The translations under genes and the position numbers were made by a program. The notes under the pieces are model-generated. The model was not told the origin of the DNA, did no database searches, and worked only from the letters and a program-made list of their open reading frames with translations. Of a DNA stretch of 41,701 nt, positions 1 through 41,701 are shown piece by piece. The DNA comes from Gemmatimonadota bacterium. GTDB lineage: Bacteria > Gemmatimonadota > Gemmatimonadetes > Gemmatimonadales > Gemmatimonadaceae. Within the stretch, counting starts at the first letter, position 1; each line of letters starts with the position of its first letter. The stretch is taken from positions 1 to 41,701 of the forward strand of contig JANYBD010000136.1 in assembly GCA_025360995.1 (NCBI GenBank). Direction: 5' to 3'.

Positions 1-223
1 GGGCGCCGTCAATCCGGGGAAAATAACCGTCCCTCGCAGGGGAAGAACGGGAAGTGTCTGTCGTGTGCTCATATGTGTCGCAGCTCCTGCGCGCTGATTT
101 CGGCTGAATGGGGCTCTAGAGTGGTACGCCGCCGGCCCCGCTATTGGTTCAATTCCAAGGACACTACTTGCAAGTCACGTTCCAGCCTGAGTTACGACAT
201 ACTGGCGGGGATTGCAACTTTAG

Positions 224-2287
224 GTGGCCGTTGTGACGTACTGTATGACAACTCTTCATCCCGTACAGAGTTGTATTGTAAGACGCCAGAGTGCTATTCT
301 AGCGTCTGATCGCCCCCTTTTTCTCTGTCAATTGCCAGAACCGAGCATTACCCAATCCGACGCCGAGTTGCGTTCGCATGTTGAGCGCTCGCTCGACGCG
401 ACGTATGAACTGGACCGTGAGATTGGGCGCGGAGGCATGGGCATTGTCTACCGGGCAAAAGACCGGCGTCTGAAACGGACCGTCGCGATCAAATTGCTCC
501 CGCCTGAGTTGGCGTTCCGTTCGGAAATTCGTTCGCGTTTTCTGAAGGAGGCCGAAACGGCGGCCCAGCTGTCGCATCCGAATATCGTACCAATTTACAG
601 CGTCGACGAAAAGGACGGACTCGTCTACTTCGTCATGGCGTATATCGATGGCGACAATCTGGCCAAACGGATTCACGATCGCGGGCCGATGGATCCTGTT
701 GAGGTGCGCCGCGTCCTTCGTGCCGTGGCGGATGCTCTCGCCTACGCGCACTCCCAGGGCGTGGTGCATCGGGATATCAAGCCGGATAACATTTTGCTCG
801 ACGCGCTAAACAACCGGCCGATGGTAACGGATTTTGGAATTGCCCGCGCGATCACCGAAGGCGGTGACGCTCGGCTCACCGCCACTGGCGTGGCCATTGG
901 CACGCCGGCGTTCATGAGTCCTGAACAATCCGCTGGTGATCGTGATCTCGACGGCAGGAGCGATCTCTATTCGCTCGGTGTCGTCGCCTATCAGATGCTG
1001 TGCGGTGAGTTGCCGTTCGTGGCCAATAACACTCCGGCGCTGCTGGTGAAGCATCTGTCTGAGCGCCCTGTGCCAATTGACCAACGGATTGCCGGAGTGC
1101 CGCCCGATTTAGCACGAGCCGTGATGTTGTGTCTCGAAAAGAGTCCCGACGACCGCTTTGGAAACGCGCAGGCGTTGGTCACCGCGCTGGACACGGGTGA
1201 GGTGCCGAATCTGCCGGTGCCCCGCGCCCCGACGGGGCTCGAGCCGGCGTACGCGAATGCCGTGCGGCCAATGTTGACCGGATCCACCGGCGCCTATGTA
1301 GCCTCCGAAGCAGAGCTGGGACGCTGGGACGCGCCGGCCGTCGTCAAGTTCCGGAAACGGCTGGCGCCGTTCCTGGTGGTCGGCGGCGCCGTGATAATTC
1401 TGGCGATTCTCGGGATTGTAAATGTCACTGGTCTACTTGGCATGGTGGCCGTGTGGATGGCCTTCCAGTATGCAAAACTGTGGAGCGATGGCTACGACTG
1501 GCATGATGTGTTTCGTCAGCCTCGCGACCGGATGATTATGGACGTGACCGGAGAACTTGTCGACGAAGTGCAAGCGTACTGGAACAAACAAAAGCGTGCA
1601 GAAGTGCGCGAACGTCACCGACAACGCATTGACTCGCCCGGATTGTTTACGCCGTCCACGCCCGTTGGTGGGCGTCCGATACAGATTCAAGCGGCCGAAA
1701 GTGCCGCCTTGGGGTCCGGTCAGCACGCGGCGGTGGCGCGGCAGGCGATCAGTGATCGCAATGAAATTTTGCGACAGGTCGAGTCGTTGCCCAAAGGTGA
1801 TCGCGCGCGCATCCCGGGCGTTATCGAGGCGGCGCAGACACTAAGTGCCAACGTGGTGGGCATCGTCGGTGCGTTGTCCGAACTCGATCGCGCCGCTGGT
1901 CTGCAGTCGGCCGAATCGATTGATAAGGAAATCACACTGCTCGAATCGCAGGCGAATCCGCTCGACCGGATCGCCAGTGAAGAGCGGGTACGGCGGCTGG
2001 CGTTTCTCAAACGGCAACGGCGCACGGTGGCCGATTTGGTGCGACGGCGCGATGAACTTAAAGGCAAACTCGACAGCTGCGCGCTGGCGCTGCAAAACAT
2101 GCGTTTTGATTTACTGCGGTTCAAAGCCGGTGGCCAGACGTGGCAACATGTGACGTCGGTCGCCGAGCAGGCGGCGGCGCTGGCTCGAGAAGTGGACAGC
2201 GCGGTGTATGTCGCCGATGAACTCGCTCGCGTGTTGCCGCGTGGCGGAGCGCGGCGCGATGGCCGGGCGGCACCCGGCGCATCATGA
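224..2287 (+). CDS. Hanks-type Ser/Thr protein kinase with C-terminal hydrophobic segment and coiled-coil-like tail
   Basis: GRGGMGIVYRAKD P-loop, VAIK lysine, HRDIKPDN catalytic loop, DFG (TDFGIARA), GTPAFMSPEQ activation/P+1 loop, then a hydrophobic stretch (FLVVGGAVIILAILGIVNVTGLLGMVAVWMAF). GTG start at 224; a later start (e.g. ATG 245) is possible. Confidence 0.93.
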   Translation: MAVVTYCMTTLHPVQSCIVRRQSAILASDRPLFLCQLPEPSITQSDAELRSHVERSLDATYELDREIGRGGMGIVYRAKDRRLKRTVAIKLLPPELAFRSEIRSRFLKEAETAAQLSHPNIVPIYSVDEKDGLVYFVMAYIDGDNLAKRIHDRGPMDPVEVRRVLRAVADALAYAHSQGVVHRDIKPDNILLDALNNRPMVTDFGIARAITEGGDARLTATGVAIGTPAFMSPEQSAGDRDLDGRSDLYSLGVVAYQMLCGELPFVANNTPALLVKHLSERPVPIDQRIAGVPPDLARAVMLCLEKSPDDRFGNAQALVTALDTGEVPNLPVPRAPTGLEPAYANAVRPMLTGSTGAYVASEAELGRWDAPAVVKFRKRLAPFLVVGGAVIILAILGIVNVTGLLGMVAVWMAFQYAKLWSDGYDWHDVFRQPRDRMIMDVTGELVDEVQAYWNKQKRAEVRERHRQRIDSPGLFTPSTPVGGRPIQIQAAESAALGSGQHAAVARQAISDRNEILRQVESLPKGDRARIPGVIEAAQTLSANVVGIVGALSELDRAAGLQSAESIDKEITLLESQANPLDRIASEERVRRLAFLKRQRRTVADLVRRRDELKGKLDSCALALQNMRFDLLRFKAGGQTWQHVTSVAEQAAALAREVDSAVYVADELARVLPRGGARRDGRAAPGAS

Positions 2288-4299
2288 ACGGCCGCGATGC
2301 GCTACGCGACCGCGTGGAGCGCGCCGTCGGCGCGCTCTTTTCGGTTGAAGAGGAGATTGGCCGCGGCGGCATGGCTGTGGTGTACCGTGCCCGCGACGTG
2401 CGATTGCGCCGGAAGGTTGCACTCAAGGTGCTCCCGCCGGAGCTCGCGTTTCGCGACGACGTGAAGTCGCGTTTTCTGCGTGAGGCCCAAATGTCGGCGC
2501 AGTTGTCGCATCCGAACATTGTGCCCATTTATGCCGTGGACGAACTCGACGGAATCGTGTTCTTCGCTATGGGACTGGTCGAGGGCGAGACGCTTGCGCA
2601 GCAACTGGTGCACTCGCCACGGCCGGATGTCGAGACCGTGCGCCGGGTGCTACGTGAAGTCGCCGATGCGCTCGCCTATGCGCACGCGAACCACGTGGTC
2701 CATCGTGATGTGAAGCCGGACAATATTCTGATGGAGGCGGCCACCGGGCGCGCGCTGGTTTCCGATTTCGGTATTGCCCGCGCGGCCGAAGGCGACTCGC
2801 GGCTGACCGTGACCGGCATTGCCGTTGGAACGCCGGCGTATATGAGTCCGGAGCAGGCGATGGGCGAACGCGATGTAGATGGTCGCGCCGACATTTATTC
2901 GCTGGGAATTGTCGGCTACCAGATGCTGGCGGGCGAACTGCCGCATCAAGCGGCGAACACGCCGGCGATGCTGATGAAGCATATCAGTGAACGTCCGCGA
3001 CCGCTGCGCGAACTGCGTACGGATCTTCCGAAGAATCTGGTGGCCGCGATCGAGCGGGCCATGGCCAAAGGGCGCGACGATCGTTGGCCCGATGCGTCGG
3101 CGTTCCGCGATGCCCTCGCCGCTGGTGCCGCCGTCGGTCCGAGCGTCCGCACGTCTCAGCGACCAAGTGCTACAGACGGCGGCGCGGACAGCGCGCTCGA
3201 GCGGTTGCGCGCACAGGGAGCGAATTACGCGCCCAACGAACCCGATCGTCGCGAATTCGGGCTGCCGATATTTCCTGAGCGGATCAATAGCATGTTGAAT
3301 TCCCCATCGCAGGGATACAACAAGAATGCGCTCCGGGAATGGCGAGACCAGCAGCGCGAATGGCGCAAAGAAAAACGTGGCGAACTGGATGATATGCGCC
3401 AAGAGGCGCGGTTCACCAAGCGCGATCTAAAAGATCGCCTGCGCGACAAGCGGGCCAATCTTACACCGGAAGAACGCATCCGGCGCGTGCAGCGCTCCAT
3501 TTTGGGATATGTCGGCACGACCGGCATGCTGGCGTCGATCAACCTGCTCACTGCCCCGAATTTTCTCTGGTTTTTGTTCCCGGCAATCGGCATGGGCTTT
3601 GGCGTGGTTTCGAAGGTCAGCTCACTCTGGATTGACGGTATTCCGCTGCGCCGCCTGTTTACGCGTCAGCCGATGACGGAGCCTGTAGCCGCAACGCAAC
3701 TTCCGGAATCGCGGGGAGTCCAGGCGCCGCTAACGGCACCGCGTATTGCCTCCGCCGATTTGGCCGGCATTCCGCGCGAAGTGCTCGACGGTCCGCACGG
3801 TGCGGCGATCCGCGACGCGGCAGAATCGAAAGCGGTCATTATCCAAGTGCTGGCCGGCCTTTCGCCGGCGGACCGTGAGATGCTGCCGGAGATACGCCCG
3901 ACTGTGGACACGCTTGTCGAGCGCGTACGCTCACTCGCGCAGACGCTGCATCAGCTCGACAGCGACGCATCGCCCGAGGCGCTGGCGCGACTCGACCAGC
4001 GTGTGGCGGCCGTGCGCGCCACACCGGAAGACGCTCCGGATCGCGACCGGCGGTTGCAGCTTCTCGAGCGACAGCAGGTTACGCTGAAAGATTTGGTGCG
4101 CCATCGCGATGCGAATGCGCAACAGATGGAAAGCGCGTCGCTCATTCTGCAGACGATAAAACTCGACCTGTTCAAACTCCGGTCAAGTAATGTGGACGCC
4201 AAGCTGGATGCGTCGACGGGCGCTACGCAGGAAGCGCGGGCGCTCTCCAAAGACATTGGGCGTGTGATCGAAGCGGCGAACGAGGTGCGACGGCTGTAA
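2284..4299 (+). CDS. Hanks-type Ser/Thr protein kinase, tandem paralogue, with 2TM-like membrane segment
   Basis: GRGGMAVVYRARD, HRDVKPDN, SDFGIARA, GTPAYMSPEQ; C-terminal INLLTAPNFLWFLFPAIGMGFGVVSKV resembles the 2TM domain. ATGA overlap with upstream kinase. Confidence 0.94.
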   Translation: MNGRDALRDRVERAVGALFSVEEEIGRGGMAVVYRARDVRLRRKVALKVLPPELAFRDDVKSRFLREAQMSAQLSHPNIVPIYAVDELDGIVFFAMGLVEGETLAQQLVHSPRPDVETVRRVLREVADALAYAHANHVVHRDVKPDNILMEAATGRALVSDFGIARAAEGDSRLTVTGIAVGTPAYMSPEQAMGERDVDGRADIYSLGIVGYQMLAGELPHQAANTPAMLMKHISERPRPLRELRTDLPKNLVAAIERAMAKGRDDRWPDASAFRDALAAGAAVGPSVRTSQRPSATDGGADSALERLRAQGANYAPNEPDRREFGLPIFPERINSMLNSPSQGYNKNALREWRDQQREWRKEKRGELDDMRQEARFTKRDLKDRLRDKRANLTPEERIRRVQRSILGYVGTTGMLASINLLTAPNFLWFLFPAIGMGFGVVSKVSSLWIDGIPLRRLFTRQPMTEPVAATQLPESRGVQAPLTAPRIASADLAGIPREVLDGPHGAAIRDAAESKAVIIQVLAGLSPADREMLPEIRPTVDTLVERVRSLAQTLHQLDSDASPEALARLDQRVAAVRATPEDAPDRDRRLQLLERQQVTLKDLVRHRDANAQQMESASLILQTIKLDLFKLRSSNVDAKLDASTGATQEARALSKDIGRVIEAANEVRRL

Positions 4300-4348
4300 T
4301 TCGCCGGACGCATTCCGCTGAACGCTCGGTGCGTTTTCGGGATTGCCG

Positions 4349-5182
4349 CTATCGGCGCAGTAGGTGGGCGATGGCGGCCGCGGCGCGCTCCGGCGCGTCT
4401 TCGGGAGTGAAGTGTCGGGCGCCTTCGACGATCTCGACTGTGGCGCCGGTAATAGCCCGCTGCAGTCTGTAGGCGAGCGCAACGGGCAAATATGGATCAC
4501 GTTGCCCCCAAAGGATCGCGGTCGGCTGCGTGATGCGGCCGAGTTCTGCGCCGATGATCTCCACGGCCGGATCGTGCATGGCGCGAAGTTGCGCCACCAG
4601 TACATCAACACCGAGTCGCGAGTTAAACGCGCCGAGATATTTGTCGAGCGCGTGGCGGCCTATTTCCTGGTCGACGAAGCCGGACAACAGTGATCCGTGC
4701 ACGAGGCCGGAGAGCAGCGGTGCTCCGAGCATCCGGGCAATAGGTGTCGCGGAGAGAACTCGTGCCATGAGCGCGGCACGGCGAGGCCAACACTCAAATG
4801 CCGTGGAGTTCACTAGGCAAAGTCGAGTTACGCGCTCGGGAAACGCGAGCGCCACGGCTTGTGCGACCGATCCCCCCATGCCGTGGCCGACGAAACATGC
4901 CGACGCGATGCCGAGTTCGTCCATTAGCGCGCGAGTGCGTTCGGCGTGCGCCCGAACGGTCAAATCCGCGACATCAGCGCGATCGCTTCGCCCAAAACCG
5001 AGCATATCAACCAAAACCAGCCGGTGCCCATCAGGCATTTCGGGGACCACGGCGTGCCAAAGGTGTGACGAAGCAGGAAATCCATGCAAAAAGACCACCG
5101 GTTCACCCGCCCCGCGGGTTCCGGCGGCGTAGTAATACAGCCGATTGCCGGCCAGATCGACGAATTCACCTCTCATTGCCAC
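4349..5182 (-). CDS. alpha/beta-fold hydrolase
   Basis: VVFLHGFPASSHLW oxyanion segment, GHGMGGSVA nucleophile elbow (Ser replaced by Gly-Met context GHGMGG), C-terminal ARHFTPEDAPE catalytic-His region. Confidence 0.85.
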   Translation of the reverse strand: MAMRGEFVDLAGNRLYYYAAGTRGAGEPVVFLHGFPASSHLWHAVVPEMPDGHRLVLVDMLGFGRSDRADVADLTVRAHAERTRALMDELGIASACFVGHGMGGSVAQAVALAFPERVTRLCLVNSTAFECWPRRAALMARVLSATPIARMLGAPLLSGLVHGSLLSGFVDQEIGRHALDKYLGAFNSRLGVDVLVAQLRAMHDPAVEIIGAELGRITQPTAILWGQRDPYLPVALAYRLQRAITGATVEIVEGARHFTPEDAPERAAAAIAHLLRR

Positions 5183-5247
5183 AACTTAACGGCCTAGCGC
5201 AATCACTGAAAAATGATATCCTTACGGGATGTATTGTAAAGAATAGC

Positions 5248-5271
5248 CATTGTGTTACGTAACTCATTGTG
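5248..5271. promoter_or_regulatory. candidate operator in the divergent intergenic region
   Basis: Palindrome gttacgtaac (5254-5263) flanked by direct repeat cattgtg (5248-5254 and 5265-5271) in an AT-richer spacer between divergent genes. Confidence 0.4.
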
Positions 5272-5301
5272 AAATAACAGCTTACGACAAGGCGTCCTAA
5301 A

Positions 5302-6447
5302 TTGACCGCACCTTCAATTCCCATAGTTTCACAGTTTCCGCCTCCTCCACCGCCACTTTCGGCTGTTTGTTTTCCGATCGGATGGCTTTTGGACCATGCG
5401 TCGCCTCCGATACAGTATCGAGCCACCATTGAAGTAGCGAAACACACGACTGGACTGAGTTCGGCGTTCCACAGTTTGCCGTATTCATACCGGCCAGCGC
5501 TTGAATTGGCGGTTGGGCAGTCGCTCGAGGGCGTGTGGAACGACTCCATGCTCACCGTTCCGCCTGCGCGGTCGGACGGATTCGAGGGTGTCGGCACGGT
5601 GCACGCATTGCGGCGGCTCCTGGAATACGGTTGGGACAAAGATTCGCCGCCGGTCAATCAGGCGCGGCGGATTCTGTTCCGGTTGCTTGCCGAAGACAAC
5701 GATCCGGCATTGTTGTTCGAGCTTGGGCCGAAAGTGCTCGCCAAAGGAAAGACGGAAGAAGAGCGGTTGATGGTTCGCCAAACGTTGCGCGAGGCGGCGG
5801 GATCGGCGCTGGCGCAGGCCGGCTTCGAGTCTGATCCGCGTTTGCGCGGTGCGGCGCGACGGACCCTTGACCGGATGATGGAGTTTTTAAAATCGCCGGT
5901 TGCGGCCAAGCCGTGGATTCGCGTTGGCAATCAGCAGGTGTTGTCGCCGGAGGCGTTCCCGCCATCGATTTACGCCCTGCAGATGTGGGCGCATATGCCA
6001 CTCTTCCGCAGCGAGCATTTCGAAGGAATGGAACTGCTGTACCGTTGGCTGACGCGGGCTTTGCCGCGCCAAGAGCAGATGCAGGTGGTCGGCAAAAAAA
6101 TTGTGCCGGTGCCACTGATGGTGCTTGGCGACAAGTTGCCACATCGCAATGCGGTGGAGGACGACGTCCCGGCGGCGATGGGCTGGCTGGAACTCATCAG
6201 TCGTTTTGGATTTCTGCGCCGCAACGATAACTGGTCGAAGATGTACGAACGGTTCGTCGATGATTGCGGTCGTGACGGTGTGTGGCACCCGCATAAGGGG
6301 TTGGCGATACCGCGGAGTTCGTCAGCGTGGATATGGTCGGCGTATCCGTTGGAATCGCCGCATGGCGGTGACGAGCGTTGGGCAGACATGACGTTCCGCA
6401 TTGGGTTGATCGCGCGGTTGAGCGGCCGGCCCGTCAAACTGATCTGA
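5302..6447 (+). CDS. conserved hypothetical protein, possibly an alpha/alpha-toroid (prenyltransferase/cyclase-like) fold
   Basis: Long ORF with helical repeats (HALRRLLEYGWDKDSPPVNQARRILFRLL) and aromatic-rich C-terminus (WHPHKGLAIPRSSSAWIWSAYPLE). TTG start at 5302 uncertain; TTG 5389 is an alternative. Confidence 0.75.
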   Translation: MTAPSIPIVSQFPPPPPPLSAVCFPIGWLLDHASPPIQYRATIEVAKHTTGLSSAFHSLPYSYRPALELAVGQSLEGVWNDSMLTVPPARSDGFEGVGTVHALRRLLEYGWDKDSPPVNQARRILFRLLAEDNDPALLFELGPKVLAKGKTEEERLMVRQTLREAAGSALAQAGFESDPRLRGAARRTLDRMMEFLKSPVAAKPWIRVGNQQVLSPEAFPPSIYALQMWAHMPLFRSEHFEGMELLYRWLTRALPRQEQMQVVGKKIVPVPLMVLGDKLPHRNAVEDDVPAAMGWLELISRFGFLRRNDNWSKMYERFVDDCGRDGVWHPHKGLAIPRSSSAWIWSAYPLESPHGGDERWADMTFRIGLIARLSGRPVKLI

Positions 6448-7322
6448 CCGACCGTCTCGCTCCCGAAGCGTGGTTTCCCGCGGGCCGCGACGACATCGCG
6501 GTCCGGCGGGTGCAACTCGCCGATGGCCTGACACAACGCTTATTGGTGGCCGGGCCGGTCGACGGCCCGCCCCTATTGTTGCTCCATGGCTGGGCGGTTT
6601 CGGCGTATTTGTGGCGCGCGACAATTCCCGCGTTGGCCGCCGCCGGGTTTCGCGTCTACGTGCCGGATTTGCCTGGTCACGGCCTGAGCGATGCACCGCA
6701 GGAAAAAGGGAGCTACTCCGTCGACGCCTTTACTGAGCGCGCACTCATGTTGTGCGATGCCCTTGCACTCGACAGCGTGCAGGTGATCGGCCAGTCGATG
6801 GGCGGCCGCATTGCCATGGAGATGGTATTTCGGGCGCCAACGCGAATCTCCCGCGTGGCACTCTTTGGCCCGGTTGGATTCGGCGACATTCCGCCCGGCC
6901 AAACATTTGCACCATTTTTGCCGTCGCTGCCAGGCGCCCTTGCGTCGCTTTTGGTCACACGCCAAATGGTCGACATCGTGCAGCGCCGCGTGTGGGGCAA
7001 GATTGGTTGGTTCACTGAACGCGACGTGGACGAGTACTGGGCCCCGTCGCAGTTTCCGGACGTGGTGAGAGCCCAGTTACAAATGCTGCGGGAATTCGAG
7101 TGGGCGCCAATTGCCGATGACCGGATTCGCACGGTAAAAACGCCAACTCTGATCGTTTTCGGAACACAGGATCGGACGGTACGACCGGTGCACGCGGAGC
7201 GGCTCGTCAGCGTGCTGCCGCAGGGGCGGTTGGAATGGATCGAAGGCGGGGGACATGTAGTGATGGAAGAGGTTCCCGAGCTCGTTAACCGGATGCTTTT
7301 GGGGTTCCTGACCGGGGTATAG
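6378..7322 (+). CDS. alpha/beta-fold hydrolase
   Basis: LLLLHGWAVSAYLWRATIPALAAAGFRVYVPDLPGHGLSD, nucleophile elbow GQSMGG, GGGHVVMEEVPE catalytic His. True start probably near 6447 because the listed start overlaps the upstream gene by 70 bp. Confidence 0.9.
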   Translation: MGRHDVPHWVDRAVERPARQTDLTDRLAPEAWFPAGRDDIAVRRVQLADGLTQRLLVAGPVDGPPLLLLHGWAVSAYLWRATIPALAAAGFRVYVPDLPGHGLSDAPQEKGSYSVDAFTERALMLCDALALDSVQVIGQSMGGRIAMEMVFRAPTRISRVALFGPVGFGDIPPGQTFAPFLPSLPGALASLLVTRQMVDIVQRRVWGKIGWFTERDVDEYWAPSQFPDVVRAQLQMLREFEWAPIADDRIRTVKTPTLIVFGTQDRTVRPVHAERLVSVLPQGRLEWIEGGGHVVMEEVPELVNRMLLGFLTGV

Positions 7323-7333
7323 TGAACCGATGG

Positions 7334-7371
7334 AGCGTGCAGGTTGCAGCGTGCAGGTAGCAGCGTGCAGC
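7334..7371. repeat. short degenerate tandem repeat of about 12-14 bp (agcgtgcaggt(t/a)gc)
   Basis: Read directly: agcgtgcaggttgcagcgtgcaggtagcagcgtgcagc; three occurrences of agcgtgcag. Confidence 0.7.
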
Positions 7372-7524
7372 GTTGGCATCGCTCCCTGATTCCATTAGCT
7401 TTCTGGCAACGGGATAGGCCGGCCGGCAGCGTCGCAACGCTCCACGGGTCCCGTTGGGCCGATTCTCCGATTCGCGGAGGCATTGGCTCACCGAAGAGAA
7501 GCCAATACTTCACGAGCGAAAGAA

Positions 7525-8787
7525 ATGACACCGAAAACAGCGGCGCCTCGCGCGCCGCGGCGAGCCGCTAAGGCCGCACCGCTGGCCGAAGAGTCAGCAG
7601 CAATCACCCCCGCGATTTCCGAATCGGCCTCGCTAGCCGAAGCCGAAGCCGCGACCACCGACATCACATTTGCCGATCTTGGGCTCTCCGCCCAAATGCT
7701 CGAAGCGCTAACGGACGCCGGTTACAAGAAGCCGACACCGATTCAAGCGCAGGCCGTGCCGCTCGCACTGAAAGGCCGCGATCTGATTGGCTTGGCGCAG
7801 ACGGGCACCGGCAAGACAGCAGCGTTTACCATTCCGATCATCGAACGTCTGATCGGCGGTCCGCACCGCACTCGGGCGCTCATACTGACGCCCACGCGCG
7901 AACTGTGCGTGCAGGTCGAAGAGAGCTTCACGAAATACGGTCGCCACTCCGGACTCGACGTGATTCCGGTATACGGCGGAGTGGGATACGAGCCGCAAGT
8001 GAAAGCATTGCGCGCCGGAGTCGACGTTATCGTGGCGACGCCGGGCCGTCTGCTCGACCATCTCGAGAAGCAAAACGTGGTGTTCGACGAAGTCGAAGTG
8101 TTAGTGCTCGACGAAGCGGACCGGATGCTCGATATGGGATTTGCCCCGCAAATCAACCGGATCATCGCGCAACTCCATCCGTATCGTCAGACGCTGCTGT
8201 TCAGCGCGACCATGCCACCGGAAGTCGAAGCGTTGGCGCGCAAATATCTGCGCAAGCCCGTGGTTGTGCAGGTCGGGCGCCGGTCCGGTGCCGCAACAAC
8301 GGTGCAGCATTTTGTTTATCCGTGCCCGAAAGACAAGAAGAGTGCGCTGCTCGCCGAATTGCTGAAACAGAAGGCGATGGACACTGTGCTCGTGTTCACC
8401 CGCACCAAGCACGGTGCCGACCGCGTGGTCAAGCATCTCGAGCGTGACGGCGTCAAAGCCGGTGCGATGCATGCCGATAAAACGCAGGGGCAGCGCACCA
8501 AAGCGCTCGAAGATTTCAAGAGTGGCAAGCTTCGCGTACTCGTGGCAACGGACATTGCGCAGCGCGGATTGGACATCTCGGGCATCACGCACGTGATCAA
8601 CTACGATGTGCCGCAGCAAGCCGAAGACTATGTGCACCGCATTGGACGCACGGGTCGCGCCGCCAGTACGGGCGATGCGTACACGTTTATGTGTGCTGAC
8701 GAGATTGCGATGGTGCGGACGATCGAACGGGTGATCGGCCAGCAGATTCCGCGGATCTCGGTGCCGGGGTACGATTTCGGGACTTAG
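7525..8787 (+). CDS. DEAD-box ATP-dependent RNA helicase
   Basis: Q-motif region, AQTGTGKT (I), PTRELCVQ (Ia), TPGR (Ib), DEAD (II), SAT (III), RGLDI (V), HRIGRTGRA (VI). ATG at 7525 chosen over the track's 7483. Confidence 0.96.
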   Translation: MTPKTAAPRAPRRAAKAAPLAEESAAITPAISESASLAEAEAATTDITFADLGLSAQMLEALTDAGYKKPTPIQAQAVPLALKGRDLIGLAQTGTGKTAAFTIPIIERLIGGPHRTRALILTPTRELCVQVEESFTKYGRHSGLDVIPVYGGVGYEPQVKALRAGVDVIVATPGRLLDHLEKQNVVFDEVEVLVLDEADRMLDMGFAPQINRIIAQLHPYRQTLLFSATMPPEVEALARKYLRKPVVVQVGRRSGAATTVQHFVYPCPKDKKSALLAELLKQKAMDTVLVFTRTKHGADRVVKHLERDGVKAGAMHADKTQGQRTKALEDFKSGKLRVLVATDIAQRGLDISGITHVINYDVPQQAEDYVHRIGRTGRAASTGDAYTFMCADEIAMVRTIERVIGQQIPRISVPGYDFGT

Positions 8788-8801
8788 CAGTCGCCCGCTC
8801 A

Positions 8802-9065
8802 CCCGTCCGGCACCGCCCGGCGGCGGCTTGTCCTCGTTCGTCCTCGGCCGTTGGCCGGGGACTCTCTGCGGGCGCCACCTGTGGGCGGTGCCGGACGGGC
8901 TCGCTTCACACATTGGTGCGGAGTGGAAGCCTGACGCTGCGCGGTGCACAGTCTCACTGACCATCGGTGCGCACGAATGGTGGCAGAGCGCGACTGGCGT
9001 TGCCCGCCGGCGGCGCCCGCAGCGCCGACCGGCCATCGGCCGAGGCGAAGCGAGGACAAGCCGCC
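8802..9065. repeat. complex nested inverted-repeat element 3' of the DEAD-box helicase
   Basis: 8802-8818 cccgtccggcaccgccc is the perfect reverse complement of 8883-8899. 8822-8858 pairs with 9029-9065 (about 32/37). 8866-8876 ctgcgggcgcc pairs perfectly with 9012-9022. Near-palindrome at 8961-8980. Confidence 0.85.
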
Positions 9066-9102
9066 ATAGGGCAATGCTAGTCGCGCTCACGCGCGACGAT
9101 AA

Positions 9103-9531
9103 TTAGTGCCGCACGCGACCCATGCGTGAAGTGAAGATCGTGTCCGTTCTACCACCACGTGAGACGATGACCGTGGTGTTCGCGGCGCCCCAGCCGAGTC
9201 CGGTTGGCGCGTAGGTGATCGATTCGCGCGACGCTTCGAGGCGAACGCCGCGACTGCTCGCGAGATTGCGCTCCAACAGTGTTTCGCTGCCACTGATGAC
9301 GCGCACACGACCGGTGCGCGGATCGGCGATAAACGATGCATAGTCACCGCGACGCGTCGCCGCGGCGCGGGCCGTCGCGAGTGCAAGCAGCACATCCTGG
9401 GATGCAGAGCGTACACTCATGCGATCGGTGACCGCCGCGATGTGCGGCACGGCTACCGCCGCGCATATTCCAACAAGGGTCATCACAATTGCCAGTTCAA
9501 CGAGCGTGGTACCACGCCGGAAGACTCGCAC
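9103..9531 (-). CDS. type IV pilin-like / pseudopilin (GspH/FimT-type) protein
   Basis: N-terminal RRGTTLVELAIVMTLVGICAAVAVP matches a class III prepilin leader with the conserved Glu at +5 and a hydrophobic helix. Confidence 0.85.
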   Translation of the reverse strand: MRVFRRGTTLVELAIVMTLVGICAAVAVPHIAAVTDRMSVRSASQDVLLALATARAAATRRGDYASFIADPRTGRVRVISGSETLLERNLASSRGVRLEASRESITYAPTGLGWGAANTTVIVSRGGRTDTIFTSRMGRVRH

Positions 9532-9655
9532 ATCAAGCTCCCAATTAGGTTCAAACGGATATACGTTCTCGATCAGGCAGGGCCGTTATCATCCTGCCGC
9601 GCCTCGTATTGATTTTGCGCGTCGCGCCATCGCACCGCTCTTGGGAGATTCACCG

Positions 9656-9922
9656 ATGCCATTCGCCGCACGATTAAATGCCAGACTGTGGATGGTCGTA
9701 CGTCTCGCCGGCGTGCTGTCACTCGCCGGCTGTGTCTCCAGTCCGCAGGCCGAAGCGACTCGCGCCCAGCAAATGATTGAGCTGGGCGACGCCGTCACGC
9801 AATTGCGACAGCAGACTGCCGAACTTCAGGGCGCGGTTGATTCACTGAAACTGGTGCTCGCCAAACAAGACACGACTAACGCCCGCCTCGCCAATGTGAC
9901 CGGCATCGTCGTCGTGAAATGA
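9656..9922 (+). CDS. small lipoprotein with coiled-coil
   Basis: MPFAARLNARLWMVVRLAGVLSLAGC lipobox (LAGC) followed by a heptad-like region. ATG 9656 is in frame with the track ORF 9419..9922. Confidence 0.7.
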   Translation: MPFAARLNARLWMVVRLAGVLSLAGCVSSPQAEATRAQQMIELGDAVTQLRQQTAELQGAVDSLKLVLAKQDTTNARLANVTGIVVVK

Positions 9923-10545
9923 GCCGATTCCTCGCGCTGGGTGACTCCTACACGGTCGGCGAGCAAGTCGCGCCCGACCAATGCTGGCCCAGTCAACTCA
10001 CGCGGGTGTTGCGGCGGCACGGTGTGATGCTCGACGATCCCGAAATTGTGGCGCGCACGGGATGGACGACGGATGAACTCGCGGCTGGCATTTCCATCGC
10101 ATCGATTGCTCAGGTCTTTGAATTGGTGAGCCTGTCAATTGGCGTGAACAATCAGTATCGCGGTGGCTCACTCGAGCGGTACCACCAGGAATTCGTGGAG
10201 TTGTTTGTTCAGGCAATCGGATTTGCGGGGGGCCACGTTGGACACGTGGTCGTGGTGTCGATCCCCGATTGGGGCGTGACGCCCTTCGCGACGCAACGAG
10301 CGCAAACCACCGGATCACCGGCGCAAGATCCCGCCGCAATAAGTAAGGCCATCGACGGGTTCAACGCGGTCAATCGTCACGAAACTCTGGCGGCGGGCGC
10401 ACGCTATGTCGACATCACGACGGCGTCGCGGGAGCGGCGCGGCAACTGGCTTGCGGCTGATGGACTGCACCCGTCTGGCGCGCAGTACGCCCGATGGGCC
10501 GAGCTAGTGACGCCCGCCGCGCTCGCAGCATTCGCGACGACATGA
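9919..10545 (+). CDS. SGNH/GDSL-type hydrolase
   Basis: ALGDSYTVGEQV (block I GDS), SIGVNNQYRG (block III GxNN-like), DGLHPSGAQY (block V DxxHP). ATGA overlap with upstream lipoprotein. Confidence 0.9.
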   Translation: MSRFLALGDSYTVGEQVAPDQCWPSQLTRVLRRHGVMLDDPEIVARTGWTTDELAAGISIASIAQVFELVSLSIGVNNQYRGGSLERYHQEFVELFVQAIGFAGGHVGHVVVVSIPDWGVTPFATQRAQTTGSPAQDPAAISKAIDGFNAVNRHETLAAGARYVDITTASRERRGNWLAADGLHPSGAQYARWAELVTPAALAAFATT

Positions 10546-10613
10546 ATCGCAGCGATGTGCGGCGTGTGGCAAATTCGCCATATTTCCTCCATGACTTCAG
10601 CATTGGAGCAGCA

Positions 10614-10847
10614 ATGATTGTCACGATCGAGTACTGCACGGTTTGAAACTATGAGCCGAGGGCTGTCGGTCTGGCGGCCGCGATTCGCGAAATGTTTCCG
10701 GATGCTGACGTGGGAATGATTCCCTCGAGCGGCGGACGGTTCGAAGTTTCGCTCGACGGCGTGCCGATTTTCGAAAAATCAATTCTTCGACGCCACGCAC
10801 AGCCGGGTGAAGTACTCGGCATTCTCAAGCAACGCGCCCACCTGTGA
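10614..10847 (+). CDS. SelT/SelW/SelH (Rdx)-family selenoprotein; in-frame UGA read as selenocysteine (predicted)
   Basis: Manual translation with TGA as U: MIVTIEYCTVUNYEPRAVGLAAAIREMFPDADVGMIPSSGGRFEVSLDGVPIFEKSILRRHAQPGEVLGILKQRAHL*. It has the family's YCxxU/C, Y-x-PRA, FP, SSGGRFEV and G-x-x-IF-x-K features. SD-like GGAG lies upstream of the ATG. The ORF track misses it because of the UGA at 10644-10646. Confidence 0.88.
10661..10679 (+). promoter_or_regulatory. candidate bacterial SECIS (bSECIS) hairpin inside the selenoprotein gene
   Basis: GGCUGUC-GGUCU-GGCGGCC: 7-bp stem (two G-U pairs) with GGUCU loop. 21 nt separate the UGA from the first loop base, and the loop starts with G. Confidence 0.7.
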
Positions 10848-11923
10848 AAATTGCGATCTCCACTGGTGGCGGCGACGCCCCGGGTCTAAACGCCGTCATC
10901 CGTGCCGCCGTGCTCTCCGCTATTGACCGCGGCTGGGAAGTGCTGGGTATCAAAAAAGGATACGCCGGATTGCTCGGCGACGACGAAGTGATTCCGTTGG
11001 GCCGTGACGAAGTGCGCGGGATCGGTCACTTGGGCGGGACGATTCTCGGGGCGAGCAATCGGGGAAATCCGTTCCATTATCCCGTGCGCCAACCCGACGG
11101 TAGCCACATCGAGATTGACCGCTCGGACGAGCTGGTGGAGAACGCCCGCAATCTCGGAATCGACGCGGTGATTTCAATCGGCGGTGACGGCTCACTCGCG
11201 ATCGCTCAGCGGCTCGCACAGAAAGGGATGCGCACGGTGAGTGTGCCGAAGACCATCGACAACGACGTCAGCGGCACGATCACGACTTTCGGATTTGACA
11301 CGGCCGTGAACACGGCGATGGAAGCGATCGACAAGTTGCATACGACCGCCGAAAGTCACGATCGGGTCATCGTGATGGAAGTTATGGGGAGGAGTGCCGG
11401 ATTTATTGCGCTGCATTCCGGCGTGGCTGGTGCGGCGCACGTGATTCTGATTCCGGAAATTCCTTATGATATTCAATGTGTGTGCGAGGCCGTGATGCTG
11501 CGCGATCGTCGTGGCCGGCATTTCGGAATTGTCGTCGCAGCGGAAGGGGCATTTCCAAGGGGCGGCTACGAGTCCGTGATGGGGGCATCGCTCCCGGGGC
11601 AAGCGAAGCGAGTTGGTGGGGTGGCGGAAACGCTGGCGAGGCAGATTCATGAAGGGACGGGCAAGGAGTGCCGGTCACTCGTGCTCGGACATCTCCAGCG
11701 TGGCGGAATGCCCACCGGGTACGACCGATTGCTGGCGACCCGATTTGGCGGCGCGGCGGTCAAGGCGGTCGAGGACGGCAAATGGGGTCATATGGTGGCC
11801 CTCCAGTCGCCGGACATTGTGACAATCCCGATCGAGCAAGTGCTGGGGAAACCGAAACGGGTGGATTTGGGGCACGACTTGGTTCTCACCGCCCGACGGC
11901 TGGGGATTTCCTTTGGCAACTGA
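10844..11923 (+). CDS. pfkA: 6-phosphofructokinase (group III-like)
   Basis: MKIAISTGGGDAPGLNAVIRA, SIGGDGSLAIA, PKTIDNDVSGT, GFDTAVNTAMEAID, EVMGRSAGFIALHSG, LGHLQRGGMPT. GTG start overlaps the upstream stop (GTGA). Confidence 0.96.
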   Translation: MKIAISTGGGDAPGLNAVIRAAVLSAIDRGWEVLGIKKGYAGLLGDDEVIPLGRDEVRGIGHLGGTILGASNRGNPFHYPVRQPDGSHIEIDRSDELVENARNLGIDAVISIGGDGSLAIAQRLAQKGMRTVSVPKTIDNDVSGTITTFGFDTAVNTAMEAIDKLHTTAESHDRVIVMEVMGRSAGFIALHSGVAGAAHVILIPEIPYDIQCVCEAVMLRDRRGRHFGIVVAAEGAFPRGGYESVMGASLPGQAKRVGGVAETLARQIHEGTGKECRSLVLGHLQRGGMPTGYDRLLATRFGGAAVKAVEDGKWGHMVALQSPDIVTIPIEQVLGKPKRVDLGHDLVLTARRLGISFGN

Positions 11924-11926
11924 CGC

Positions 11927-11943
11927 CCGCGCTATTTGCGCGG
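11927..11943 (+). terminator. hairpin immediately 3' of pfk (possible terminator lacking a U-tract)
   Basis: ccgcgc-tattt-gcgcgg: perfect 6-bp stem starting 4 nt after the pfk stop; not followed by T-run. Confidence 0.4.
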
Positions 11944-12077
11944 CAAACCGCCAGCAATGAACCTCGGATGTGGCAGGGGGTAGTACAGTCGGGCCGCCAA
12001 ACTGGTAACATTGTGGCGGCCGCAAAAGTGCGTCGTCTTTGCATCGACGCCTACCGCATTTGATCGGAGGTTGGACC

Positions 12078-12629
12078 GTGCTGTCGTTCCGTTCGCTTGT
12101 CACTCCAACTGCCTTGATTCTTGGGCTTGCGGCAATGCCGATTGGCGCGCAGGAGCGCAGGGATGAGGCCATCCCCAAGTCGGCGATGCCGCCGGCCGGA
12201 ATGTGTCGGGTATGGTTGGACAATGTGGCCGCTGCTCAACAGCCGGCGCCGACAGATTGCTCGACCGCCATCAAGAACAGTCCGGGGAATGGCGCCCGGT
12301 TGATCTTTGGGACGTTCTCCAGAGCGGCCCGAGTTCGCACGCTGGAGCCGCTGGAGCCAGGAATTGCGAATCGCCAAAGCAGCGAGCTGGTCGAGCGCGC
12401 GTACCTCAAGCGTCCTGAGCAAACTCCGGCGCGCACCGAAACCTCAGCGGTGCGCACCGAACAGTCTGCGCAACGCACAGAGGCAAATGATCGGCGGCAG
12501 ATACAGGTGCAAGCGGCCGCGGCCAGTGCCCGCGCAACGGCAGCGCCTCCACCGACTGTGGTGCGCCCTCAACCAGTCGCTCAGCCCATGCCGGCGCCAG
12601 TGAAGCCGCCGGAGAAACCGCAGTACTAG
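12078..12629 (+). CDS. secreted hypothetical protein with PPAGMCRVW motif and Ala/Pro-rich C-terminus
   Basis: GGAGG Shine-Dalgarno 7 nt upstream of GTG 12078, signal peptide LSFRSLVTPTALILGLAAMPIGAQ, motif MPPAGMCRVWLDNVAAAQQPAPTDC. Confidence 0.75.
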   Translation: MLSFRSLVTPTALILGLAAMPIGAQERRDEAIPKSAMPPAGMCRVWLDNVAAAQQPAPTDCSTAIKNSPGNGARLIFGTFSRAARVRTLEPLEPGIANRQSSELVERAYLKRPEQTPARTETSAVRTEQSAQRTEANDRRQIQVQAAAASARATAAPPPTVVRPQPVAQPMPAPVKPPEKPQY

Positions 12630-12754
12630 ACACGCCGCTCCGTCGCGTTCGCGACCCGTATCTCCCGCCGGATCACGATGCTTTTGTCGGCTCCGGCCCC
12701 ACACGTCGCATCATCGTCATAGCGCCGACTCGAGCAGCTTGCGAAACCATCGAG

Positions 12755-15391
12755 TTGGCGTTCACGCTTGATATTCCGACGGTCCTCTGGCAGTCGCGTG
12801 GCGCAGAACTGCTTGCACTTGCCGACGGATTCCATACTGAAGACCTGAATGCACCGCGCGGCGCCTTGCGCCGGGGATTCGGGATTGTCGCCGGGACCGG
12901 TACGGGAAAAACGCTGGCGGTGAAACCCATCGCACAGGCAATACTTGGGACCACCGAGTTGCGCGTGGGCGTGATCAACCGCGAGCGCGAGGCGACGCCA
13001 GAATCACCGACGTGGAATGTGGTCATCGTGACCACGGGAATTGCCCGGCGGTGGTTTCAGGATGGTGACATTCGCGATCAGGACACACTGGTGGTGGACG
13101 AAATCCATCAGACCAGCGCCGAACTGGAGTTATGCCTGGCCCTTGGCAAACGGGTCGGGTGCCGATTCATCTGGCTCTCGGCGACGGTCGACCCGTCGTT
13201 CTATGCGCGGTACCTCAATGCCGCGAGTGTTGTGGAAAGCAGTGCCTTCGATCCCGCGAAGGCCGCTGTGGTAGAAGTCGTGCGATCGAATCCGGTGAAC
13301 TTTCTCGACGACCGTTTTCTGACCCGCGTGATGAAGGAGAAGCGCGGCGTAGGGGTGTTTCTGCCGACGCGAGCGGGCGTGGAACAGGTGGCGGCGAGCG
13401 TCGGCGCACGATTCAAACAGATCACCGCGCAGTTCTATCACGGTGGCGAGCCGATTCGAGTGATCCGGCCGTTTCTTGAAGGTGACGTCAATAAACCGTA
13501 CGTCCTCTCGATGACCGCGGCTGGCCAGAGCGCACTGAATGTCCAAGGTTTGGATACGGTCGTGATTGATGATACGCGGTTCGCGAATGTTGTGGACCGC
13601 GGCCGCAACGTGCTGACGCGGTTGCACCTCGGTGCGAATGAACTCTTACAGATGGCCGGTCGTGTCCACGGGCGCGTAGCCGGTGGCCGCGTGTTCATTC
13701 TGTCGGATCGCGACATTCAGTTTGCATCGCTTCGCCCGACCGCGCCGGAATTCCAACTCGCCGGGGACAGCCAGCGTGTCGCACTTACCTGTGCCGATCT
13801 TGGTGTGCGCGCCGACGAACTCGATTTACCGGTCGAGCTCGACAAACTGAGCTATCGCAAGGCAGTGGCGTTGTTGGAGTCGCGGGGCATTATCGACAAC
13901 GGACGTCTGTCGCGATATGGCAAAGCGGTGGAGGCGATGCCGGTCGATCGTCCGTGGGCCGAGTTGTTGGTGCATTGCGACGACGCGTTACTCCCATACG
14001 TCGCGGTGATGAGCGCCATCGAATCGCTCCACCGGATGACGCGTGAGGATCGTGATCTTGCCGGACTGATTGTGCAGGGGAGCGATAATCTGACATCGTA
14101 CAATGTTTACGCCGAAGCGTTTCATAAATGCGGATTTATCGGGGAAATTTATGGTCTCCCCCGGCATCAGTTTGACGAAAGCATTGAGCGGTGGGCTGAC
14201 CGGCGTGGTGTGCTGGTGAAGGCGATGGAAGACGCCGCCCTTGGCATGGCCAGTGTTTTTCGATCGGTCGGCTTGCCGCTGCCGACGACGATGCCGATTG
14301 TGACCGAGCATATCGAACGCCAGTTCATGGACCTGCTCGCCAAGATCCAGCCATTTGATCTGGTAATTGATGAGCACACGATGGATGGCCACGACGCGCG
14401 CGTGTCGAAAACGAGCGTCGCCGGTAGCTGGGGCGCGATCAGCGGCACGTTGCGTTACTTCGCTGATCCATATGGCAATCCGCGCGCCGCGATCGAAGGG
14501 ACGAATATTCCACACGCACTCGTTCGCAAATATGCGACGACGAGTGCGGCCCGCCTGGTATTTGACGGCAAACACAAACAAACTCCACTGGCCCTCGAAC
14601 GGAGGGTGGATTACTTCGGATTTGAACTGGAGCGGGAGCGCGAGGCCGTGTACGAGTTCCCGGCCGGGCTTGAAGACGAAGCGCGGCGCGTGCTCGGTGA
14701 AGCGCTGGCGCGGGGTGAAGCGCGACATGCGGCAGTGCAGCGAAACCGGCAACCGGTGGACGAAGTGCGAGAGGCCTATCGGCGTTCCGGTGGCAGGACG
14801 CCGAAGATGGGACAAGCGGAACTGACTGCGTGGTATGCAGAAGGACTTCGCGCGGTTACGAATCTGCAGGAGTTTCGCGGCGCGTCACTCCGATTCAACG
14901 CGGACGATTTTGTTTCTCGCGACGAGCGGGCGCGGCTGATGGCGCTCCCGGGCGCGATTGAAGTCCGCGAGCGCACGGTGCCCATGCACTACGAAGTGGA
15001 AGACACTGCCGCCGGACCTCTCGGAGTTGTGCGGTTGGTGTTGCCGGAGAAAATTGCCCGCGGATTGGTTGCGGAAGAACTCCCGGAGTTGGACCGTCCA
15101 CTGCGCTTTGCAATTACTCGCGGCGGGCGAGGATCGGTAAAAGCGGAATCGCTGGATGGAATTGCCGACGCACTCGACCGGCCGTTTACCGATTCGGAGC
15201 TGGTACAAGAGCGCAGTTCGCGGCGCGATGCGTTCCAAAAATATGAGAAGCGAGATGGTAAACGCGGTGCCGTCGCTCGCGGGGGTTCGGGCCGTAATAG
15301 CCGAGGAGGCCGCGACAAGGATTCACGGGGTGGCTCGGGGAAGCCAGGGTCGCCGGCTGGTCGGGGCAAGCGGAGAGGAAAGGGGCGCTAG
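12755..15391 (+). CDS. DExH-box helicase (HrpA/HrpB-like) with basic Gly/Arg-rich C-terminal tail
   Basis: GTGTGKT (I), VVDEIHQ (II), LSATVD (III), LQMAGRVHGR (VI), tail RGGSGRNSRGGRDKDSRGGSGKPGSPAGRGKRRGKGR. N-terminus uncertain (see findings). Confidence 0.87.
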   Translation: MAFTLDIPTVLWQSRGAELLALADGFHTEDLNAPRGALRRGFGIVAGTGTGKTLAVKPIAQAILGTTELRVGVINREREATPESPTWNVVIVTTGIARRWFQDGDIRDQDTLVVDEIHQTSAELELCLALGKRVGCRFIWLSATVDPSFYARYLNAASVVESSAFDPAKAAVVEVVRSNPVNFLDDRFLTRVMKEKRGVGVFLPTRAGVEQVAASVGARFKQITAQFYHGGEPIRVIRPFLEGDVNKPYVLSMTAAGQSALNVQGLDTVVIDDTRFANVVDRGRNVLTRLHLGANELLQMAGRVHGRVAGGRVFILSDRDIQFASLRPTAPEFQLAGDSQRVALTCADLGVRADELDLPVELDKLSYRKAVALLESRGIIDNGRLSRYGKAVEAMPVDRPWAELLVHCDDALLPYVAVMSAIESLHRMTREDRDLAGLIVQGSDNLTSYNVYAEAFHKCGFIGEIYGLPRHQFDESIERWADRRGVLVKAMEDAALGMASVFRSVGLPLPTTMPIVTEHIERQFMDLLAKIQPFDLVIDEHTMDGHDARVSKTSVAGSWGAISGTLRYFADPYGNPRAAIEGTNIPHALVRKYATTSAARLVFDGKHKQTPLALERRVDYFGFELEREREAVYEFPAGLEDEARRVLGEALARGEARHAAVQRNRQPVDEVREAYRRSGGRTPKMGQAELTAWYAEGLRAVTNLQEFRGASLRFNADDFVSRDERARLMALPGAIEVRERTVPMHYEVEDTAAGPLGVVRLVLPEKIARGLVAEELPELDRPLRFAITRGGRGSVKAESLDGIADALDRPFTDSELVQERSSRRDAFQKYEKRDGKRGAVARGGSGRNSRGGRDKDSRGGSGKPGSPAGRGKRRGKGR

Positions 15392-15445
15392 TACAGCCGC
15401 GCGTCTCCGGTACTAAGTTTTCACGTTGCACTTTCCGGAGAGTTT

Positions 15446-16582
15446 ATGAGGATGCCCGTCCAACGCACCATCGCATTCGCGGCACTCGTCGCGATTCCCA
15501 CGGTCATCGCGGCCCAAGGTGGCGGCGCTGCAGGTGGCATTCCCAGTGGCACCGGCCGCGGTGGTGGACGCGGTGGACCTCCTGTGGTGATGGACAGCAT
15601 CCGCGCGCGCCGGCTGTATGTCAGCGACAAGAGAGAGGACTTCCAGCCGGGCAACTATGTGGCGCAGCAAATCGCACAGCGTCGCATTGACAGTGTGTAC
15701 GAAGTCCGCAGCCGCGGCGTGATGGAGTTTCGGAAAATTGTATACAAAAGCCCGATCGACGGATTGGAAATTCCGGCTTATGTATTTGCACCGCTTGCGA
15801 AGCGCGGAGTAAAAGGGCACGCGGCAATGGTCTGGGTACATGACGGGGTCCACGGCTCGTGGCGCGAACTCTATTTTCCGTTCGTTCGCGAGGCCGTGCA
15901 GCGGGGATACGTGATTATCTGTCCCGAGTACCGCGGGTCGATCGGCTACGGTCAGCAACTGTATGACGCTTTCGATTATGGCGGCAAAGAAGTTGATGAC
16001 GCGATTGGCGCTGTGGAGTTTCTCAAGACGCTTCCCTATGTCGATACCGATCGCGTCGGTATTATGGGGTGGAGCCATGGCGGCATGATCGCGGCGGCAG
16101 CGGTGTTTCGCACCCAACATCCGTTCAAAGCCGGCGCGGCGATTGTGCCAGTGACCAATCTCTTCCAGCGGCTGGCACGGAGCGGTCCCAGCTACGAACG
16201 TGATTTTGCCGCGACGATTGGCGGCATGCCGCACGAGAAAGTGGATGAGTACGTCACCCGATCACCGGTATTTCACGCCGAGAATCTAAAAGTTCCAATT
16301 CTGGTGCACGTCGCAACGAACGACACCGATGTGTGGTTCACCGAAGACCAGCAAATGGTGTACACGCTGCGTGCGCTCAAGCCGGACTTGGCAGAAACAA
16401 AAATTTATATCGATCCGCCAGTCGGCCCTGAAGGTGCGGGCCACACGTTCAGCCGCCGTGTTGACCCCGTGACGCTCGAGCGCATGGACACGCCGGAGCA
16501 AATCGATTCGTGGAGCCGGACCTGGACGTTTTTTGATTGGTCGTTGCGGCCGTATGCAGATCTATCAAGAAAGGCGAAATAA
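15446..16582 (+). CDS. secreted S9-type prolyl oligopeptidase-family hydrolase
   Basis: Signal peptide; AMVWVHDGVHGSW, CPEYRGSIGYGQ, DTDRVGIMGWSHGGMIA nucleophile elbow, GAGHTFSRR catalytic His. GGAG SD at 15437-15440. Confidence 0.9.
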   Translation: MRMPVQRTIAFAALVAIPTVIAAQGGGAAGGIPSGTGRGGGRGGPPVVMDSIRARRLYVSDKREDFQPGNYVAQQIAQRRIDSVYEVRSRGVMEFRKIVYKSPIDGLEIPAYVFAPLAKRGVKGHAAMVWVHDGVHGSWRELYFPFVREAVQRGYVIICPEYRGSIGYGQQLYDAFDYGGKEVDDAIGAVEFLKTLPYVDTDRVGIMGWSHGGMIAAAAVFRTQHPFKAGAAIVPVTNLFQRLARSGPSYERDFAATIGGMPHEKVDEYVTRSPVFHAENLKVPILVHVATNDTDVWFTEDQQMVYTLRALKPDLAETKIYIDPPVGPEGAGHTFSRRVDPVTLERMDTPEQIDSWSRTWTFFDWSLRPYADLSRKAK

Positions 16583-16622
16583 CCGGGCGTCTTCCTGACA
16601 TGCCCGACGGTGTGGCACGTCG

Positions 16623-17255
16623 CTACGTCGTCCCAGTCGTCAACTTTTCCTTCCGGCGGTGTCGAGCCGCCTTGGCGCGATTTCCGCATGTCGCCATTTC
16701 GCACCACCGGCGCGTGCCGTTGCGGGTACTGTCAAAGAATAGGCGACGGCAGCGTGGATCAGCGCACCGGCGCACGCGTACGAGTTCGCCGCTCACCAGC
16801 GCATCGGCTGCGGATTCAATAATCGGAATCAGCAATCCGGCGAACACATCGCCAACGGTGACAAAACTCCGCGTGAAGCTGCCGTCGGGGCCCGGTTCAA
16901 TGCTCCGCGAACCGGCGCTGCGCCCGAGGATGCGGTTTATCTCGCCGATGGCCGTTTGGGCGGCTCGATCAGGAGGAGCGCCGCCCCGTTCGGCGAGGAC
17001 GCGCAACGTGTTGCGAATCCGGCGCGCCTCGTGGAGCGTCGCGCTCGCACCGGTCGGTTGCTGTTGCGCACGCCTGAGCATTGCGGTGGCGCGGTCATCG
17101 TCCAGGGCGCGGACCGCACTCATCCACCGAATGAATGAATCAAAGGAGTGGAATGCATCGACGCGTTCCGCGCCGCGGTGACGCGTCGCGTCATCGCTAT
17201 TTACAAAGTCGAGCCAGAGACGCTCGGCAATAAAAACAAACGGTTCGTCCGGCAT
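16623..17255 (-). CDS. CGNR zinc-finger / ABATE-domain putative transcriptional regulator
   Basis: ERLWLDFVNSDD N-terminal region; CADPRCRRLFFDSTRNGTRRWCEMATCGNRAKAARHRRK C-terminal CGNR zinc finger. Confidence 0.93.
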   Translation of the reverse strand: MPDEPFVFIAERLWLDFVNSDDATRHRGAERVDAFHSFDSFIRWMSAVRALDDDRATAMLRRAQQQPTGASATLHEARRIRNTLRVLAERGGAPPDRAAQTAIGEINRILGRSAGSRSIEPGPDGSFTRSFVTVGDVFAGLLIPIIESAADALVSGELVRVRRCADPRCRRLFFDSTRNGTRRWCEMATCGNRAKAARHRRKEKLTTGTT

Positions 17256-17297
17256 TCTCGGCTGAGGTTATGTGAAAGTGCCGAGCGGGGCAAGGCG

Positions 17298-18425
17298 CTA
17301 CTTGACCAACCCGAGTTGCTGTGCGTCGCCGCCGAGATAGATCGGCGCCCGCTCGGTATACACGGCGGCATTCGTTGATAACGCCACAGGATAGCTCCCA
17401 ACTCGCCACTCGATGGTCAATCGGGCGCGGCCGCTGCTTTCGTCCACCGCGAAGAGACCGTAATACGTGAGGCCGCTTTGCATTGACAGAATAATGTGAC
17501 CGGCCCCATCGGGAGCACTCCACGTCCCCGTGATGTGGCGCTTGTTTCCGGGCATCGACCAGTCGTGATCACCCATCTCCAGCCGTTGGAAATGGCCATA
17601 GGTATTGGTGACGTCAAAAATCGCCATCACATCGAAGTACGTCGGATCGACGACGCTCCATCCTTTGTTAATGAGAATCCATTCGCCCGCCACCGTGCCG
17701 CGATGATCTGCGTGAAACAGCATTTTATTGGTGAGGAACGGTTCCCACGGACGATTGGTTCCCACTTCTTGCCCAGCGCGGAAGTACGGATCCACCACTT
17801 CGGAGGTGTAGCGCGCGAGCAGGGCCGCCTTCACATCATCTCGCAGGTAGTCGAATGGTGAAACCGGCGAGCCGGTCGAGCCGCCGGTTCGCTCACCGTC
17901 CGTGCGATAGTTGTCAATAAGGTTGAACTCGGCGGTCAACGCGCGCGCGACCGGATCTCCTTCTTTGAGCACATCTCCGACTCGAACGAGCGGCGTATCC
18001 ACGTCGAGATGTTTTCCGACAAGCCCGCGGCCGTAATCGATGGTGATGAAATACTCATGGCGCCCGTCGCCGGTACCGCGGTCTCCCATATCCTCAATTT
18101 TGGTCACGGTGCCTCCACTCCAACTGCGCACGGTGGTGCCGGGCAGAGTAGGAATCCAGACATGGTTGAGCCCTTCGGTGTGCCCGCCCTCGTGGGCGCC
18201 AAACGCGCCAAGTCCACCCACACCCGTGAGCACGATACTTGCGACCGGCACGGGGAGGTTGAGTCGCACCGGCGATCCCGACGCCGGGATGGGCTGGGTC
18301 CAGGCGCCGTCGATCCAGGTCACGACTTTTGTTGCGACCGGCGCATCCACGCCGCCGCCTTGCGAACTACACGCAGCACTCAGGAGGGCAATTGCGGTGG
18401 CGAAGATTGAGGAGCGATGTATCAT
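17298..18425 (-). CDS. lipoprotein with M23-like (lysostaphin-fold) domain, putative
   Basis: ATAIALLSAAC lipobox; region HVWIPTLPGTTVRSWSGGTVTKIEDMGD...YGRGLVGKHLDVDTPLVRVGDVLKEGDPVA resembles the M23 peptidase/duplicated hybrid arrangement. Confidence 0.65.
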   Translation of the reverse strand: MIHRSSIFATAIALLSAACSSQGGGVDAPVATKVVTWIDGAWTQPIPASGSPVRLNLPVPVASIVLTGVGGLGAFGAHEGGHTEGLNHVWIPTLPGTTVRSWSGGTVTKIEDMGDRGTGDGRHEYFITIDYGRGLVGKHLDVDTPLVRVGDVLKEGDPVARALTAEFNLIDNYRTDGERTGGSTGSPVSPFDYLRDDVKAALLARYTSEVVDPYFRAGQEVGTNRPWEPFLTNKMLFHADHRGTVAGEWILINKGWSVVDPTYFDVMAIFDVTNTYGHFQRLEMGDHDWSMPGNKRHITGTWSAPDGAGHIILSMQSGLTYYGLFAVDESSGRARLTIEWRVGSYPVALSTNAAVYTERAPIYLGGDAQQLGLVK

Positions 18426-18476
18426 CTTCCGATTCTAATGCCACCGCGGCCACCGTTCTACTACATTCGTCACAAT

Positions 18477-19010
18477 ATGCTTGATCAAATTCAGCTTATT
18501 GCAATCGGATCGAAGAACCCGGTGAAGATCGGTGCCGCACGCGCCGTGTTGGCGCCACTGGCGTCATTGGCGCAGTTCGAAGGGATCGCGGTTGCCTCGA
18601 GCGTGCCGGACCAACCATTTGGTGATGACGAAACAATTCGTGGGGCCCGCACCCGCGCTGAGGCTGCGCGCGCCGCGCTCGACGCCGACCTTGGGATTGG
18701 AATCGAAGGTGGATGCGTTGAGATGCCGGGCGGCATGCGCACCTGTGCGTGGGCGGTCATCGTTGACCGGAGTGGCCGGATTGGAATCGGTGGATCTTTG
18801 GCGATGCCCCTGCCCGATCGTGTAGCGGCGCTGATTCGCGGTGGAGCAGAGTTGGGTCACGCGATGGACGCGCTGGTGGCGGAGCACAATACCAAGCAGG
18901 GGAAAGGCGCCGTGGGGATTCTGACAGCCGGACTTGTGGACCGTCAGCGCGCCTATGAAATACTGGTGACCTATGCACTCGCCCCATTTCTTACGCCGGA
19001 GTTTTGGTGA
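18477..19010 (+). CDS. yjjX: inosine/xanthosine triphosphatase, YjjX/DUF84 family
   Basis: IAIGSKNPVKIGAARAVL, VPDQPFGDDETIRGARTRAEAAR, GIGIEGGCVEM, QGKGAVGILTAGLVDRQRAYE. ATG 18477 chosen. Confidence 0.92.
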   Translation: MLDQIQLIAIGSKNPVKIGAARAVLAPLASLAQFEGIAVASSVPDQPFGDDETIRGARTRAEAARAALDADLGIGIEGGCVEMPGGMRTCAWAVIVDRSGRIGIGGSLAMPLPDRVAALIRGGAELGHAMDALVAEHNTKQGKGAVGILTAGLVDRQRAYEILVTYALAPFLTPEFW

Positions 19011-19432
19011 AACCCGCACCCTATGAACACCGCGACCGCGTGCGTTGGAGCGACTGCGATCCGATGGGAATCATTTGGTATGGCGCATACCCTCGTTTGT
19101 TTGAAGCCGCCGAATTCGAATTATTGCGGTCGTGCGGTCTGTCTTACGAGGCGCTGCGGGGGGAAGGCGGGGTGTGGCTGCCGCGAAAAGCATTTAGCGC
19201 GGAGTACCATTCACCGGCCCAAATGGACGAAGAGGTGGTCGTCGCCGCGTCAGTGACGAAAATTGGAACAACATCACTTACCTGGCGTTTCGAAGTGTAT
19301 CGCGCATCCGATCGCGCCCACCGCGCGAGTGCGCAACTGACGGTGGTGTCGGTCGAGAAAGACGCAATGGTCAAGCGCCGGATCCCGGATTCGGTTCGGC
19401 ACCAACTCGCGCCATTCATCGTTGCGGATTAG
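19007..19432 (+). CDS. acyl-CoA thioesterase, 4HBT/YbgC-like hotdog fold
   Basis: VRWSDCDPMGIIWYGAYPRLFEAAEFELL matches the 4HBT active-site region. GTG 19007 gives a GTGA overlap with yjjX. Confidence 0.88.
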   Translation: MKPAPYEHRDRVRWSDCDPMGIIWYGAYPRLFEAAEFELLRSCGLSYEALRGEGGVWLPRKAFSAEYHSPAQMDEEVVVAASVTKIGTTSLTWRFEVYRASDRAHRASAQLTVVSVEKDAMVKRRIPDSVRHQLAPFIVAD

Positions 19433-20871
19433 GCACCGATGCTGGGAAGTCCTTTGAACGAACTGTGGCGTTTGGCGAGCCGTTGCAGGCCATCGTAGGC
19501 AGCATACTTGTAGGCGTCGCTCAAAGTGGGGTAGTTGAAAACGGCTTGAATGAAGTAGTCAATCGTGCCGCCAAAGTGGAGCACTGACGCAGCGATATGA
19601 ATGAGTTCGCAGGCGCCTTCGCCCACGATCGAGCAGCCCAACAGCGTTTGGTCGTCACGCCGGAACACCAGCTTCACGAAACCGTCAAGATCGCCGATGA
19701 TTTGGCCGCGCGGATTCATGCGAAAACTCGATTTGCCTATTTCAATTGAAAGCCCCTTGGCGATCGCGCTTTCTTCCGTCTCACCGACCATCGCAATTTC
19801 CGGAATCGTCCAGACTCCATAGGGGAGAATGGGCGAGACTTGTTCTTTGTACTTGAGATCGAATGCGTGGCACATCGCGACGCGCGCCTGCTCCATCGAC
19901 GTCGAGGCGAGCGCCGGGAATCCGACGACGTCGCCGGCGGCATAGACGCTCGGTACGGTGGTGCGAAACTTCTCATCCACCAGGACGAAGGCGCGAGTGT
20001 TCGTGCGTACACCGACCTGTTCGAGTCCCATATCCTTTGTGGTGCCTTCGCGGCCGATGCTGTACAGCACTACGTCGGCGTCGAGCGCTGTGCCATCGGT
20101 CAACGTAACGGTCGCATATTTCCGGTCGTCACCGTGGACGCGGATGTCGGCCGCCTCGGCGTTGAGCAACACCTGCACGCCGAGCCGTCGCGTCATGTCG
20201 GCCTGGAGGGCTTCGCTCGCCTCGGCATCGAGTTGGGTGATCAGACGTTCGCGTGCGTTGATCACGGTCACGCGTACGCCGAGTGCCGCGAATGTTGATG
20301 CGTATTCGCAGCCGATGACACCGCCGCCAATGACAATGAGGCGCCCAGGAATTTCACTGAGAGTGAGTAGCGAGTCGCTGTCCACGATGATTTCGTCATC
20401 GAAGGCAATGGTGTCGGGCCGTAACGGGTGTGAGCCCGAGGCGAGAAGAATGAAATCGCCACTGATGCGCCGCGTTTCGGCCTTGTAGCGGCTCACTTCA
20501 ACGGTGTGCGCGTCGACGAGCCGGGCCGCACCCTGGATTACCGTGACGTGATGGTTTGCAAGATTTTCCTCGATGCGCTGCCATTGGGCATCGACCACTG
20601 ACCGTTCCCGATACATAAAATCCGAAATGGTGATATCGGGTTTGATATGGTACTCAACGCCGTAGAGACCCCGCTGGCGGAGCCCGGAGAAGTACAGGGA
20701 GGTTTCGCGGAGCGTTTTCGACGGGATGGTGCCTGTGTTCACTGCGGCGCCACCCGGTTTGGGGGCGCGTTCGACCAGGCAAACCTTCTTGCCGAAGTAG
20801 GCGGCCTGTGCCGCGCCTTTTTCGCCGGCCGGTCCTGCGCCGATGACAATCAGGTCGTAATGGTCAGTCAT
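19429..20871 (-). CDS. sthA: Si-specific (soluble) NAD(P)+ transhydrogenase
   Basis: MTDHYDLIVIGAGPAGEKGA, GTIPSKTLRET without the CxxxxC redox disulfide, VIGGGVIGCEYAS, YAAGDVVGFPALAS, C-terminal NYPTLSDAYKYAAYDGLQRL. Confidence 0.92.
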   Translation of the reverse strand: MTDHYDLIVIGAGPAGEKGAAQAAYFGKKVCLVERAPKPGGAAVNTGTIPSKTLRETSLYFSGLRQRGLYGVEYHIKPDITISDFMYRERSVVDAQWQRIEENLANHHVTVIQGAARLVDAHTVEVSRYKAETRRISGDFILLASGSHPLRPDTIAFDDEIIVDSDSLLTLSEIPGRLIVIGGGVIGCEYASTFAALGVRVTVINARERLITQLDAEASEALQADMTRRLGVQVLLNAEAADIRVHGDDRKYATVTLTDGTALDADVVLYSIGREGTTKDMGLEQVGVRTNTRAFVLVDEKFRTTVPSVYAAGDVVGFPALASTSMEQARVAMCHAFDLKYKEQVSPILPYGVWTIPEIAMVGETEESAIAKGLSIEIGKSSFRMNPRGQIIGDLDGFVKLVFRRDDQTLLGCSIVGEGACELIHIAASVLHFGGTIDYFIQAVFNYPTLSDAYKYAAYDGLQRLAKRHSSFKGLPSIGA

Positions 20872-20950
20872 CGCGGCAAAAGTTAGGGGCCGGGGGACGG
20901 CTTGGCGAGGACGGCCAGCGCGGGAGGGGCCGCCATGGTAATTTCCGGGT

Positions 20951-22168
20951 ATGGCCAGCACGGACAATGCGACGTATTTCCGCAAGGGTTTCGGCCTCAA
21001 AACCGAAGTGCAAGAGACCTTGTCGGCAGACTACACGGGGCATCTCGTGGATCTGCTGCGGTCGCGCGAGTATACGCTTTCGGCCGCCGGTATGACGGTG
21101 CGGCTGGCTAAGGAATTCGGTTTTTGCTACGGCGTTGAGCGAGCCGTGGAATACGCCTATCAAACGCGCGCCAAGTTTCCCGATCGCCGCATTTACCTCG
21201 CCGGTGAGATCATCCACAACCCGCACGTGAATGCGAAGTTGCGGGAGATGGGAATAATTTTCCTCCGGCCGGGTGAGAACGGATTCGATTACTCACAGGT
21301 TGGCACCGCGGACGTTGTGATCCTCCCGGCTTTCGGCGTGACAATGGGCGATTTTGAAACGTTGCGCGGGCTGGGTTGCGTGATGGTCGACACCACGTGC
21401 GGTTCGGTGCTCAACGTGTGGAAACGGGTCGACAATTACGCGAAAGACGGATTCACGGCGCTCATTCACGGCAAATACTATCACGAGGAAACCCGGGCGA
21501 CGGCATCGCAGGTCGAGAAGTACGACGGCGGCACGTACCTCGTGGTGCGCAACATGGAGCAGGCACGCGAGGTGTGCGACTATATCGAAGGAAAAGGACT
21601 TTCGCGCGACGCGTTTCTTGAGAAGTATCGCAAGCAAGCAAGTCCGCATTTCGACCCCGACACGCATCTCGCGCGCCTCGGTGTTGCCAATCAAACGACG
21701 ATGCTGGCCCGCGAGTCGCTGGCCATTGGCGAGGAGGTTGGACTTGCTATGGTGCGGCGGTATGGCGAGGCACATCGCGCTTTGCATTTTCGCACCTTTG
21801 ACACCATTTGCAGCGCTACGCAAGACCGACAGGATGCGGTGAATGAGTTGTTGCTCGAGCCGCTCGACGTGATGCTGGTGATCGGCGGATACAACTCCAG
21901 CAACACCATTTCGCTCGCGCTGCTGTGCGCCGAGCGCGTAACCACCTATCACGTGAGCGACGCCAATTGCATTGATGTGGAACGCGGAACGGTACGGCAT
22001 CTGCCGCCAGGCGCAACGGTCGAGATTGAAACCGCTGGGTGGCTCGCCGCGACCGGACCGGTGCGCGTCGGGCTAACGGCCGGTGCTAGCACGCCGAACA
22101 ATAAGATTGGCGAAGCGGTTTCCCGCGTCTTTGCGACGCGTGGGATCGCGGCGGCGGATATCGTCTGA
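20951..22168 (+). CDS. ispH: 4-hydroxy-3-methylbut-2-enyl diphosphate reductase, long (cyanobacterial/plastid-like) form
   Basis: LAKEFGFCYGVERAVEYAYQTR, GEIIHNPHVN, VDTTCGSVLNVWKRV, IHGKYYHEETRATAS, ANQTTMLARES, TICSATQDRQDAV, IGGYNSSNT. Confidence 0.95.
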   Translation: MASTDNATYFRKGFGLKTEVQETLSADYTGHLVDLLRSREYTLSAAGMTVRLAKEFGFCYGVERAVEYAYQTRAKFPDRRIYLAGEIIHNPHVNAKLREMGIIFLRPGENGFDYSQVGTADVVILPAFGVTMGDFETLRGLGCVMVDTTCGSVLNVWKRVDNYAKDGFTALIHGKYYHEETRATASQVEKYDGGTYLVVRNMEQAREVCDYIEGKGLSRDAFLEKYRKQASPHFDPDTHLARLGVANQTTMLARESLAIGEEVGLAMVRRYGEAHRALHFRTFDTICSATQDRQDAVNELLLEPLDVMLVIGGYNSSNTISLALLCAERVTTYHVSDANCIDVERGTVRHLPPGATVEIETAGWLAATGPVRVGLTAGASTPNNKIGEAVSRVFATRGIAAADIV

Positions 22169-22203
22169 CCGCGTTTACTAACGCGCCGCCACCGGGTCAC
22201 GCG

Positions 22204-23172
22204 GTGCTATATGGCGGGGAGTCAAGCGTGACGCTCCTCCCCGCACTCGGTGGCAAGATTCGCGAACTCACAATGGCTGGCCGGCAGTGGCTGTGGCATA
22301 ATCCGGATTTGGCGCCGATGGCGGTCGCCGAGGGCGAAACATTTGCCCGAAGTGGAAATTCCGGCGGCTATGATGAGTGTGCGCCAACAGTGGCTGCCTG
22401 TCGATTACCGACTTGGGTGAAAGGGGCCGGTGATGTGCTCCTTCCCGATCATGGTGAACTCTGGGCGCAGCAGCCGCAGTTTCAGATCACCACAGACGAG
22501 CGCGGCAACACCGCGACCTGTTCATGGGCAGGAGTATCGCTGCCATACCGGATTACTCGCGACGTTACCGTGCGATCCGATGGAGCGGTGGTGTTTGCCT
22601 ACTCGGCGGAGAATTCCGGCGCGAACCGGATTCCGTTTTTGTGGGCGGCGATGCCAGTGTTTCCGTTGACGCCTCGGACGCGGTTGGTGCTTCCTGAAGG
22701 GGCGCGCACGCGAGTCTGGTCGCAGCAGGGCGTGGAGTTTGGTGGTGTGGCGGCCGAGCATCACTGGCCGAAATTGCGCGCCGGCGCCGTGCTGGTAGAC
22801 CTCTCGCGCCCGTACGCGGCGTTGAAGGAAAACTATGCTTGCAAACTCTATGTGCAGTTGCCACGCACGGAATGCGTAATTGCGATTGAGGATGGAGACG
22901 CAAGGCTGGAAATGCAGTTGCATGGCCGCGAAACGCCGCAGGTTGGTGTGGCGATCAATCGCCATGCAATTGCGGCACCGCTTTCCAAGGGGCCGCGTTG
23001 GCCCTGGTCCCGACCCAAGGCCCCCGGCACGGTTACGCTTGGTCCGAGTCTCGGCGCGCCGGATTCGCTGACTGAGGCGATAGGTGCGTGGGATGCAGCG
23101 CAGTGGCTGGAGCCGGGTACACGCACCCGCTGGCAGATGACTTGGCGTGGGACGGCCGTGATAGAATCCTGA
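22204..23172 (+). CDS. aldose 1-epimerase-like (galactose mutarotase-fold) protein
   Basis: LLPALGGKIRELTMAGRQWLW, GGYDECAPTVAACRLP, DHGELWAQQ, beta-rich sugar-mutarotase-type pattern. Confidence 0.75.
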   Translation: MLYGGESSVTLLPALGGKIRELTMAGRQWLWHNPDLAPMAVAEGETFARSGNSGGYDECAPTVAACRLPTWVKGAGDVLLPDHGELWAQQPQFQITTDERGNTATCSWAGVSLPYRITRDVTVRSDGAVVFAYSAENSGANRIPFLWAAMPVFPLTPRTRLVLPEGARTRVWSQQGVEFGGVAAEHHWPKLRAGAVLVDLSRPYAALKENYACKLYVQLPRTECVIAIEDGDARLEMQLHGRETPQVGVAINRHAIAAPLSKGPRWPWSRPKAPGTVTLGPSLGAPDSLTEAIGAWDAAQWLEPGTRTRWQMTWRGTAVIES

Positions 23173-23189
23173 AGACTTTTGGAGGAGCG

Positions 23190-25265
23190 ATGACAATGAA
23201 ACAGTTCTGGATATTGGCCGGCGCCGTGGTGTTGGCGGCTGCCCCCGTGACCGCGCAGCAAAAACGCGTCATGACCTTCGACGACTTTTCGGCGATACGT
23301 GCGGTGAGCGATCCGCAGCTCTCGCCCGATGGCACAATGGTGTTGTATGCGGTGCGTACCACCGACGTTGCCGCGAACAAACGCACCACGCGCACATTTG
23401 TCATTGCAGTTTCGGGCGGAACTCCGCGCCAGTTTCCGGATGAAAAAACCATTGCCGTCGAGGCCCGGTGGTCCCGCGATGGCGCGCGGGTGGCATATAC
23501 CACCGGCGGCCAGCTATGGGTGGCAGATGCCAAAGGCGGCAGTGCGAAACAATTGACAAGTCTCTCAGGCGGAGCAAGTGGGCCGGTGTGGTCGGCGACA
23601 GGAGATCGAATTGCATTTGCATCCGGCGTGTATCCGGATTGCCGCGATGATGCCTGCAGCGCTATGAAAGCCAAAGCGGCGAGCGAAAGCAAAGTAAAGG
23701 CACACGTTGCCGACGCGTTGATGTACCGCCATTGGAATGCGTTCGATGATGGCACACGGTCACATCTGTTTGTCGTGTCGCCTGATGGAAGCGATCTTCG
23801 AGATTTAATTCCGAGCGCGCGCTACGATGTTCCGCCTGGACCGTTCGGCGGGAGTGAAGGATATGCGTTCTCGCCCGACGGCCGCGAAGTTGCATATACC
23901 GCGAAAGACGCCGGGCGCACGGAAGCTTGGAGCACCGACGTAAATGTGTATGTGGTCCCAACCTCCGGCGGCCCGAGCACGGTGATCACGGGGGCCAACA
24001 CAGGCAACGATCAGAACCCCGTCTATTCCCCAGACGGCAAATGGATTTTGTATGGTTCGCAGAAGCGCGCCGGCGTTGAGAGCGATCGCTTTCGGTTGAT
24101 GGCATACGACCGCGCCGCGCACGCTTCGCGGGAACTCCTGCCGACCTTCGACCGGTGGGCCGATTCGTACCTGTTCACGCCGGATTCGCGCATCATCGTT
24201 CTTGGCACGTCGGATCGGGGACGCGACCGGTATTTTCGAGTGACGTTCGACGCCGCGGGAAAAGCCGGCGCGCCAGTGCTCATCACCGACGGAATGAATA
24301 ATATTGGCATCACGATGTCGCTTGATGGTCGCACTCTCGCTTGGCAGCGGGACGCGATTGATCATCCGCCGGAAATCTGGACAGGCCAGTTGGGTACGAA
24401 AGCCATTGAAAGTGCGCATGCGGTCACGCACGAGACCGATGCGATGGTATCGCAGTTGATGCTGCATCCCGCCGAAGATTTTTGGTTCCGGGGTGCAAAC
24501 GGCGACAGCGTGCACGGATGGGTGGTGAAGCCACCGCAATATCAGCCCGGCAAAAAGTTTCCGGTGTTGCTGCTGGTGCATGGCGGCCCGGAAGTGCCCT
24601 GGCTCGACGCGTGGGGATCGCGATGGGCGCCGGAAATGTTTGCAGCTGGCGGCTTTGGATTGGTGATGATCAATCCGCGCGGATCACCGGGATACGGGCA
24701 AAAGTTTATCGATGGAATCTCTAAGGACTGGGGCGGCAAGGTTTATATCGACCTCATGAAAGGCCTGGACGCAGCGCTCCTCAAGAATTCCTGGTTGGAT
24801 TCGACGAGGATGGCGGCGGCCGGCGGCTCGTACGGCGGGTACATGGTGAACTGGATGGCCGGCCACACCAACCGCTTCAAGGCACTCGTGTCACATGCTG
24901 GTGTGTTCAATCTGGAGTCCATGCAAGGCGCTACCGAAGAACAGTGGTTTACCGACGCCGAGTTTGGCGGTCCGTGGTGGAAGGACGAAGCGATGGTGAC
25001 GCAGTATCGAAAGTTCTCGCCGCATTTGTATGCGAAGAATTTCAAAACGCCCACTCTGGTCATCGGCGGAGAACTGGACTATCGCGTGCCGTACACGGAG
25101 GGATTGTCACTCTTCACGGCGCTGCAGCGCCAGAACGTTCCGAGCCGGCTTATTGTGTTTCCTGACGAAGGGCATTGGGTATTGAAGCCGCAGAACTCGC
25201 AGCTGTGGTGGAAGGAAGTGCGGGCGTGGTTGACCGACCATGCGGACCCGAAGCCAAAAATGTGA
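23190..25265 (+). CDS. secreted S9 family prolyl oligopeptidase (propeller plus alpha/beta hydrolase)
   Basis: GGAGGAG SD, signal peptide KQFWILAGAVVLAAAPVTAQQ, PD40/WD-like repeats, LLLVHGGPEVPWLDAWGSRW, NPRGSPGYGQKF, GGSYGGYMVNW nucleophile, FPDEGHWVLKPQN His. Confidence 0.96.
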   Translation: MTMKQFWILAGAVVLAAAPVTAQQKRVMTFDDFSAIRAVSDPQLSPDGTMVLYAVRTTDVAANKRTTRTFVIAVSGGTPRQFPDEKTIAVEARWSRDGARVAYTTGGQLWVADAKGGSAKQLTSLSGGASGPVWSATGDRIAFASGVYPDCRDDACSAMKAKAASESKVKAHVADALMYRHWNAFDDGTRSHLFVVSPDGSDLRDLIPSARYDVPPGPFGGSEGYAFSPDGREVAYTAKDAGRTEAWSTDVNVYVVPTSGGPSTVITGANTGNDQNPVYSPDGKWILYGSQKRAGVESDRFRLMAYDRAAHASRELLPTFDRWADSYLFTPDSRIIVLGTSDRGRDRYFRVTFDAAGKAGAPVLITDGMNNIGITMSLDGRTLAWQRDAIDHPPEIWTGQLGTKAIESAHAVTHETDAMVSQLMLHPAEDFWFRGANGDSVHGWVVKPPQYQPGKKFPVLLLVHGGPEVPWLDAWGSRWAPEMFAAGGFGLVMINPRGSPGYGQKFIDGISKDWGGKVYIDLMKGLDAALLKNSWLDSTRMAAAGGSYGGYMVNWMAGHTNRFKALVSHAGVFNLESMQGATEEQWFTDAEFGGPWWKDEAMVTQYRKFSPHLYAKNFKTPTLVIGGELDYRVPYTEGLSLFTALQRQNVPSRLIVFPDEGHWVLKPQNSQLWWKEVRAWLTDHADPKPKM

Positions 25266-25284
25266 GCGGAGTGGTAACCGGCAC

Positions 25285-26166
25285 ATGACAGCGGCCCAAC
25301 GCCCGATCAGAACACTGCTGGCCGGCCTCGTTGACTATGCCGGGCTCTTTCCGCCGGCGGCGTTGTCAATGCACAATGCCGTTCGCGCATACAATGAGTA
25401 TCGGCACTCCGAGCGATCATGGGCGTTGGGACGGTTCGTCGTGCCGTGCACACGGCTCCGGGAGTTTGCAGAACAGCTCGCGCTGTTACCGGCGGATGGT
25501 GTGGTTTGGGGATTGTCCGTGTTGGGTGATGCGAGCGACCAATCGACAATCGCGCGGTTCAACGACAGCCACGCGAGTCGCGCGGTGATCGAGTCGGTTG
25601 AGGCAAAGGCGGTGTCGGCGGAGGATATTCATGCTCTGGCACCGCTCGCGACGGACTATGAAGTGTATGCGGAAGTTCCGATTTCCGATGACCCGGAGCG
25701 GTTGATTGCGGCAATTGCCGCCCACCCGCCGCTCCGTGCCAAGGTTCGCACCGGTGGCGTGACCGCGGAAGCGTTTCCTAATAGCGTGCAGATCGCGCGT
25801 TTTCTAGCGGCGTGCGCCGCGCATCACGTGACATTCAAAGCTACCGCTGGATTACATCATCCACTGCGAGGCGACTATCGACTGACCTATGACCGCGCGA
25901 GCGCGCATGCCTCAATGTTCGGATTCTTGAATCTCTTTGTGGCGGCCATGCTCCTAAGCGACGGGCTCAGTGAGCCCGAAGCCGTCCTGGCACTCGACGA
26001 TCGCGACCCTCACGCATTCAGTTTTACCGATCAAGGCCTGAGTTGGCACGATCATCAATTGAGTACCGCCACGATCGAATCGGCGCGCCAGCAGTTCGCC
26101 ACGACGTTTGGCTCGTGCTCATTTGTCGAGCCGATGGATGATCTTCATTCTATGGGCCTGCTCTGA
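25285..26166 (+). CDS. conserved hypothetical protein immediately upstream of fumarylacetoacetase
   Basis: LAGLVDYAGLFPPAALSMHNAVRAYNEY and FKATAGLHHPLRGDY motifs; 2-nt gap to fahA. ATG 25285 chosen. Confidence 0.82.
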   Translation: MTAAQRPIRTLLAGLVDYAGLFPPAALSMHNAVRAYNEYRHSERSWALGRFVVPCTRLREFAEQLALLPADGVVWGLSVLGDASDQSTIARFNDSHASRAVIESVEAKAVSAEDIHALAPLATDYEVYAEVPISDDPERLIAAIAAHPPLRAKVRTGGVTAEAFPNSVQIARFLAACAAHHVTFKATAGLHHPLRGDYRLTYDRASAHASMFGFLNLFVAAMLLSDGLSEPEAVLALDDRDPHAFSFTDQGLSWHDHQLSTATIESARQQFATTFGSCSFVEPMDDLHSMGLL

Positions 26167-26168
26167 CC

Positions 26169-27500
26169 ATGACGCAGAACACTATCGATGTGACGCATGA
26201 TCCGGTGCTCCGCTCGTGGGTGGAAAGCGCGAACGACGGCACAACGGATTTTCCAATTCAGAATCTTCCGTTCGGCGTTTTCCGGCACGATTTCGAGGAG
26301 CGATTGCGTATCGGGATCGCGATTGGCGATCAGGTCCTGGACTGTCTGGCCGCGGCGCGCGCCGGCTGTTTCGATGCGCTAGGGCCGATGATAGTTGACA
26401 TGCTGCAGTCGTGGTCGCTCAACGCCTTGATGTCGCTGGGCCGCGATGAAGCTCGTTCTGTGCGCGCCGCAACGAGTCGGCTGTTACGCGCCGACACCGG
26501 CGAGGGCAAGAATGCGGCGACGAAACGCGATTTGCTGCTCGTCCCGATGACCGTCGCCGGAATGATTGTTCCGGCAGAAATCGGTGATTACACCGATTTC
26601 TACGCTTCGGTATTTCACGCCACCAACGTCGGTGCGCTCTTCCGGCCCGACAACCCGCTGCTCCCCAACTACAAGTATGTGCCGATCGGCTACCATGGTC
26701 GTGCGTCCTCGATCGTTGCCAGCGGTACCGCGGTCCGTCGGCCGCTCGGACAAACACGTCCGGACGATTCCGCACCACCGGTGTTCGGACCGTCGAAAGC
26801 ACTGGACTATGAGCTGGAGATTGGAGCGTTTATCTGCGGAGCGAATGCGCTTGGCGACACCGTGCCGATCGGGCGCGCCGAGGAGCGACTCTTTGGCCTG
26901 TGTCTGCTCAACGATTGGTCGGCGCGTGACATTCAGAGTTGGGAATACCAGCCGCTTGGTCCGTTTCTTTCAAAGAACTTCGCGACAACGGTGTCACCGT
27001 GGATCGTGACGATTGACGCGCTTGCGCCATTCCGTGCACCGGCTTTCGTGCGGCCAGTGGGTGATCCGGCTCCGCTGAGATATCTTGCGGACCCGAATGA
27101 TGCGGATCGCGGCGGATTTGACATCTCGCTTGAAGTCCTGCTGCGTACGGCTCGGATGCGCGAGACCGGCGTAGCGGCGGTGCGAATATCGCGTGGTGAT
27201 TTTCGATCTATGTATTGGACGATGGCACAAATGCTGACCCATCATTCAAGCAATGGGTGCAACCTGCGACCGGGTGACTTGCTCGGGAGCGGCACGGTGT
27301 CGGGTCCGGACGCCGGGTCTCGTGGCTGCCTCCTAGAGATGACCCGGCGCGGCGCGGAACCCTTAGCACTGCCGTCAGGCGAGACTCGCACGTTCCTCGA
27401 GGACGGCGATGAAGTAACTTTTCGTGGATGGTGCGAACGCGACGGCGCGGCGCGCATTGGATTCGGCGAGTGCCGAGGCGAAGTCCGTCCGGCCAACTAA
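26169..27500 (+). CDS. fahA: fumarylacetoacetase
   Basis: SWVESANDGTTDFPIQNLPFGVF, DYTDFYASVFHATNVGALFRP, PIGYHGRASSIV, DYELEIGAFI, LLNDWSARDIQSWEYQPLGPFLSKNFATTVSPWIV, GDLLGSGTVSGP. Confidence 0.97.
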   Translation: MTQNTIDVTHDPVLRSWVESANDGTTDFPIQNLPFGVFRHDFEERLRIGIAIGDQVLDCLAAARAGCFDALGPMIVDMLQSWSLNALMSLGRDEARSVRAATSRLLRADTGEGKNAATKRDLLLVPMTVAGMIVPAEIGDYTDFYASVFHATNVGALFRPDNPLLPNYKYVPIGYHGRASSIVASGTAVRRPLGQTRPDDSAPPVFGPSKALDYELEIGAFICGANALGDTVPIGRAEERLFGLCLLNDWSARDIQSWEYQPLGPFLSKNFATTVSPWIVTIDALAPFRAPAFVRPVGDPAPLRYLADPNDADRGGFDISLEVLLRTARMRETGVAAVRISRGDFRSMYWTMAQMLTHHSSNGCNLRPGDLLGSGTVSGPDAGSRGCLLEMTRRGAEPLALPSGETRTFLEDGDEVTFRGWCERDGAARIGFGECRGEVRPAN

Positions 27501-27520
27501 TTTCGGGAGCGAGTTGCTAT

Positions 27521-28090
27521 ATGCATGCGATCTGGACCGACTTGATGGTCAGCGGCGTTCCCATTTTGGACAAAGTGGCGCGCACGATTGCCGTGTACCT
27601 CTTTTTGATCGCGGGGCTCAGACTGTTCGGCAAACGCGAACTCGGTCAACTCAACCCGCTCGATTTCATCGTGTTGTTGCTACTTTCCAATACGGTGCAG
27701 AACGCCATCATTGGCCCCGACAATTCGCTTTTTGGCGGCTTGTTCGGGGCCGCCGTGCTATTCGTCATTAATGACTTGTTGGTGCGCTATGCCTATAAGA
27801 ACCGGAAACTGCGCCGTCTTATTGAAGGCCGCGCCGAGGAATTGATTCGTGATGGGCATATCATTCCGGTGTCGCTGCGGCACAACCTTATTACGCGCGA
27901 AGAGTTGCAAGTTGCGGCGCGTAAGCAGGGCATCGAGCATTTGTCTGACGTGCAATGCGCGCGAATCGAAGTCAGTGGCGCGCTGAGCTTTGTGATGCGG
28001 GAGCCTAGCCACATCGATCAAGCACACCTTGAAGTGATGGCGCGACTCGCCTCGATCGAGCAACAGCTGGCTACTGCGCTGGCCAAATAG
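27521..28090 (+). CDS. YetF/DUF421-family membrane protein
   Basis: FGKRELGQLNPLDFIVLLLLSNTVQNAIIGPDNS is the family hallmark; C-terminal soluble domain EELIRDGHI...LSDVQCARIEVSGALS. ATG 27521 chosen. Confidence 0.92.
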   Translation: MHAIWTDLMVSGVPILDKVARTIAVYLFLIAGLRLFGKRELGQLNPLDFIVLLLLSNTVQNAIIGPDNSLFGGLFGAAVLFVINDLLVRYAYKNRKLRRLIEGRAEELIRDGHIIPVSLRHNLITREELQVAARKQGIEHLSDVQCARIEVSGALSFVMREPSHIDQAHLEVMARLASIEQQLATALAK

Positions 28091-28119
28091 CGCGGTTCTT
28101 CTTTTACCGGACCTGCCGA

Positions 28120-29007
28120 ATGCGTCTTCACCTGATTTTCTCCGCGTTGTTTCTCGCCTCGGCGCTCGGTGCGCAGGCGAGACCGTCGACCGATGTATGG
28201 ATCGTTCCGCTCACCCAGAACGGAGGCGCGATCAAGTTTGGAGAGCCGCGGAACCTTACGCATCGCACGGGCTATGACAACCAGCCGTCATTCACCCCGA
28301 AAGGCGACGCCATTTTGTATACAGTCGTTGGCGCTGATGCCCAAGCCGATATTTGGCGGATGGCACTGCCAAATGGCGTAGCAAAAAATCTTACCAACAC
28401 TCCCGAAAGCGAGTACTCAGCGACGGTCACTCCCGACGGCCAGAGCTATTCGGTGATTCGCGTCGAAGCCGACTCGACCCAACGGCTTTGGCGTTTTCCG
28501 CTCGACGGGCAGGGTTCGCCCACGTTGATCTTGGAGAAGATCAAACCGGTCGGCTATCACCTCTGGGTCGGCGACCACTCGCTGGTGCTGTATGTGCTGG
28601 GTGCGGGTCGCGGACCCGCGACGTTACAGATCGCGGATGATCGCACCGGCACGGCCGAGATCGTTGGTACGAATATTGGCCGGGCACTCGGTAAAGTGCC
28701 CGGGCGCGACGCGGTCACGTTTCAGCAATTGGTCAAGGACAGTGCTACCTGGATTAGCGAACTCGACCTGCGCACAAAACAAACGCGTCGGTTGTTCATG
28801 CCACCGGCTGGCGCAGACTACCATGTATGGACAGCTAGCGGTGCACTGCTCGCGGCAGCTGGCTCGAATATTTACCTGCGAACCGACCACGGATGGGACG
28901 TGGCGGCCGATCTCGCGCCGTGGGGCGTGAAGAACATCACGCGTCTGGCGATCAGCCGGCGCGGTGATTGGCTGGCATTCGTGGCGGAAGACAAACCGAC
29001 GCCATGA
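28120..29007 (+). CDS. secreted TolB/PD40-like beta-propeller protein
   Basis: Signal peptide RLHLIFSALFLASALGAQA; repeats NQPSFTPKGDAILYTVVGADAQADIW, YSATVTPDGQSYSVIRVE. Confidence 0.82.
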   Translation: MRLHLIFSALFLASALGAQARPSTDVWIVPLTQNGGAIKFGEPRNLTHRTGYDNQPSFTPKGDAILYTVVGADAQADIWRMALPNGVAKNLTNTPESEYSATVTPDGQSYSVIRVEADSTQRLWRFPLDGQGSPTLILEKIKPVGYHLWVGDHSLVLYVLGAGRGPATLQIADDRTGTAEIVGTNIGRALGKVPGRDAVTFQQLVKDSATWISELDLRTKQTRRLFMPPAGADYHVWTASGALLAAAGSNIYLRTDHGWDVAADLAPWGVKNITRLAISRRGDWLAFVAEDKPTP

Positions 29008-29106
29008 TCGGGGATTGAAGGCCGAACATTCGGTCGATATGCCGCTCGGCCCTTGTCGCACAGCTGGAACCCGATCATTCTTCGAGCATACCTATCGCCC
29101 ATCCAT

Positions 29107-29580
29107 ATGCCGTCTTCCAAACCGCCCGTTGCGCGTACGTCGCGCCCCAATGTCAATCCGGTACTTGAGTGTGCCGACGCCGTGTTCCGAGCATCGATCG
29201 AAGCGTGCCGGCAACACGAACGTGTTGGTCGCTTGATTGAGAAGGGGGGTAGCGATGAGGAGTTAATGGCGGTGGCCAAGCTGTGCGATTTATGTCAGCA
29301 ACAACTCACCGCGCGCACGGGCGAATACGAAACGGCCGCGGCCGCAGGTCAGGGCAAGATTGACGAGGCCATTTGGCATGCGGCGAATGCCACGTGGCAT
29401 GCGAGCCGCGACTACGCTCGCCGCCATCAGTCGTGCGACGCCGTGGCGGACAAACTTGGCAAGCACACTTCGGAGAAGTTCGGCGAGCTCCATCTAGAAT
29501 ACGAGCTCGAGGCGTCGTCGGTATTGGCGCTGCGGCAAGCAATTGCGGCCTATAAGAAGGTCCGTCCCGAAGCCGAATAA
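29107..29580 (+). CDS. hypothetical protein, helical
   Basis: ORF with codon periodicity; Cys-containing region KLCDLCQQQL. ATG 29107 preferred over 29053. Confidence 0.6.
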   Translation: MPSSKPPVARTSRPNVNPVLECADAVFRASIEACRQHERVGRLIEKGGSDEELMAVAKLCDLCQQQLTARTGEYETAAAAGQGKIDEAIWHAANATWHASRDYARRHQSCDAVADKLGKHTSEKFGELHLEYELEASSVLALRQAIAAYKKVRPEAE

Positions 29581-29595
29581 CTGTGGGGTGATCGT

Positions 29596-31572
29596 CTACT
29601 GCGCTTCGGCCCAGCGCCCCATTGCCGCATCGAGAAGTTTTAACGCGTCTGCCAGCTCTTTGTCGAGTTTGCCGGCGCGTTTTGCGTTGACCGAAGATCC
29701 GTCATAGAGCGCCGGGTCATCGAGTTGCGCGCGCAATTCGGCGGCTCGCGCTTCGAGACGCTGAACATCGGACTCCGCTTGCGCGATCGCCTTCTTCGCG
29801 GCGCGCTTTGCCGAATGATCCTGTTCCTGCGCGGCAGCGTTTTTCTTGGCGCGTGCTTTGTCCTGGCCGCGGCGTGCATCATTGGCCAGTGAATCGGCTG
29901 CCCGCCGGGCGAGAGCGGCATTGGCGCGCTGTTGTTCCCAATCGGCAAACGTTCCGCCGAAGTCGACGAGACGGTCGCCCTCGAACGCCCAGACACGTGT
30001 CGCCAGTTCCCGGAGTAGCGCACGATCGTGGCTCACGAGGAGTACGGTGCCCTCGTAATCTTCGATGGCGTCCTCGATTGCTTCGATCGATTCGACGTCA
30101 AGGTGATTCGTCGGCTCGTCGAGCACTAACAGATTTGCGCGCTGCAGCACGATCACCGCGAGCGCGAGTCGGGCGCGCTCGCCACCGGACAGCGATCGCG
30201 TCGAGCGGAAAACCTCTTCGCCGGAAAAACCAAAGGCCCCGAGATGATTCTGGATTCCACCGCGCGTCCAGAGCGGCCGCAGATCGGCAATGACATCGTA
30301 CAGGCTTTTGTCGAGCGGCAATTGGTCGAGGTCCTGACGGAAGTACGCCGCGTCAACAGATCCGCCTAGTTTGCTTTCTCCGCCATCCGGCGCGCGTTCG
30401 CCCAGGAGCGTCTTGATGAGTGTAGACTTGCCGGCGCCGTTGGGGCCGACGAGCGCGATGATATCGCCGCGATTGACCGTGGCGCTAAAATCGCGCAGCA
30501 GTGTGCGATCGCCCATGCGGAGGGTCAGTCCATCCGTGAGAATTACGCGATCGCCACCGCGCTCGCGGATTTCCAGCCGCAGCGTCATTGCGCCGCTGTC
30601 ACCGGGCGGCGGAGTAAGACGCGGCAGTCGCGCCAGTTTCTTGCGTCGGCCTTTCGCCTGCGCCGTATTCTGGCCGGCAAGGTTACGGCGAATGTAATCT
30701 TCCTCTTTCGCGATCATCTTGCTTTGCTTTTCGACCTGACGCTCGAGGGTCAGGCGCCGTTCGGTGCGTTGTTGCACAAAACTCGAATATCCACCGCGAT
30801 AGGTGTACGCGGTCCCGCCTTCCAAGTGAAGCAGGTGGTCGGCGATCTCGTCGAGAAAGGCACGATCGTGCGAGATCACAATGACGGTTTCGTCAAGCTC
30901 GCGCAGGTAATCCTGTAGCCAGGTCGTGGTCTCGAGATCGAGATGGTTGGTGGGTTCGTCGAGCAGAAGGAGATCGGCGGGCGCAACGAGCTGGGCCGCG
31001 AGGCCAACTCGACCGCGTTCACCGCCGCTCAATGTGGTGAGGAGCTGCGTCTTGGCCTTGTCGGCATCAAAGGCGAGACCCTGCAATACGGCATCTACGC
31101 GCGCATGAAAGGTATAGCCGCCCTCGTGCGCGAAGGTCTCAAGATCGTGTCCGTATTTCTCGAGCTGGGCAGGAGTTGCACGCTCCCCAATTTCGGCGAG
31201 CGCTGCCGCTTGCTCTGCCAACGAGACTTCGAGTTCCAGAACCTCGCGATACGGGAGAGCCGCCGCTTCCCATACGGTTGTGGCGTCGCCAAAATCACGG
31301 TGTTGGTCGAGTAGCGACACCCGGAGCCCCGGTTGTCTGGCCACTGCGCCACGGGTCGGCGTAAGGGCACCAGTAATAATCTTGAAGAGTGACGTCTTGC
31401 CGCTGCCGTTGCGGCCGACCACGCCCCACCGATCACCTTTGCCAACGGTGAAGGTGACGTCGTGGATAAGGGTTGTGGCGCCAAACTCAATGGCGATATC
31501 GGACAGGGAGAGCTGGGTCACAGAGGAAAGATCGCCCGTTGCAGTGAACAATTGGAGTGCTGAGTGCGTCAT
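29596..31572 (-). CDS. ABC-F family ATPase (Uup/EttA-like, two ATPase domains, C-terminal coiled coil)
   Basis: Walker A GRNGSGKTS and GPNGAGKST; signatures LSGGERGRVGLA and LSGGERARLALA; LLLLDEPTNHLDLE and LLVLDEPTNHLDVE; no TM domains. Confidence 0.96.
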   Translation of the reverse strand: MTHSALQLFTATGDLSSVTQLSLSDIAIEFGATTLIHDVTFTVGKGDRWGVVGRNGSGKTSLFKIITGALTPTRGAVARQPGLRVSLLDQHRDFGDATTVWEAAALPYREVLELEVSLAEQAAALAEIGERATPAQLEKYGHDLETFAHEGGYTFHARVDAVLQGLAFDADKAKTQLLTTLSGGERGRVGLAAQLVAPADLLLLDEPTNHLDLETTTWLQDYLRELDETVIVISHDRAFLDEIADHLLHLEGGTAYTYRGGYSSFVQQRTERRLTLERQVEKQSKMIAKEEDYIRRNLAGQNTAQAKGRRKKLARLPRLTPPPGDSGAMTLRLEIRERGGDRVILTDGLTLRMGDRTLLRDFSATVNRGDIIALVGPNGAGKSTLIKTLLGERAPDGGESKLGGSVDAAYFRQDLDQLPLDKSLYDVIADLRPLWTRGGIQNHLGAFGFSGEEVFRSTRSLSGGERARLALAVIVLQRANLLVLDEPTNHLDVESIEAIEDAIEDYEGTVLLVSHDRALLRELATRVWAFEGDRLVDFGGTFADWEQQRANAALARRAADSLANDARRGQDKARAKKNAAAQEQDHSAKRAAKKAIAQAESDVQRLEARAAELRAQLDDPALYDGSSVNAKRAGKLDKELADALKLLDAAMGRWAEAQ

Positions 31573-31634
31573 TAAAGGGTGCGGAGGTAGCTTTCATCGC
31601 AGAACGCCATCCCCGAACCGAGTCCGGACCAACC

Positions 31635-32132
31635 ATGTCAGTGCTTCAATCAATCGCGTCCGTCGTAAAGCCGTGGCAGGAACTCTATTCGCACTCGAAA
31701 GTGCTCACAGGCGCGGTCCTCTATGCCCATGTCGGCGGACTGCTGGTGGGCGGCGGGTTTGCGATCGCTTCCGACCGGTCAGCGTTGCGGGCCATCAAAG
31801 GGTCGGCGGCGGAGCGTACACATATGTTGCGTGAGTTTACGGCCGTGCATCGTCCAGTGATTTTGGCATTGACCGTGGTCGTGCTGTCGGGCGTGGCACT
31901 GCTTCTTAGTGACGTAGAAACCTTTCTCGTATCGCCGGTGTATTGGACGAAGATGGGGTTGGTGCTGACGCTCGCGGCCAATGGATGGCTGCTGATGCAA
32001 AGTGAACGACGATTGATCACTGATCCTGCGGACACCAATCGCGCCTGGGTTGCCTTGAGACGCGGTTCAATCGCCAGCATCACCCTTTGGCTAAGCACGG
32101 CGCTTGCCGGCGTCATCCTCGCCAACAGTTGA
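31635..32132 (+). CDS. small integral membrane protein with His in predicted TM helices
   Basis: Four hydrophobic segments; LYAHVGGLLVGGGFAIASD and FTAVHRPVILALTVVVLSGVALLL; 5-nt gap to the Rieske gene. Confidence 0.75.
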   Translation: MSVLQSIASVVKPWQELYSHSKVLTGAVLYAHVGGLLVGGGFAIASDRSALRAIKGSAAERTHMLREFTAVHRPVILALTVVVLSGVALLLSDVETFLVSPVYWTKMGLVLTLAANGWLLMQSERRLITDPADTNRAWVALRRGSIASITLWLSTALAGVILANS

Positions 32133-32137
32133 GAGCT

Positions 32138-32641
32138 ATGCACTCAGGTTCTGATTCAGATACAGCTTGCGGCGGCTGCACAATGGGCCGCCGCGCGTTT
32201 CTGCGCGATACGGCAGTTGCGGCGGCGACGCTCGCCGGCATTTCATCGCTGGCTGGTGCAATGCCGGTGCGCTGGGTGTCGACGATTGCCACTGGCGCGC
32301 GAGAAGTGACTTATGCGGTGCCGGACGCGGACGGCGTCAGTATAGACACGGACAAAGAGGTGATACTCGCGCGCCATGGAAAAAACGTGTATGCGTTCGG
32401 CTTAAGTTGCCCCCATCAGAACACGTCGCTCAAGTGGCAAGCAGGCGATCACCGCTTTCAGTGCCCGAAACATAAATCGAGATACAGCGCGGACGGTGTA
32501 TACATCGAAGGACGTGCGACGCGGTCCATGGATCGCTACGCGGTGCGGCTCGATGGGAAAAACATCGTGGTCAACCTCGACAAACTGTACGAGGAAGACC
32601 AGGACGTCGCGCTGTGGAAAGGGGCTTTTATCGCCGTATAG
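32138..32641 (+). CDS. Tat-exported Rieske [2Fe-2S] protein
   Basis: Twin-arginine GRRAFLRDTAVAAATLAG; Rieske ligands SCPHQN...FQCPKHKSRY. Confidence 0.9.
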   Translation: MHSGSDSDTACGGCTMGRRAFLRDTAVAAATLAGISSLAGAMPVRWVSTIATGAREVTYAVPDADGVSIDTDKEVILARHGKNVYAFGLSCPHQNTSLKWQAGDHRFQCPKHKSRYSADGVYIEGRATRSMDRYAVRLDGKNIVVNLDKLYEEDQDVALWKGAFIAV

Positions 32642-32664
32642 GCGGTGCCTGCCTACCGGCTGGC

Positions 32665-34425
32665 CTACCCGTCGGTCGGAGTCCCGACCGTCAGCTCACC
32701 GCTTTCCAACGCTCGTGTCGCCAGTGATGTCATTCGTTCATCCTGGTTGCGTTCGAGTGCCCGCACCGCTCGCCGTGCCCGCCGCATCGCCATAGGAATA
32801 AAAATCCGTGCATTCTCGAGATCGGCGGTCGCCTTCGAAACGCTGCCGGCCTTCTTGATGGCCCACGTGGCGCGGGACAATACGGCGGTCGACAAATAAA
32901 TGTCGATCGCCGCATTCGCCAAACGCTCCTGGTGGAATTGACGTTCGATCACGTCCTTGCCGTGCTCGATCAACGCCTTCTCGACTGCTTGCGCCAGATC
33001 GTGGATGACCGTCGCCACGAGTTCGGCTTCATCCTTCAGCGCTGAGTGCACCTGGGAAAACTCCGGCTTCACGAGCTTGTTCTTCACGCGCCCCGAAATG
33101 AACGATCCAATCACACCAATGGAGCGCAGCGGATTCTTGAACGCGCGACCGATTTTTTTCAGTTGTTCGCCGGGCTGTTGCAATGCTGACAATGCGATCA
33201 GCGCGCGCATGATTTCGTTTGTTCCTTCGAAAATCAGGTTGATGCGCGAGTCCCGTACGGCCTGCTCATACGGATACTCCTTGGAATAGCCAATACCGCC
33301 CGCGATTTGTTGCGCATCGCAGCTCGCGCGGAACGCCAATTCCGATGCAAAGATTTTGCAGGCGGCCGTCTCCAGCGAAAAATCAATGCTGCCCTTATCC
33401 ACCATGTGCGCCGTAAGCATCCAGCCCGCATCGGAGGCGTATACGTCAACGGCCGTCATCGCAAATTTGCGCTGGATCATTTCGAATGAACCGATTGACC
33501 GACCGAACTGTTCACGCTGCTTGGCATACGCCAGCGCAACGTTCATGACTCGTCGTGCCCCGCGCGACGACGCGGCGGCCAAGCCCAACCGCCCGGAGTT
33601 CAGAATTTCCAGGGCGATCTTGAACCCGTGACCGACTTCGCCGAGCATGTCGGCGACCGGGACCTTCACATTCACGAAGCTTACCGAACGGGTGTCACTG
33701 GCCTTGATGCCCATCTTTTCTTCAATCTTGCCGAGCGTGATGCCAGGGGCATGCGCGTCAACGATGAACGCGGTCACCCGCTGTTTCAGTTTGCCTTCGA
33801 CCTCGACCGGGACTTTCGCGAACACGGTCAACACGCCAGCATAGCCGGCGTTAGAGATCCAAATTTTTTCTCCATTCAGCACGAAGTGCGTTCCGTCAGC
33901 GCTGAGTATGGCGGACGTGTGCATCGCTTGTGCGTCGGAGCCCGAGCCGGCCTCGGTCAGGCAGAACGCAGCAACCAGTTCGCCGGTCGCGCACTTCGTG
34001 AGCCAGCGCTTTTTCTGATCGTCCGTACCAAACAACGTGATGCCTTTGCAGCCAATAGACTGATGCGCGCCGAAATACACCGCCAACGCCGGATCGGCCT
34101 CGCCAACCGCGCCAAACATCCGATTGAACAGCATTGCACTCGCTCCGAACCCACCGTATTCCTCCGGAATATTCAGCCCCATCAAGCCCAGTTCGGCTAT
34201 TCCTTTCCTCGTCGCATCCGTGAACTTGCCGTCGTGGTCGTGCTTCATCGAATCGACGTTTTCGGCGGCCCAGGCGCGGAACGAATCGAGAATAGCGGTA
34301 AGATTTTCCTGCTCTTCTTTATTCAGCTCAGGAAACGGGAAAACAAGTTCCTCACGAATTTCTCCGAGAAAAACACCCTTAGTGAACGATTGGTTGTGAT
34401 CCGGGTCGGCAAGATGCGCGGTCAT
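32665..34425 (-). CDS. acyl-CoA dehydrogenase
   Basis: FCLTEAGSGSDAQAM, GEKIWISNAGYAGVLTVFAK, RKFAMTAVDVYASDAGWMLTAHMVD, GGIGYSKEYPYEQAVRDSRINLIFEGTNEIMR. Confidence 0.96.
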   Translation of the reverse strand: MTAHLADPDHNQSFTKGVFLGEIREELVFPFPELNKEEQENLTAILDSFRAWAAENVDSMKHDHDGKFTDATRKGIAELGLMGLNIPEEYGGFGASAMLFNRMFGAVGEADPALAVYFGAHQSIGCKGITLFGTDDQKKRWLTKCATGELVAAFCLTEAGSGSDAQAMHTSAILSADGTHFVLNGEKIWISNAGYAGVLTVFAKVPVEVEGKLKQRVTAFIVDAHAPGITLGKIEEKMGIKASDTRSVSFVNVKVPVADMLGEVGHGFKIALEILNSGRLGLAAASSRGARRVMNVALAYAKQREQFGRSIGSFEMIQRKFAMTAVDVYASDAGWMLTAHMVDKGSIDFSLETAACKIFASELAFRASCDAQQIAGGIGYSKEYPYEQAVRDSRINLIFEGTNEIMRALIALSALQQPGEQLKKIGRAFKNPLRSIGVIGSFISGRVKNKLVKPEFSQVHSALKDEAELVATVIHDLAQAVEKALIEHGKDVIERQFHQERLANAAIDIYLSTAVLSRATWAIKKAGSVSKATADLENARIFIPMAMRRARRAVRALERNQDERMTSLATRALESGELTVGTPTDG

Positions 34426-34429
34426 ATGA

Positions 34430-34795
34430 TTAGGCCCGCGGGCCGGAAACGGCGTCGGTGAGCATCTTGGCCGATGCCTGTGGATCGCGCACCTGGAGGA
34501 TCAACGTGTCGTAACTCTCGTGGTCGAGGTCCACGACGATCGTGTGTTCGGGTTTGTGCGTATCGTAAAACACCATACGTCCCTTTCTGTAGAAGGTGCC
34601 GGCCGTGATCAGGCCCGGAAGATCTGTGCCCGGAAGGCGGACACCGTGCCACCAGCCTTTGGCGGCGTCTTCGTCAACACGCGCACCCTTGATGTGTATG
34701 AGCGGAATCTCGAGGCGGCTCTTCAATGCCCAAAGTTTATCGATGCCTTCGATCTCGAAGGTGACGCTATCGCCGTGCAACGTAATATCGACCAT
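34430..34795 (-). CDS. small hypothetical protein, PH-like beta fold suspected
   Basis: LKSRLEIPLIHIKGARVDEDAAKGWWHGVRLPGTDLPGLITAGTFYRKGRMVFYDTHKPEHTIVVDL, typical of bacterial PH-like proteins. Confidence 0.78.
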   Translation of the reverse strand: MVDITLHGDSVTFEIEGIDKLWALKSRLEIPLIHIKGARVDEDAAKGWWHGVRLPGTDLPGLITAGTFYRKGRMVFYDTHKPEHTIVVDLDHESYDTLILQVRDPQASAKMLTDAVSGPRA

Positions 34796-35943
34796 CAGAC
34801 GGTCCTCGGTGTGTCGGAGTGTTCCAGAAGTCTAGCGAACTCACTGCCCTCGCCGCACGACAGCCGCGCAACAGCGCGACCGCAAAGCGCACCAATCGCA
34901 TTCCCGGTGCCACTATACCCGCCGATTGCCCATACGCCCGGGCGCACCTCGGCAAGGACGGGCAGACCGCCGGTATTGTATGAAACGCTGGCCGCCCATC
35001 GGTGCGTAATCGGGGCTTGAACCTTGAGCCGGGTGCGAAGGACCTTTTCCAGATAGTGCTGAATTGCGTCACTGGGTTCAGTGGACGGTGTCCATTCGCT
35101 GTCGATGGCCATGTCGCGGCCCCCGCCCAACGCAATGGAACCTGCCGGATCTTGCTGCCAATAGTCAAACCCATACCGCGCGTACACCGGGCATGGCACG
35201 GAAATCTCGCGGGTTGGTGCAGTCGCGAGCATTTGCAGCCGTGCCGTGCGGACGACACCAGCAAGCTCGGGCACGAGCAGTTCAAGTCGGCCGTCGACGG
35301 CGACAATCACGCGATCACACGCGACGCGGCCGCACGCGGTGATCACTTCGTTGGATGTAAATGACAGTGCCGTCGTACGCCCAAAAAGCTGCGCCCCGTC
35401 CGCAATCGCCCGCAACGCGACGGCGCGACAGCGTGCCATCGGGTTGAACGCCGCATCACCGGGAAAGTAAAGCCCAACGCCCATCGGGCCGTCGTAATCC
35501 TCCACGGCGATGCCGTCCGCCTGCATGGCTTCGCGCTGGCGGACGCAATCCTCGAGCTCGTCTCCGGACTCCGCGATACGCAACGACCCGACATATCGCA
35601 CCGCGCCCGGCGCCTGTTCGGCAATGCGGGCGATTTCGTCCACCGTCATCTGGTGAATACGCAACGCCCGCTCATGCCCGATTGCGGCGATGGCGTCGTG
35701 ATGAAAGTCGGCGGTGCCCGCCAGCAGAAAACCGCCATTGCGACCGGCAGCGCCCGCGGCGACATCAGCTGCATCAATACCAACCACGGTCCGCCCCATC
35801 GCCAAAAGCTCGGCGATACAGGTGAGCCCTGAACCTCCGAGACCAATGACACAGACGTCGGCCGTGAGGTCCGTGGTGAACGGCGGGAGGCCCGTCCAAC
35901 GGCCATCGTCCCAGAGTGGGGCTGTTTCAGCGAGCGGCGGCAT
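34795..35943 (-). CDS. FAD-dependent oxidoreductase (DAO/glycine-oxidase-like)
   Basis: VCVIGLGGSGLTCIAELLAMGRTVVGIDA dinucleotide-binding motif, GAAGRNGGFLLAG, WAIGGYSGTGNAIGALCGRAVA. ATG 35943 chosen. Confidence 0.93.
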   Translation of the reverse strand: MPPLAETAPLWDDGRWTGLPPFTTDLTADVCVIGLGGSGLTCIAELLAMGRTVVGIDAADVAAGAAGRNGGFLLAGTADFHHDAIAAIGHERALRIHQMTVDEIARIAEQAPGAVRYVGSLRIAESGDELEDCVRQREAMQADGIAVEDYDGPMGVGLYFPGDAAFNPMARCRAVALRAIADGAQLFGRTTALSFTSNEVITACGRVACDRVIVAVDGRLELLVPELAGVVRTARLQMLATAPTREISVPCPVYARYGFDYWQQDPAGSIALGGGRDMAIDSEWTPSTEPSDAIQHYLEKVLRTRLKVQAPITHRWAASVSYNTGGLPVLAEVRPGVWAIGGYSGTGNAIGALCGRAVARLSCGEGSEFARLLEHSDTPRTV

Positions 35944-35985
35944 CGAAATACGATACCTTACTGTCGTCCCATACACGAGACTTTC

Positions 35986-37041
35986 ATGCGCGCATTCGTT
36001 CTACTCTTTGTCGCTTCCACGGTATTCGCCCAGAGTCCAGCCGGGAAACAAGGCGACTACATCGCCAAGGATTTCCGGTTCGTGACCGGCGAGACCTTGC
36101 CGTCACTCACCTTGCACTACACGACATTCGGCTCGCCACGCCGCGACGCCCATGGCACGGTACGTAATGCGGTCATGGTCCTGCATGGGACCGGCGGCAC
36201 GGGCCGCGCGTTCATTTCTCCGACTTTTGCCGGCGAGCTTTTCGGTCCGGGCAAACTGCTCGACAGTGCGAAATACTACATCGTCCTCCCCGATGGCATC
36301 GGCCACGGCGCGTCGAGCAAGCCGAGCGATGGACTCCATGCCAAGTTCCCGCATTACACGTATGACGACATGGTTCGCGCTCAGCACTTACTGCTCACGC
36401 AGGGCCTTGGCGTAAATCATCTCCGGCTCATTCTCGGCACCAGCATGGGATGCATGCAGGGCTGGGTGTGGGGCTACAGCTATCCGGCGTTTGTTGATGG
36501 CCTTGTGCCCCTCGCCTGCGCACCGACCCAGATTGTCGGTCGCAATCGGATGATCCGCACGATGATCATGGACGACATCCGCAGCGATCCGGAATGGAAA
36601 GGCGGAGAATACACGTCGCCGCCGGGTGGATTACGGCCGGCATTGCAATTGCTGTATCTGATGGGGAGCGCGCCGTTAGTGCAGCACCGATTGGCACCGA
36701 CGCGCGACGCGGCCGATTCGCTCATACGTGCCTATGTAAATTCACGGATGAAGACCACGGATGCGAACGATATGATCTATCAGTTCGATGCCTCACGCGA
36801 TTATGATCCGTCGTCCCATCTCGAGCAAGTGACCGCGCTGGTTCTGGCCATCAACTCGGCAGACGATTTTGTGAATCCGCCTGAACTCGGGATCGTGGAG
36901 AAACTCATCACGAGAGTGAAGCACGCCCGATTCGTCCTGATTCCGATCAGCGATCAAACGCGCGGCCACGGTACACACTCGCTCCCGGCGGTGTGGGGCA
37001 GCTACCTACGCGATTTCCTCAGCGCTTTGCCCGAGCGATAG
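35986..37041 (+). CDS. secreted alpha/beta hydrolase related to homoserine O-acetyltransferase (MetX)
   Basis: Signal peptide RAFVLLFVASTVFAQ; LTLHYTTFG, VLHGTGGTGRAF, TYDDMVRAQHLLLTQGLGVNHLRLILGTSMGCMQ, RGHGTHSLP. Confidence 0.88.
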   Translation: MRAFVLLFVASTVFAQSPAGKQGDYIAKDFRFVTGETLPSLTLHYTTFGSPRRDAHGTVRNAVMVLHGTGGTGRAFISPTFAGELFGPGKLLDSAKYYIVLPDGIGHGASSKPSDGLHAKFPHYTYDDMVRAQHLLLTQGLGVNHLRLILGTSMGCMQGWVWGYSYPAFVDGLVPLACAPTQIVGRNRMIRTMIMDDIRSDPEWKGGEYTSPPGGLRPALQLLYLMGSAPLVQHRLAPTRDAADSLIRAYVNSRMKTTDANDMIYQFDASRDYDPSSHLEQVTALVLAINSADDFVNPPELGIVEKLITRVKHARFVLIPISDQTRGHGTHSLPAVWGSYLRDFLSALPER

Positions 37042-38302
37042 CAACAGGGTCATTGCGCACGACCCGGCCAGCTTTCATTACGAAACTGACCCGGCGGATG
37101 GCCGTGATGTCGAGGAGTGGATTGCCGTCGACGGCAATGATATCTGCATTGTAGCCGGCGGTGATCGAGCCGATGGAAGTCCCGAGCCCCATCGCCTCGG
37201 CATTCAGTGATGTGGCCGATGTGATCACGTGCATCGGGGCTTCGTGCGCCTGTTGCACGCGGCACAGAAAATCTTCGGCATTGCGTCCATGCGCACCGGC
37301 GACGGCGTCGGTACCGTAGAGCACTTTCAGTTTTGGAGTGGCATTGGCTTTTTGGATCGCCGCAACGGCGAGCGGTAGCGCCTTTTCCATGGATGCGAAA
37401 CCTTCGGCGTTATAGTTGCCGATGCCGTCGTACTTCACGCGGTTGTCGAGATAATTCCGGAATACGAGTGCGCATTGCGGGTCAAAGTATGTGCCCTTCG
37501 TCGCCATCAGGTCGAGCACCTCTTGCGTCGCAAAAATGCCGTGTTCGATCTGCGTGCAACCGGCGAGCGTCGCGGCCTTCATAGACTCGGCGCTGTGTGC
37601 ATGCACGAGTGTGCGAAGGCCGAGCCTTTTGGCCTCACCGCATGCGGCGGCAAGTTGCTCGTCGGACATGGTCTGTGCGCCGCCTTCCCGAATGCTTGCC
37701 GATGCAAAAATCTTAATGAAGTCGGCACCCTGTTGCTTGCGTTGATTCACGCGGGCTCGAAGGGTGTCGGGTGGACCGCTTTGCAGTGGCTGGAGCGAGG
37801 TGAGAATGCGGGGGCCGGGAAGTCCCTGCGTGGAGATCCAGTCGCGGAGGTCGGCGTCTTCGCGAGCGCCGGGACTCTGAATCGTTGTGAAGCCGGCGTT
37901 CAGCGTCGCATAGGCATTGGCAGCTGCGGCGAGTATCGATTGTACCGGCGTGTCACCGTCGTCACTCGTATGAAAACGTCCGCTGCGGTTGAAATACCAA
38001 GTGACGTGCGCATGCGCGTCAATGAGACCGGGCAGCACGGTGCGGCCGCGAAGGTCTATGAAGCGGCCAGCAGGTACGGCGCTACCTGTTGGCCTGACGG
38101 AAAGGATCTTTCCCTGTGCGACGACAATATCAACGTTTGTACGGCGAGTGCCGCGCCCGTCGATAAGCGTTGACGCGCGGATGGTCACTGGCGAGTCTTG
38201 CGCACGGAGCGATGTTGCAGCGCCGGCGATTATCAATGCGGTCGCTATCGAAGACAGTATGGTGGCGACGCGCACTGATCGCACATCCGGATAGCGATTC
38301 AT
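37019..38302 (-). CDS. secreted amidohydrolase (imidazolonepropionase-like metal-dependent hydrolase)
   Basis: TVLPGLIDAHAHVTW, LVHAHSAESMKAATLAGCTQIEHG, LYGTDAV, ITAGYNADIIAVDGNPLLD; signal peptide. Confidence 0.93.
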   Translation of the reverse strand: MNRYPDVRSVRVATILSSIATALIIAGAATSLRAQDSPVTIRASTLIDGRGTRRTNVDIVVAQGKILSVRPTGSAVPAGRFIDLRGRTVLPGLIDAHAHVTWYFNRSGRFHTSDDGDTPVQSILAAAANAYATLNAGFTTIQSPGAREDADLRDWISTQGLPGPRILTSLQPLQSGPPDTLRARVNQRKQQGADFIKIFASASIREGGAQTMSDEQLAAACGEAKRLGLRTLVHAHSAESMKAATLAGCTQIEHGIFATQEVLDLMATKGTYFDPQCALVFRNYLDNRVKYDGIGNYNAEGFASMEKALPLAVAAIQKANATPKLKVLYGTDAVAGAHGRNAEDFLCRVQQAHEAPMHVITSATSLNAEAMGLGTSIGSITAGYNADIIAVDGNPLLDITAIRRVSFVMKAGRVVRNDPVAIARAKR

Positions 38303-39510
38303 ACCAGCCTCGGATCGCTCGACACTTCATGCATCGCATTGGTCAGATCTTCTGCGCCCGTAAATGGTGCGACCGAAAGCGTTGCACCGGCCCGGACTGC
38401 TTGGCGTCCGGTTGCCACGGCGAGCGGCGCGGCCCGAGCGATCAGAAATTCCATTCGCGATCGCGCCACGTTGGGTGTGGCTCTGGGCATCACGATTAGG
38501 AACTCGCGATCTGCCCAACGATAGACCCGGTCGTGGGCGCGTACGGCGTTGTCGAGCAACGCCGCGAACTGTGTGACCATCACGGATCCCACTGACGCTC
38601 CGTGCGCCTCGACCGACTCATCGACGTTGGTCAGGTGCAGGCGAACCACAGATCCAAAACTCGCTCGTGCGAAGTCCAACCCGACGGCACTATCGAACGC
38701 GCGGCGATTGAGGAGTCCGGTCGACTGATCGTATAGATCAGCGTGACGTTCCCGGTCATGCATCAGTTTGAGTTGTGTTCGGGTATCCGTGCGCTCGCGC
38801 TCGGCGTCCTCAAAGAGGAGCCGCACCATGGCATAGGCGAGCGTGAGTTGCAGTCCAAGTTCCATGAAGAATCCATAGCGCTCAAACCGCACAAACCAGG
38901 GAAGCATGACGAGGTCGCTCCCCATTCGCATGAATACGTAGAACAGAATCAATCCTATCCAAAGCGCTGAGAGCGCCACGAGCACCGCGACCGCGAGTTG
39001 GGTGCCGAGGCTCCTGCGCGAGCGTGGGAGGGCTGCGAAAAGCGCCGCGGTATAACCATATGCGGCGAGCGCGAGCGGTCCGTGAAAGAGACCGAGTGAT
39101 CCGAGCTGCGTGTGGGAAGTATCAATGACGACAGAAAGTAAAAGGCCGATACCGATGGCCGCGCGCGAAAGCCATTTGTCACGCGCGCCCTCGGTGAACA
39201 GCCTGGCGCCGGTAATCAATAGCGTCAACGCCAGCAGCTTGAAGATGAAAAACGACGCGGCGAAAAACCACGTCATCAATGGCGTGCCGGGATAGAGCAC
39301 CGAATTCACGTCGGTGAGCCGCTGATAGATCACGCCCGCGGTCAGGGCGACGGCGAGCATCACCCACGACTCTTCCCACACTTTGAAATAGGCGCGGCGA
39401 TCGGCTTGGCTTCGCAATAGCGTGAAGAGCGCGACGACAATTGCAATTCCGAGGAGCTCGGTGAATGGTCCGAGTCCAGCGATAACGAGATGGGACGGGA
39501 GAGTCTGCAT
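38299..39510 (-). CDS. multi-TM protein with degenerate GGDEF domain
   Basis: Several TM helices, then DQSTGLLNRRAFDSAV typical of GGDEF domains; signature reads RWADREFLIVMP instead of RxGGDEF. Confidence 0.85.
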   Translation of the reverse strand: MQTLPSHLVIAGLGPFTELLGIAIVVALFTLLRSQADRRAYFKVWEESWVMLAVALTAGVIYQRLTDVNSVLYPGTPLMTWFFAASFFIFKLLALTLLITGARLFTEGARDKWLSRAAIGIGLLLSVVIDTSHTQLGSLGLFHGPLALAAYGYTAALFAALPRSRRSLGTQLAVAVLVALSALWIGLILFYVFMRMGSDLVMLPWFVRFERYGFFMELGLQLTLAYAMVRLLFEDAERERTDTRTQLKLMHDRERHADLYDQSTGLLNRRAFDSAVGLDFARASFGSVVRLHLTNVDESVEAHGASVGSVMVTQFAALLDNAVRAHDRVYRWADREFLIVMPRATPNVARSRMEFLIARAAPLAVATGRQAVRAGATLSVAPFTGAEDLTNAMHEVSSDPRLV

Positions 39511-39542
39511 GGAGGAAAAGGTACGCGTTGGCACCCCGTTTG

Positions 39543-39567
39543 GCCCGTGGCCCGCGGGCCGACGGGC
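39543..39567 (-). terminator. strong GC hairpin between the DinB-like gene and the GGDEF-like gene
   Basis: gcccgt-ggcccgcgggcc-g-acgggc: outer 6-bp plus inner palindrome, one bulged base; no U-tract on either strand. Confidence 0.4.
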
Positions 39568-39571
39568 TCGA

Positions 39572-40069
39572 CTACCGGTCGGCGAGGGGCGGGAGGGGAA
39601 GGGCGCCGATCGAGACGGAGCTGCCGGTCACGATCCGGCGATGATAATCCACTTGGCCCAGGTGATAGGCCAGATGTGATGCGAGGTGGTTAAGAAAGCG
39701 CGAAGTGACGACGCGAATGCCACCAAGTTCGAGAGGATAGGTCACGTCGAGTTGCGCAGGGTCGAGCGACGCCAGGGATCGTGTGACTTCGTCGGCCGTG
39801 GTTTCCACGAGGGCGATGAGCGTTTCGCGCGGAACATCGCGCTGTGCGAACTCGCTTTCGCGGTCACGCACGTAGCCTGTAGCTCCGAGTTGCGTGCCGA
39901 TGAACCAGCGCAGATTTCCGGCGAGGTGCAGGGTAAGCGTGCCGGTCGAGTTTGGCAGACCGGGTGGAAGCGCCCAGATGGAGGGCTCATCAGGGTAGGC
40001 GAGCAACTCGTCCCGGAGGGACACCAGCTCGCGATTAAACAGTCGGGAAATGTCCGAAGCCATGTTCAT
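39572..40069 (-). CDS. DinB-family (four-helix bundle) protein
   Basis: LTLHLAGNLRWFIG, RFLNHLASHLAYHLGQVDYHRRIVTG: His pattern of the DinB/YfiT superfamily. Confidence 0.85.
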   Translation of the reverse strand: MNMASDISRLFNRELVSLRDELLAYPDEPSIWALPPGLPNSTGTLTLHLAGNLRWFIGTQLGATGYVRDRESEFAQRDVPRETLIALVETTADEVTRSLASLDPAQLDVTYPLELGGIRVVTSRFLNHLASHLAYHLGQVDYHRRIVTGSSVSIGALPLPPLADR

Positions 40070-40102
40070 TGGGATTGTCCCACCGCCGGGAGCGCCGGCT
40101 GG

Positions 40103-40345
40103 TCAGTCGTAGAATTTCTTGACGATCTTGACGCCATAGTACCACCCGAATCCGCTGGCAATTGTACTGACAATAAATGCCGTCATAAATCCAAAGGGTA
40201 TGCCAACGACCGCCCCGACGGCGCCGCCAATGGTCGAGCCCACCAAAATGCCGATCGTCTTCATTAGAACAACATCGGCATTGCTCTGAGCAATGTCCAG
40301 CATTTGCCGGCCCGGGCGTTTCATCGGTTTCGGCTGGGCGGTCAT
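40103..40345 (-). CDS. small membrane protein with glycine-zipper-like segment
   Basis: TIGILVGSTIGGAVGAVVGIPFGFMTAFIVSTIASGFGWYYG. Confidence 0.6.
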   Translation of the reverse strand: MTAQPKPMKRPGRQMLDIAQSNADVVLMKTIGILVGSTIGGAVGAVVGIPFGFMTAFIVSTIASGFGWYYGVKIVKKFYD

Positions 40346-40404
40346 CAGGGTAGAATAGTGGTAACATCCGGATCCGACTTTTTTTTCCCTGTAGAGGACA
40401 CTTC

Positions 40405-41373
40405 GTGACGCAGCGTGACTTCGAAACGATGAGCCGAATCGAGGTGCTGGGAGATCTCGAGCCGGTGGTGCAAACGCTCATGGAAGCCCACGAGGCCAAG
40501 CGGCCGCTTTGGTTTCCCTCGGAGTTGCTGGCACCGCCGCCGGGCGAAGATCCGGAAGCACACCGGGCGGCATTGCGGAAGCGGGCGAAAGGGATCAGTC
40601 CATCGGCGCGGGTAGCGGTGGGGCTCAATCTGCTTACCGAAGAAGGGCTGCCGCATTTTCACCGGTTGCTGGCCGCGTATCTCGATGAAGATGCGTTCTG
40701 GAGAAAGTGGACGTATCTCTGGACCGCCGAAGAAGACCGGCACGGTGCGGTGTTGCACGATTATGCGCGTGACGCCGATCTGTTTGATCCGTTAGTGGTC
40801 GAGAAGATGCAGTTCGCCTATTTACGCGATGGATTTGATCCGGCATGGGACCGGGATCCGTACCGCGTGTTTGTGTACACAACGCTCCAGGAACGTGCGA
40901 CGCAGATTTCTCATGGCAACACGGGCAAGCTGTGCGCCGGCGAGGAACCGACGATTGGGACCATTCTGAAGAATGTCGCTGGTGAAGAGGCGCGACATTA
41001 CACGTTCTATCGCACGATTTTTAAAGAAGTACTGGCGCGCGACCCAAACCGGGCGCTGGAGTCGGCGGCGATGGTAATGCCGGCGATCGATATGCCGGGG
41101 CTCAAGATGCCGCACTTCCGGGATCTCGCAGACGTGGTGCGTCGTGTTGGCATTTATGGCCCGCGGGATTATTTGCAGATCGTCCGCGAACAACTCGATT
41201 TCTGGAAGATCGGGGCGATGGAAGGATTGAACGCGGCCGGCCGCGCTGCGCAGGAGAAGCTTGAGGCAATTCCGGAGCGGCTCGAGCGGGTGGCGGATGC
41301 GATTGAGTCGCGCACCAAGCGGAAGACGTTCTCGTTCGAGCTCACGTTCGCGCGCGAGTTCGCGTTAGACTAG
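40405..41373 (+). CDS. acyl-ACP desaturase (soluble diiron, stearoyl-ACP desaturase family)
   Basis: Diiron motifs WTAEEDRHG and AGEEARHYTFY; LQERATQISHGNT. GTG start. Confidence 0.94.
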   Translation: MTQRDFETMSRIEVLGDLEPVVQTLMEAHEAKRPLWFPSELLAPPPGEDPEAHRAALRKRAKGISPSARVAVGLNLLTEEGLPHFHRLLAAYLDEDAFWRKWTYLWTAEEDRHGAVLHDYARDADLFDPLVVEKMQFAYLRDGFDPAWDRDPYRVFVYTTLQERATQISHGNTGKLCAGEEPTIGTILKNVAGEEARHYTFYRTIFKEVLARDPNRALESAAMVMPAIDMPGLKMPHFRDLADVVRRVGIYGPRDYLQIVREQLDFWKIGAMEGLNAAGRAAQEKLEAIPERLERVADAIESRTKRKTFSFELTFAREFALD

Positions 41374-41395
41374 CGGCCCTCGCGCTCGTGTTCGT

Positions 41396-41701
41396 GCGCG
41401 CGGTCGGGCAAGCGCATTCACTCCTTCGGGCCTGCAAGTGGCATCCGTATGCCATCGGCCAACCGGCCCACGGCACACGGCAGCCACGGGGCCCTGTGGA
41501 GCGAATGCGCTCGCCCGACCTGGACTGGCCTCGGCGCACAACTTGAGTGTACCCGCCCGCCACATACGATGCTCGGCGGGCGGGCCCGAGGGTCTCGCGC
41601 AGGCGAGCACTCGGCGTAGCGAGAGACTCGCGCGCAGCGCGAGGCTCGCTGCGTGTAAGCCGACGCGAGCCGAAGCGAGACCTTCGGGCCCGACCGCGCG
41701 C
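41396..41701. repeat. complex branched inverted-repeat element, truncated by or ending at the window edge
   Basis: 41402-41424/41498-41520 (21/23 paired), 41396-41408/41689-41701 (13/13), 41552-41561/41575-41584 (10/10), 41582-41598/41675-41691 (16/17), hairpin tggcat-ccgt-atgcca 41439-41454. Confidence 0.85.

Follow-up and report, generated by a model that had tools for sequence, protein, structure and literature searches.

SelW-like selenoproteins have long been known. In the Sargasso Sea set, no selenoprotein family was more abundant (48 genes; PMC1088965), and a 2006 bacterial survey counted 10 SelW-like members (PMC1794560). The bacterial proteins of these two surveys are small and Rdx/thioredoxin-like, carry a CxxU motif followed by a bSECIS element after the UGA, and have homologues with cysteine instead of selenocysteine (Sec), all of which recurs at the locus described here. 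Unlike this locus, however, the SelW-like genes are not linked to Gemmatimonadota in the text consulted of PMC1794560, nor to phosphofructokinase in that of PMC1088965. Genes of this type can escape annotation, as described for the SelW genes of Epsilonproteobacteria (PMC4607533). For SelW of Campylobacter jejuni, Ribo-seq and proteomics have demonstrated that translation continues past the UGA to full length (PMC11955535); this organism belongs to another phylum, and the text consulted places its gene on a small RNA transcript (CJnc60) and does not mention pfk.

An unannotated SelW-family gene with an in-frame TGA

The window analysed here is a stretch of 41,701 nucleotides from a Gemmatimonadota bacterium (contig JANYBD010000136.1). 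The gene, which we call selW, comprises the following features:

10605–10608, + strand: GGAG, Shine–Dalgarno-like motif of selW, 5 bases 5' of the ATG
10614–10847, + strand: selW-like selenoprotein gene, 77 codons plus the TGA stop at 10845–10847
10635–10637, + strand: TGC, Cys8 of the CxxU motif, invariant (translation and alignment)
10644–10646, + strand: TGA in frame at codon 11, the predicted Sec codon (codon conservation)

Translated with the in-frame TGA as Sec, 10614–10847 gives 77 residues, from MIVTIEYCTVU to ILKQRAHL, which is exactly the protein that an earlier, sequence-only reading of the window had quoted. That reading had also noted a GGAG motif before the ATG, which we find at 10605–10608, and the absence of a listed open reading frame, and indeed no ordinary frame of at least 60 amino acids in the window's list covers the gene. 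A Shine–Dalgarno-like motif precedes 30 of the 62 Gemmatimonadota homologues.

With Cys substituted for Sec, the product scores 62.3 bits against Pfam Rdx (PF10262; cut-off 22.6, residues 3–71) and 56.2 bits against the NCBIfam model TIGR02174 (CXXU_selWTH; cut-off 34.2), which bears out the family proposed from the sequence. The closest curated model by score is that of the C. jejuni type, NF041051 (SelTWH_Campy equivalog), for which the Cys-substituted product reaches 86.0 bits, below the curated cut-off of 88, and we thus assign it to the wider family only. The Rdx domain spans the whole product, and the predicted fold is the thioredoxin-like SelW fold: an AlphaFold model built from a 21-sequence alignment has a pLDDT of 92, and its best matches in the PDB are the SelW-family proteins 2fa8, 2obk, 2p0g and 3dex, with query-normalised TM-scores from about 0.8 up to 0.87. 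Mouse SelW (2npb) is also matched, with a query-normalised TM-score of 0.76. These bacterial Rdx structures are only 28–39% identical to the product in the fold alignment, and the profile alignment shows Cys at the Sec position of 2fa8, unlike in the protein of the window.

The stretch 10614–10847 is thus confirmed as an Rdx/SelW-family gene with an in-frame TGA at the CxxU position, and is a new, unannotated member of its family. Our main reading, to which we give a probability of about 0.96, is that it encodes a SelW-type selenoprotein whose UGA codon 11 would be decoded as Sec via a bSECIS element. The product would be a small SelW/Rdx thioredoxin-fold protein with the active site Cys8-x-x-Sec11; SelB carrying Sec-tRNA-Sec would decode the UGA, recruited by a hairpin whose loop lies 21 nt after it; and the protein would probably act in thiol/selenol redox chemistry, as proposed for SelW.

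Upstream, 68 bases before selW, lies a gene for a GDSL-type lipase/acylhydrolase (9919–10545), an arrangement also seen in several related loci.

Codon 11 across homologues and the phylum

Scanning GTDB species genomes with patterns that left out codon 11 retrieved 52 homologues, spread over Gemmatimonadetes, Chloroflexi, Planctomycetota, Verrucomicrobia, Krumholzibacteriia, SAR324, Lambdaproteobacteria, Armatimonadetes and Acidimicrobiales. The Sec column holds TGA in 51 of them and TGT in the remaining one, from Chloroflexi, as expected if U occupies the CxxC/CxxU column where it had been placed from the sequence alone. Since these homologues from other genomes align on both sides of codon 11, where the frame had been described as open and family-like, it is not a chance frame.

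Within Gemmatimonadota, a phylum of soil and water, selW is present in 150 of the 298 genomes surveyed, and nearly all of the matches listed contain one in-frame TGA; a strongly conserved and easily missed selenoprotein would thus be added to about half of the sampled genomes. A tRNA-Sec was called in 136 of the 150 genomes with selW versus 79 of the 148 without it (Fisher p = 2e-13, uncorrected for shared ancestry), and SelA is encoded in 11 of the 14 selW-bearing genomes that lack a tRNA-Sec call.

Only two of the matches listed, in genomes G129 and G052, are free of the in-frame stop, and both have TGC (Cys) at this codon. The G052 match is weaker and divergent, while G129 is a closed genome in which the Cys gene sits directly before pfk, in the same position as its Sec counterparts; neither a convincing tRNA-Sec nor SelA was found in either genome. 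The G129 gene represents a natural Sec-to-Cys replacement in a genome without detectable Sec machinery.

Two genomes with a TGA-containing selW depart from the general pattern. A search of the draft genome G038 returned no SelA match, and one of the single-contig genome G158 (selW at G158:C1:2876500-2880100, locus L110), in which SelA is encoded, returned no Rfam tRNA-Sec even at E 1e-7, possibly owing to a divergent tRNA-Sec or to a gap. Further, at one locus (L121, G025:C3:89800-93200) selW has an apparent frameshift after residue 51, and the remainder continues in another frame.

A bSECIS hairpin under silent-site constraint

The published bSECIS model describes an upper stem of 4–16 bp, a loop of 3–9 nt with G in its first two positions, a spacing of 16–37 nt and a minimum free energy of at most -7.5 kcal/mol (PMC13188914). 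The hairpin that follows the TGA lies within every one of these bounds:

10661–10679, + strand: bSECIS hairpin; 5' arm 10661–10667, apical loop GGTCT 10668–10672, 3' arm 10673–10679

As RNA, it reads GGCUGUC-GGUCU-GGCGGCC, with a 7-bp stem, 21 nt from the TGA to the loop and a minimum free energy of -11.6 for the 24-nt hairpin segment. Across 59 Gemmatimonadota sequences, the six core pairs of the stem are individually conserved in 54–59, and 56 sequences have GGUCU, AGUUU or AGUCU as their loop. Pairing is also possible between the two outermost bases of the loop (A-U in 31 and G-U in 28 of the 59), as in the bSECIS model (PMC13188914).

Silent sites in this region hardly vary across the phylum. 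Their normalised entropy is 0.23 in codons 17–23 versus 0.67 elsewhere in the gene (p = 2e-4), with Val18 fixed as GTC (32/32), Gly19 as GGT (28/28) and Ala21 nearly so as GCG (48/50). Outside the hairpin, the codons used for Gly, Val and Ala in selW do vary. Over the Gemmatimonadota sequences, the mean hairpin energy is -13.4 compared with -9.1 for synonymous shuffles. The window's own hairpin is unexceptional by this measure, 33% of its synonymous shuffles being as stable (0.33), and RNAalifold recovers from the 59 sequences a consensus of only four pairs (-4.4), the strong conservation of the coding sequence leaving little two-sided covariation. We therefore judged the hairpin mainly by silent-site constraint and by the Cys orthologue of G129, over classical covariation: in that gene, codons 18–19 are GCG GCG, so that both the loop G-U and the top pair are lost. 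The support for the predicted element is thus phylogenetic and comes from the set of relatives, not from the window alone. The bSECIS check proposed in the sequence-only reading accordingly has a positive outcome, with a hairpin after the TGA and strong silent-site constraint.

Overlap with a phosphofructokinase gene

Directly downstream of selW, and absent from the earlier reading, lies an overlapping gene for phosphofructokinase:

10844–11923, + strand: 6-phosphofructokinase gene (pfk), Pfam PFK 331.8 bits
10844–10847, + strand: GTGA, overlap of the pfk GTG start and the selW TGA stop (sequence)

This arrangement is conserved, with pfk directly downstream of selW in 46 of 62 non-redundant Gemmatimonadota loci. 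The exact 4-nt overlap is found in 18 of the 46 pairs, that of the window included (start codon ATG in 8, GTG in 6 and TTG in 4); two pairs overlap in another way and the others lie up to 72 nt apart. The two genes are probably translated from one message. In open-licence literature we found no paper on selW of Gemmatimonadota or on a selW–pfk link, and nothing by title on the coupling of a selenoprotein to phosphofructokinase; the context is conserved, and we found no description of it there. It provides a genomic hint that a bacterial SelW may serve central carbon metabolism or the redox control of that metabolism.

The pfk product scores 430.4 bits against TIGR02483 (mixed-substrate PFK), whose cut-off is 430.55, and combines GGDGS with PKTIDND motifs; whether its substrate is ATP or pyrophosphate is uncertain.

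The gene order invites a further reading, which would add to Sec decoding and not replace it. When selenium is low, ribosomes would stop at codon 11 and never arrive at the GTGA junction, pfk translation would fall, and the amount of the only phosphofructokinase in the cell would be governed by Sec decoding. We consider this unlikely. It draws on the frequency of the selW–pfk order and of its 4-nt overlap, and on the finding that pfk is the sole PFK detected in a search of its own assembly and that 22 of 23 other genomes tested likewise have a single PFK. It is also in line with a locus in G013 that retains the TGA, the hairpin and the ATGA overlap despite in-frame loss of the middle of selW. 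On the other hand, more than half of the selW–pfk pairs have no overlap. Four-base overlaps are, moreover, common in bacterial operons. The missing Shine–Dalgarno motif before pfk, which we had weighed as evidence for coupling, was rejected, as pfk genes without selW are equally poor in such motifs (4 of 21) and the absence shows no dependence. That the UGA of Gemmatimonadota selW in general also senses selenium, through translational coupling across the GTGA or ATGA junction, has low odds in our view. If it did, glycolysis would be linked to selenium supply, and the linkage allows a simple reporter test.

The G013 locus itself (L120, G013:C1:1102500-1106000) lies in a 5-contig genome with a tRNA-Sec. 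The internal deletion in its selW removes the GGRFEV strand region, and the remnant could be a decaying gene or a leader-like relic.

Selenocysteine machinery in the same genome

Returning to the main reading, in which codon 11 would be decoded as Sec, the genes required for this are present. The source assembly is a metagenome-assembled genome of 2.5 Mb in 298 contigs, 83.5% complete, and all four genes that the sequence-only reading had proposed to look for (selA, selB, selD and that of tRNA-Sec) were found in it. The tRNA-Sec scores 78.4 bits and is called tRNA-SeC by ARAGORN, with anticodon UCA; selD is its neighbour on that contig, at a distance of about 140 bases; selA scores 460 bits, including its N-terminal domain; and selB scores 338.7 bits, with the GTPase, the SelB beta-barrel and winged-helix domains 2 and 3. 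In this fragmented assembly, selA, selB and selC sit on contigs other than that of the window. Among the genomes listed, all 11 others of the same genus have both a tRNA-Sec and a selW match.

This complete set of genes weighs against the possibility that the UGA is read as another residue, such as Trp or Cys, through a change of code or a suppressor. TGA is furthermore the ordinary stop codon of selW itself and of other genes in the window, a bSECIS hairpin is present, and the replacement by Cys accompanies the loss of the machinery, all of which makes such readthrough very improbable. A pseudogene, or a miscalled TGC or TGT in an ordinary Cys homologue, is what a single in-frame stop beside a Cys-type motif might suggest in a family with known Cys forms, but the presence of TGA or a Cys codon in all 52 homologues makes a sequencing error untenable, and cross-species conservation of the TGA in several phyla and in nearly all of the matches listed in the phylum survey, together with a frame open on both sides and silent-site constraint in the hairpin codons, already refutes this least probable reading on comparative grounds.

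Beyond selW, 79 of the 298 Gemmatimonadota genomes have a tRNA-Sec and no selW match, and there are thus probably further selenoproteins in this phylum.
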